47,116 nt of DNA from Marivirga sp. ANT-B6 (GTDB lineage: Bacteria; Bacteroidota; Bacteroidia; Cytophagales; Cyclobacteriaceae). A program made the translations under genes and the position numbers. The notes under the pieces were generated by a model, which saw only the letters and a list, made by a program, of their open reading frames with translations, was not told where the DNA came from and ran no database searches. The stretch lies in NCBI GenBank assembly GCA_001683905.1, contig LXQK01000017.1:49564-96679 (forward strand). Direction: 5' to 3'. Of this stretch, positions 1 to 47,116 are shown piece after piece (position 1 is the first letter of the stretch; every line of letters starts with the position of its first letter).

Positions 1-117
1 CATGTTATCGAATATGGAGCTCCTTTTAGAGCAGATCGCCAAATGAAACCTCACCCGGCATACCTTGAACTATTAAAAAGACTTGCAAAGGAATGCTTTG
101 AATGTTGTAAAAAATGA
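1..117 (+). CDS. C-terminal end of an unidentified protein (cut by window edge)
   Basis: Frame 1 is open from the first base to a TGA at 115-117 and encodes 38 residues, with 'GAPFRADRQMKPHPAYLELL' in the middle and a Cys-rich end (ECFECCKK). The composition is protein-like (basic, amphipathic helix) and the frame closes cleanly, so this is probably the end of a real gene that starts outside the window. I do not recognise the family from so short a tail. It is followed by about 140 bases with nothing recognisable. Confidence 0.5.
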   Translation, partial: HVIEYGAPFRADRQMKPHPAYLELLKRLAKECFECCKK

Positions 118-252
118 TCCAGAAACTTCAAAATTTACATCTGACTGAGGAGCACTAATCTCTTGTAACCAACGGATTTAATCTTGAAGTCATCTATTGG
201 ACGAAAAGGTTCGTTATCAATTATTCAAAATCTGAGTTCGACTATCAGAAAC
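118..252. other. Intergenic stretch without recognisable content
   Basis: There is no ORF, promoter match or inverted repeat of note between the end of the partial gene and the REP-like hairpins. Together with the hairpins and the transposase remnant it makes up the roughly 520-base gene-free interval before the aldehyde dehydrogenase. Confidence 0.5.
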
Positions 253-260
253 CGGCACCC

Positions 261-337
261 CAAGCCCAGCGGGCTTGAATCCGAATAGCCCGTGATAACG
301 GGCGATGCATTAAATTACACCCCCAACCACGGGGTGT
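261..337. repeat. Three consecutive hairpins (REP-like) next to a RAYT remnant
   Basis: Three perfect inverted repeats lie in a row. CAAGCCC/GGGCTTG (261-267 and 271-277) has loop AGC. GCCCGT/ACGGGC (288-293 and 298-303) has loop GATA. ACACCCC/GGGGTGT (317-323 and 331-337) has a 7-base loop. They sit just 3' of a decayed REP-associated tyrosine transposase read on the minus strand. RAYT genes are known to be flanked by the palindromes they act on, so this is best read as the associated REP-like cluster. Whether the unit is repeated elsewhere in the genome cannot be seen here; no second copy was noticed in the window. Confidence 0.6.
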
Positions 338-352
338 TTGAACAAGGCATTA

Positions 353-568
353 TTACAGATATTTCTCCTCGAATTAAATATTGTGTTCTTTCAATAAATG
401 CATATATTCCTTTTCCTTCCTGTAAGATATTTTTCGATGATGTACTTCTCGATTCTATATATGTTCAATCAATAGGACTTTTTCTCTTACGCCATATGTA
501 AAAGCACCATAGCCATCTTGCCACCCTTTAAATTTTGGAAATAAATCAATGTCAGCCTTTGAAAGTGA
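353..568 (-). pseudogene. Decayed REP-associated tyrosine transposase (RAYT, Y1_Tnp/IS200-like) C-terminal fragment
   Basis: On the minus strand, one frame reads LFPKFKGWQDGYGAFTYG, then VREKVLLIEHI, a stop, NREVHHRKISYRKEKEYMHL, LKEHNI, a stop, and FEEKYL before a final TAA at 353-355. This matches the end of the RAYT/IS200-like family: a 'GWQDGYGAFTYS' block, an 'IxNQExHHK' block and a terminal 'I-E-F/Y-DEKYL'. Two in-frame stops (TAG 455-457, TAA 374-376) interrupt conserved positions, and upstream of about 568 another stop ends the similarity. The N-terminal two thirds, with the HUH motif, are missing, so it cannot be active. The ORF track entry at 292-501 on the plus strand is its shadow. 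Confidence 0.75.
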
Positions 569-639
569 TTATTGATATTTAAAGATGAACAAAAATTCGT
601 TGATGGCGCTTTTATCAGGAATGATGAAACAAAATTTTT

Positions 640-2016
640 ATGGAAGAAACTTCTTTAGCGCAAATCAGATCAATTTTAAACGAGCAACGAATCTTTTTTG
701 GTACAAATCAAACAAAGGCTACAGATTTTAGGCTTTTGGCACTAAAAAAGCTTAAACAAGCTATAGGAAAGTTTGAAAAACAGCTTACTGATGCGCTTTG
801 GAAAGATCTGCGGAAGTCGTATGAAGAAGCTTACCTGACAGAAATTAGTATTGTAAACCAGGAACTTGATTATCATATAAAGCATCTGAAAAAGTGGGCC
901 AAGCCTACGAAAGTATCTACCCCTGCCCACCTACTGCCCTCCAGCAGCAGGATCATACACGAACCTCTCGGTGTCGCACTCATTATTGCCCCATGGAATT
1001 ACCCCTTTCAACTGCTTATCAACCCATTAGTAGGTGCTATTTCGGCAGGATGCTGTGCTATTTTAAAACCATCTCCCGATACGCCTCATGTGGCCAAGGT
1101 GCTGGAAGCTATTATTCGTGATACTTTTCAGGAAAACCACGTACATGTTGTGCAGGGAGGGCGCGAGACCAATGAAATATTGCTGAAGCAAAAATTTGAC
1201 CTTATTTTCTTTACGGGAAGCTCAGCTGTGGGCAAGGTGGTCATGAAAGCCGCTGCCGAGCATCTGACGCCTGTAGTTTTGGAGCTTGGCGGAAAAAGCC
1301 CTTGTATCGTCGACGAAAGTGCTGACCTGGAGGTGGCTGCCAGACGCATCATCTGGGGCAAAACCATCAATGCGGGACAAACGTGTATAGCACCCGACTA
1401 TCTTTTTGTACATGAAGCCATTAAAGAGGATCTTATATCGAAAATGGAGGAAGCTATTGAATCGATGTTCGGAGAAAATGTGCAAGAAAGTAAATACTAT
1501 CCAAGGATTGTACATGAAAAAGCTTTCGATCGACTGACGAACTTGATGCAGGAAGGGAGGGTTAGATTAGGCGGCATAACAAACGCAGAAGACCTGTATA
1601 TTTCTCCGACTGTTATCGACCAGGTGCAGCCTGATCATAAGCTTATGCAGGAAGAGATTTTTGGCCCAATCCTTCCTATCATCACTTTTGTACGGGTAGA
1701 GGAAGCAACGGCTTTTATCAATGCCCAACCTAAACCCCTGGCGTTGTATTACTTTGGTGATGACGAAAAAGGAGAAGCGATTTTATCAAAAACAACTTCT
1801 GGAGGCGGCTGCATCAATGATGCGCTGATGCACATCTCAAACCATAACCTGCCCTTTGGAGGTGTCGGAAATAGCGGCATAGGCAAATACCACGGCAAAG
1901 AAAGCTTTCTAGCCTTCAGCAACCAGAGAGCTATTGTAAAAACACCCACCCTTATAGATCTACCATTTAAATATGCGCCATTTAAATATTTTACTTTTGT
2001 AAAAAAAATACTGTAA
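640..2016 (+). CDS. NAD(P)-dependent aldehyde dehydrogenase, class 3-like (fatty aldehyde/coniferyl aldehyde type)
   Basis: This 458-residue protein has the ALDH superfamily landmarks: 'PWNYPF' in the cofactor-binding half, 'ELGGKSP' with the general-base Glu, the nucleophile Cys in 'GQTCIAPDY', 'EEIFGPILPI', and 'LPFGGVGNSGIGKYHGK' near the end. The short N-terminus and the 'GxGxYHGKxSFxxFSxxR' ending are typical of class 3 enzymes, which oxidise medium- and long-chain aldehydes to acids. The AlkB gene starts 9 bases after the stop, so the pair is probably one transcript in which this enzyme removes the aldehyde formed from alkane-derived alcohols. The C-terminus (FTFVKKIL) is hydrophobic/basic and may give membrane contact, which is an inference. 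ATG start at 640; no clear Shine-Dalgarno. Confidence 0.93.
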   Translation: MEETSLAQIRSILNEQRIFFGTNQTKATDFRLLALKKLKQAIGKFEKQLTDALWKDLRKSYEEAYLTEISIVNQELDYHIKHLKKWAKPTKVSTPAHLLPSSSRIIHEPLGVALIIAPWNYPFQLLINPLVGAISAGCCAILKPSPDTPHVAKVLEAIIRDTFQENHVHVVQGGRETNEILLKQKFDLIFFTGSSAVGKVVMKAAAEHLTPVVLELGGKSPCIVDESADLEVAARRIIWGKTINAGQTCIAPDYLFVHEAIKEDLISKMEEAIESMFGENVQESKYYPRIVHEKAFDRLTNLMQEGRVRLGGITNAEDLYISPTVIDQVQPDHKLMQEEIFGPILPIITFVRVEEATAFINAQPKPLALYYFGDDEKGEAILSKTTSGGGCINDALMHISNHNLPFGGVGNSGIGKYHGKESFLAFSNQRAIVKTPTLIDLPFKYAPFKYFTFVKKIL

Positions 2017-2025
2017 ATTATCACC

Positions 2026-3072
2026 ATGAAAGATCTAAAATATCTACTGGCTTATTTGATTCCACTTTCCGGAGGGTTGGCGCTGGCTTATCAAGGTGTT
2101 TGGTCTTGGGCAACATTGATATTAGCCTTTATTATTATTCCCATCATCGATACATTTCTGCCCGGTACTACCCAAAATGTTCCTGAAGAAATGGAAGAGA
2201 GCCGTGCTAAGAACGTCTTCTTTGATGTTCTGCTGCTGGCGTGTGCTCCTATCTGTTTTGCACTCACATTTTTTTATTTGTATACGTTAAAAACCACCGT
2301 ACTTACCACTTTCGAGTTAGCTGGTCTAACAATGAGTATCGGCATTGTTTTGGGCGCTACAGGCATCAACGTAGCCCATGAACTAGGACATCGCCCGGGG
2401 AGATTGGAACAATCTTTTGCTAAAAGCATTTTGCTTTTGGTCCTCTATCAGCATTTTTTTATCGAACATAACAGGGGACATCATAAATACGTTTCCACAG
2501 ATGCTGATCCTGCCACAGCCAGAAAAAATGAAATGATTTATCAGTTCATTTTTCGGTCTGTTATTGGCCAATATATGGGTGCATGGAAGCTTGAAAAAAT
2601 TCGATTACAGCGTAGTGGTGATACAATATTGAGCTGGAAAAATGAAATGGTTCGGTTCTCGGTGTATCAAATGAGCTACCTTTTAGTTATAGCGGCTGCT
2701 TTCGGCATACAGTTGATACCATTTGCTATTGCCATTGCCGTAGTAGGGGTATTGCTCTTGGAAATCATCAATTATATAGAGCACTATGGCTTGAAAAGAG
2801 ATATACTGCCTTCCGGCCGTCCGGAACGTGTATTACCCAAACATTCATGGAACAGCAATCAGGATGTTGGTCGCATCATGTTGTTTGAGCTTACACGGCA
2901 CAGCGACCACCATTTTAAGGCATCAAGAAAATATCAGATTTTACGGCATATGGACGAAAGCCCCCAGCTGCCTACCGGCTATCCGGGCAGTATGCTGATG
3001 ACGCTAATCCCCCCCCTTTGGTTTGCTGTGATGAATAAGCGTCTGGAGAAGAGGGAACTAACCAGACATTAA
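2026..3072 (+). CDS. alkB: Alkane 1-monooxygenase, integral-membrane non-haem di-iron hydroxylase
   Basis: This 348-residue membrane protein carries the AlkB histidine motifs in order: 'HELGHRPG', 'HNRGHHKYVSTDADP', 'NYIEHYGLKRD' and 'RHSDHHFKASRKYQ'. Several hydrophobic segments precede and separate them (for example 'LAYLIPLSGGLALAYQG' and 'LLVIAAAFGIQLIPFAIAIAVV'). AlkB inserts oxygen at the terminal carbon of n-alkanes and needs rubredoxin and rubredoxin reductase; neither is present nearby. The length is at the short end of the family. The upstream aldehyde dehydrogenase is 9 bases away, suggesting co-transcription. The substrate range (alkanes or fatty acyl chains) cannot be told from sequence. 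The gene converges on dnaA. Confidence 0.93.
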   Translation: MKDLKYLLAYLIPLSGGLALAYQGVWSWATLILAFIIIPIIDTFLPGTTQNVPEEMEESRAKNVFFDVLLLACAPICFALTFFYLYTLKTTVLTTFELAGLTMSIGIVLGATGINVAHELGHRPGRLEQSFAKSILLLVLYQHFFIEHNRGHHKYVSTDADPATARKNEMIYQFIFRSVIGQYMGAWKLEKIRLQRSGDTILSWKNEMVRFSVYQMSYLLVIAAAFGIQLIPFAIAIAVVGVLLLEIINYIEHYGLKRDILPSGRPERVLPKHSWNSNQDVGRIMLFELTRHSDHHFKASRKYQILRHMDESPQLPTGYPGSMLMTLIPPLWFAVMNKRLEKRELTRH

Positions 3073-3125
3073 ATTTAGGGGAGCAAATATGAGAGAGGGT
3101 ATATGGGCAATTCGTAAAAACGGAC

Positions 3126-4559
3126 TTATACCGCCTTCATTTTCATCTTCTTCTTCAATTCATCCATAGAGGACCTGAATCGGGAGTCAGTTTCCATCAT
3201 ATCGTTGACAGATTGCACAGCATGAATAACGGTGCTATGATCGCGGCCACCAAAATGATAACCAATAGATTTTAAGGAATGATTGGTGTACTCTTTGGCA
3301 AAATACATAGCCGTCTGGCGGGCGATCACGATTTCCTTTTTCCGGGTCTTGGCTTTCATGTCGTCGGTAGAAATCTTAAAATACTCCGAGATGGTTTTTT
3401 GAATAAAGTCCATGCCTACTTCGGTTTCGATGTCGTGGACGATATTTTTTAAAGTTTGTTTGGCGAGTTCAAGGTCAATCTCTCTCCTGTTCAATGATGC
3501 ATGTGCAATTAAAGAAATAAGCACACCCTCCAGCTCACGGATATTTGTATCAACAGAATAGGCCAAATATTCCACCACCTCTTCAGGAATTGTAATGCCA
3601 TCAGACTCCATTTTTCTTAGGATGATAGCAATCCGGGTCTCGAAGTCAGGCTGTTGCAGATCGGCAGATAATCCCCACTTGAAACGGGAAAGCAACCTCT
3701 CCTGCAGCCCCTTTAAATCACGTGGAGGGCAATCACTCGTCATAATGATCTGCTTACCCGACTGGTGGAGATGGTTAAAAATATGGAAGAATATCTCCTG
3801 GGTTTTTTCCTTTCCCGAAAGAAATTGTACGTCATCGATAATCAGGATATCTACTTGCAGATAAAAGTTGGTAAACTCCTGGACATTATTATTTTTTAGT
3901 GCCTCGATAAATTGGTTCGTAAATTTTTCTGACGAGACATACAAAACAAATTTGTCGCGCAGCGTTTGCTTGATCTCATTGCCAATCGCCTGTACCAGAT
4001 GGGTTTTCCCGAGCCCTACAGGCCCATAGATCATTAATGGATTAAAGGATGTAATTCCCGGCTTACTTGCAACAGCAAAACCCGCAGAACGCGCCAGTCG
4101 GTTGCAATCTCCTTCAATATACGATTCGAAAGTATATTGCTGGTTAAGATGGGAGGTCTGGTAAAGATTGTCAATTGATTTTAGCGCAAAAGGACTTTTA
4201 TAATCATTATAGTTACTATTGCTGAAATTCGAGTTGTGCCCGTTATTTCTATTATTCGAATGGGTTGGGATATTGATGGTATAAGGCTTATTCTGCTCAT
4301 TTCCTTTATCTACGATAATGGAATACTCAAGCCTCCCTTCCTTTCCTAACTCTGAATCGATAGCTCTTCGTAACAGGGTAACATAATGCTCCTCCAGCCA
4401 CTCATAAAAAAATTGGCTTGGCACCTGTATAGTAAGTACAGCGTTGTCCAGTCTAATGGGAACAATTGGTGAAAACCAGGTCTTATAACTTTGGTCACCG
4501 ACTTGCTCCCTAATCATCTGAAGACAATTATTCCATACTGATACACAGTCAGATTGCAT
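3126..4559 (-). CDS. dnaA: Chromosomal replication initiator protein DnaA
   Basis: The 477 residues show the full DnaA architecture. Domain I begins 'VWNNCLQMIREQVGDQSYKTW'; domain II is a low-complexity Asn-rich linker (NNRNNGHNSNFSNSNYND); the domain III AAA+ ATPase has Walker A 'GPVGLGKTH' near residue 180 and Walker B 'ILIIDDVQFL'; domain IV carries the DNA-binding signature 'GGRDHSTVIHA'. DnaA-ATP binds DnaA boxes at oriC and opens the origin. The flanks (3073-3125 and 4560-4656) contain no cluster of TTATCCACA-like boxes, and dnaN or other origin-linked genes are absent, so the origin is probably elsewhere. The gene is monocistronic or followed only by convergent alkB. Confidence 0.98.
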   Translation of the reverse strand: MQSDCVSVWNNCLQMIREQVGDQSYKTWFSPIVPIRLDNAVLTIQVPSQFFYEWLEEHYVTLLRRAIDSELGKEGRLEYSIIVDKGNEQNKPYTINIPTHSNNRNNGHNSNFSNSNYNDYKSPFALKSIDNLYQTSHLNQQYTFESYIEGDCNRLARSAGFAVASKPGITSFNPLMIYGPVGLGKTHLVQAIGNEIKQTLRDKFVLYVSSEKFTNQFIEALKNNNVQEFTNFYLQVDILIIDDVQFLSGKEKTQEIFFHIFNHLHQSGKQIIMTSDCPPRDLKGLQERLLSRFKWGLSADLQQPDFETRIAIILRKMESDGITIPEEVVEYLAYSVDTNIRELEGVLISLIAHASLNRREIDLELAKQTLKNIVHDIETEVGMDFIQKTISEYFKISTDDMKAKTRKKEIVIARQTAMYFAKEYTNHSLKSIGYHFGGRDHSTVIHAVQSVNDMMETDSRFRSSMDELKKKMKMKAV

Positions 4560-4656
4560 GTTGGAAATTTAAGGATTAATTCTTTCCCTAATTTTTCAGG
4601 GGGAAACAAAAATGGTAAAAAAATAAGTAACAAAAAAATGTGAATTCGCTTGACAT

Positions 4657-5571
4657 TTAAAATATGCCGGTAAGGGAAGATTGCTCTATCCTCTTCCTAT
4701 TTTTTCTTTCAAAAATACAATCTATTCTTCCTAAATTAATGCCACCGAATCCAACTTGGTTGATATATACCACATGGCCATCTGGCGACAAAAGCTGCTC
4801 AGGTTGTTCTAAAAAGGTGTGGGTATGGCCACCAATAATCAAATCTATTCCGTTTACATTCTTCGCAAGCACCTGATCAGAAACCTTATTGGATTGGTAT
4901 TTAAAGCCCAAATGCGATAAGCATACAACAAAATGGCACCCATTTTCGCGAAGGGTCTTTACCATCTCCTGGGCTGTAGCTATCGGGTCCCGATACTTTG
5001 TCTTTCCAAAGTGCTTGTCAGCGACCAGCCCACTCAATTCAATCCCCAGGCCAAAAACACCGACTTTTATGCTACCTTTATCAAATATCTTATAGGGTTG
5101 AAAGGTGTCTTGGAGAATCGTCCCCTGAAAATCATAATTTGCTGTTAGAAAAGGGAATGATGCATGAGGCAATTGTCGGTGAAGTCCTTTTAAACCATTG
5201 TCGAAATCATGGTTGCCCAGGGTTGCTGCGTCGTAGCCCATGGCACTCATCAGCTTAAACTCCAGCTCACCACCATATAAATTGAAATATGGCGTTCCCT
5301 GAAAAATATCGCCAGCATCTAATAAAAGAACATGTTCCACATCTTCTCTAATCTTATCTATTACAGTAGCTCTTTTTGCCATGCCGCCCATGCCCCCATA
5401 TTTTTCATCGTCCTTTGGAAATGGGTCGATTCGCGAGTGCATGTCGTTGGTATGTAGTATCGTCAACTTTACAGGCTTGGTCGCTGCAAAAGATTCGAAA
5501 GGAAAGGAGGAAACACCCAATAGCGTAGTACCGAGTAGCGTCTTCTTTATAAAGCTGCGTCTGTCAGTCAT
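4657..5571 (-). CDS. Tat-exported metallophosphatase (catalytic domain of a 5'-nucleotidase, UshA type)
   Basis: This 304-residue protein opens with a twin-arginine signal (TDRRSFIKKTLLGTTLLGVSS). The calcineurin-like phosphoesterase motifs follow in order: 'HTNDMHSR', 'LDAGDIFQGTPY', 'LGNHDFDNG', 'CLSHLGFK' and 'IIGGHTHTFL'. These ligate the two metals that hydrolyse nucleotides or related phosphoesters outside the cytoplasm. In UshA and relatives a substrate-binding 5_nucleotid_C domain follows in the same chain; here it is absent and is encoded by the gene immediately upstream. The start lies 1 base after that gene's stop, so the two are tightly coupled. The protein probably acts in the periplasm as a complex with its partner. 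Confidence 0.93.
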   Translation of the reverse strand: MTDRRSFIKKTLLGTTLLGVSSFPFESFAATKPVKLTILHTNDMHSRIDPFPKDDEKYGGMGGMAKRATVIDKIREDVEHVLLLDAGDIFQGTPYFNLYGGELEFKLMSAMGYDAATLGNHDFDNGLKGLHRQLPHASFPFLTANYDFQGTILQDTFQPYKIFDKGSIKVGVFGLGIELSGLVADKHFGKTKYRDPIATAQEMVKTLRENGCHFVVCLSHLGFKYQSNKVSDQVLAKNVNGIDLIIGGHTHTFLEQPEQLLSPDGHVVYINQVGFGGINLGRIDCIFERKNRKRIEQSSLTGIF

Positions 5572-5572
5572 A

Positions 5573-6319
5573 TCAATCTTTTAAAATCACCCTACCTTCT
5601 ATTTGGGCAACTACCTTTTCTTGCCTTGCCTCGAGGTCCCGTATTTTTTCAATAATTACATCCCGTTGCTTAAGTTCAAGTTGCGCAACCACTTCTCCTT
5701 CTGACAGAAAAAACAGATAATCACCTCCATTGGCCAGATAATCAGAAATGGCTATGTGATAATCCTTTTTCTCATCGAGGGGTTGCCCTCCTATCATTAT
5801 TTCTACAGCTATCCCATCCGCTACAACCACGCTCGAATTTGAAACGGCCAGTGTCTTATTTATTGCAAGATAGTCGAACAACTTTTTTACCGTTGTTCCT
5901 TTCAATCTAAGGATGTAAACCAGGTTTTCAAATGGCATTAATTCATAAATATCTCTAAGTTTTATTTCTCCTGCAGGAAGAGGAGCTCTGATGCCGCCAA
6001 TGGTGATTACGCCCATATCAATAGGAATTCCAGCATACTTTTCACCTTTCTCCTGTAACACATCAACGATAAAGTTTGCTAATGAAGACTCAACGGGACC
6101 TTTCTCCAACAGGCCTGTACTACGTCCCAGTACTTCTTTCATTTTCTCCTGAAGCTGTTCTCTATACGGCTCAATATAAGCGTTGACAGCACTGTCAGGT
6201 TCTGCGCGAGCACTAATCGGAATAAGTTCTGGGCTTAATGCTACAGGCTGTAGTACCCGGTGCCCACAAGAAGTGAATAATAATAATCCAATACATTGAA
6301 AAAGCAGCTTCTTATACAT
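5573..6319 (-). CDS. Lipoprotein with 5'-nucleotidase C-terminal (substrate-binding) domain
   Basis: The 248 residues begin with a lipoprotein signal (LLLFTSCGH; lipid-modified Cys about residue 19). The remainder is the 5_nucleotid_C fold: 'LANFIVDVLQEKG' early, 'IGGIRAPLPAGEI' and 'YELMPFENLV' in the middle, and 'YHIAISDYLANGGD' towards the end. In single-chain 5'-nucleotidases this domain recognises the nucleobase and forms part of the active site. Here it is a separate envelope-anchored subunit, translated before the catalytic Tat protein (1-base gap). The domain order is thus the reverse of the fused enzyme. This split arrangement is, to my knowledge, found in other Bacteroidota. Confidence 0.9.
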   Translation of the reverse strand: MYKKLLFQCIGLLLFTSCGHRVLQPVALSPELIPISARAEPDSAVNAYIEPYREQLQEKMKEVLGRSTGLLEKGPVESSLANFIVDVLQEKGEKYAGIPIDMGVITIGGIRAPLPAGEIKLRDIYELMPFENLVYILRLKGTTVKKLFDYLAINKTLAVSNSSVVVADGIAVEIMIGGQPLDEKKDYHIAISDYLANGGDYLFFLSEGEVVAQLELKQRDVIIEKIRDLEARQEKVVAQIEGRVILKD

Positions 6320-6407
6320 CTTTTAAACCAGGTAATTCTCAAACTGCTAAAGTAATGAAAAGTGAATCTTCGGGGGCATTAATTCTGAAAAAGAAGCACA
6401 AAAATCT

Positions 6408-6425
6408 TAACTTTACCCAAAGTTA
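6408..6425. promoter_or_regulatory. Palindrome overlapping a putative -7 box upstream of mutA
   Basis: TAACTTT-accc-AAAGTTA is a perfect 7+7 inverted repeat. Its left arm continues as TAACTTTA, a 7/8 match to the Bacteroidetes -7 element TAnnTTTG, and the mutA ATG lies 15 bases after the right arm. It could be an operator over the promoter or a short 5' hairpin in the mRNA. No matching -33 TTTG was found, so the promoter call is weak; the palindrome itself is certain. Confidence 0.4.
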
Positions 6426-6440
6426 CACTCATGAGATCGT

Positions 6441-8264
6441 ATGAAGCATTTAAGCGAAGGGAATAAATTATTTACTGATTTTGCTCCGGCAGACAAAAGG
6501 GCCTGGAAAGAAAAGGTATTGGTTGAATTAGATGGAAAGCCCTACGAAGACCTTTGCTGGAAAACCGATGAAGGCTTCGTAATAGAGCCTTATTTTGATA
6601 AAAAAGATAGTGATCGGGTAAAATATCTCAAAGCTTACCACCACGCACTACAGCCCGACCCATTGCCTGGCCAGGGTCCGCGCTATTGGACTAATACAGA
6701 ACAGATTATTGTGACATCGGAAGTGGAAGCTAATCAACAGGCGCTTGCAGCATTGCAATCAGGCGCTGACGGGCTTTTATTTCTGATTCCTACGAAAAAA
6801 AAGACGTTTAGCCTGGAGGTTTTGCTCAGGGATATTTTGCTTCAATATTGTGCCGTTTCCTTCAGGGTAACGGGTAGCCCCATTGCGTTATTGACCGCCT
6901 ACACCGCCTATTTAGCACAACAAGGTGGCGATAACGAAGCAATTCAGGGAACGATTTTCCAGTCTACCGCTGGTGATTACATGGTCACAAAAGATGCTGG
7001 TTTCTATACAAAACTCCTGAAAGCTAAGCCGGAGAGTAAACATTTTAAACCTATATCGATAGATTTTACTGATTTTCACCACCAGGGGGGGCATGCTGTT
7101 CAGGAAATAGCCTTTGGCCTGCATGCACTGGTTGCGATATTGGATGCTGCCGCCAAAGAAAGTATACAGCCTGCCGTAATCTTTGCCAACATCAGTTTGC
7201 AAGTAGCTGTAGGAACTGATTATTTTAAGGAAATAGCGAAGGTGAAAGTCATTCGGATATTGGTATACGAGCTTGCCAGGATTTACAATGTTACAGGCCT
7301 ACAACCAGAGGAAATACATATACACTGCTACACTTCTTTATGGAGTAAAACCAAATTAGCTACCAGTGTGAATATGCTACGAAATACAACGGAAGCCATG
7401 GCCGCGATCTTAGGTGGCTGCAATGCGTTAACGATTCTCCCTCATGATGTGCTTACGTCGCATCCGACGGCTTTTTCTACACGGATTGCCCGCAATATAT
7501 CTAATATCCTCCGTGAAGAATCGCACTTCAACCTGGTGGTGGACCCATCGGCTGGTTCCTATTATCTGGAGCAGCTAAGCGACCATCTGATTCGGGAAAG
7601 TTGGTTACTATTCCAGGCTGTGGAGGCGAAAGGTGAATTTGGACAGGCACAGGCATTCATACGACAACAATTGGAAGCGTCGAGAGCGAGCAAAGCAAAG
7701 AAGGTAGCTACACGACAAAAAGTAATGGTAGGCACCAGCGACTATATTCATCCTGAACCCCTTCCAGAAGCTTTTTCAGGAGGGGACGTCAAAGATCTTG
7801 CTTCCCATATTCCCTTTAGAAGACTTGCCAAACATATGGAGGCGCTACGCTTAAAGACAGCTACAAATGCCGGTAGAAATATACCCAAAGTACTTGCTTT
7901 GCCTTTATCTCGCCATAAGATGGCTGAAATAAGGATGAGCTTTACAGCCCCTTATTTCTTGTGTGGTGGTTTTGAAACAGAAAAGGGAATGTTTGATGAC
8001 GATGATGAAAAAGGAATTGGGCAGCTTCTATCAACCGATGCTGATATCATCGTTTTTTGTGGTAGCGATGAAGAATATGCTGAAAAGATCCCGATGCTTT
8101 TAAAGCAAATAAAAGATCCCGAAAAATGGATTCTCGCCATAGCGGGGAATCCCGAAAAGCCGGGTATAAGGCAAGATGCCATTCATCATTATATTTATGC
8201 AGGCTCTGATATAGTAGAAACCATTACTTCACTACAAAACAGATTGTTGACACAAAAAACATGA
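6441..8264 (+). CDS. mutA: Methylmalonyl-CoA mutase, small (beta) subunit
   Basis: The 607-residue protein has the mutase TIM-barrel signatures ('[19 protein letters not shown]', '[20 protein letters not shown]', '[16 protein letters not shown]', '[12 protein letters not shown]') and a C-terminal flavodoxin-like domain. That domain lacks the cobalamin-binding DxHxxG motif, as expected for the non-catalytic subunit. It dimerises with the large subunit to interconvert methylmalonyl-CoA and succinyl-CoA. The length fits heterodimeric enzymes. The stop overlaps the start of mutB by 4 bases (ATGA), indicating translational coupling and balanced subunit synthesis. Confidence 0.96.
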
Positions 8265-10396
8265 GACCGGATTTTTCAAAAATAAAATACCAGGACATTA
8301 TCAACAGAAACTCATCTGTGCAAAAATCCGGGTTGGAGGAGGAGCAGATTACCGCTGAAGGGATTCCTGTAAAAGGGGCGTACCATCATGAAGATTTTAA
8401 GGCAATGGAACACGTCGATTTTGCTGCAGGAATACCCCCGTATTTGCGGGGGCCCTATAGTACGATGTATGTGACTAAGCCATGGACAATTCGGCAATAT
8501 GCAGGTTTTTCTACTGCTGAAGAATCAAATGCCTTTTATAGGCGAAATTTAGCCGGTGGTCAAAAAGGGCTTTCCGTTGCATTTGACCTCCCGACACACC
8601 GGGGTTACGACTCCGACCATCCGCGTGTAGTTGGCGATGTAGGCAAGGCTGGTGTGGCCATCGATTCTATTCTGGACATGAAACTACTTTTCGACAAGAT
8701 CCCTCTGGATAAAATGTCGGTTTCTATGACCATGAATGGTGCTGTCTTGCCGATCATGGCTTTCTATATCGTCACCGCAGAAGAGCAAGGTGTAAAACCA
8801 GAGCAGCTCAGCGGTACGATTCAAAATGATATTCTAAAAGAATTCATGGTGCGCAATACGTATATATATCCTCCGGCGCCATCAATGCGCATCATTGCGG
8901 ATATTTTTACCTATACATCCAGACATATGCCGAAATTCAACTCCATCAGTATCAGTGGGTATCATATGCAGGAAGCTGGTGCCACCGCGGATCTCGAGCT
9001 TGCCTATACCCTTGCCGATGGATTGGAGTATCTTCGCACAGGTATCGCAGCCGGGATTGATATTGATGATTTTGCCCCTCGCCTTTCGTTTTTCTGGGCC
9101 ATAGGCATGAACCACTTTATGGAAATCGCCAAAATGAGGGCAGGCAGATTACTTTGGGCAAAAATTGTCAGTGCCTTCAATCCAAAAAATAAAAAATCGC
9201 TTTCGTTGCGTGCTCATTGCCAGACGTCAGGGTGGAGCCTTACTGAACAGGACCCTTTTAATAATGTGAGCCGTACCTGTATTGAGGCCATTGCTGCAGC
9301 ATTGGGCCATACCCAGTCGTTACATACCAATGCGTTGGATGAAGCCATTGCTTTACCCACAGATTTTTCCGCCCGCATTGCTAGAAACACACAGCTGTAC
9401 CTACAGGAAGAAACCAATATTACCAAAGCGATCGATCCATGGGCAGGATCATATTACGTGGAATACCTTACCGAGTCGCTAGTTAAAAAGGCGTGGGCTC
9501 TTATAGAAGAAGTTGAGGAGATGGGGGGCATGGCCAAAGCCATAGAAGCAGGTCTTCCGAAGATGAGGATAGAGGAAGCAGCAGCAAAAAAACAAGCACG
9601 CATCGACGCTGGTAAAGATGTAATAGTGGGCGTTAATAAGTATAAGACTGACGATATATCGCCGTTAGAGCTGCTCGAAGTAGATAATTCTTCGGTCCGC
9701 CTTTCGCAGTTGAAACGACTGGAACAGCTAAAAGAAGAAAGGAATGCTGATGAGGTAGCGGCAGCCCTGTTACAGTTACAGCAGGCCGCCGCCAGTGGCA
9801 AAGGCAATTTATTGGAGCTAGCCATTGATGCCGCAAGAAAAAGAGCCACCTTAGGAGAAATATCAATAGCCATGGAAGAAAGTTTTGGACGACACAAGGC
9901 CACCATAAGATCTATATCAGGTGTGTATGCCGGGGAAGTAGCAGCCAACGAAAGCTTTCGGCAAGCGCTGGAACTTGCTGATACTTTTGCCCGGGTGGAA
10001 GGCCGCCGACCGCGCATCATGGTGGCAAAGATGGGCCAGGACGGTCACGACCGGGGCGCAAAAGTAATTGCGACAAGTTTTGCCGACCTGGGCTTTGATG
10101 TAGATATCGGCCCACTCTTCCAGACGCCTGAGGAAGTTGCCCAGCAGGCCATTGAAAACGATGTACATATCGTTGGGGCGTCGAGCCTTGCGGCGGGTCA
10201 CAAAACGTTGGTACCTCAGCTGATCGAGGCTTTAAAAGCACTTGGACGAGAAGATATAATGGTCGTGGCGGGAGGGGTGATACCACCCAAAGATTATGAT
10301 TTCCTTCATAAGGCTGGTGTTGCGGAGGTTTTTGGACCGGGCACAGTCATAGCTGAGGCAGCCAAAAAGATTCTGAATAAATTATTACAGGCATGA
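8261..10396 (+). CDS. mutB: Methylmalonyl-CoA mutase, large (alpha, catalytic) subunit
   Basis: The 711 residues comprise an N-terminal (beta/alpha)8 barrel, with '[15 protein letters not shown]', '[17 protein letters not shown]' and '[16 protein letters not shown]', and a C-terminal B12-binding domain. In the latter, '[13 protein letters not shown]' supplies the axial His (about residue 596), and '[16 protein letters not shown]' forms the cobalamin pocket. It catalyses the adenosylcobalamin-dependent rearrangement of (R)-methylmalonyl-CoA to succinyl-CoA in propionate and odd-chain metabolism. The gene is coupled to mutA by a 4-base overlap, and meaB follows 24 bases downstream. All expected residues are present, so it should be active if B12 is available. 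Confidence 0.98.
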
Positions 10397-10420
10397 GAAC
10401 TTTCGGGTGGAAAAGAATAA

Positions 10421-11455
10421 ATGGATTATAAACCAAAAAACAGGTTAAGTCCTTCAGCATACACTGAAGGCATACTTGGCGGTGATAAAGTAATATTAAG
10501 TAAGGCTATTACACTGGTAGAAAGCAGCCTACCTGAAGATAATCGCCTGGCGAGAAAGGTATTAGAAAAGGTCTTACCGCATACCGGTAATTCGCTGCGT
10601 ATCGGTATAACAGGTGTACCGGGCGTGGGGAAAAGCACCTTCATAGAAAGCCTCGGTATGATGATCACTGCCGAAAATACGAAACTAGCCGTGCTTGCCA
10701 TCGACCCTAGTAGCCAGCGGTCGAAAGGGAGTATCATGGGCGATAAAACGCGTATGGAAGACCTTGCCCATCACCCACTGGCGTACATCCGCCCCAGTGC
10801 TACAGGCAGTACCCTTGGTGGCGTAAGCCATAAAACAAGAGAGGTCATGTTGCTTTGTGAGGCGGCTGGACATCAAATCATATTAATAGAAACGGTCGGT
10901 GTGGGTCAGTCTGAAATTGCCGTGCATGGCATGGTTGATTTTTTTCTGCTATTGATGCTGGCCGGGGCAGGAGACGAATTGCAAGGCATCAAAAAAGGAA
11001 TCATGGAAATGGCCGATGCAATTGCAATTGTCAAAGCAGATGGCGAAAATATGCAGGCTGCCCTGCAGGCAAAGGGTGCATATCAAAACGCATTACATCT
11101 TTTTCAGCCTTCAGGTACTGGATGGGTACCGCAGGTGGTCACTTGTTCGGCATTGGAGAAAAATGGGTTGAAAGAGATATGGGCGCTTATTCAGCAACAT
11201 CATAGGCATATGCAGAGCAGTGGTCTATTTCAACCGAATCGCGATGGGCAAAACCTGCAATGGATGCATGAAAGCATCAAGCAAAGCTTACTATCAGATT
11301 TCTACGAAAATCCACGCATAGCGCGTACTTTGAAAGTTATAGAAGAAAACGTCGTGAAAGGAAAAATCGCTCCAATCAATGCTGCTCATCAGCTTCTGGC
11401 AAGTTACCATGAAAAAGAAACGCTACCCGGTTCAGGTAGCGCCTCTAAAATCTAA
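10421..11455 (+). CDS. meaB: MeaB/ArgK-family GTPase, methylmalonyl-CoA mutase chaperone
   Basis: This 344-residue G3E GTPase has a P-loop 'GVPGVGKST' at residues 65-73, 'LAIDPSSQRSKGSIMGDKTRM' after it, and the Mg2+/switch motif 'ETVGVGQSE'. MeaB loads adenosylcobalamin into methylmalonyl-CoA mutase and protects it from inactivation, and this gene is the third in the mut operon. The last codons contain a 7-bp hairpin (CGCTACC/GGTAGCG), and the stop region overlaps the convergent DUF2807 gene by 4 bases. Confidence 0.95.
   Translation: MDYKPKNRLSPSAYTEGILGGDKVILSKAITLVESSLPEDNRLARKVLEKVLPHTGNSLRIGITGVPGVGKSTFIESLGMMITAENTKLAVLAIDPSSQRSKGSIMGDKTRMEDLAHHPLAYIRPSATGSTLGGVSHKTREVMLLCEAAGHQIILIETVGVGQSEIAVHGMVDFFLLLMLAGAGDELQGIKKGIMEMADAIAIVKADGENMQAALQAKGAYQNALHLFQPSGTGWVPQVVTCSALEKNGLKEIWALIQQHHRHMQSSGLFQPNRDGQNLQWMHESIKQSLLSDFYENPRIARTLKVIEENVVKGKIAPINAAHQLLASYHEKETLPGSGSASKI
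11421..11441 (-). terminator. Hairpin terminator of the DUF2807 gene, inside the meaB 3' coding end
   Basis: CGCTACC-cggttca-GGTAGCG is a perfect 7-bp stem with a 7-base loop. Read on the minus strand it begins about 10 bases past the DUF2807 stop and is followed by TTTCTTTTTC, a usable U-tract, so it resembles an intrinsic terminator for that gene. On the plus strand no U-run follows. Its bases are also meaB codons. Confidence 0.6.
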
Positions 11456-12141
11456 TTTATCTTCGATACGCTTCCCGCTCCACTCGACTTCACATTTACC
11501 TTTTCAGGACTTCCTATATACTTAATTTTCGTAGCACCTGAAGAGTTTGCAACAAGTTCCTTGCTGGCAGCCAAATCAATTTTACTGGCACCACTAGCAT
11601 CCACATGCACTACAGCTGCATCAAAATCGACGGCATTATATTTAACGGCTCCTGAGGTGCTGATTTTATGCCTATTGGTCTTGCCGGACAAAGAGACTTT
11701 ACTCGCACCAGAAATATCTGCATCAAAATTAGAGGACTCTACCTGAAGATCTGCTTTACTGGCTCCACTAAGTGAAAAATTAAAATCTTTTGTTTTGATC
11801 ACGTTCTCTGAAGTAACCTGGCTTGCTCCACTCACCTGAAGGCTTTCTAGATCTTTGAAAGTGATGTATACCCTTACCTCTTCCATATCATGATGGCCTT
11901 TCTTATCTTTGTAAATTCTCAATTTACCATTTTTAACTTCACTCTTGATGAGCTCCAGGTCACTGGCTTCACCCTCTAGCCTAAGCTTGTGGTCATTGCC
12001 CTGGGTGATAAAAATTTTTAAAGCGCCGCTTGCATATATAGCGGTAAAAGGGGAGACTTTACGATTCTGTTTGATTTCAGAAGCAAAAGAAGAAGATAGC
12101 GCTATAGCGATAGCAACGAAAATTAGGGATATGCTTTTCAT
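11452..12141 (-). CDS. Secreted DUF2807 (head-GIN domain) protein
   Basis: The 229 residues start with a signal peptide (SISLIFVAIAIALSSSFA). The rest is a repetitive beta-rich domain with recurring 'SGASK(I/A)' turns spaced along it, for example 'LSGASKADLQ', 'ISGASKVSL' and 'ASGASKIDLA'. That is the pattern of the DUF2807/putative auto-transporter adhesin head-GIN family, which forms right-handed beta-helix-like folds and is very common in Bacteroidota. The molecular role is unknown; surface or periplasmic location is inferred from the signal. The 3' end overlaps meaB by 4 bases in convergent orientation. Confidence 0.88.
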   Translation of the reverse strand: MKSISLIFVAIAIALSSSFASEIKQNRKVSPFTAIYASGALKIFITQGNDHKLRLEGEASDLELIKSEVKNGKLRIYKDKKGHHDMEEVRVYITFKDLESLQVSGASQVTSENVIKTKDFNFSLSGASKADLQVESSNFDADISGASKVSLSGKTNRHKISTSGAVKYNAVDFDAAVVHVDASGASKIDLAASKELVANSSGATKIKYIGSPEKVNVKSSGAGSVSKIN

Positions 12142-12230
12142 GGGTTATTAGCTTTTGAGTTGTTGTAATTGGTTTCTATGTTCTATGATGTAATAAAGAT
12201 GCATTACACTTTAAAAGGTTGCACGTAGTT

Positions 12231-12947
12231 CTAATTTAATTTGAAATCAACATAATGATAGGTTAATTCCTTTTGCATTGAACCACCATTTTCCATTACC
12301 ATAAAAACATGCTTTTCTACAGTTCTGGCACCATTTTCTAGTTTAAGTGGATATCTAAAAATTGGCCCGGTGTACACAAAACTATGATATTCTCCATTTT
12401 CACCACAAGGATCGACCTTAGCCGGTAACTTGCGTATTGATTCTGGTCTTAAGTCGGCGCCAACCATTTCCTCTGGGACTAAGGCATCATTGGCAGCGCA
12501 GATTTTTGTTCTGAATCCGGCTCGAAAAAATTCATCCAAAATAACGTCAGCGGCAAGCCCCCACAAGGGGAAAATAATTTCCAAATCCTGCTCCGCTACA
12601 AGATTTTCCTTATAAATTCTGAGATCTTCCAGGTAGATATCACCACTGATTATGCCATGAACGTTTTGCTGCTTTAATTTATGATAGTATAAGTGCAGCG
12701 TTTCTTCATAAGAAAGTGGTTTTTGGGGTTGGTTGATATATAGCTTTTCCAGTGGTAGACCGATCGACTGGGCTTGTGCGGCGATCAATGTTTCGGAAAC
12801 GCCATGTAATCCTACTTTCTTCGACACTGCATCAATGCTTGTATGCAGGCTGACCACCTCAAACTTTGCCTCTTGCAATGTCCTGTACAATGCTAACGCA
12901 CTATCTTTTCCCCCGCTCCAACTCACCGATACCTTTTTTTTACGCAT
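12231..12947 (-). CDS. Dph6-like ATP pyrophosphatase (adenine nucleotide alpha-hydrolase family)
   Basis: The 238-residue protein begins with a PP-loop 'SWSGGKDSALAL' (residues 9-20), followed by 'GLHGVSETLIAAQAQSIGLP' and the family block 'GEYHSFVYTGPIFRYPL'. These define the diphthamide synthetase-like (COG2102/MJ0570-type) group. The eukaryotic member amidates diphthine on EF2, which bacteria lack, so the substrate here is unknown. It presumably uses ATP to adenylate a carboxylate and transfer nitrogen. The gene lies between the B12-dependent mutase operon and a divergent BtuFCD-like importer, so a link to cobalamin or its salvage is possible but only contextual. Confidence 0.85.
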   Translation of the reverse strand: MRKKKVSVSWSGGKDSALALYRTLQEAKFEVVSLHTSIDAVSKKVGLHGVSETLIAAQAQSIGLPLEKLYINQPQKPLSYEETLHLYYHKLKQQNVHGIISGDIYLEDLRIYKENLVAEQDLEIIFPLWGLAADVILDEFFRAGFRTKICAANDALVPEEMVGADLRPESIRKLPAKVDPCGENGEYHSFVYTGPIFRYPLKLENGARTVEKHVFMVMENGGSMQKELTYHYVDFKLN

Positions 12948-13129
12948 TTGACGTCTATTTCCCTAAACTATTACTTTCGTTCCGATATCTTGCCCATAAA
13001 GTATCATTTTAATCAAATAAAAGAATAAATACTTAACTTAGCCAGCTGAAACTATCTTTTAGAACACCTTTTTTACTTTTTATTCCTGAATAGCAATTTT
13101 ATTGCTGAAAAGTTAACTTGCGATTCAAT

Positions 13130-14293
13130 ATGATCCCGAATTGGAAATTTAAACTTCTGCCAATATTTTCCCTTATTATCTTATTCGCCGACTGCCACCA
13201 GCGGGATAAGGTAGACCAACAGGTCGGGGATGCTGGTGAAATTAAACGAAGTGATTTTAAATATACAACTGGGTTTTCTGTCGCTTATCATCCGGGTTAT
13301 AAAGTAGTGACCGTACATCGCCCGTGGCAAAACGCCACTAAAGGCATAGATTATATCCTTGTACCAAAAGGTGCTCCCCGACCTGATGCAAGGCATGATG
13401 CGCAGATTATAGAAGTTCCTGTGGAAAATATGGTGGTAACTTCTACGACGCATATCCCTTTGCTGTACATGCTCGACGAGTCAGAAAAATTGATAGGTTT
13501 TCCTAATACCGACCTTATTTCATCCGAAGAAGTAAGAAGATTGGTCGATCGAAACCACATCAAAGAATTGGGCATGGGTAGCAACCTGAACCTGGAGGCC
13601 CTAGTAGAGCTGCAGCCTTCTATGGTGATGGCCTTTACCATGGGACCGGTTGATGCGCAGTACAAAAAAATCCAGGAAATGAATATCCCGGTCGTGATCA
13701 ATGCCGATTATCTGGAAACAGACCCTTTGGGCAGGGCAGAATGGATAAAATTTGCGGCCCTATTTTTAGATAAAGAAAAAGAGGCAGACTCGATTTTTGA
13801 TGCGCTGGAGAAAAACTATCTGCATCTGCAGAACCTGGTGGAAAAAGTGGAAGATAAACCTGCCGTTATAACCGGGGTGGTATATAGCGACACCTGGTAT
13901 ATGCCTGGTGGCAAAAGCTGGGCATCCATATTCTTTCAGGATGCCGGCGGTCACTATCCCTGGTCGACGAATAAACAAACAGGAAGTATCCCTTTAAGTT
14001 TTGAGCAGGTTTATGACGTTGCCTCCGGTGCCCCCTTCTGGATAGGTGCCGCATCGTACCAGAGTTTAAGAGAACTGGCAGCTGCAGATAGCCGCTATAC
14101 TGCGTTTGAAGCCTATCAGCAAAATAATGTTTACACTTATAATAAGCGCATGGGTGCAAAGGGAGGCAATGAATTTCTGGAATTAGGATATATGCGTCCG
14201 GATATCATCCTGGCCGACCTGGTGAAGATCATGCACCCTGAAATGCTACCCGACCATACCTTATTTTTTTACCGGAAACTGGATGCAAATTAA
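13130..14293 (+). CDS. ABC importer substrate-binding lipoprotein (BtuF/FecB type; cobalamin or siderophore)
   Basis: The 387-residue protein starts at the ATG at 13130; the tracked ORF's TTG at 13118 adds only four residues. A signal peptide ends in the lipobox 'LFADC', giving an outer-leaflet-anchored protein. The periplasmic-binding fold is seen in 'NMVVTSTTHIPLLYML', 'LGMGSNLNLEALVELQPSMV', 'IPVVINADYLETDP' and 'WYMPGGKSW'. It feeds the permease and ATPase downstream, overlapping the permease start by 11 bases. Ligand identity is not settled by sequence; proximity to the mut operon favours B12, but no cobalamin riboswitch was seen upstream. The upstream 180 bases contain only a small AGCAAT/ATTGCT hairpin. 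Confidence 0.88.
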   Translation: MIPNWKFKLLPIFSLIILFADCHQRDKVDQQVGDAGEIKRSDFKYTTGFSVAYHPGYKVVTVHRPWQNATKGIDYILVPKGAPRPDARHDAQIIEVPVENMVVTSTTHIPLLYMLDESEKLIGFPNTDLISSEEVRRLVDRNHIKELGMGSNLNLEALVELQPSMVMAFTMGPVDAQYKKIQEMNIPVVINADYLETDPLGRAEWIKFAALFLDKEKEADSIFDALEKNYLHLQNLVEKVEDKPAVITGVVYSDTWYMPGGKSWASIFFQDAGGHYPWSTNKQTGSIPLSFEQVYDVASGAPFWIGAASYQSLRELAAADSRYTAFEAYQQNNVYTYNKRMGAKGGNEFLELGYMRPDIILADLVKIMHPEMLPDHTLFFYRKLDAN

Positions 14294-15350
14294 GGACAGT
14301 CCTGCTATGATTCGAACAAGCCATAACCTAAAAACGCTTGCTTTATTGTCATTAACAGTGGTATGTTTTATGTTAGACGTATCTTTAGGATCGGTTTATA
14401 TTCCCTTTCCAGCTATCCTGGATATATTAGGTGGCCAGGAAGCAGAGCGCTCCTCGTGGGTGCAGATCGTGTGGCAATTCAGGTTGCCTAAAGCCATCAC
14501 CGCTATTGCTGCTGGTGCAGGACTTGCCTTGAGTGGGCTACAGATGCAGACTTTATTTAGAAATCCGCTGGCGGGCCCTTTTGTCCTCGGGATCAGTTCA
14601 GGTGCTAGTCTTGGTGTTGCACTTTTAGTAATGGCAGGTTTTTCACTGGGTGGAATCCTTGTACTTGACGGGGCTTATGGTCGTTGGCTGATTGTCATTG
14701 CGGCTAGCATGGGCTCTGGTTTGGTGCTGATGCTGGTTGTTGCTGCTACTATTCGCATCAAAGACAGCATGACCTTATTGATCCTTGGCCTTATGTTTGG
14801 CAGCGCAACTGGAGCCATTGTAAGCGTACTGCAGTTTTTCAGCCAGGCAGATCAGATTCAAGCTTACCTAATCTGGACCTTCGGTAGCCTGGGAGGCTTA
14901 AACTGGCTGGATCTTTACATCCTTATTCCTGTTACTATCGCAGGCGTATTGATCTCTTTGTTTCTATGCAAGCCGCTTAATGCACTCTTATTAGGGGAGA
15001 ACTACGCGCAAAGTATGGGGTTGAACCTAAAAGCTACCAGGCTTTGGATCATCATCAGCACCAGTCTGCTGGCCGGAGCCATCACGGCTTTTTGTGGTCC
15101 TATTGCTTTTGTGGGCATCACCGTGCCGCATTTTGCCCGTATTATTTTTAACACTTCCGATCATAAGGTGCTCATTCCTGCCACGCTAATTAGTGGTGCC
15201 CTGCTCTTGCTGGTTTGTGACATTATTGCCCAGCTTCCCGGACATGAACAGACCTTACCTATCAATGCTGTAACTTCTCTGTTCGGTGCCCCTGTAGTGA
15301 TCTGGATCATTTTGCGCAAAAGAAACATCAGTAAAAACTTTGCAGGATGA
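14283..15350 (+). CDS. ABC importer permease, FecCD/BtuC family
   Basis: This 355-residue polytopic membrane protein has the FecCD landmarks: 'WQFRLPKAITAIAAGAGLALSG', 'LFRNPLAGPFVLGISSGASLG', 'LWIIISTSLLAGAITAFCGPIAFVG' and 'VPHFARIIF'. About nine to ten hydrophobic segments are visible, as expected. It forms the channel with the downstream ATPase. The start at 14283 overlaps the upstream gene; a second ATG at 14307 preceded by AAGGA is an equally good start. The stop overlaps the ATPase start (ATGA). Confidence 0.93.
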   Translation: MQIKDSPAMIRTSHNLKTLALLSLTVVCFMLDVSLGSVYIPFPAILDILGGQEAERSSWVQIVWQFRLPKAITAIAAGAGLALSGLQMQTLFRNPLAGPFVLGISSGASLGVALLVMAGFSLGGILVLDGAYGRWLIVIAASMGSGLVLMLVVAATIRIKDSMTLLILGLMFGSATGAIVSVLQFFSQADQIQAYLIWTFGSLGGLNWLDLYILIPVTIAGVLISLFLCKPLNALLLGENYAQSMGLNLKATRLWIIISTSLLAGAITAFCGPIAFVGITVPHFARIIFNTSDHKVLIPATLISGALLLLVCDIIAQLPGHEQTLPINAVTSLFGAPVVIWIILRKRNISKNFAG

Positions 15351-16369
15351 GTGGATTCGAAGTACATAGCAACATCTTTTTGGAGGCAAAAGCTTTGGCT
15401 ATTGGCTACGGCAGCGGTAAAAGTGAAAAAAGAGTCGCCTCCGAACTCGATATTGTGCTCCATGGGGGTGAAATGGTCTGCCTTCTGGGACCCAATGGAG
15501 CCGGCAAATCCACGCTTCTACGCACCTTAAGTGGCGTTCAAAAGCCGTTGGCTGGTGAGGTGCTTGTAAAAGGTGATGTGCTGGCCAACTTTTCGCGAAG
15601 TCAGCTAGCCAAGGTGATCAGCCTGGTACTTACAGACAAAGTACAGGCAGGCAATCTTACCGCTTTTGACGTGGTAGCATTGGGCCGTTACCCACATACC
15701 GGATGGCAGGACAAGCTGGAAAGCCAGGATCTTGCACAGATTAACTGGGCTTTTGAAGCTACAGGCAGTGAAGTCTTGAGATACGAGAAAATTAACGAGA
15801 TGAGCGACGGTCAGCAGCAGAAAATAATGATCGCCCGCGCGCTTGCACAGGATGGAGATATCATTATATTGGATGAACCTACCGCCCACCTTGACATTGG
15901 TAACCGAACAGAAATCATGCAGTTGCTAAAAACGCTGGCCGAGGTAACGGGCAAAGCCATTCTGGTAGCGACACACGAATTGGATCTGGCGCTACAAACC
16001 GCAGACCAGCTTTGGCTCATGCGACCGCACCAACGAATGGCAACTGGCTTGCCCGAAGATCTGGCCTTGCAGGGCGAACTTAGTGCCTCCTTTGACAGTG
16101 CCGGTTTACAATTCGATTTAAAAGAAGGAAGATTCAAGACAAAAAAAAGCTTTTATAACTCCATCAACGTTTCGGGAACAGGCAATGCCTATATCTGGAC
16201 CTTGCGTGCCCTAAACCGAATTGGCCTGAAACATGATGAATTCGCCAATGAACTGAAATTGGAGGTGCGTGAAACGGAAGACGGTACAATCTGGATATTA
16301 GCCCAAAAAGATGGAGTGCAAACATTTTCTTCGTTAGCCGTTTTGATTCGCCTTTTACGTAGGAAATAA
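15347..16369 (+). CDS. ABC importer ATPase (BtuD/FecE type) with C-terminal extension
   Basis: The 340-residue protein has Walker A 'GPNGAGKST' (about 48-56), signature 'MSDGQQQKIMIARAL', Walker B 'DIIILDEPTAHLD' and the switch His in 'ILVATHELD'. Members of this family are usually about 250-260 residues. Here some 80-90 extra residues follow (from about 'GRFKTKKSFYNSINVSGTG' on), with an alpha/beta appearance, 'WTLRALNRIGLKHDE', and no motif I recognise. Extended versions occur in other Bacteroidota. It drives the importer encoded by the two upstream genes and is the last gene of the operon. Confidence 0.92.
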   Translation: MSGFEVHSNIFLEAKALAIGYGSGKSEKRVASELDIVLHGGEMVCLLGPNGAGKSTLLRTLSGVQKPLAGEVLVKGDVLANFSRSQLAKVISLVLTDKVQAGNLTAFDVVALGRYPHTGWQDKLESQDLAQINWAFEATGSEVLRYEKINEMSDGQQQKIMIARALAQDGDIIILDEPTAHLDIGNRTEIMQLLKTLAEVTGKAILVATHELDLALQTADQLWLMRPHQRMATGLPEDLALQGELSASFDSAGLQFDLKEGRFKTKKSFYNSINVSGTGNAYIWTLRALNRIGLKHDEFANELKLEVRETEDGTIWILAQKDGVQTFSSLAVLIRLLRRK

Positions 16370-16414
16370 ACATTTTTAGTTTGAAATGGTATCTATAATA
16401 AATTTTTATAGATC

Positions 16415-17851
16415 ATGCACAGGCATACAGCATCTTTTGATTTAATAGTCATTGGCGCGGGGTCCGGCGGACTCAGTGTAAGCCTTGGCTTACTTGAGTT
16501 AGGTCTCAAGGTCTTGATGATCGATAAAAGTGACTGGCATATTGGAGGAGAATGCTTGAACACAGGATGTGTTCCCAGCAAAGCCCTGATTCATATCTCG
16601 CGACTCATCCAACAGGGAAAAAACGCACAGCCTTTTGGGTATCAATTAGACGGCAAAACAGATATGCTTGCTGTAAAACAATACATCAGCGAGAAGCAAC
16701 AGTCAATCAAAGCGCATGAGAATACCGCTTTCCTCAGAAAACAGGGCCTAAACATTGTCTTAGGCACTGCTCATTTTGTTGAAAAAGATACCTTAGAAGT
16801 AGAAGGAAAATGCTATAAAGGTAAAAATATAGTCATAGCCACTGGTTCCAGCCCGCGAAAACTCGATGTGGTCGGACTTGAAAAGCATAAGGTATTTACC
16901 AATGAAAACATCTTTGAACTTGATTACCTGCCAGAAAATTTTCTTTTCGTAGGAGCCGGCCCCAATAGTATAGAATTAGGACAAGCTTTTGCCCGGTTAG
17001 GCTCAAAAGTTACCATCGTAGATCGGGGAGAAAAGATCCTAAGCAAAGATGACCCGGCCATTACGCACGTTTTACAACAGCAATTGATCCAGGAAAATAT
17101 CACATTCTTTTTCAACTCCGAGATTGAAAATTTCAGTCAATCTGAGGCCATTATTAAAAATAAAAATGGTGATACATCATCAGTTCCTGTCGATGCTGTT
17201 TTTACCGGTATTGGGAGGATTTTAAATTTTGAAGACCTGCACCTTCAAAATGCTGGTGTAAAAACAAAAGAAGGTAAGATTCAGGTTAACGATCGCCTAC
17301 AAACCACCAACCCCCAAGTATTTGTATGCGGTGATGCTGCTGGTTCTTTAAAATTCTCTCATGCCGCCGAGCTTCATGCAACAGTACTCATCAATAACTT
17401 TCTTTCACCCTTCAAGAAGAAGCTTGAATTGAAACATTTTCCTTGGGTCACTTTTGCAGATCCCGAAGTAGCTACTTTCGGCTTAAATGAAGGTCAGTTA
17501 AAGAAAAAAAACACGGCATATGAGAGACTTGAGATGGATTTTCAGGAAGATGATCGGGCTACCACCGACAATTATCAGTATGGCAAATTGATTTTATTTG
17601 TCGAGAAAAAAAGATTTAATATAGGTGCTGCAAAAATCCTGGGTGGTAGTATGGTGGCTCCTCATGCAGGTGAAATGACACAGGAACTTATACTTGCAAA
17701 TACGACCGGTATGCCTATCAAGGAGATATTCAACAAGGTATATGCCTATCCTACCTCAGGTCGTGTGAATAAAAAAATTATTTTGGAAAGGTATAGAAAG
17801 CTTGTAAAGCCGTGGCTCCATCTTATCATCAGGGTTTTGTATAGATTTTAA
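16415..17851 (+). CDS. Pyridine nucleotide-disulfide oxidoreductase (MerA/Lpd-like), catalytic His-Glu dyad missing
   Basis: The 478-residue flavoprotein has an N-terminal FAD site 'VIGAGSGGLSVSLGL', the redox-active disulfide 'GGECLNTGCVPSKALIH', an NAD(P) Rossmann motif 'VGAGPNSIELGQAFARLG', and the second FAD motif 'VFVCGDAAGSL'. Dihydrolipoamide dehydrogenases and mercuric reductases end with an HPxxxE or IHxYPTxxE motif that protonates the thiolate. Here the corresponding block is 'VYAYPTSGRVNKK', with neither the His nor the Glu. The C-terminus ends in a hydrophobic/basic helix (KPWLHLIIRVLYRF) that may bind membrane. The substrate is unknown. A TIGR04283 glycosyltransferase follows 6 bases later, suggesting one operon and a specialised, non-lipoamide role. 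Confidence 0.85.
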   Translation: MHRHTASFDLIVIGAGSGGLSVSLGLLELGLKVLMIDKSDWHIGGECLNTGCVPSKALIHISRLIQQGKNAQPFGYQLDGKTDMLAVKQYISEKQQSIKAHENTAFLRKQGLNIVLGTAHFVEKDTLEVEGKCYKGKNIVIATGSSPRKLDVVGLEKHKVFTNENIFELDYLPENFLFVGAGPNSIELGQAFARLGSKVTIVDRGEKILSKDDPAITHVLQQQLIQENITFFFNSEIENFSQSEAIIKNKNGDTSSVPVDAVFTGIGRILNFEDLHLQNAGVKTKEGKIQVNDRLQTTNPQVFVCGDAAGSLKFSHAAELHATVLINNFLSPFKKKLELKHFPWVTFADPEVATFGLNEGQLKKKNTAYERLEMDFQEDDRATTDNYQYGKLILFVEKKRFNIGAAKILGGSMVAPHAGEMTQELILANTTGMPIKEIFNKVYAYPTSGRVNKKIILERYRKLVKPWLHLIIRVLYRF

Positions 17852-17857
17852 GATCTT

Positions 17858-18544
17858 ATGGTTTCCATTATTGTCCCTGCATTAAATGAATCTGCAACAA
17901 TTGACAAGACGCTGGCGAATCTGCAAAATCAACAGGGAGACCACGAAGTCATTGTTGTAGATGGAGGGAGTATAGACGATACCCTGCAGATAGCAGCGTC
18001 GTTTCCAGGCGTTCGTTGTATATCCTCACCCAAGGGTAGGGCTACACAAATGAACATGGGATCTGAATATGCCAACGGTGACATCCTTCTTTTTTTACAT
18101 GCCGATTGCCTACTTCCCAATGATGCTATCGTATCCATTGAGAAAATCCTAAAAGATCCTTCAGTAGGAAGTGGTAGCTTCTATATCCGATTTGATAGCA
18201 GACACTGGTTGTTGAATATCTATTCTTCCGTTAGCCGCATCAACCATCCCGTCTTCACTTATGGCGATCAGGGGATCTTTGTTGTCAAAGAATTATTTAG
18301 AGCTATAGGTGGATTTGAGCCCATGGCGATGATGGAAGATGTGGAGATCCAGGATCGATTACGAAAGCATAAAAGTTTTATAAAAATTTCAAAGCCAATC
18401 GAAACTTCCCATAGAAGATTTACAAGCCATGGGATATTTAAACAACAAATAAAAAATATGGTGCTCATTGGTTTATATAGGCTGGGTGTTTCGGCCGATG
18501 TTCTAAAAAGGTATTATCCAGACCCTGGCACGGCAAAAAAATAG
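17858..18544 (+). CDS. Family 2 glycosyltransferase of the TIGR04283 type
   Basis: The 228-residue protein starts 'VSIIVPALNESATIDKTL', then 'VIVVDGGSIDDT', 'GRATQMNMGSEYANG' and 'LLFLHADCLLP'. The GRAxQMNxG plus LLFLHAD pair is characteristic of TIGR04283 (rSAM/selenodomain-associated transferase 2, also annotated as arsenosugar biosynthesis glycosyltransferase). No membrane segment is evident. In other genomes the family travels with radical SAM, ArsM-like methyltransferase and TIGR04282 genes; none is present here, only the flavin reductase homologue upstream and DUF547 downstream. The acceptor is therefore unknown. The C-terminus (AKK) overlaps the terminator of the convergent gene. Confidence 0.9.
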   Translation: MVSIIVPALNESATIDKTLANLQNQQGDHEVIVVDGGSIDDTLQIAASFPGVRCISSPKGRATQMNMGSEYANGDILLFLHADCLLPNDAIVSIEKILKDPSVGSGSFYIRFDSRHWLLNIYSSVSRINHPVFTYGDQGIFVVKELFRAIGGFEPMAMMEDVEIQDRLRKHKSFIKISKPIETSHRRFTSHGIFKQQIKNMVLIGLYRLGVSADVLKRYYPDPGTAKK

Positions 18545-18570
18545 GGCCGCAAACTTTACGTTTACGACCC
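18544..18570 (-). terminator. Terminator of the DUF547 gene
   Basis: An imperfect hairpin (9 of 11 pairs, GGGccGcAAAC/GTTTaCGaCCC, 5-base loop) is followed on the minus strand by TATTTTTTT (18543-18535). This is the classic stem plus U-tract layout, downstream of the DUF547 stop at 18599. The U-tract is supplied by the poly-Lys codons at the end of the convergent glycosyltransferase. Confidence 0.6.
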
Positions 18571-18598
18571 ATTTCAACCAACCAACTTTGACCCATAT

Positions 18599-19300
18599 TC
18601 ATATATCGTTCAATGCCCAATCATAGGGATAATAAGTAACTGCATAGGATGCAGGAATTTTTTCTTTACGGTACTTATTCAAATAGGGTAAAATCGATTT
18701 AAAATCACCCTTATACCATTCAAAGATCTGTGAAACTTCAACCTTTTTTTGCCCTTGTTTAACCCTGATAAAATAAGGGTCATTAATAGCCAACTTCGTT
18801 CTTTCCTCTAGTTGCTGCTCTATCTTGCCAGCTTCATATGCAAAAGGAGCAATCTTAGGACAACCTTTTGCCGCGCATACAACGGCAAAATGTATTCGTG
18901 CATCCTGATACGGTTCCAGCAATTTCTTCTTCTCAAGTTCATTTAACGTCAGCTTTTCACCAGCAACCTGGTACTTTACTTTATCAAAAAGGCCAGGTAT
19001 ATCCATGGGAGACTTAACAGGATACTTTGAAGCAATGGCCTTGATCACAATCAAGTTATAGGCGTTAATATAAAAAGCCTTCAGCTCGTCTTTGCTAGCA
19101 CTATTAAGATCTGTTGTAGCTACCACCTGTATTAGCTCCGCCAAATCCTGCGGGTTATTTTTTATTTTTTCATAGTCAACCATTCCCCCGGAAGTATAAT
19201 TTCCTAAGAAATCGTTGATGTCTTTGGTAAACGTTGTGTTGGCAAAACCCACCACGCTCACTGAAAACTGCAATAAATAAGCAAACAAAATTTTCATCAT
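18599..19300 (-). CDS. DUF547 domain protein, exported
   Basis: Starting at the ATG at 19300 (the tracked ORF uses a GTG at 19351), the protein has 233 residues. A signal peptide (KILFAYLLQFSVSVVGFA) precedes a DUF547 domain recognisable by 'AFYINAYNLIVIKAI', 'LTLNELEKKKLL', 'IHFAVVCAAKGCPKI' and 'FEWYKGDF'. The domain has a papain/transglutaminase-like look with a conserved Cys in the 'VCAAKGCP' block, but no activity is established. DUF547 genes commonly occur near TIGR04283 glycosyltransferases in Bacteroidota and proteobacteria (recalled knowledge). It converges on the glycosyltransferase with its own terminator between them. Confidence 0.88.
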   Translation of the reverse strand: MMKILFAYLLQFSVSVVGFANTTFTKDINDFLGNYTSGGMVDYEKIKNNPQDLAELIQVVATTDLNSASKDELKAFYINAYNLIVIKAIASKYPVKSPMDIPGLFDKVKYQVAGEKLTLNELEKKKLLEPYQDARIHFAVVCAAKGCPKIAPFAYEAGKIEQQLEERTKLAINDPYFIRVKQGQKKVEVSQIFEWYKGDFKSILPYLNKYRKEKIPASYAVTYYPYDWALNDI

Positions 19301-19397
19301 CTGGGTGGCAATTTTTGCCTTAATCATCCTGCAAACCAATGAGCCTTCCACATTTATAACCTATCGAAAAAGGCAGGTTTGGTACCGAACGCTACTA

Positions 19398-19413
19398 TTG
19401 TATGTACGTACAA
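19398..19413. promoter_or_regulatory. Imperfect 16-bp palindrome in the divergent DUF547/oxidoreductase region
   Basis: TTGTATGTACGTACAA is symmetrical at 7 of 8 pairs (one T/G position). It sits between two divergently transcribed genes, about 100 bases upstream of DUF547 and 190 upstream of the FAD oxidoreductase. It has the form of a dimeric regulator's operator. No regulator gene is adjacent. Confidence 0.25.
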
Positions 19414-19599
19414 CAATCGTGCAATGTTTGTCAAAAACTTCAATTAGACGAAATTTAGATTATCCGTCGAAGCTCATTGTCAAACTATTTTCCTTATAAG
19501 CAAATACGTAAAAAATTGATGCTAAGATTGTCTGGACGCTGACATATAAATAAATAATTGCGTTCTATTATTGTAAAAAGGTTGGTATATTTAAAATCA

Positions 19600-20925
19600 A
19601 TGAAGCACATCGTAATTGTAGGCAATGGAATAGCCGGGATAACGGCAGCCAGACATATTAGAAAACTGAGCAATAACAAGATCACCATCATTTCTGCTGA
19701 ATCAGATCATTTCTATTCGCGTACTGCGCTGATGTATATCTTCATGGGGCATATGAAATATGAGCATACCAAACCCTATGAAGATGGATTTTGGAAGAAA
19801 AACAGGCTGGACCTGTTAAGGGATTATGTAGAAGCTGTCGACGTGAGTCAAAAAACACTAAAGCTACAGCGACAGGGTAAGTTTGCCTATGATATCTTGA
19901 TTATTGCCAGTGGCTCTAAATCCAACAAGTTGGGGTGGCCTGGGCAAGACCTAAAAGGGGTACAGGGCCTTTATAATCTGCAGGACCTTGAAGCAATGGA
20001 GCAAACAACCAAAACGGCCACCCGCGCTGTTATTGTAGGAGGTGGACTTATCGGTATAGAGATGGCTGAAATGCTATTGACACGCAAAATACCTGTCACT
20101 TTGCTGATTCGCGAAGAAAACTATTGGGAAAATGTGCTACCCCCGGAAGAAGCAGCCTTGGTAAGCAGGCAAATCAAATCGCATCATGTCGACCTACGCA
20201 ATAAAACCGAGCTTCAGGAGATATTATCTGATGCCAATGGGGCTGTAGCGAGTGTGTTGACGAAGAATGGCGAAGAAATACCCTGCCAACTGGTAGGTTT
20301 AACGGTCGGTGTAAGCCCCGCCATCGATTTCCTGAAAGGTAGTACCATCAAGACTGACCGGGGAATACTGGTGAATCGGTTTTTTGAAACCAATATAGAA
20401 GATATCTATGCGATCGGCGATTGTGCCCAGTTTATCGAACCTCCGATCGGAAGGAAAGCTATAGAACAGGTTTGGTATACTGGTAGGATGCATGGCGAAA
20501 CCCTTGCCTATACGATTTGTAACCAAAAGGTAGCGTATAATCCAGGCCCCTGGTTTAATTCGGCTAAATTTATGGATATAGAGTACCAGATTTATGGTGA
20601 AGTAAGCGCGCAACCTCAGGCACATGAAAAACATATTTACTGGGAGCATGAAAACGGCCAGCAATCAATCAGGATAGTTTATCACGTGGCGACGCGAAAA
20701 GTTATAGGATTTAACCTAATGGGTGTTCGGTATAAGCATGCGGTATGTAATGCCTGGCTGGAAAACGAGGCGATTATTACGGAGGTGATGCAAAACTTAA
20801 GGCATGCCAATTTTGATCCCGAATTTTTTAAAAAATACGAAGAAGATGTAGTGCATCAGTATAATTTAATGGAGCCTGAACAGCCTATTGAAGTGAGGAA
20901 AAAAAAGTTCTGGAAGATTTTTTAA
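19600..20925 (+). CDS. FAD-dependent NAD(P) oxidoreductase, partner of a membrane polyferredoxin
   Basis: The ATG at 19600 gives 441 residues starting 'MKHIVIVGNGIAGITAARH', an ideal FAD Rossmann motif; the tracked TTG start adds 14 unneeded residues. The central NAD(P) site reads 'AVIVGGGLIGIEMAEMLL', and 'IEDIYAIGDCAQF' is the second FAD motif. The family is the nitrite reductase/rubredoxin reductase/apoptosis-inducing-factor-like group. After residue 320 there is an extra ~120-residue C-terminal domain (with 'FNSAKFMDIEYQIYGEV') ending in a basic tail (KKKFWKIF). The next gene starts 36 bases later and encodes a NapH-like iron-sulfur membrane protein, so the flavoprotein probably passes electrons from NAD(P)H to it, or the reverse. 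The terminal acceptor is unknown. Confidence 0.85.
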   Translation: MKHIVIVGNGIAGITAARHIRKLSNNKITIISAESDHFYSRTALMYIFMGHMKYEHTKPYEDGFWKKNRLDLLRDYVEAVDVSQKTLKLQRQGKFAYDILIIASGSKSNKLGWPGQDLKGVQGLYNLQDLEAMEQTTKTATRAVIVGGGLIGIEMAEMLLTRKIPVTLLIREENYWENVLPPEEAALVSRQIKSHHVDLRNKTELQEILSDANGAVASVLTKNGEEIPCQLVGLTVGVSPAIDFLKGSTIKTDRGILVNRFFETNIEDIYAIGDCAQFIEPPIGRKAIEQVWYTGRMHGETLAYTICNQKVAYNPGPWFNSAKFMDIEYQIYGEVSAQPQAHEKHIYWEHENGQQSIRIVYHVATRKVIGFNLMGVRYKHAVCNAWLENEAIITEVMQNLRHANFDPEFFKKYEEDVVHQYNLMEPEQPIEVRKKKFWKIF

Positions 20926-20961
20926 GCATGAAGTGAAAACTTGGAACAGCATATAAAAAAA

Positions 20962-22545
20962 ATGATGACTAAAATAATTCAAAAGACTGGAATGGCTTTA
21001 TTTATAGCTGCCATTGCGATATTAATAGGTTCCCTTTTTATCAGTAACTACCAGCTTGCCGATGAGGTACTGAAAGAAGTAATTAGTGAAAGCCAATTAC
21101 CTCACTTTAAGCAGAATATCGAAGAAATAAAAGGCAGGACTTATACCTCGAAATTTATTTTTTTGAACGATCTGGATAAGGTTATCCAGTCAACCAACAC
21201 CAGTATCAATGACTACAACCAGATCGGCAATCAAAATCTCGACAACGTATCTTCAATAGACGACTATAATGCTGGTGAGTATAAAGTCAAACTCACTAAA
21301 AAAGCGACCCAAGGGATTTTGACTGATCACTCGCTGTTGATGTTATGGTTAACGTTTGGTTTGGGTATAATTGGTGCTCTGCTTTATATTATTCCAAAGA
21401 TTGCCAAAAGCCCAGGCATAAAAAACGACCACATCTTCCACAGTGCCAATACCAGTGGAAAGGGATGGATAGGATATATAATTGGTGGCCTTCTGATTCT
21501 CTTCTATGTGCTGCTTTACTGGTATCCGCAGTATATTACAGAATGGATCCTGTTGATGGATCCTATCAGCTATAGCCTGAATGGCGGAGAGGCAAGCCGA
21601 TGGTTTTTTTACGGCTTTCTGTACACCCTCGCTATTGTGGTGATGGGGGTAAGGATGATCATTAAATACCGGCACAGCAAATACCATATTATCCGTACTA
21701 TTTCGGTCATGTTTTTCCAAACAGCCTTTGCCTTTTTAATACCAGAGATCCTGATCAGGCTCAATCAGCCCAGCATGGATTTAAAAAATATCTGGCCGTT
21801 AAATTATAATTTCTTTTATGATTATAACCTTGAATCTTTGCTAAGCAGTGGAAACCTGGGTTTGTTTATGTTGATTTGGGGCATTTTATTGATCGTGTTA
21901 GCCGTACCGCTTTTTTCCTATTTCTATGGCAAACGATGGTACTGTTCCTGGGTTTGCGGATGTGGCGGGCTTGCCGAAACGCTTGGCGATCCATACAGGC
22001 AATTGTCGGACAAGTCAGTAAAAGCCTGGAAAATCGAACGGTGGATGATCCATGGGGTATTAGTATTTGCCATTGTAATGACATCAGCTGTATTATATAC
22101 TTTCTTTACGGGCTCGGGAAGTTTCCTGTTTATGGACTCTTATACCATAAGGCAGGTATACGGATTTTTAATTGGTGCAGCATTCGCAGGAGTTGTTGGC
22201 GTAGGCTTTTATCCATTTATGGGCAACAGGGTTTGGTGCCGGTTTGGGTGCCCGCTCGCTGCTTATATCGGGCTGGTGCAGCGATTTAAGTCGCGTTTCC
22301 GCATAACCACCAATGGTGGGCAATGCATTTCCTGTGGCAATTGTTCTACCTATTGTGAAATGGGCATTGATGTACGGTGGTACGCACAACGGGGACAAAA
22401 TATTATAAGATCCTCCTGTGTTGGCTGTGGTATATGCTCCTCTGTTTGTCCACGTGGAGTTTTAAAACTAGAAAACGGACCTGAAGCAGGCAGGTTTGGA
22501 GCCCCAATCCTGATAGGAAACAAGAGCATAACCCTTGAGAAATAA
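20962..22545 (+). CDS. Membrane-bound 4Fe-4S polyferredoxin, NapH/NosR/CcoG-like
   Basis: The start is placed at the ATG at 20962 (527 residues); the tracked TTG lies 21 bases upstream. About eight transmembrane segments are visible, with a soluble loop between the first two. Cys motifs 'WYCSWVCGCGG' and 'VWCRFGCPL' lie at membrane edges, as in NosR and NapH. Two ferredoxin motifs follow: 'CISCGNCSTYCEMGIDV' and 'CVGCGICSSVCPRGVL'. Such proteins carry electrons across or along the membrane to periplasmic reductases or assembly systems. No nap, nos or cco genes are nearby. Tight linkage with the upstream flavoprotein suggests a two-protein NAD(P)H-linked electron transfer unit. Confidence 0.88.
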   Translation: MMTKIIQKTGMALFIAAIAILIGSLFISNYQLADEVLKEVISESQLPHFKQNIEEIKGRTYTSKFIFLNDLDKVIQSTNTSINDYNQIGNQNLDNVSSIDDYNAGEYKVKLTKKATQGILTDHSLLMLWLTFGLGIIGALLYIIPKIAKSPGIKNDHIFHSANTSGKGWIGYIIGGLLILFYVLLYWYPQYITEWILLMDPISYSLNGGEASRWFFYGFLYTLAIVVMGVRMIIKYRHSKYHIIRTISVMFFQTAFAFLIPEILIRLNQPSMDLKNIWPLNYNFFYDYNLESLLSSGNLGLFMLIWGILLIVLAVPLFSYFYGKRWYCSWVCGCGGLAETLGDPYRQLSDKSVKAWKIERWMIHGVLVFAIVMTSAVLYTFFTGSGSFLFMDSYTIRQVYGFLIGAAFAGVVGVGFYPFMGNRVWCRFGCPLAAYIGLVQRFKSRFRITTNGGQCISCGNCSTYCEMGIDVRWYAQRGQNIIRSSCVGCGICSSVCPRGVLKLENGPEAGRFGAPILIGNKSITLEK

Positions 22546-22635
22546 TGGTTTCTTCGACCCGGAATCTAAATTATAAGTATATTGTCAAAAACAATAAATG
22601 TAATAATTTCTATCAATAGCGATTTATCTCTTCCC

Positions 22636-23646
22636 ATGCGAAAATTTATATGTTTTTTGGTAATTATTGCCGGTTTATCCACCGATGCCTTTGCACAAAA
22701 AACAATCGTTTATCCAACTATAGGAGAAATTCATCGGGAAGCTACATTTTTTGATAAAATCATTCCGCCCGATGCTAAAATAGAAGTCTTAGCATCGGGC
22801 TTTCAATGGTCCGAAGGCCCGGTTTGGATTAAGGAGGGAGCCTATCTCGTATTTTCCGATGTACCTCAAAATACCATCTTTAAATGGAAAGAAGGAGAAG
22901 GTATAAGTACTTTTATGAAGCCTTCCGGTTATACAGGCATAGCCGCCTACAGCAATGAGCCAGGTAGCAACGGCCTTACCCTTCACCCCAACGGCCAGCT
23001 AGTCATGTGCGAACACGGTGACAGGAGAATTTCGATCCTGGACTGGAATGGTGGCAAACGAACCCTAACCGATAACTTTGAAGGAAGAAGGTTCAATAGC
23101 CCAAATGATGCTGTTTATAACAAAGACGGCGATCTATATTTTACAGATCCACCCTATGGCCTTCCAAAGCAGCAAAATGACCCTGGCCGGGAAATGGATT
23201 ACGCCGGTGTTTTTCGTCTCTCCAAAAATGGAAAGACCACGTTATTGACCAATGAAATGACCTTCCCAAATGGTATTGCTTTTTCTCCTGATGAAAAGAC
23301 TTTATATGTAGCCCAATCTGATGCTAAAGCCGCTATATGGAAAGCTTTTCCGGTACTTAAAGATGGGTCTCTGGGAAAGGGAAAGATATTCTACGATGCC
23401 ACTGCTTCTGTGGGAAAGAAGAAGGGAATGCCCGACGGCATGAAATTAGACAAAGATGGCAATATTTTTGCCACGGGCCCGGGGGGCATAATCGTATTTT
23501 CACCGGACGGCAAAGTCCTCGGAACAATTAGTCCGGGAGAAAACCCGTCTAATGTAGCCTGGGGCGACGATGGGTCAGTGCTTTATTTTACCGTCGACAT
23601 GTATCTGTGTCGGATCAAAACCAGTACCCTAGGAGATGGTTGGTAA
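22636..23646 (+). CDS. Exported SMP-30/gluconolactonase-like beta-propeller protein
   Basis: The ATG at 22636 gives 336 residues with a signal peptide (RKFICFLVIIAGLSTDAFAQ); the tracked TTG start adds 18 residues in front of it. The SGL propeller is shown by 'GFQWSEGPVW' (metal-ligand Glu), 'SNGLTLHPNGQLVMCEHGDRR', 'SPNDAVYNKDGDLYFTDPPYG', 'PNGIAFSPDEKTLYVAQS' and 'PDGMKLDKDGNIFATGPGG'. These supply the usual Glu/Asn/Asp metal ligands of lactonases such as gluconolactonase. Periplasmic lactone hydrolysis is inferred; the substrate is unknown. It follows the polyferredoxin gene after 90 bases and converges on the M16 peptidase with a 1-base gap. Confidence 0.9.
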   Translation: MRKFICFLVIIAGLSTDAFAQKTIVYPTIGEIHREATFFDKIIPPDAKIEVLASGFQWSEGPVWIKEGAYLVFSDVPQNTIFKWKEGEGISTFMKPSGYTGIAAYSNEPGSNGLTLHPNGQLVMCEHGDRRISILDWNGGKRTLTDNFEGRRFNSPNDAVYNKDGDLYFTDPPYGLPKQQNDPGREMDYAGVFRLSKNGKTTLLTNEMTFPNGIAFSPDEKTLYVAQSDAKAAIWKAFPVLKDGSLGKGKIFYDATASVGKKKGMPDGMKLDKDGNIFATGPGGIIVFSPDGKVLGTISPGENPSNVAWGDDGSVLYFTVDMYLCRIKTSTLGDGW

Positions 23647-23647
23647 T

Positions 23648-24916
23648 TTATTTTTTCCTCCCATTGGAATCGATCTTTATGGTATCCTCAGGCACGAAGG
23701 TTAGAAAGCTCAGCTCCTCCTCACGAAACATTTCCTGTGCTATATCCTGTAATTCCTGAGCAGATACCTTCCTTATACAGTCAAAGATATATTCCAGGCT
23801 ATCAATTTTTCCGGTATCCAGTATACTTTTCCCCATCATAAGCATCAGATTGATGTTGTTCTCTTCTGCCATGGCAAGCTGACCCATGAGCTGCACCTTG
23901 GCCCGATGCAGTTGCATATTGCCAAGAATGTGATCGCGCAGGTACCTAAGTTCTTTCAGCACCAGTTTCACGCTTCTGTCAAGCTGGCCTGGCTCTGTGC
24001 CAAAAAATATCGCAAAAAGTCCGGTGTCGATATAAGTTTGATAGCTTGCATCTATCGCATATACAAAGCCATATTTCTCCCGCAGCGCGAGGTTAAGCCT
24101 CGAATTCATACCCGGGCCACCCAGGATGTTGATGAGCGTAAAAAAAGGCAGTCGCTTTTCGTCCTTATAACTATAGGAAGCCCTGCCAATCGCACACTGG
24201 GCCTGGGTAAGGCTACGGGGCACAATTAGATTTTGTGGCTTATAGTTGCTGAATTGTACCCTTTTCCGTTTGGCATTGAAAGCAGGTAAGTCTTTGAGGT
24301 ATTTCTCTGCAACCTTCAATACTTTGTTAAATGACAGACTCCCAACATAAGAAAAGACGATGCGCTCGCTATGCAAATTATGCGCTAAAAAAGCTTCAAA
24401 GTTATCCTTCTTAAAATTCTTTACCGTTTCGCCAGTTCCCAGTATATTTTTCCCAAGCGGGTGGGTTGGAAAAATCAGTTCATCAAAATCATCCTGAATA
24501 GCATCTTCCGGTGCATCATAATACATAGCCATCTCTTCCAGAATGACCTTACGCTCCTTTTCGATTTGCTTTTCAGGAAATATAGAATGAAATGTGATAT
24601 CAGTTAATAATTCAAGGGCATGCTCAAAATAATGATCAAGTACAGAGGCGTAAAAGCAAATCTTTTCTTTGGTGGTATAGGCGTTCAATTCTCCACCGAC
24701 CGAATCCAATCGGTTGAGAATATGAAAGGCTTTTCTTTTCTCGGTCCCCTTAAAAGCCATGTGCTCCCAGAAATGGGCAAGCCCTTGCTCATCGGCGCTT
24801 TCGTCGCGGCTGCCGACATCCAGTACAAATCCGCAATGGACAATTTTGGTGTTGCTAACCTGTTTGTGTACTAATCTAATCCCGTTGGGGAATGTGTGAA
24901 GTTCGTAATCTACCAT
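23648..24916 (-). CDS. M16-family zinc metalloprotease (PqqL/insulinase/mitochondrial processing peptidase-like)
   Basis: The start is taken at the ATG at 24916 (422 residues; 'MVDYELHTFPNGIRLV'), not the TTG at 24934. The inverted zinc motif HxxEH is present as H48-F-W-E51-H52 within 'GLAHFWEHMAFKGTEKR', and the distal Glu lies in 'VILEEMAMYYDAPED'. A typical N-terminal catalytic half is followed by the inactive homologous half, with 'NILGGPGMNSRLNLALREKYG'. It has no signal peptide, so it is probably cytoplasmic. Single-chain length is normal for the 45-kDa M16B group. Confidence 0.93.
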   Translation of the reverse strand: MVDYELHTFPNGIRLVHKQVSNTKIVHCGFVLDVGSRDESADEQGLAHFWEHMAFKGTEKRKAFHILNRLDSVGGELNAYTTKEKICFYASVLDHYFEHALELLTDITFHSIFPEKQIEKERKVILEEMAMYYDAPEDAIQDDFDELIFPTHPLGKNILGTGETVKNFKKDNFEAFLAHNLHSERIVFSYVGSLSFNKVLKVAEKYLKDLPAFNAKRKRVQFSNYKPQNLIVPRSLTQAQCAIGRASYSYKDEKRLPFFTLINILGGPGMNSRLNLALREKYGFVYAIDASYQTYIDTGLFAIFFGTEPGQLDRSVKLVLKELRYLRDHILGNMQLHRAKVQLMGQLAMAEENNINLMLMMGKSILDTGKIDSLEYIFDCIRKVSAQELQDIAQEMFREEELSFLTFVPEDTIKIDSNGRKK

Positions 24917-25236
24917 AAACAATTTCAGCGGCAAAATTAATCAATTAGTTGGATATATAGCTACTTCCACTATTTTCTTCACATGTGGTAGTCGATTTCA
25001 TGATAATCAAAAAAAAAAGCAAGCATCCAAAAAACATTCTTACCCGATTAAGGGATAATAAGTAGGTTATTTTTTATGACCTGTCTCCGGGGGCATGTCA
25101 TAAAATAGTGCTAGATACCGATAAATACTTGCTGTAATATTGAAGTTTTACGCCTTCCTGGCAGATTTTTATGAACCTGAAACTATGCATAGTCAAAAAT
25201 TAATACACATACTTTAGCTGGTTAATATCATTTTAT
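24917..25236. other. 320-base gene-free divergent interval with one hairpin
   Basis: This stretch separates the M16 peptidase (minus) and the GT4 glycosyltransferase (plus). It is AT-rich with a poly-A tract near 25010 and contains the hairpin at 25072-25105. TACTTTAG at 25210-25217 is a 7/8 match to the Bacteroidetes -7 element and could be the glycosyltransferase promoter. Nothing else was recognised. Confidence 0.45.
25072..25105. other. Perfect 9-bp stem-loop, function unknown
   Basis: TTTTATGAC (25072-25080) pairs with GTCATAAAA (25097-25105). After one mismatch the stem continues for two more base pairs, leaving a GC-rich apex (TCTCCGGGGG). It lies about 130-165 bases upstream of the glycosyltransferase and 160 upstream of the M16 peptidase, so it is not at a gene end. 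It could be a regulator site, an attenuating leader or a small RNA terminator. Confidence 0.4.
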
Positions 25237-26370
25237 ATGAAAATAGGGTTTGATGCAAAAAAAGCTTTTGAGTCGCAGGAAGGGCTTGGCAATTATAGTA
25301 AGTTTATTATTCGTGCTTTAAGTGAAAATCACCAGGACCATGATTATTTGCTATATACGCCTAAACTGGTCATGCACCAGGAAGCCAAGACGATGTTAGC
25401 GCCTGAAAATGTACACGTCAGAACGCCTTCAAAGGTGATTTCCAAAATGAATCTGAGTAGTATCTGGCATAGCACTATCTTGGCGAATACTGCCGTAAAA
25501 GACGGAATAGACATCTTTCATGGTCTCTTCAATGAATTGCCACTTGTGACCAACAGAAAGTTGAAGACGGTCGTATCAGTACATGACGTACTGCCCTTTA
25601 TACATCCCGAGGTCTACTCGATCCTGGATCTGGAGATCATGCGCAGGAGGATAAAACATGCCTGCCAGGTGGCTGATAGGATTATAGCTGTCAATAGCCA
25701 GATAGCAAATGATCTTCAGGAATACCTACATATTGCGCCACAAAAGATTGAGGTGATTAATCAAGGATGTGATCCGGGATTTCACAAGGAATATGCACCG
25801 CTCGAACTCAATAAAATCATCGACAAATACCGGCTACCACAAGATTATATGCTAAATGTTGATAGTGCCTCCACCTGGCACAATACGTTGTTGATTCTGC
25901 AGGCCATGGAGCTAGAGCCCAACCTGGATATACCCCTCGTAATTATCGGAGAAGATTCATTTTATAAAAAGACACTACTCAAATTTGCAAGAGACAAAGG
26001 CCTAAGCAGTAAGGTGATCTTCCTACATCATGTGGAAAAAGAGGATTTACCGAAATTATACCAGTTGGCCAAAGTGTTTGTATATCCTCCAAAAGTTGAG
26101 TTAGGCTGCCTTCCTATCATTGAAGCTCTGTGTTCTAAGGTTCCTGTCATAACTACCAAGGGAACCTGCTTCTTTGAAGCAGGTGGTCCGGCCTCTATTT
26201 ATATCAATCCCGATGACCCGGAGGAACTAGCGGAAGCCATCATGGGTGTCATCAGCAACGCCTCCATAGCAGGAAAAATGATTTTGAAAGGTGAATCTTA
26301 TGCCTGCCAGTATAGTGAAAAGAAAATTGCCAACGAACTGATGTTCCTTTATAAAAAATTGGTCGTGTAA
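25237..26370 (+). CDS. Group 1 (GT4) glycosyltransferase
   Basis: The 377-residue GT-B fold protein starts 'MKIGFDAKKAFESQEGLGNYSK', the N-terminal GT4 loop that contacts acceptor and nucleotide sugar. It has 'VVSVHDVLPFIHPE' and 'IIAVNSQIANDLQEYL' in the first half. The second half has 'LPKLYQLAKVFVYPPKVELG' and the donor-binding 'GCLPIIEALCSKVPVIT', where the family Glu of the EX7E motif is present (E in 'IIEALC'). It would transfer a sugar from an NDP-sugar to an envelope glycan, but the specificity is unknown. It stands alone rather than in a polysaccharide cluster. Confidence 0.9.
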   Translation: MKIGFDAKKAFESQEGLGNYSKFIIRALSENHQDHDYLLYTPKLVMHQEAKTMLAPENVHVRTPSKVISKMNLSSIWHSTILANTAVKDGIDIFHGLFNELPLVTNRKLKTVVSVHDVLPFIHPEVYSILDLEIMRRRIKHACQVADRIIAVNSQIANDLQEYLHIAPQKIEVINQGCDPGFHKEYAPLELNKIIDKYRLPQDYMLNVDSASTWHNTLLILQAMELEPNLDIPLVIIGEDSFYKKTLLKFARDKGLSSKVIFLHHVEKEDLPKLYQLAKVFVYPPKVELGCLPIIEALCSKVPVITTKGTCFFEAGGPASIYINPDDPEELAEAIMGVISNASIAGKMILKGESYACQYSEKKIANELMFLYKKLVV

Positions 26371-26479
26371 ACTTCTCCGGGTCAATCTTTAGTCGCCGAC
26401 GCCGTTATATTTTCTAAGTTTTGATTACCTTCATGTTTTCGCACATATTAGTCCATTAACTTCTTAAAAGTAAGTTCTT

Positions 26480-27769
26480 ATGCGATACGCACCTATTGAT
26501 AAGGCATTGTTTAAGCACAACCGTGCGTGTTTTGTTGACATGCTTAAACCAGCTTCGATGGCTGCGTTTAATTCTAATGATATCATGCCCACCAATGCTG
26601 ACGGCACAATGCCCTTCAGACAGAACAACGATCTTTTTTACCTTTCAGGTATTGACCAGGAAGAAAGCATTCTGCTCATTTTTCCTGATTTTCATGACAA
26701 CACCTATCAGGAAGTTTTGTTTTTAAAGGAGACCAACGAGAACATAGCGATTTGGGAAGGACATAAATATACAAAAGATGAAGCCTATCAAACTTCTGGT
26801 ATCAAAACCGTACTATGGATAAGTCAGTTTGAGCAGGTATTCAACACGCTGATGGCCGAGGCCAAGCATGTTTATTTAAATGCCAATGAACATATCAGGG
26901 CCGTCGTTGAAGTAGAAACGCGTGATAGCAGATTTACCAAGTGGTGCCAGGGTAAGTACCCTCTGCATCAGTATGAGCGGGTGGCTCCTTTAATGAGCAA
27001 TTTAAGGGCAATCAAATCATCTGTAGAAATTGAGTTGATGCAGCACGCCTGCAATATTACTGAAAAAGGTTTTCGCCGTATCCTTGACTTTGTAAAACCG
27101 GGGGTGACCGAGTACGAAATAGAAGCCGAGTTCATTCATGAATTCATTCGAAACAGGAGCAAGGGCTTTGCGTACCAGCCGATTATTGCTTCGGGTGCCA
27201 ATGCCTGTGTGCTACATTATATTGCTAATAACGAAGTATGCAAAGACGGAGAAATCATCTTATTCGATGTAGGCGCAGAATATGGCAATTACAATGCGGA
27301 CATGTCGCGGGCCATTCCGGTTAATGGTCGCTTTTCCAGCAGGCAGAAGGCCGTTTACAATGCTGTATTACGGGTAATGAGAGGTGCAATGGAAATGCTT
27401 CGGCCAGGCAATACAGTTGCTACCTACCACCACGAGGTGGGCCTACTGATGCAAAGTGAACTAGTAGAGCTGGGCTTGTTAGATAAAACAGATATTAAAA
27501 ACCAGGACCCCAAGATGCCAGTCTACAAGAAATATTTTATGCACGGCACCTCGCACCATTTGGGTCTGGACGTGCATGATATCGGCAATGTGTACCGCAA
27601 AATGGAAAAAGGAATGGTATTTACAGTAGAACCCGGCATTTACATCAGGGAAGAAAGCCTGGGGATCAGGCTTGAGAACAATGTCGTACTAACAGAAGAC
27701 GGTTTAGAAGACCTAATGGCCAATATTCCGCTAGAAGCTGAAGAAATTGAATCCCTGATGAACAGATAA
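26480..27769 (+). CDS. pepP: Xaa-Pro aminopeptidase (M24B, aminopeptidase P)
   Basis: The 429-residue protein has an N-terminal creatinase-like domain ('NNDLFYLSGIDQEESILLI') and a C-terminal pita-bread metallopeptidase domain. The dinuclear metal site is visible: the Asp pair in 'ILFDVGAEYGNYNADMSR', His in 'MHGTSHHLGLDVHD', Glu in 'FTVEPGIYI' and Glu in 'IRLENNVVL'. It cleaves N-terminal residues before proline in the cytoplasm. Length and motifs match aminopeptidase P of Bacteroidota. A RidA-family gene follows 21 bases downstream and may be co-transcribed. Confidence 0.95.
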   Translation: MRYAPIDKALFKHNRACFVDMLKPASMAAFNSNDIMPTNADGTMPFRQNNDLFYLSGIDQEESILLIFPDFHDNTYQEVLFLKETNENIAIWEGHKYTKDEAYQTSGIKTVLWISQFEQVFNTLMAEAKHVYLNANEHIRAVVEVETRDSRFTKWCQGKYPLHQYERVAPLMSNLRAIKSSVEIELMQHACNITEKGFRRILDFVKPGVTEYEIEAEFIHEFIRNRSKGFAYQPIIASGANACVLHYIANNEVCKDGEIILFDVGAEYGNYNADMSRAIPVNGRFSSRQKAVYNAVLRVMRGAMEMLRPGNTVATYHHEVGLLMQSELVELGLLDKTDIKNQDPKMPVYKKYFMHGTSHHLGLDVHDIGNVYRKMEKGMVFTVEPGIYIREESLGIRLENNVVLTEDGLEDLMANIPLEAEEIESLMNR

Positions 27770-27790
27770 GCAACCTATTATAAACATTCT

Positions 27791-28213
27791 ATGCAGGATA
27801 ATCAAGTCACCCACTCCGACAAGGCCCCTGTACCTATGGGGCTTTATCCGCACGCTCGGCGGGCGGGAAATCTACTGTTTTTATCGGGTGTAGGCCCCAG
27901 GTCACGCCAAAGTACCACAATTCCAGGCGTTGAACTAAATCAGGCCGGCGAAATTGTAAGCTATGATATTGCTGCGCAATGCCATAGTGTATTCCAAAAC
28001 GTAAAGATGATTCTGGAAGATGCAGGTGCAGATTGGAGCCAGCTCCTTGATGTAACTGTATTCTTGACCAATATGCAGGCCGATTTTAAAATCTATAATA
28101 GCATCTATGCAGACTATTTTCGTGAAAACCAGCCCTGTAGAACAACGGTAGAGGTGCTGAGTTTGCCGTCGCCTATCGCGATAGAACTCAAGTGCATTGC
28201 CTGGATCGGATAG
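27791..28213 (+). CDS. RidA/YjgF/YER057c-family protein (2-aminomuconate deaminase-like subgroup)
   Basis: The 140 residues form the compact RidA fold with 'GNLLFLSGVGPR', 'VFQNVKMILEDAGADWSQLLDVTVFLT' and the active-site Arg117 in 'PCRTTVEVLSLPSPIAIE'. RidA proteins trim reactive imine/enamine intermediates. The 'GVGPR' and 'RTTVEV' variants are closer to the aminomuconate deaminase branch than to canonical RidA, which is a tentative placement. There are no tryptophan or kynurenine catabolism genes nearby. It probably shares a transcript with the upstream aminopeptidase. Confidence 0.88.
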   Translation: MQDNQVTHSDKAPVPMGLYPHARRAGNLLFLSGVGPRSRQSTTIPGVELNQAGEIVSYDIAAQCHSVFQNVKMILEDAGADWSQLLDVTVFLTNMQADFKIYNSIYADYFRENQPCRTTVEVLSLPSPIAIELKCIAWIG

Positions 28214-28299
28214 TTAGGTTGGTAGGTGCTGAACATTTTAAGGTCACACCGGTTTTCTGAGAAGCTAATATCTGCTCACTACTTAAAAACCTTGATATC

Positions 28300-28947
28300 T
28301 TGAAAGCTATATTTCTAAACTGTTCGTTAAAAAAATCCCCTAAAACTTCCAACACTGGCGCGCTGATCCTAGAGGCCGTCAAGCTTTTTTCGTCACTCAA
28401 TATTTCTTCTGAAGTAATCCGTATTGCAGATCATGCTGTGAAATTTGGTGTAACTTCCGATGAGGGTGAAGGCGATGCCTGGCCCGGCATTCTACATAAG
28501 ATCAAGGCCGCTGATATTGTAATCATTGGTACCCCGATCTGGTTGGGAGATAAATCTGCCATTTGTAAAATGGTGATCGAGAGAATTGACGGAAGTACCA
28601 GTGAGCAGGATCCTGAAAATGGACAATTCCCATTGTACAACAAAGTTGGTGGGGTGTTGATTACCGGAAATGAAGATGGTGGCAAACGGGTGACTGCCGA
28701 CGTACTATTTAGCCTCAACCACTCTGGCTGCACCATTCCACCAAATGCAGCAGCCTATTGGGTGGGCAAAGCCGGACCAGGGCCTAGTTATATCGAAGCT
28801 GATGGCGCCGAACATTTGTTTACCAACAGGAATTTACGTTATATGGTGTATAATCTTGCTTTCTTTGCCAGATCCCTTCAAAACGCCCCCATTGACACCA
28901 ATTTACTCGCATTAGACGAGGAAGCCAAGGCTGTCAGTAAAAGCTAA
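28300..28947 (+). CDS. Flavodoxin-fold NAD(P)H-dependent oxidoreductase (FMN reductase-like)
   Basis: The 215-residue protein starts at a TTG ('MKAIFLNCSLKKSPKTSNTG'). No in-frame ATG fits, and the first residues already form the first beta strand and the phosphate-binding loop, so TTG is likely genuine. The flavodoxin-like fold continues with 'KAADIVIIGTPIWLGDKSAICK' and 'KVGGVLITGNEDGGKRV', which bind FMN. The substrate is unknown; relatives reduce quinones, nitro compounds or free flavin. It is followed by a strong bidirectional terminator shared with tsf. Confidence 0.87.
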   Translation: MKAIFLNCSLKKSPKTSNTGALILEAVKLFSSLNISSEVIRIADHAVKFGVTSDEGEGDAWPGILHKIKAADIVIIGTPIWLGDKSAICKMVIERIDGSTSEQDPENGQFPLYNKVGGVLITGNEDGGKRVTADVLFSLNHSGCTIPPNAAAYWVGKAGPGPSYIEADGAEHLFTNRNLRYMVYNLAFFARSLQNAPIDTNLLALDEEAKAVSKS

Positions 28948-28979
28948 CAAACTCGTTGAGAATTCCATAGATTTAAACA

Positions 28980-29005
28980 AAAAAACCCGGTAAACCGGGT
29001 TTTTT
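28980..29005. terminator. Bidirectional intrinsic terminator between the flavodoxin gene and tsf
   Basis: AAAAAACCCGGT-aa-ACCGGGTTTTTT is a perfect 12-bp inverted repeat. On either strand the GC-rich core is followed by a run of six T residues. It lies 32 bases after the plus-strand flavodoxin gene and 20 bases after the minus-strand tsf stop, so it serves both converging transcripts. Confidence 0.9.
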
Positions 29006-29025
29006 AAACATTTTATATCTGATGT

Positions 29026-29859
29026 CTAGCCACCAATAGCAACTCTTTTAAATGCTGCTACCGTCATTCCTTTATTTACAGAATCAAGATATTGGGCTAT
29101 TGTCATAGAATTATCTTTAACAAAAGCCTGATTCAATAAAGTATTGTCTTTGTAGAATTTATTCAATTTACCCAAAGCAATTTTTTCCAGCATGGCTTCA
29201 GGCTTACCTTCAGCTCTCGCTTGTTCTTTACCGATCTCTATCTCACGAGCCACTACACTTTCGTCAACATCATCCTTATCAACACCTACAGGTCGCATCG
29301 CAGCAATCTGCATCGCCACGTCCTTACCAGCATCGGTTACGTCGCCACCGTTCACGTTTTTTAGCGCAACCAGTACACCTAGCTTACTTCCCGCGTGTAC
29401 ATATGGCACAACGGCTTCGCCGGCTAACCTTTCATAGGCAATGACTTCAAGTTTCTCCCCTATTTTACCGACCAATTCAATTATTTTTTCTTCAACGGTT
29501 AAAGCGCCGATCTTTAGACTTTTCAAAGCCGCGATGTCTGCAGGTTTTTCTTTCACCGCAACCTGAAGGATGGCATTGCCAAGTTCCTGAAACGATTCGT
29601 TTTTAGCAACGAAATCAGTTTCACAGCCCAAAGCTATTAGAACAGCTTCCGTTTTCCCATCATTGGTATGGGTAAATACAGATCCTTCTGTTGTTTCCCT
29701 ATCGGACCGAGATGCAGAAACTTTCTGTCCTTTTTTTCTAAGCAGGTCTATAGCGGCATCAAAATCACCATTTGCTTCAGTAAGCGCTTTTTTGCAGTCC
29801 ATCATACCGGCACCAGTCATTTGCCGGAGTTTGTTCACCTCTTGTGCTGTAATAGCCAT
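29026..29859 (-). CDS. tsf: Translation elongation factor EF-Ts
   Basis: The 277 residues begin with the UBA-like helix and signature 'VNKLRQMTGAGMMDCKKALTEA', followed by 'ALGCETDFVAKNESF', the conserved TDFVAKN contact with EF-Tu. EF-Ts catalyses GDP/GTP exchange on EF-Tu. It is the last gene of the rplM-rpsI-rpsB-tsf cluster. It is separated from rpsB by 162 bases that include a terminator, so it may also have its own promoter, although none was convincingly identified. Confidence 0.98.
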   Translation of the reverse strand: MAITAQEVNKLRQMTGAGMMDCKKALTEANGDFDAAIDLLRKKGQKVSASRSDRETTEGSVFTHTNDGKTEAVLIALGCETDFVAKNESFQELGNAILQVAVKEKPADIAALKSLKIGALTVEEKIIELVGKIGEKLEVIAYERLAGEAVVPYVHAGSKLGVLVALKNVNGGDVTDAGKDVAMQIAAMRPVGVDKDDVDESVVAREIEIGKEQARAEGKPEAMLEKIALGKLNKFYKDNTLLNQAFVKDNSMTIAQYLDSVNKGMTVAAFKRVAIGG

Positions 29860-29955
29860 ATCTGTTTGTTTTTGTATTTAGTTTTGTTTACAATCTGAAC
29901 CTTTTGGAAGGCTGGTAAGCAGGCAATAAAAAAAATGCACTCCCAATGGCGTATT

Positions 29956-29999
29956 AATAAAAAATTGAACACCGAATCAGAAGACCAATGTTCAATTTT
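29956..29999 (-). terminator. Intrinsic terminator between rpsB and tsf
   Basis: On the minus strand AAAATTGAAC pairs with GTTCAATTTT across a 19-base loop and is followed by TTTTTTATTAA. It starts about 22 bases after the rpsB stop and precedes tsf. This suggests partial or complete termination, and thus uncoupling of tsf from the ribosomal protein operon. The stem is AT-rich, so strength is uncertain. Confidence 0.5.
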
Positions 30000-30021
30000 A
30001 TACTATTTAATATTATGAATA

Positions 30022-30798
30022 TTAGTTAGCTTCTTCGTCGATTGGCTCTTTTTCGTCCACCTTACGCTTGGCTGTTTCTTCTTCGTTCAATTTGGCATCA
30101 TCCTTTTCCTTCTTTCGCTCATTCAAACCTTCTTCGATGGCTTTTCCGAAAGCAGTAACAATCATATTGATCGATTTCCAGGCGTCATCATTAGCCGGAA
30201 TCGGGAAGTCTACCTGATTGGGATCAGAGTTGGTATCTACCATGGCAAACACAGGAATGTTTAATTTCTTGGCTTCCTTAATAGCAATATGCTCTCTCTT
30301 GATATCAACAATAAAAAGGGCTGCAGGTAATCTGGTAAGATCAGCGATACCACCAAGGATGGATTCAAGCTTCTCTTTTTCACGTGTTACCATCAATCGC
30401 TCTCTCTTTGCAAGATTTTTATAGGTATCTTCCTTCATCATTCTTTCGATGGAAGACATTTTCTTCAAAGATTTACGGATGGTAGCAAAGTTGGTAAGCA
30501 TACCACCTAACCATCGTTCGGTCACGAAAGGCATTTTCAGCCTTTTTGCTTCTTCCGTTACCAGGTCTTTTGCCTGCTTTTTTGTAGCTACGAACATCAC
30601 CTTGCGGCCTGAGCGTACTACTTGCTTGATTGCGTTAGATGCTTCGTCAAGGCATACAAGCGTTTTGTTTAGGTCGATCACGTGGATACCATTCTTCTCC
30701 ATGAAGATATATGGTGCCATACGCGGATCCCACTTTCTTTTTAAGTGTCCGAAGTGAACACCAGCATCTAGTAAGTCTTTGTATTCTAGTTTAGCCAT
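30022..30798 (-). CDS. rpsB: 30S ribosomal protein S2
   Basis: The 258-residue protein shows the S2 signatures '[19 protein letters not shown]', '[17 protein letters not shown]', '[16 protein letters not shown]' and '[20 protein letters not shown]'. A highly charged C-terminal tail ([21 protein letters not shown]) extends past the core, as in other Bacteroidota. It is located 71 bases after rpsI in the same orientation. Confidence 0.98.
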
Positions 30799-30869
30799 TA
30801 ATTAAATTGATTTATTTATATGTTTCCTGCAGGTAAACAACAAGCAAAAGCTGCAAAGGCAGCCAGGGC

Positions 30870-31256
30870 TTATCGCTTACTGAACTGGAATTTTCTTCTT
30901 GCTTTTCTTCTACCGTATTTCTTTCTTTCGACCATACGCGGGTCTCTAGTAAGCCAGCCTTCTTTCTTCAAAGGAGGTCTGTTCTCTGCACTTATTTCTA
31001 CCAATGCTCTGGCTATGGCCAACCTGACAGCTTCTGCTTGCCCCTTAGGTCCACCACCTTCGACATTAATATTGATATCGTAGTTGCCTACTTCTTTCAA
31101 TAAGTTTAAAGGTTGCTTGATGATTGTTTGCAGGATTTCAGAAGGAAAATATGTTTTAAATTCCTTTTTATTCACCTTAATATCACCTTTACCAGCATGT
31201 ACGTAGATCCTGGCTACCGATGTTTTTCTTCTACCGATTGTGTTAACAACTTCCAT
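30870..31256 (-). CDS. rpsI: 30S ribosomal protein S9
   Basis: The 128 residues are typical uS9: 'TIGRRKTSVARIYVHAGKG' at the start, 'GGGPKGQAEAVRLAIARAL' in the middle, and the basic tail 'RKKYGRRKARRKFQFSKR', whose terminal Arg contacts P-site tRNA. The gene starts 6 bases after the rplM stop, the universal L13-S9 pair. Confidence 0.98.
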   Translation of the reverse strand: MEVVNTIGRRKTSVARIYVHAGKGDIKVNKKEFKTYFPSEILQTIIKQPLNLLKEVGNYDININVEGGGPKGQAEAVRLAIARALVEISAENRPPLKKEGWLTRDPRMVERKKYGRRKARRKFQFSKR

Positions 31257-31262
31257 TAAGTC

Positions 31263-31706
31263 TTAGATTTTTATTTCTTTAGGTTGTTGAGCTTCATGTG
31301 GATGCTCATTGCCAGTATATACGTGTAAATTATTAAATAAAGCACGGCCAAGTCTACCTTTAGGCAACATACCTCTTACTGCTCTTTCTACTAAAAAAGT
31401 AGATGATTTTGCTTTTAGCTGAAGTGGGGTGATCTCACGCTGTCCCCCAGGATATCCTGTATGAGAGACATACACTCTGTCGTTCCACTTTTTTCCTGTA
31501 AGCCTTACCTTATCTGCATTAATCACAATCACATTGTCACCACAATCTACATTGGGTGTAAATGAAGGCTTATGCTTGCCTCTTATGATTTTTGCAATTT
31601 CGCTAGAAATACGGCCTAAAACTTTGCCCTCAACATCTACTACTACCCACTGCTTCTCAACTGTGGCTTTATTTGCAGAAATGGTCTTAAAACTTAAAGT
31701 ATCCAC
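31263..31706 (-). CDS. rplM: 50S ribosomal protein L13
   Basis: The 147-residue protein has 'QWVVVDVEGKVLGRISSEIA', 'IRGKHKPSFTPNVDCGDNVIVINA' and 'MLPKGRLGRALFNNLHVY', diagnostic of uL13. The start codon is GTG at 31706 ('GTG GAT ACT'); the family usually begins MDTLSYKT, matching the reading here, and no ATG fits. It is the first gene of the ribosomal cluster, with a consensus promoter about 60 bases upstream. As L13 often autoregulates, the short leader is worth attention. Confidence 0.98.
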   Translation of the reverse strand: MDTLSFKTISANKATVEKQWVVVDVEGKVLGRISSEIAKIIRGKHKPSFTPNVDCGDNVIVINADKVRLTGKKWNDRVYVSHTGYPGGQREITPLQLKAKSSTFLVERAVRGMLPKGRLGRALFNNLHVYTGNEHPHEAQQPKEIKI

Positions 31707-31762
31707 CTTAAAATATATTTATAATATAATACAAAACGATATAATCACCCCAAAAAGGGACA

Positions 31763-31793
31763 CAAAGATAAAAGCTTAATTTATGATATGCAA
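31763..31793 (-). promoter_or_regulatory. Bacteroidetes-type promoter for rplM-rpsI-rpsB
   Basis: On the minus strand TTG (31793-31791) lies 20 bases before TATCTTTG (31770-31763), an exact match to the Bacteroidetes -7 consensus TAnnTTTG at the expected spacing from a -33 TTG/TTTG. Transcription should begin near 31756. The ~50-base leader opens with a small CCC-TTTTT-GGGG hairpin before the GTG start. Confidence 0.7.
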
Positions 31794-31807
31794 CTGCAAT
31801 TAAAACT

Positions 31808-31876
31808 TTTTGCAGCAATAGAGAATAATCGCCGAAAACTTCGCGATAGGCGTGCTAGTTCCAATCGGCTGCAAAA
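31808..31876 (-). other. Long-loop stem between the pseudouridine synthase and rplM
   Basis: TTTTGCAGC (31808-31816) and GCTGCAAAA (31868-31876) are perfect 9-bp complements enclosing 51 bases, which hold a nested CGCC/GGCG pair. One arm begins right at the synthase stop codon. The element ends only 15 bases before the -33 box of rplM. It could terminate the synthase transcript or be a structured 3' end; a U-tract is not convincing. Confidence 0.4.
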
Positions 31877-32593
31877 CTAGATATTTTTTTCCAGTTGGCT
31901 AAGTAAAACCTTTAAATCTTTTGGGTATGGCGCTTCGACCGTGATCAATTTTTTATCCAGCAGCTTAAAACTTAGGGCACGTGCATGCAAAGCCACCCTT
32001 TTTACCAGCGGAAGTTCTTCGGTTTCCTTTTTCAGATTGAAATGTTTTTTTAACGACGACAAATATAAAGGTTTACCACCATAGCGGTGGTCTCCTATAA
32101 TAGGTGCGCCGATATGAGACAAGTGCACGCGAATCTGGTGCATTCGCCCCGTTACCGGCTTGCAGGCAATCAGAGAATGTCGTTTATAGGTTGTTATGGT
32201 ATCGAATATCGTCTCAGCAGGTTTCCCTTCTCTAAAGTCGATGCGTACAAACCCTTTTAACAGCGGCAAAACCGGGGCTTCGACTTTAATTGACTCGAAG
32301 TTGTGCAGCCCTTCGACCACGGCGTGATATAATTTTGTCACTTTCCGATCTTCAAATTGTATGGAAAGCTCACGGTAGGCTGCTGGGTTTTTAGCAATCG
32401 CCAGCGCACCGGAAGTTTCCTTGTCGAGTCGGTGGTTTACCTGTGCAGTAGGAATGCATTTCCTTGCCAGCTCAATGATGCTGTTTCCTTCGGAGTTCCG
32501 GTCATTTAATGTAGATATATAGGACGGTTTATTGATAATGATATAATCACTATTTTCAAAAAGTATCAGGTCCTTGAAATTGAGTTTCGACAT
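31877..32593 (-). CDS. RluA-family 23S rRNA/tRNA pseudouridine synthase
   Basis: The 238-residue catalytic domain has the active-site Asp57 in 'VNHRLDKETSGALAIAK', followed by 'VTKLYHAVVEG', 'HSLIACKPVTGRMHQIRVHL' and 'IIGDHRYGGKPLYL'. The N-terminal S4 RNA-binding domain found in RluC and RluD is absent, as in RluA/TruC-like members. It isomerises specific uridines to pseudouridine; the target base cannot be assigned from sequence. The gene is in the same orientation as the ribosomal cluster but separated by a 170-base gap with its own promoter. Confidence 0.93.
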   Translation of the reverse strand: MSKLNFKDLILFENSDYIIINKPSYISTLNDRNSEGNSIIELARKCIPTAQVNHRLDKETSGALAIAKNPAAYRELSIQFEDRKVTKLYHAVVEGLHNFESIKVEAPVLPLLKGFVRIDFREGKPAETIFDTITTYKRHSLIACKPVTGRMHQIRVHLSHIGAPIIGDHRYGGKPLYLSSLKKHFNLKKETEELPLVKRVALHARALSFKLLDKKLITVEAPYPKDLKVLLSQLEKNI

Positions 32594-33126
32594 ATCGGCA
32601 AAACTACAAAATTCATCGAGAAGTTTTGCTATGGATTTTCCCTTTGACCTAAGTTTCCGATCGAAGGTCTTGCGATAGGTGAAAACTCTGAAGAACCAGT
32701 CATCTCGTAAAATCTAACTGCTGTGCCTTTCAAAATGCATCTGATTGCTGATAATCTTTCGACCAAATTATTTTGAAGATGTAAGGATTAAGTATTTTTA
32801 GCCGGTGGATATCTTATTCCTGTCATTTTCTTGCGTTGGGCTGCGCCAGGGATCGGAGCGAAAATCACGGCAAGGGTGGGATTTGCCAGGGCCCGTAATT
32901 GTAGCGGAGAGCCCGCCCGGGCGCCCAAATTATTGATTCTAAAAGACCTGACTGCCTCCAAGGTGTTTACTTTTTTCTTTATAAAGGTATATAGTTAAGA
33001 AGGCTGTTTCCATAAAGGGCAGATATTGTTATAAAACATGCCGATTTTAGTACATGTAACATAATCGGGAGACAATAGTGGTGGTGCACTAGATTGAATG
33101 TAGAAAAAAAACAATTCTTTTACATA
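32594..33126. other. 533-base gene-free divergent interval
   Basis: This is the longest gene-free stretch besides the left edge. It lies between the pseudouridine synthase and the PAS histidine kinase. No convincing ORF was found. The left half is ordinary AT-rich sequence; the central GC-rich block at 32838-32926 is annotated separately. The right 200 bases hold no recognised promoter. Confidence 0.5.
32838..32926. repeat. GC-rich structured intergenic element with two related half-units
   Basis: The block contains 'CAGGGATCGGAGCGAAAATC' and then 'CCGTAATTGTAGCGGAGAGC', two related units of the form GGATnGnAGCGnAnAnC. Between them is a stem ACGGcAA...TTTgCC...CCGT, in which GGCAA pairs with TTGCC. 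It ends in the palindrome GGGCGCCC. It is far more GC-rich than its surroundings. I recall very similar blocks in intergenic regions of many Bacteroidota, and it might correspond to a known conserved RNA motif such as Flavo-1, which I cannot verify. Strand is uncertain. Confidence 0.5.
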
Positions 33127-35355
33127 ATGATTTTGCACCCGTCATTTTTTAAAGCAACGAAGGACAAACAGGTGAAAAAAGAAGTAAAGTATATAACACA
33201 AATTCCGACGCCAGAAGGCCACCTGCTGCCAGGTCTTTCTGAACAACCACCTATAGAAAAGGTGATCAAGGAGCTTGAAAATAATTTACTATTATTGCAA
33301 CGTGAAAATGACGTACTACGACAGGGTCAAAAGGTCGTGATACAGGCCTTTGAAAAAGCGGATAATAAAAACAGGGAACTTTCGGCCGAAATTCTTCACT
33401 TAAAATATAAGCTCAAAGAAAAATCAGATTTGGCGCTTCTTGTGGGTGAAAATGATGGCACATTGGCACTGGTAAAAGAATGCCGTTCTGAAGAGGAAAA
33501 TAGACATGCTGTTTCTAAAGACAGAAAAAACGAGGTTTTGTACCGCACATTAACACAAAACTTCCCCCACGGCACCATTGAAGTTTTCGACCGGGAATCA
33601 ACCTATATGTTTATAGGGGGCAAAGAACTCGAAGTTTTAGGTCTGAAAGCCGAGGAAATGGTGGGAAAAACACTTTTTGACTTTTTCGAAAGAGATACAG
33701 CGTTGAAGATCAGACATTACCATCAAAAAACATTTGAAGGCACGTCTACGTCATTTGAATTTACATTCCAGGACCGATTTTACGAAGCCCATACCATACC
33801 GCTTCCCGAAGAAGATGGCAGGATTAACAATATCATGTCGGTGGTAGAGAACATCACGATGCGTAAAATGGCCGACAAGAAATTGATCGCGTCGTATAAG
33901 TCGCTGGCGGATTTAAAAAATGCACTTGACATTGCATCGCTTGTATGTATACTCGACAGCGAAGGGCGTTTTACTTATGCTAACTATAATCTGTGCCAGA
34001 AAAGTGGCTATACTTTTAATGAACTGATCGGGCAACATTACAGCAAGCTGAATTCCGGCACTTTTCACGCCTCGCTATTTTTCAAAAGAATAGCCTCCAG
34101 CGCCCGAAAGGGCAAATATTGGAAGGGTGAATCACGTATTATTGCCAAAGATGAGTCGTACTGCTGGCTTGAAACTTCACTTGTCCCGTTCATGGGCAAC
34201 AATAATGAGCCGGTACAGTATCTGTGCATCAGTTATGATATTTCTGAGCGGAAGATTGCTGAGAAGAAGATTAAAGAAAACCAAAAACGGTTACAGGAAG
34301 CTCAACGGATTGCAAAAATGGGCAGCTGGCAAATTGTAGTTGGTAGTAAAGAAATTCAATGGTCTGAAGAGACTTATAATATATTAGGATTTGATCACAA
34401 ACAACCAATACCTGCGTTGGAATGTATCTGGCAGCGGATCTGTCCGAAAGACCATCGGCGACTGGAAAAAGCCATTGCAAATATCGTAAGCAAAGCTACA
34501 CCGTTCAGCATCGATATCTGCGTGATAGGAGAAGGAGTAGAAATGAAATATGTGCATGTGATCGGTAAACCTATTCTCAATCAGCACAAAAAGATCGTAG
34601 CGATCAGTGGCACCCTTACCGACATCACGGATAGGAAGCATACCGAAAGTATGCTCAAGGAACAAAACGAACAACTTAAGAAAATCAATTCGGAACTCGA
34701 CGAGTTTGTCTATAGCGCCTCACATGACCTTCGTGCCCCCTTGGTTTCCGTTTTAGGTCTGATTAATATTATGAAGCTTGAAAAAGGCGAAAACATAGAC
34801 CAATACCTTGAGATGATGCGTAAAAGCATCTACAAATTGGATAAATATGTTCAGGATATTACCGACTACTCACGCAATGCGAGAGTGGACCTGCACTATG
34901 GAGATATCAACTTTATAGAACAGGTGTCCGAGACCCTGGATGGACTGCGTTATATGCAGCATGCTGAAAAGGTGAAAACGACCGTCGACGTCACACAATC
35001 GGTTCCTTTTACGACCGACAGCCGCCGATTATCGATTATTTTAAGCAACCTGGTATCCAACGCGTTGAAATATAGTATCGACCAAAATGAGAAGCCGAAA
35101 ATTGCGATAAAAGTATCAGTATGTGAAGCAAAAGCGGTGATTTACATCAAAGACAATGGACAGGGAATAGATGCCGAACATCACGAAAAGATCTATGATA
35201 TGTTCTACCGGGCTACAGATAAAAGCAACGGCTCTGGTCTTGGATTGTATATTGTGAAAGAGACTTTGCAAAAATTAGACGGAAGCATCCAGGTAAAGTC
35301 AGCCCCCGGAAAAGGATGCTGTTTTATGGTGACTATCCCCAATTCGTTCAAGTAG
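33127..35355 (+). CDS. Soluble multi-PAS sensor histidine kinase
   Basis: The ATG at 33127 gives 742 residues; the tracked TTG lies 33 bases upstream. No transmembrane segment is visible. A coiled-coil region (about 40-115, 'ELENNLLLLQRENDVLRQGQ') is followed by three PAS modules (about 149-255, 264-380 and 391-510), the last two closing with 'YDISERKIAEKK' and 'TDITDRKHTES' linkers. The HisKA domain has the phospho-acceptor His533 in 'ASHDLRAPL', and the HATPase_c domain has N-box 'NLVSNALKYS' (N641), 'DNGQGIDAEH' and 'GSGLGLYIVKETL'. A cytoplasmic cue is therefore expected. No response regulator is adjacent, so it is an orphan kinase. Confidence 0.93.
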   Translation: MILHPSFFKATKDKQVKKEVKYITQIPTPEGHLLPGLSEQPPIEKVIKELENNLLLLQRENDVLRQGQKVVIQAFEKADNKNRELSAEILHLKYKLKEKSDLALLVGENDGTLALVKECRSEEENRHAVSKDRKNEVLYRTLTQNFPHGTIEVFDRESTYMFIGGKELEVLGLKAEEMVGKTLFDFFERDTALKIRHYHQKTFEGTSTSFEFTFQDRFYEAHTIPLPEEDGRINNIMSVVENITMRKMADKKLIASYKSLADLKNALDIASLVCILDSEGRFTYANYNLCQKSGYTFNELIGQHYSKLNSGTFHASLFFKRIASSARKGKYWKGESRIIAKDESYCWLETSLVPFMGNNNEPVQYLCISYDISERKIAEKKIKENQKRLQEAQRIAKMGSWQIVVGSKEIQWSEETYNILGFDHKQPIPALECIWQRICPKDHRRLEKAIANIVSKATPFSIDICVIGEGVEMKYVHVIGKPILNQHKKIVAISGTLTDITDRKHTESMLKEQNEQLKKINSELDEFVYSASHDLRAPLVSVLGLINIMKLEKGENIDQYLEMMRKSIYKLDKYVQDITDYSRNARVDLHYGDINFIEQVSETLDGLRYMQHAEKVKTTVDVTQSVPFTTDSRRLSIILSNLVSNALKYSIDQNEKPKIAIKVSVCEAKAVIYIKDNGQGIDAEHHEKIYDMFYRATDKSNGSGLGLYIVKETLQKLDGSIQVKSAPGKGCCFMVTIPNSFK

Positions 35356-35499
35356 TACTACGCCACCCTTTTCAGGTTCACTTTTTGACGGGTGGCTGGC
35401 AATATTTGTCGAATTTTATACCGGCATACGCCAGGAATATCCTATACCTGCCAACTTTAAATTTTATATCTCCATCTCAATATATTGGCAAGCATTCAC

Positions 35500-35507
35500 T
35501 ATATTTG
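35500..35507 (+). promoter_or_regulatory. Putative -7 element upstream of ald
   Basis: TATATTTG matches the Bacteroidetes -7 consensus TAnnTTTG exactly and lies 36 bases before the ald ATG, giving a plausible leader of about 30 bases. A TTG occurs 12 bases upstream, which is closer than the usual -33 spacing, so only the -7 box is claimed. Confidence 0.45.
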
Positions 35508-35543
35508 CGGCACGAAAAATACTATCCTTAAAAGCATAATCTT

Positions 35544-36659
35544 ATGATCATTGGTGTTCCGAAAGAGATAAAAAATAATGAAAATAGAGTGGCCCTCACA
35601 CCCGCTGGTGCCAAAGAGCTTACAAAGCATGGCCATACTGTGTATGTACAATCCAGTGCAGGAGAAGGCAGTGGCTTTTCTGATGAAAAATATGCAGGTG
35701 CTGGTGCCACCATACTTCCTGACATCGCTGCTGTTTATTCAATCGCCGATATGATCATCAAAGTAAAAGAGCCGATATCGCAGGAATATAGCCTTATCAG
35801 GGAAGATCAGTTGTTGTTTACTTATTTTCACTTTGCATCGTATGAGCCCTTGACCAGGGCGATGATTGCCAATAAAGCCGTATGCCTTGCCTATGAAACG
35901 GTAGAAAAGCCAGATCGCAGCTTGCCACTTCTCATTCCGATGTCGGAAGTTGCCGGGCGTATGGCTGTACAACAAGGCGCAAAATACCTTGAGAAGCCAT
36001 TGAAGGGCCGTGGCATATTGTTGGGCGGCGTACCAGGCGTTCCGCCAGGCAGGGTGCTGATATTGGGTGGTGGTGTAGTGGGTACACAAGCGGCAAAAAT
36101 GGCTGCTGGTCTTGGTGCTGAAGTTACGATCATGGACGTAAACCTGCAGCGTTTGCGTTACCTCAATGACATCATGCCAGCCAATGTAAAAACTTTGATG
36201 TCTCATGAATATAATATCCGCGAGTTGATTCAGACGCACGATCTAATTGTCGGCGCGGTGCTTATTCCTGGCGCAAAAGCGCCCCATCTTGTTACCCGGG
36301 ATATGTTAAAGGACATGCGACCTGGAACTGTAGTTGTCGATGTAGCTGTAGACCAGGGAGGTTGTATCGAGACTTGCAGGCCTACAACGCACGAAGATCC
36401 TACTTATATCATCGATGATGTGGTACATTATTGTGTGGCTAATATGCCTGGTGCAGTACCCTATACTTCTACGCTTGCCCTTACCAATGCCACGCTTCCT
36501 TACGCAATTCAGCTGGCCAACAAAGGTTGGAAGAAGGCTTGTAAAGATTCGTCTGACTTGAAACTAGGGTTAAATATTATAAATGGCGACGTAGTATACC
36601 AAGGTGTTGCGGAAACTTTTAACCTGCCCCTACACGATGTTAACTCGTTCTTGAATTAG
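35544..36659 (+). CDS. ald: Alanine dehydrogenase
   Basis: The 371-residue protein starts 'MIIGVPKEIKNNENRVALTPAG', the pyruvate-site block with the conserved Lys/Arg. It contains 'YFHFASYEPLTRAM' (catalytic His), 'SEVAGRMAVQQGAKYLEKP', the NAD-binding 'LILGGGVVGTQAAKMAAGLGA', and 'DVAVDQGGCIETCRPTTHEDP'. The length is exactly that of bacterial Ald. It interconverts L-alanine and pyruvate plus ammonia with NAD. It is monocistronic, downstream of an orphan sensor kinase but with its own -7 element. Confidence 0.97.
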   Translation: MIIGVPKEIKNNENRVALTPAGAKELTKHGHTVYVQSSAGEGSGFSDEKYAGAGATILPDIAAVYSIADMIIKVKEPISQEYSLIREDQLLFTYFHFASYEPLTRAMIANKAVCLAYETVEKPDRSLPLLIPMSEVAGRMAVQQGAKYLEKPLKGRGILLGGVPGVPPGRVLILGGGVVGTQAAKMAAGLGAEVTIMDVNLQRLRYLNDIMPANVKTLMSHEYNIRELIQTHDLIVGAVLIPGAKAPHLVTRDMLKDMRPGTVVVDVAVDQGGCIETCRPTTHEDPTYIIDDVVHYCVANMPGAVPYTSTLALTNATLPYAIQLANKGWKKACKDSSDLKLGLNIINGDVVYQGVAETFNLPLHDVNSFLN

Positions 36660-36674
36660 ATTAAAACTGTAGAC

Positions 36675-37136
36675 CTATTGAATAGAGGCAATATCTTCAA
36701 ATGAAGGTATTGCCTCTAAAAATATAAAAGCAGCTCGTTCATGGTCTATTTCACAACAATAATGTTTAAGGCCATTGGTCACTACCAGAAACTTCGCCTT
36801 TAAAATGGCGTTATAGGTGGCTGCCTGGTCAAAGACCTTCTGAGAAATTTTTACGCCTGGCGCTTTGCACTCGACCAGCATATGAGGATTTCCACTTCTG
36901 TTGAAAGTGACCACATCGGACCGCCGCGGCATTTGGTTGTAGTGCAGTTGTCCCTCCAGTTTAATCAAAGATCGGGGATATTGCAGCTCAACGGTTAAGA
37001 AATTAACGATATGTTGGCGAACCCATTCCTCAGGGGTAAGGACAAGGTACTTTTTTCGAATAGGATCAAATATGGTTGTTTTACCATCCAGGGTGCCTAG
37101 CTTGAAGTCAAATGGGGGTAAATTTAATGATTGCAT
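36675..37136 (-). CDS. Stand-alone HsdR_N-type (PD-(D/E)XK nuclease fold) protein
   Basis: The start is taken at the ATG at 37136 (153 residues, 'MQSLNLPPFDFKLG'), which fits the family better than the TTG at 37196. The sequence has 'LTPEEWVRQHIVNFL', 'RRSDVVTFNRSGNPHMLVECKAPG' and 'TYNAILKAKFLVVTNG'. The D...ExK pattern (D in RRSDVV, E-C-K in VECK) is the PD-(D/E)XK metal site seen at the N-terminus of type I restriction HsdR subunits. No HsdS, HsdM or helicase domain is nearby. Such solitary proteins are widespread in Bacteroidota, and their function is unknown. Its last codons fold into a 16-bp inverted repeat downstream of ald. Confidence 0.82.
   Translation of the reverse strand: MQSLNLPPFDFKLGTLDGKTTIFDPIRKKYLVLTPEEWVRQHIVNFLTVELQYPRSLIKLEGQLHYNQMPRRSDVVTFNRSGNPHMLVECKAPGVKISQKVFDQAATYNAILKAKFLVVTNGLKHYCCEIDHERAAFIFLEAIPSFEDIASIQ
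36683..36718. terminator. 16-bp near-perfect stem-loop at the ald/HsdR_N convergent junction
   Basis: TAGAGGCAATATCTTC-aaat-GAAGGTATTGCCTCTA forms a 16-bp stem with a single G-T wobble and a 4-base loop. It starts 24 bases after the ald stop and lies wholly inside the last codons of the opposing HsdR_N-type gene. No strong U-tract follows on the plus strand (AAAATATAAAA), so the termination mechanism, or another role, is uncertain. Confidence 0.55.
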
Positions 37137-37385
37137 AAGCGCCATATGGAGTCTATAAATCGAATGCTCACCTGCTGATGTAGGTTTTTTATACAATGAT
37201 AAGAGAACTAGCGTATAACTTCCATGCCATTTAAAAAAAACTTAAGAAGCTGGGATTGATCATGTATGAAAAATAATTTTTCTTTTCAGGTGAAAAAAGT
37301 AATTTTCCTAAATTAAATCTTCAATATCAAATTTGGCTGGGAAGGTAAAGGAAAAAAGCGTTGAACAACCACTAAAAACACTTTT

Positions 37386-38159
37386 ATGAAAACTAAAGCA
37401 GAAATAGTAGAAAATTGGCTCCCTCGTTATACGGGTACTCCTATTAAAGATTTTGGCGAATATATTCTGCTCACAAATTTTATCAATTATGTAGAAATGT
37501 TTGCGGATAAATTTGGCGTTGAAATTCAAGGGAAGCTTAGGCCTATGCAAACGGCGACGGCCAATAACATAACCATTATAAATTTTGGGATGGGAAGTGC
37601 CATGGCAGCGACAGTAATGGACTTGCTTTCTGCTATTAAACCTAAAGCTGCTTTATTTTTAGGTAAATGTGGTGGATTGAAGAAAAACACCAAGCTTGGT
37701 GATTTAATTTTACCCATTGCGGCTATACGTGGCGAGGGCACTAGCGACGATTACTTACCTGCGGAAATCCCGGCGCTACCGTCGTTCAGGCTACAAAGGG
37801 CGGTTTCTTCCATGATAAAAAAACACGAGATGGACTATTGGACAGGTACTGTGTATACCACCAACAGGCGCGTATGGGAACATGATACTGCCTTTAAAAA
37901 ATACCTGCAGAAGATCCGGGCTATGGGCGTGGATATGGAAACGGCTACCATCTTTACCGTTGGCTTTGTCAACGGCATCCCCCATGGCGCGCTTTTACTC
38001 GTTTCTGATAATCCCATGATACCCGAAGGTGTAAAAACCGACGAGAGCGACAAAAAGATTACAACAACCTATGTCCAAAAGCACCTTGAAATAGGGATAG
38101 ATGCTTTGTTAGAGCTCATCAACTCAGGTGAATCAGTTAAACATTTAAGATTCGATTAG
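37386..38159 (+). CDS. amn: AMP nucleosidase (short form)
   Basis: The 257-residue protein carries the nucleoside phosphorylase/nucleosidase fold with 'NITIINFGMGSAMAATVMDL', 'ALFLGKCGGLKKNTKLGD', 'MGVDMETATIFTVGF' (catalytic Glu in the ME motif) and 'ALLLVSDNPM'. It matches the short AMP nucleosidases of Bacteroidota, which lack the N-terminal domain of the E. coli enzyme (about 480 residues). It hydrolyses AMP to adenine and ribose 5-phosphate. The next gene starts immediately after its stop codon (TAG|ATG), so the two are co-translated. Confidence 0.92.
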   Translation: MKTKAEIVENWLPRYTGTPIKDFGEYILLTNFINYVEMFADKFGVEIQGKLRPMQTATANNITIINFGMGSAMAATVMDLLSAIKPKAALFLGKCGGLKKNTKLGDLILPIAAIRGEGTSDDYLPAEIPALPSFRLQRAVSSMIKKHEMDYWTGTVYTTNRRVWEHDTAFKKYLQKIRAMGVDMETATIFTVGFVNGIPHGALLLVSDNPMIPEGVKTDESDKKITTTYVQKHLEIGIDALLELINSGESVKHLRFD

Positions 38160-39785
38160 ATGAAATCAGCGTTAAGTTTGTTGCTGTTAGTTGCCCTTTT
38201 TTCATGTACTGCTAAAGAGAAGGTCGACCTTGTTTATCATCATGGTGTGGTGTATACTGTTGACGGAAACTTTAGCACAGCCCAGGCTTTTGCAGTGAAA
38301 GATGGCAAATTTGTAGCTGTGGGCACCAATGAGGAAGTGCTGTATCAATATGACGCCGAGCAGATTATTGACGGCAAGGGCTTGCCCGTGTATCCAGGTT
38401 TTAATGATGCACATAGTCACTTCTATCGATATGGGTTGGGGCTTCAGGATGTAGACCTCACCGGTACCAGTTCATTTGATGAAATCGTAGCCCTGGTGGT
38501 AGCACATAGAAAAAAATATCCTGAGGCGGACTGGATTTTTGGTCGTGGCTGGGACCAAAATGATTGGGAAATAAAGGAGTTTCCTACCAAAGACACCCTC
38601 GATCGACTATTCCCCGATGCACCAGTGCTACTGACCAGGGTTGATGGACATGCGGCATTGGTAAATCAGAAAGCTTTGGATTTGGCTGGTATAGATGCCA
38701 CAACTAATATACCTGGCGGAAAAATTGTGTTGGCGGCAGGGCAACCCACAGGCCTTCTTGTGGATAATGCGATAGACCAGGTAAGCGGTCTCATCGAAGC
38801 ACCTGATTCAGGCGATCAGGCTGCAGCTTTGCTAGCCGCACAGCAGAATTGTTTCGAGGTAGGTATCACCTCGTTAGCTGATGCAGGCCTCGACAAATCC
38901 ACTATAGATATCATAGATTCATTGCAAAAGGAAGGTTCGCTTAAGATGCGCATTTATGCCATGTTAAATCCTACAGAAACCAATCGCGAACACTATTTCA
39001 CATCGGGACCCTATAAATCTGACTTTCTTAATGTACGCTCGTTCAAAATATATGGCGATGGTGCCTTAGGTTCCAGAGGAGCGTGTTTGTTGGAGCCATA
39101 CCATGACGATGCGGACAACTATGGATTTCTATTAGCCTCTGTCGAAACTTATAGAAGCCTGGCCAAAGAAATAGCTGCCCATGATTTTCAGATGAATACA
39201 CATTGCATTGGTGACTCTGCAAATCGAATTATTTTACAAATTTACAGTGAAGTGCTGCAGCCCGACAATGCTAAGCGATGGCGAATAGAACATGCTCAGG
39301 TCGTATCAAATGAGGATATCAGGAAGTTTGCTGCCTACAAGGTTATCCCGTCGGTACAACCCACACATGCTACGTCAGATATGTACTGGGCGGGCGACAG
39401 GCTCAACCAGGAGCGTCTAAAAGCGGCCTATGCCTATAAGGATTTATTACAAACCAATGGCATGCTGGCTCTGGGAAGCGATTTTCCTGTAGAATCCATA
39501 AATCCTCTGTATGGCTTCCACGCGGCAGTGGCACGACAGGACGATCAGAATTTCCCTAACGGTGGCTTTCAGCCCGAAAACAAGATCAGCCGGGAAGATG
39601 CCTTGAAAGGTATGACCATCTGGGCTGCTTATGCCGCATTTGAAGAAAATGAAAAAGGCAGCATTGAACCAGGAAAAATGGCCGATTTTGTTGTACTGGA
39701 AAAGGATATCATGAAAGAAAAAGAAGCTTCATTGCGAACTATCAAGGTAGCTGAAACTTTTATTGATGGCAAGAAAGTGTTTTAA
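38160..39785 (+). CDS. Exported amidohydrolase lipoprotein, YtcJ/LAF3-like
   Basis: The 541-residue protein has a lipoprotein signal ending 'LFSC' and an amidohydrolase barrel. Features are 'VYPGFNDAHSHFYRYG' (HxH metal motif), 'WIFGRGWDQNDW', 'LLTRVDGHAALVN', 'HCIGDSANRIILQIY', 'WRIEHAQVVS' and 'LALGSDFPVESINPLYG' (distal Asp). The C-terminal 'GSIEPGKMADFVVLEKD' completes the small beta domain. YtcJ-like proteins are predicted metal-dependent hydrolases of cyclic or amide substrates, with specificity unknown. Direct abutment to the AMP nucleosidase gene hints at, but does not prove, purine-related work outside the cytoplasm. Confidence 0.9.
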   Translation: MKSALSLLLLVALFSCTAKEKVDLVYHHGVVYTVDGNFSTAQAFAVKDGKFVAVGTNEEVLYQYDAEQIIDGKGLPVYPGFNDAHSHFYRYGLGLQDVDLTGTSSFDEIVALVVAHRKKYPEADWIFGRGWDQNDWEIKEFPTKDTLDRLFPDAPVLLTRVDGHAALVNQKALDLAGIDATTNIPGGKIVLAAGQPTGLLVDNAIDQVSGLIEAPDSGDQAAALLAAQQNCFEVGITSLADAGLDKSTIDIIDSLQKEGSLKMRIYAMLNPTETNREHYFTSGPYKSDFLNVRSFKIYGDGALGSRGACLLEPYHDDADNYGFLLASVETYRSLAKEIAAHDFQMNTHCIGDSANRIILQIYSEVLQPDNAKRWRIEHAQVVSNEDIRKFAAYKVIPSVQPTHATSDMYWAGDRLNQERLKAAYAYKDLLQTNGMLALGSDFPVESINPLYGFHAAVARQDDQNFPNGGFQPENKISREDALKGMTIWAAYAAFEENEKGSIEPGKMADFVVLEKDIMKEKEASLRTIKVAETFIDGKKVF

Positions 39786-39788
39786 AAC

Positions 39789-39827
39789 ACGGTATCAAAG
39801 GTCAATATCCGACCCGTCGGATACCGT
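39789..39827. terminator. Compound inverted repeat at the amidohydrolase/SirB1 convergent junction
   Basis: ACGGTATC (39789-39796) pairs with GATACCGT (39820-39827). Inside it, TATCCGAC (39806-39813) and GTCGGATA (39816-39823) form an alternative stem that shares bases with the first. The two stems are mutually exclusive. Most of the repeat lies in the last codons of the SirB1-like gene. No U-tract follows on the plus strand (CTTCAACAAAG), so a terminator role is only tentative. Confidence 0.45.
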
Positions 39828-40646
39828 CTTCAACAAAGCCCTGACCTCATCGACTTTAATGCTGTCGCCTAATTTTTCAAAAGAAACAATGAGGTTGCGA
39901 AGCACACGGCCCACAATCTCCAGATTCGAACACGGCTGATAATAGATGTCCAACGGAGTCATATGCAAATGGGAGATATAATTATCAATATCTGCCTTGC
40001 TGAAGATAATGCCACGATTAAAGGCATTCACATAGAACTGAGTCTCTTCCGTTTTGTAAGTGAGGATAAATAGGTTTGGCAGGTTCACGCCATAAACCGG
40101 CAATTTTAACTTTTGTGCTACAAGCATATATACGACGCACAACGAAATAGGATTGCCTTTTTTGTTTTCTAAAACCACGTTAATCATGCTATTCCCCGGG
40201 GAATGAAAGTTTTTCGTATTGGCAGAAAATTTAAGCTTATTGAACAATACACTATTGAGGATCTTCACATGGTCAAACGGATGAACGTCTGTTCTAAATT
40301 CCAACCATGCTTCATAATATATTTGCTCCAGGTCTTTTTTGAGTTTGCTCAGCTCCAGGTCCGGATACTGGTAGGTAGCAATGAGCCACATGCCCTCTAA
40401 TAAATCCTGCTTCTCACTGACTTTCCATGCAGCAAGCTTATCAGTTAAAGTTTCAAATTGTAGCGTGTGAATGAGTTCTTCGAGTCGTTTTTGAACAATG
40501 GGGTTAAAATTGTTTTCCCATTCACTTTCTAAAAAAGGAATAATTTCATTCCCTAACGACATAATTTTCCGCTCAACGTGTGTCAATATTTCATTATCAT
40601 CATCATCAAGTAAGGAAACGAGGGCTTTAATTTCTTCACTATTCAT
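39795..40646 (-). CDS. SirB1-family transglutaminase-like protein
   Basis: The 283-residue protein has the family core 'KNFHSPGNSMINVVLENKKGNPISLCVVYMLVAQKLKLPVYGVNLPNLFIL'. This corresponds to SirB1 'F...NSFLNxVLxxxxGxPIxLxxxYxxxAxxxGLxxxGVxxPGHFL'. The N-terminal third is helical and acidic (ALVSLLDDDDNEILTHVERK), HEAT-like. The family has a transglutaminase fold but no proven enzymatic activity. Its ATG overlaps the TGA of an unlisted small frame upstream (ATGA), suggesting translational coupling. Confidence 0.82.
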   Translation of the reverse strand: MNSEEIKALVSLLDDDDNEILTHVERKIMSLGNEIIPFLESEWENNFNPIVQKRLEELIHTLQFETLTDKLAAWKVSEKQDLLEGMWLIATYQYPDLELSKLKKDLEQIYYEAWLEFRTDVHPFDHVKILNSVLFNKLKFSANTKNFHSPGNSMINVVLENKKGNPISLCVVYMLVAQKLKLPVYGVNLPNLFILTYKTEETQFYVNAFNRGIIFSKADIDNYISHLHMTPLDIYYQPCSNLEIVGRVLRNLIVSFEKLGDSIKVDEVRALLKTVSDGSDIDL

Positions 40647-40786
40647 CTATTGAAAAGTTTTTTGGTTAATAAAGCATGAAATCGTTCCCATACTTTTAGA
40701 TCATTTACTAAAGGTTGTCTTTTAGAAACATCAATCACCGGTAAATGATTTAAAAATGCAAAAAATTTTCGATCATAAAAACCCTG
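40643..40786 (-). other. Possible small or start-less ORF coupled to the SirB1-like gene
   Basis: On the minus strand a frame fills the whole gap between the carboxylase stop and the SirB1-like start. It reads QGFYDRKFFAFLNHLPVIDV, then SKRQPLVNDLKVWERFHALL and TKKLFNR, followed by TGA. The stop shares four bases (ATGA) with the next ATG. The sequence looks protein-like (mixed helix, aromatic/basic), and the frame stays open into the carboxylase gene. There is no ATG, however. Possible starts are ATT within accD or GTG at the internal VID, which would leave about 31 residues. It could be a real small protein with an unusual start or the remnant of a decayed gene. The family is not recognised. 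It was too short for the ORF track. Confidence 0.3.
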
Positions 40787-40788
40787 TT

Positions 40789-42417
40789 TTATGTTTGAAT
40801 AACGCCAACGTTGAATTTTTCCGTGATAGGCGCATGGTCTGCAGCTTCAATTCCCATAGAAATAACTTTTCTGGTTTCTTTCGGATCAATGATACCATCT
40901 ACCCAAAGGCGCGCCGCTGCGTAATAGGGGCTTAGTTGGTCATTGTATTTGTCGGTAATCTCTGCCAGCATCTTATCTTCATCTTCTATGGTCAGCGCGT
41001 TGCCCTTCCTTTTCAAGGCAGCGACTTTGATCTGCAGGAGCGTTTTGGCGGCTGCGGCACCACTCATCACTGCCATTTGTGCGGTTGGCCACGCATAGAT
41101 CAAGCGCGGATCGTAAGCCTTTCCGCACATGGCATAATTGCCGGCGCCGTAGGAGTTGCCTAGAATGATGGTGAATTTAGGGACGACAGAGTTAGCCATG
41201 GCATTGACCATTTTAGCACCATCTTTGATGATGCCCCCATGCTCGGCGCGGCTACCCACCATAAAGCCACTTACATCCTGCAAAAAGACAATAGGAATTT
41301 TCCGCTGATTACAGTTCATGATAAACCTGGCAGCTTTATCAGCAGAGTCGGAATAAATAACACCGCCCATCTGCATCTCACCTTTTTTCGATTTCACTAC
41401 TTTGCGCTGGTTGGCAATAATACCTACCGCCCAACCATCTATTCTGGCAGTGCCGCATAATAGCGACTTGCCATACAACGCTTTATACTCTTCAAATTCC
41501 GAGTTATCAACCAGCCGTTCGATGACTTCACCCATATCATAGGGTTTTACCCTATCTTGAGGAAAAATACCGAAAAGATCTTCCACATCTTTTTTAGGAG
41601 CCGCAGGTGTCTTTCTGTTAAAGCCCGCCTTGCTGTCATATCCAAGCTTATCAAATATACCCCTGATGGCATCGAGGCATTGCTGATCATTGTCATATTT
41701 ATTATCGGTAACACCAGAGATTTCACAATGGGTTGTCGCTCCCCCCAGGGTTTCATTATCGACGGTTTCTCCAACTGCCGCTTTTACCAGATAGCTGCCT
41801 GCCAGGAAAATCGAGCCTGTCTTGTCCACGATCATTGCCTCATCGGACATGATCGGAAGATATGCTCCCCCTGCTACACAGCTGCCCATGATCGCAGCGA
41901 TTTGTACTATGCCCATGGCAGACATTTTCGCATTGTTCCTAAACTGGCGGCCGAAATGCTCCTTATCAGGGAAAATCTCGTCCTGAAGCGGCAAAAATAC
42001 GCCGGCACTATCTACCAGGTATATGATAGGCAATCTGTTTTCTATAGAAATTTCCTGGGCGCGAAGATTTTTCTTTGCTGTAATCGGGAACCACGCTCCT
42101 GCCTTCACCGTGGCATCGTTGGCTACAATTACACACTGCCTTCTATTCACGTAGCCAATGCCTGTAACTACGCCAGCCGAAGGGCAGCCGCCGTATTCTT
42201 CGTACATGCCTTCGCCGGCAAAAGCACCCACTTCCAAAAATTCCGATTCAGGATCAACCAGGTATTGTATTCTTTCACGCGCTGTTAACTTTCCCTTTTC
42301 ATGCTGACTCTTGATCTTCTTTTCTCCACCACCCAAATAAACTTCTTTGAGTTTTTTATCAAGTTGATAACATAGCAGTTTTAGGGAATCTTCGTTTTTG
42401 TTGAATTCTAAATCCAT
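40789..42417 (-). CDS. Acyl-CoA carboxylase carboxyltransferase (beta) subunit, MccB-type
   Basis: The 542-residue protein has the crotonase-like carboxyltransferase fold. 'GKLTARERIQYLVDPESEF' is at the N-terminus, 'QDEIFPDKEHFGRQFRNNAKMSAMGI' follows, and the oxyanion-hole glycines lie in 'GSCVAGGAYLP' and 'GNSYGAGNYAMCGKAYDPR'. The 'QDExFPDxxHFGRxFxNxAxMSAxGI' block is that of 3-methylcrotonyl-CoA (and geranyl-CoA) carboxylase beta subunits rather than of propionyl-CoA carboxylase. It transfers CO2 from carboxybiotin to an acyl-CoA. The biotin carboxylase subunit is not in the window. One departure from the usual 'DSGGANLPRQDE' is 'DSAGVFLPLQDE'. A leucine-degradation role is most likely; propionyl-CoA carboxylation cannot be excluded. 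Confidence 0.92.
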   Translation of the reverse strand: MDLEFNKNEDSLKLLCYQLDKKLKEVYLGGGEKKIKSQHEKGKLTARERIQYLVDPESEFLEVGAFAGEGMYEEYGGCPSAGVVTGIGYVNRRQCVIVANDATVKAGAWFPITAKKNLRAQEISIENRLPIIYLVDSAGVFLPLQDEIFPDKEHFGRQFRNNAKMSAMGIVQIAAIMGSCVAGGAYLPIMSDEAMIVDKTGSIFLAGSYLVKAAVGETVDNETLGGATTHCEISGVTDNKYDNDQQCLDAIRGIFDKLGYDSKAGFNRKTPAAPKKDVEDLFGIFPQDRVKPYDMGEVIERLVDNSEFEEYKALYGKSLLCGTARIDGWAVGIIANQRKVVKSKKGEMQMGGVIYSDSADKAARFIMNCNQRKIPIVFLQDVSGFMVGSRAEHGGIIKDGAKMVNAMANSVVPKFTIILGNSYGAGNYAMCGKAYDPRLIYAWPTAQMAVMSGAAAAKTLLQIKVAALKRKGNALTIEDEDKMLAEITDKYNDQLSPYYAAARLWVDGIIDPKETRKVISMGIEAADHAPITEKFNVGVIQT

Positions 42418-42508
42418 GAATAAGTTAATTGAGCTTATGCTAAATAAAAAAATCTTTTGGTGAGCAAGACGGTCATCTTAATCACCAATAACAGAAGAAA
42501 AAGAAAGC

Positions 42509-43483
42509 TTATTCGATAACGATGTCTCTTAATTCTTCCTCTTCCACCTTATCCTTCGACTTGTCTTTCCTTCCAAAAACAGAGAAATGGACATACCGTT
42601 TGGGGTTTTGCCGTACGTCTATCAATAACCTGTCAAGGTCTCGTGCCGATTGGTTAAGGTTTCTATATAATGAATCGTTATGGGCCAATTTACCTAGGGT
42701 TCCATGGCCTTCCTTAATATCGTTAAGGATGGTATTTAAATTTTGCATCGCCAGGTTTGCCTTGTCCATCACCTGGGTTACCTGTAAATTATTTAATGTA
42801 TCGGTAAACTGGTTTAATTTGGCAAGCATTGGTATGATGCCCTTGTCAGGGTCTGACAGTGCACCCGAAAGACGGGCCATATCGGAGGATACTTTCGAAA
42901 TCTGCTGCCGGTTTTCTGCTGCCAGCAGTTTGATATCTTCTGAGGTTTGTCTGAAGTTGTCAATGGTTTGATTGATACCTGCCTCATTATTGGCGATATT
43001 AGCTAAAATTTTGTTGAGATTGGTAACTGCATCATCCACATTATTGATCACCGGCATGGCAGTTTCCTTGATAGCCTCGGCCATTCCTTGATCGACGATG
43101 CCGCGAATGGTATCCCCTTCCTGTAAAACATTTACCACCCTACCGACCTCCAGTACGATGGCTTTACTTCCTAAAAAATCACTATCAATCAACAGCGCAA
43201 CGGTTGAGTCACTGAGCACTATATCATCTTCTATGTCTAATTCTACCAGAATTTTGTTTTGCCTGTGCTGCATGATTGTAATGCTGCCTACGCGTCCCAC
43301 AGTTAGGCCGTTGATCATGATAGGATTAGACGGACTTAAACCATCAATTTTATCATAAATAGCAAAATATGTATTATTCGGAGAGAAAAAATCAACACCT
43401 TTTAAAAAATTGAATCCTATATATAACACAGACCCGGCAATAACAGCCAGGAGACCTACTTTTGCTTCCTTTGATATCTTCAC
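42509..43483 (-). CDS. MCE/MlaD-family lipid transport protein, membrane anchored
   Basis: The start is GTG (43483); the reading 'MKISKEAKVGLLAVIAGSVLYIGFNFLKG' is the normal family beginning with one N-terminal membrane helix (about 9-28). The MCE domain follows at about 35-115, with 'TYFAIYDKIDGLSPSNPIMINGLTVGRV' and 'DSDFLGSKAIVLEVG'. A long helical/coiled region (about 130-300) completes the 324 residues. MlaD-type proteins form hexameric rings or barrels for phospholipid traffic between the membranes. The MlaE permease and MlaF ATPase are not adjacent. It is directly downstream of the cell-wall amidase (10-base gap). Confidence 0.9.
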   Translation of the reverse strand: MKISKEAKVGLLAVIAGSVLYIGFNFLKGVDFFSPNNTYFAIYDKIDGLSPSNPIMINGLTVGRVGSITIMQHRQNKILVELDIEDDIVLSDSTVALLIDSDFLGSKAIVLEVGRVVNVLQEGDTIRGIVDQGMAEAIKETAMPVINNVDDAVTNLNKILANIANNEAGINQTIDNFRQTSEDIKLLAAENRQQISKVSSDMARLSGALSDPDKGIIPMLAKLNQFTDTLNNLQVTQVMDKANLAMQNLNTILNDIKEGHGTLGKLAHNDSLYRNLNQSARDLDRLLIDVRQNPKRYVHFSVFGRKDKSKDKVEEEELRDIVIE

Positions 43484-43493
43484 GTATAAATTT

Positions 43494-44276
43494 TTAATTC
43501 ATGGATTCAATTTCTTCCTTGTAATCTCTAAAGGCCCTGAAAATACCGGAAGCTATATACGTCTGACCTAGATTATCGTTTAGATATTTCTCTTCTTTCG
43601 GGTTACTTAAAAAACCAACCTCAACAAGCACCGCCGGCATGGAAGATTTATGAAGCACAACAAACCCTTCTTGTTTTACGCCTCTGTTATGTCGCCCGAC
43701 TCTTTTCTCAAATTGATCCTGAATATTTTGTGCTAATTTAAGACTATTTCCCAAATAGGCATTTTGAACCAGTGAAAATAATATATGTGACTCCGGAGAT
43801 TTGGGATCAAACCCTTCATATTTCTCTTCATAATCTTCTTCCAAAAGAATCACAGCATTTTCTCTTTTCGCCACCTCAAGATTATCCTTCGAACGATTCA
43901 AGCCCATCACCCAGGTCTCAGTACCTTCTACGCTATGGTTTCCTACGGCATTGCAATGGATAGAAATGAAGAGATCCGCCCCATTTTTGTTAGCAATATC
44001 GGCTCTGTCTACCAGGCCGGGGAATGTATCACCCGTTCGGGTATAAATTACTTCTACACCAGCAATATTATCCTCAATGAGCTTTCCCAATTTTAAAGCT
44101 ATGGCAAGCGCTACATCTTTTTCTTTCGAAATTCTCCCCGAGGTACCCGGATCTTTGCCGCCATGGCCCGCGTCAATTACAACCTTCTTGACCTTGTACA
44201 CACTAACCCCTGCCGGATTAAAAGACACGGTTAAAATCAAGAGGGAAAAACAAATTAGTAGAACAATATTCTTCAC
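43494..44276 (-). CDS. N-acetylmuramoyl-L-alanine amidase (Amidase_3 family)
   Basis: The zinc amidase motifs are 'VVIDAGHGGKDPGTSG', 'SIHCNAVGN', 'YLGNSLKLAQNIQDQFEKR' and 'PAVLVEVGFLSNPKEEKYL', giving the His/Glu/His/Glu site that cleaves the amide between MurNAc and the peptide stem. The tracked ORF starts at TTG (44318). A GTG at 44276 begins directly before the export signal (VKNIVLLICFSLLILTVSF) and avoids using the putative promoter region as codons, so I prefer it (260 residues), though either is possible. No ATG fits. It is divergent from lptD and followed by the MCE gene. It likely acts in the periplasm in cell separation or wall turnover. Confidence 0.92.
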   Translation of the reverse strand: MKNIVLLICFSLLILTVSFNPAGVSVYKVKKVVIDAGHGGKDPGTSGRISKEKDVALAIALKLGKLIEDNIAGVEVIYTRTGDTFPGLVDRADIANKNGADLFISIHCNAVGNHSVEGTETWVMGLNRSKDNLEVAKRENAVILLEEDYEEKYEGFDPKSPESHILFSLVQNAYLGNSLKLAQNIQDQFEKRVGRHNRGVKQEGFVVLHKSSMPAVLVEVGFLSNPKEEKYLNDNLGQTYIASGIFRAFRDYKEEIESMN

Positions 44277-44305
44277 TATATTTCGGTTGTTAATTCCTAA
44301 ACCAA

Positions 44306-44313
44306 TAACTTTA
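44306..44313 (+). promoter_or_regulatory. Weak -7-like element for lptD
   Basis: TAACTTTA (7/8 match to TAnnTTTG) lies 40 bases before the proposed lptD TTG start, in the short region between the divergent amidase and lptD genes. A TTG occurs 16 bases upstream (44287-44289). It is the only promoter-like site on this strand in the interval. Confidence 0.3.
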
Positions 44314-44352
44314 CGCAAAATTGTAATTTTTTCTGTAAAACTGAAAAAACTG

Positions 44353-47076
44353 TTGTATAAATTAAAATACGCTTTATTTCTTCTTTTATTATTTGCCTTT
44401 ATCGATCAAGCCAGCGCCCAACAAAGAAAGAAAAAAGAAAGCCAGGCGGAAGCACCAATAAAGGTAGAACCTGTTATTCCAAACGACGGTGTACAACCTA
44501 TATATACCGACTCACTTCCTGGTGATTCCAGCCGCATCAACCTAACCATTATACCGCAAGATACGACAATTGCTGATTCTTTAGCTGCACCGACTGGAGA
44601 CATTGAGACAACAATCAAATACTCTGCCAGAGATTCTATAGAAATGGATGCCTCTCAGAAGATCATGACGCTTTTTGGCGATGCAAAAATAACCTATGGT
44701 AACACCAGAATTGAGGCAGCAATCATTGAAATTAATTATCTTACGAACCAGATTAACGCAAAAGGAAACGTTGACACCACAGGTAAATACATAGGGAAAC
44801 CGGTTTTTACCGAGGATCAAACTTATGTTACCGATAGCATGGTATATAATTTCAAAACAAAAAAAGCCTTTATATCAGGGGTAGTTACCCAACAAGGGGA
44901 AGCGTTCATTCATGGCGAGGAAATTAAGAAAAATGAAAGAGATGAAGTATTTATTTCACATGCCCAATACACGACTTGCAACCTGGAAAATCCACATTTT
45001 CATATCCAGGCACGAAAGTTAAAAGTAGTTCCAAACGATAAGATTGTCTCAGGCCCATTCAATTTGTACATCAACGACGTACCTACTCCACTTGGCTTTG
45101 GCTTTGGCATATTCCCTGCGCCAAGAAAAAGTGCTTCAGGGATCATTGTGCCTACCTATGGTGAGGAGAGACGACGTGGTTTCTTTTTGCGGGAGGGAGG
45201 CTATTATTTCGCTATCAGCGACCGGATTGACCTTCAATTATTAGGAGAAATCTATTCGAAGGGCTCGAAAGGTTTTACCGTACTTTCCAATTACAAAAAA
45301 CGCTACGCCCATACCGGAGTGTTGGATTTTAACTTTTTAAGCCAGCGTTTAACGGATAATATTGAAGACTCCGTCAAACAAAACGACTTTCGGTTTAGGT
45401 GGAACCACGCTCCTGCCAATCGGACGGGGGGACGTTTTACGGCCAATGTCAATGCTGCTACGTCGAGCTACAACCAAAATAATGCACTGGATGTATATCA
45501 AAATTTACAATCCATCATTCAATCGAGTATATCTTATGCTGCACCGCTAGGCCGCATTTTCAATATTACGGTGTCTGCCAGGCATAATCAAAATGTAAGA
45601 ACAAATGAGGTCGACTTATTCTTGCCGGAGGTAAGTTTAAATATGAACAGGATTTACCCATTCAAAAACGTTGGAAAATCAAATAATGCCTGGTATAAGA
45701 AATTGTACTTTGCGCAAAATTTCAACTATAGCAGAAGGGTGACCAACCGGATCAGTCCCGACAGTATTGCTCCGTTTAATTTCGAAACGTTTCCGGAATT
45801 ATGGAGAAATGCCCAGGAGTCAGCCTCTGAGCCACAACCCTTAAATTTTGCCATTCCTATAGAAACTTCATTTAAGGTGTTGAAGCATTTTACTTTGAGC
45901 CCTCGGATCGTGCATACGGAGTTTTTATATTTCAGCCGGTTTGAGAATAGGTTTGATGCAGAGAGAGGTGAAGTTATACAAGACACATTAAAAGGTATCT
46001 CCCGGGCATTTACGACCAGTGGCGGAGCACAATTGACTACCATGATCTATGGATTTTACTACCCCAAGGGGGGCAAAATTAAAGGCATCCGCCATGTGAT
46101 GACACCTACGTTGGGGTTAACGTTTCAGCCCGACTATAAAAATAAGATCTTTGGATATTACGACCGGGTAGTAGATAATGAAGGGGTGGAAGCATATAGG
46201 GCGCGCTATCGCGGTGCACCAGGAACAGGTAAAAACGGCATCGTAAACTTCTCCCTGAAGAATGCGCTCGAGCTAAAGGTGGTGGACAAAAAAGATACTG
46301 TAGCCCAGGAGCGTAAAGTACCTTTGTTTGAAGAGCTATCTTTCAACACTTCGTATAATCTATATGCTGACTCTTTTAATCTTAGGCCTGTTAACCTGGT
46401 GGCCCGAACAAGGCTATTCAAGGACAAACTGGATATTAGCTTCCAGGCCATTCTTGATCCCTATGTCTATCGCCTGCAAAGCGAAACCATCAATTCGCGT
46501 GGTGAAAGAGAGGTAGTACAATCCCGATTAAACGATTTTGCATGGAACAACGGCCAGGGTCTTGGCCAGATCAGTAGTTTTAATGTTTCATTAGGTACAA
46601 GTTTGAACCCGAAGGCGCGAAAAAGAGAAGCTGAGTTGCCACCTCCTCCAGCACGTATCGATGATGTCGATTTTGCGGACGAAAGAGAAATGATTTACGC
46701 CAACCCAAACGATTATGTGGACTGGAGTGTACCGTGGAATTTGAGGGTAAATTATATTTTCAGGTACAGCAAAGTAGGCTTTAATGACACGCGCATTGAC
46801 GCCCAAACCGTAACCTTTACAGGAGACGTAAGCATCACAGAAAAATGGAAAATAGGCTTTAACAGCGGGTATGACTTTCAGCAAAAGCTTTTTACCAATA
46901 CCAGAATAAACATCATCCGTGACCTGCATTGCTGGGAGATGCGGTTTGACTGGACACCCTTCGGTGCTTTCACTTCCTATGCTCTGAATATCAATGTTAA
47001 AGCTGCCATTCTGCAGGATCTAAAACTAAGCCGAAGAAGGTCGTTTAGAGATAATAGCAGCTTTGTAAGACAGTAA
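44353..47076 (+). CDS. lptD: LPS-assembly protein LptD (OstA/Imp family)
   Basis: The tracked 999-residue ORF begins inside the amidase gene, so its first ~92 residues are antisense artefact. The true start is probably TTG at 44353 (907 residues), which opens a signal peptide (LYKLKYALFLLLLFAFIDQASAQ); the next ATG is 290 bases further on, inside the domain. An OstA/LptA-like jellyroll follows (about 95-220: 'MTLFGDAKITYGNTRIEA', 'INAKGNVDTTGKYIG'), then 'FPAPRKSASGIIVPTYGEE' and a large beta-barrel. The ending is 'LKLSRRRSFRDNSSFVRQ'. It inserts LPS into the outer membrane with LptE. A Cys in 'AQYTTCNLENPHFHI' is conserved in the family. Confidence 0.93.
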   Translation: MYKLKYALFLLLLFAFIDQASAQQRKKKESQAEAPIKVEPVIPNDGVQPIYTDSLPGDSSRINLTIIPQDTTIADSLAAPTGDIETTIKYSARDSIEMDASQKIMTLFGDAKITYGNTRIEAAIIEINYLTNQINAKGNVDTTGKYIGKPVFTEDQTYVTDSMVYNFKTKKAFISGVVTQQGEAFIHGEEIKKNERDEVFISHAQYTTCNLENPHFHIQARKLKVVPNDKIVSGPFNLYINDVPTPLGFGFGIFPAPRKSASGIIVPTYGEERRRGFFLREGGYYFAISDRIDLQLLGEIYSKGSKGFTVLSNYKKRYAHTGVLDFNFLSQRLTDNIEDSVKQNDFRFRWNHAPANRTGGRFTANVNAATSSYNQNNALDVYQNLQSIIQSSISYAAPLGRIFNITVSARHNQNVRTNEVDLFLPEVSLNMNRIYPFKNVGKSNNAWYKKLYFAQNFNYSRRVTNRISPDSIAPFNFETFPELWRNAQESASEPQPLNFAIPIETSFKVLKHFTLSPRIVHTEFLYFSRFENRFDAERGEVIQDTLKGISRAFTTSGGAQLTTMIYGFYYPKGGKIKGIRHVMTPTLGLTFQPDYKNKIFGYYDRVVDNEGVEAYRARYRGAPGTGKNGIVNFSLKNALELKVVDKKDTVAQERKVPLFEELSFNTSYNLYADSFNLRPVNLVARTRLFKDKLDISFQAILDPYVYRLQSETINSRGEREVVQSRLNDFAWNNGQGLGQISSFNVSLGTSLNPKARKREAELPPPPARIDDVDFADEREMIYANPNDYVDWSVPWNLRVNYIFRYSKVGFNDTRIDAQTVTFTGDVSITEKWKIGFNSGYDFQQKLFTNTRINIIRDLHCWEMRFDWTPFGAFTSYALNINVKAAILQDLKLSRRRSFRDNSSFVRQ

Positions 47077-47116
47077 AAAAAGCCTGGTATACATACCAAC
47101 CCCTCCTATACAGATC
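47077..47116. other. Right-edge intergenic sequence
   Basis: Forty bases follow the lptD stop. GGTAT-ac-ATACC forms a small 5-bp hairpin just after the gene (47090-47101) that may begin a terminator, but there is no U-tract. Nothing else is visible before the window ends. Confidence 0.3.

Follow-up and report, generated by a model that had tools for sequence, protein, structure and literature searches.

The window analysed here is a stretch of 47,116 nucleotides from Marivirga sp. ANT-B6. It holds two neighbouring genes, referred to below as FAD and PF. FAD (19600..20925, + strand) encodes a NAD(P)H flavoprotein of the ferredoxin-reductase type, as assigned from the ORF, Pfam, homologue alignment and an AF2 model. 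The protein has 441 aa when counted from ATG, and the mechanical ORF begins earlier, at TTG 19558. PF (20962..22545, + strand) follows after a gap of 36 bp and encodes a membrane polyferredoxin of the NapH/NosR type, with 527 aa from ATG (ORF, Pfam, NCBIfam and hydropathy).

The flavoprotein matches Pyr_redox_2 in Pfam (5.7e-50) and its AF2 model has a mean pLDDT of 89.8. With Foldseek, this model aligns over ~395-420 columns with TodA and BphA4 chains of 400-406 residues, at target TM-scores of ~0.85, and only ~35 C-terminal residues lie beyond the TodA/BphA4 fold. Because the model fits ferredoxin reductases end to end, the “extra” C-terminal domain mentioned in the initial annotation is the ordinary third domain; the rubredoxin-reductase-like class given there is upheld by Pfam, AF2 and Foldseek. 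A redox-active cysteine pair was sought in the homologue alignment and none was found, C275 of the GDC motif being the sole invariant cysteine. Judged by sequence and model, the protein has the fold of the one-electron ferredoxin reductases, with FAD, NAD(P) and third domains and no active-site disulfide. Furthermore, R171, located after the NAD(P)-binding motif, is invariant in the 36 homologues of the same alignment. Its codon (20110..20112, + strand) lies in the stretch LLIREE, which we take to resemble the NADPH-binding IRH of glutathione reductase. Together, the arginine and this likeness suggest that NADPH may be preferred over NADH.

As for PF, it matches the Fer4_5 and Fer4 dicluster models of Pfam. 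Averaging hydropathy over 38 homologues resolves 8 transmembrane (TM) segments, in line with the about eight proposed at the outset. Loop charges, read by the positive-inside rule, place all cysteine motifs and the C-terminus on the predicted cytoplasmic face, which answers the earlier call for a topology prediction. The two additional cysteine pairs first noticed correspond to a CX3CXC motif (C328, C332, C334; 21943..21963, + strand) in the predicted cytoplasmic loop between TM6 and TM7, and to a CX3CP motif (C426, C430, P431; 22237..22254, + strand) on the predicted cytoplasmic side past TM8. The cysteines of both are invariant in the 38 homologues. The two expected 4Fe-4S sites form a 2x[4Fe-4S] ferredoxin domain (C455..C465, C486..C496-P; 22324..22452, + strand; Pfam and alignment) at the C-terminus. 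The N-terminal TM segment and the periplasmic loop (about residues 28-118) are variable and missing from some homologues, and the TM segments hold conserved aromatic and polar residues. Across the 38 homologues there is no conserved periplasmic cysteine, and PF has no conserved TM histidine pair suggestive of haem. The AF2 model of PF is moderate (mean pLDDT 73). Its fold is uninformative because the ferredoxin domain stays below 50, and Foldseek returned no PDB match at E<=0.001.

The best NCBIfam match of PF is NapH/MauN TIGR02163, at 65.8 bits against a cut-off of 213.05. This match is what speaks for PF being a CcoG-like cytochrome oxidase assembly factor, or a NapH/NosR homologue serving nitrogen-oxide respiration, a reading to which we give an almost negligible probability. 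The score is far under the family cut-off, and the check for CcoG suggested earlier found no such model among the NCBIfam matches at E<=1e-3. The Pfam scan gave no FMN-binding domain (FMN_bind, the periplasmic domain of NosR). Compared with the NapH/MauN pattern of two CX3CP motifs and 2x[4Fe-4S], PF has both [4Fe-4S] sites and CX3CP as its second motif, with CX3CXC as its first; this motif, the 8 TM segments and the dedicated flavoprotein partner all differ from the known families. The statement that nap, nos and cco genes are missing nearby also holds, with none among the scanned ORFs of the window and none recognised among the recurrent neighbours of PF in ~140 loci. On family scores, motifs and neighbours, we reject membership of PF in CcoG, NapH or NosR. 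It is best seen as a new variant among polyferredoxins of the NapH/NosR type, set apart by a reductase of its own and by its glycan context.

The distribution of the two genes shows that FAD and PF form a genuine unit. Of 149 genomes sampled in the window's family, 117 have PF and 112 have FAD, and FAD never occurs without PF; the PF count excludes one weak match, set aside as an unrelated ferredoxin (genome G080). Five family genomes have PF without FAD, several of these PF matches being at contig ends. In 110/111 family genomes compared, PF is immediately preceded by FAD on the same strand. Outside the family, six genomes showed no adjacent FAD at first pass; the gene was found in all of them, adjacent in 4 and on another contig in 2. 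One genome (G120) carries a natural fusion of FAD (1-439) and PF (434-954) in a single 958-aa ORF (L208:5018-7894, - strand) on a 4.66-Mb contig, and the two are separate in a genome of the same genus. This survey of conservation and linkage bears out the uncharacterised two-gene electron-transfer unit that had been proposed. In other Bacteroidota and on a Pseudoalteromonas plasmid, a YpdA-like flavoprotein is fused to a PF with the same cysteine signature, and the two such Bacteroidota genomes examined have no standalone FAD. The joining of two different flavoproteins to one type of PF offers good support for the view that PF receives electrons from the flavoprotein.

Gene neighbourhoods around PF were read in 60 loci of 12-18 kb and in 80 named loci. 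The recurrent neighbours are GT3 (a polyprenyl-phosphate-sugar-synthase-like GT2), GT4 (a cellulose-synthase-like GT2 with QxxRW), GT5 (a GT87-like membrane enzyme), DUF547, TIGR04282, TIGR04283, an exported rhodanese (NF045521) and a lipoprotein termed c19. Some lineages add ArsS, ArsM, PNP and TIGR04169. This neighbourhood, absent from the initial annotation, is the chief pointer to what the pair is for. The Pfam GT87 match of GT5 is marginal, at 24.6 bits against a cut-off of 25 for the Pseudoalteromonas homologue, and the Bacteroidota query gave none. The c19 proteins have ~275-330 aa, a near-invariant lipobox cysteine and an invariant EWCG motif (e.g. L209:8730-9560 and L162:15688-16539); the one member scanned has no Pfam match. 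DUF547, c19 and the rhodanese near PF appear to be exported and have conserved cysteines. In its fullest form the operon has the order FAD-PF-GT3-GT4-GT5-TIGR04282-c19, its genes overlapping or abutting; of the two genomes read, one also has a divergent DUF547 gene there. The fusions with the YpdA-like flavoprotein also sit in operons with GT3, GT4, GT5, TIGR04282 and TIGR04283. On the plasmid of Pseudoalteromonas sp. Bsw20308 the order is GT4-GT5-fusion-GT3-TIGR04282-TIGR04283 (fusion at L110:10393-12747), and the plasmid yielded no ArsS above cut-off.

The window retains two of these neighbours beside FAD-PF. One is a TIGR04283 glycosyltransferase (17858..18544, + strand; NCBIfam, 241.9 bits against a cut-off of 182), a family that is also part of arsenosugar loci. 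The other is a divergent gene for a predicted exported DUF547 protein with a conserved CA..sCP motif (18599..19327, - strand; Pfam and neighbourhood survey). DUF547 is a neighbour of the pair in 24/58 and 41/80 loci. Elsewhere in this genome, GT4-GT5 and a c19 homologue are found on another contig, and ArsS-TIGR04169-TIGR04282 on a third. A MerA/lipoamide-dehydrogenase-like FAD oxidoreductase (16415..17851, + strand; Pfam and NCBIfam) immediately precedes the TIGR04283 gene. Its top NCBIfam match, NF004991, is under cut-off, and its membership in the system is uncertain.

Genes for a BtuF/BtuC/BtuD-like ABC importer (13118..16369, + strand; NCBIfam and neighbourhood survey) come before it, and a protein of the Diphthamide synthase (Diphthami_syn_2) family at 12231-12947 adjoins the BtuF-like gene. 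Further upstream, the window has genes for two methylmalonyl-CoA mutase subunits and MeaB (6441-11455). Importer genes of this kind also occur beside FAD-PF elsewhere, mainly in loci of the window's family. A B12 link of FAD-PF through them was considered and set aside, since the mutase and MeaB genes explain the importer better; it is more probably tied to the window's methylmalonyl-CoA mutase than to FAD-PF. Two other suggested partners found no support. The exported SMP-30-like gene, thought of as a downstream partner, has one other homologue in ~140 loci, six genes away and on the opposite strand. A link to AlkB, presumably the FA_desaturase (AlkB-like) protein at 2026-3072, involves a gene >16 kb from FAD-PF, of a family not recognised among the recurrent neighbours of PF.

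Presence and absence across genomes tell which companion is tight. In the family sample, 115 of the 149 genomes have both PF and GT5, 2 have PF only, 2 have GT5 only and 30 have neither (agreement 145/149, phi 0.92). This co-inheritance holds even where the genes are unlinked, as in the genome of the window. Agreement with PF is 107/149 for ArsS (phi 0.51) and 101/149 for TIGR04283 (phi 0.45). These counts come from related genomes, so p-values overstate independence and figures with one genome per genus are safer; the phi values with PF are then 0.89 for GT5, 0.58 for ArsS and 0.48 for TIGR04283. Of the 297 genomes in a phylum sample, 66 contain PF (in either form) together with GT5, and 6 and 11 are discordant; among the class-level genomes listed, the presence sets of the two are identical (30/30). 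GT5 alone of the three glycosyltransferases was profiled in this way, GT3 and GT4 being tied to it by gene order. The lipoprotein c19 is found in 86 genomes of the family sample, all with PF. We conclude from these profiles that PF goes with the glycosyltransferase module; the arsenosugar genes often accompany it but can be separated from it.

The separability bears on the reading of FAD-PF as reductant for the radical SAM enzyme ArsS, with the ferredoxin domain of PF feeding arsenosugar synthesis. A review describes a radical SAM enzyme as adenosylating arsenic in oxo-arsenosugar biosynthesis (PMC12159101, citing Cheng et al. 2021 on ArsS). PF is present in 76/77 family genomes with ArsS, several flavobacterial loci have ArsS, ArsM, PNP, TIGR04282, DUF547 and TIGR04283 within 10 kb upstream of FAD-PF, and the window's genome has ArsS, although on a different contig. 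Nevertheless, 41 family genomes with PF have no detected ArsS, 73 genomes of the phylum sample have ArsS without PF, and the phi with ArsS is well below that with GT5. A soluble ferredoxin would suffice for such a role, with no need for 8 TM helices. The profiles thus disfavour ArsS as the acceptor, and we regard this reading as very improbable.

The pair might also be a general NAD(P)H:menaquinone oxidoreductase, a side entry to respiration unrelated to glycans. The partnership of NapH-type proteins with the quinone pool is well established, and the conserved aromatic and polar residues inside the TM segments would fit, but this leaves the near-perfect co-inheritance with GT5 and the operon with GT3-GT4-GT5 unaccounted for, and we consider it improbable. 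Unlikely, in our judgement, is a transmembrane thiol reductant that passes electrons to exported cysteine proteins (DUF547, c19, rhodanese) and does the job of DsbD by other chemistry. These proteins recur near PF with their conserved cysteines, and c19 is confined to PF-containing genomes. Against it, PF itself offers no conserved periplasmic cysteine, many PF loci are without c19 and rhodanese, and DUF547 is a broad family whose cysteine motif may serve otherwise.

We consider it reasonably probable that FAD-PF is a module dedicated to carrying electrons from NAD(P)H to the membrane for an uncharacterised glycoconjugate pathway of Bacteroidota. From genomic data, this is the best reading of the pairing and fusions, the co-inheritance of PF with GT5, the joint operon and the restriction of c19. 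On the basis of the fold classes, motifs, predicted topology, pairing, fusion and co-inheritance, we infer an electron path and a reductive step. NAD(P)H would reduce the flavoprotein, which would hand on electrons one at a time to the ferredoxin domain of PF in the cytoplasm, and from there they may pass to clusters at CX3CXC/CX3CP on the membrane face. These clusters could power a reductive step whose substrate is a glycan intermediate linked to a lipid or to the membrane, or else a thiol partner in the periplasm, for which DUF547, the c19 lipoprotein and the exported rhodanese are candidates, none being in every PF locus. In genomes that carry ArsM/ArsS genes, arsenosugar units may be processed by this pathway as well.

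Several points weigh against the glycoconjugate reading. The cysteine clusters are all predicted cytoplasmic and there is no conserved TM histidine pair suggestive of haem, an arrangement that offers electrons no evident path across the membrane. Co-inheritance is no proof of a shared reaction, and losses in related genomes are not fully independent. In addition, the GT87 match of GT5 is marginal, and GT5 occurs without PF in two genomes. More specifically, and only tentatively, we propose redox-dependent glycosylation, in which PF and its own NAD(P)H reductase would power a reductive step in which the substrate is a glycan linked to polyprenyl or lipid, with arsenosugar units also entering in some Bacteroidota. 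To our knowledge, no glycan assembly system described so far employs a NapH-type polyferredoxin, and a literature search on the FAD-PF/glycosyltransferase gene set found no description of it. If the proposal is true, a widespread, unstudied gene set of Bacteroidota uses iron-sulphur clusters to couple NAD(P)H to the synthesis of membrane glycans or glycolipids. A function open to testing would then exist for a large family so far known by its 4Fe-4S motifs alone, for a GT87-like enzyme, for DUF547 and for an unnamed lipoprotein, and there would be a hint of the place where bacterial arsenosugars could have their lipid or glycan portion synthesised.

Finally, the system can be compared with known ones. 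FAD shares with BphA4, TodA and putidaredoxin reductase the three-domain fold along its whole length, without redox-active disulfide, and should, like them, donate electrons singly to an Fe-S protein. It differs in having a membrane polyferredoxin as partner, a short extra C-terminal tail and, at R171, a residue that suggests NADPH rather than NADH. PF resembles NapH/MauN (TIGR02163) and the NosR/RdhC-type proteins as a membrane protein with CX3CP-type motifs at the predicted cytoplasmic face and a C-terminal 2x[4Fe-4S] domain. Unlike them, it has 8 TM segments instead of about 4, one extra invariant cysteine in its first motif (CX3CXC), no FMN-binding match, a score far under the family cut-off, and its own flavoprotein and glycosyltransferases alongside. 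The YpdA-like flavoprotein-polyferredoxin fusions (e.g. WP_007378779.1, Pseudoalteromonas) have the cysteine signature of PF and the same surroundings of GT3, GT4, GT5, TIGR04282 and TIGR04283, whereas their flavoprotein belongs to another family and is fused at the N-terminus of PF. With the arsenosugar biosynthesis set (ArsM, ArsS, TIGR04282, TIGR04283, TIGR04169), FAD-PF has TIGR04282 and TIGR04283 as common neighbours and forms one cluster with ArsS/ArsM in several Bacteroidota, yet it occurs in many genomes without ArsS and is absent from many that have it.
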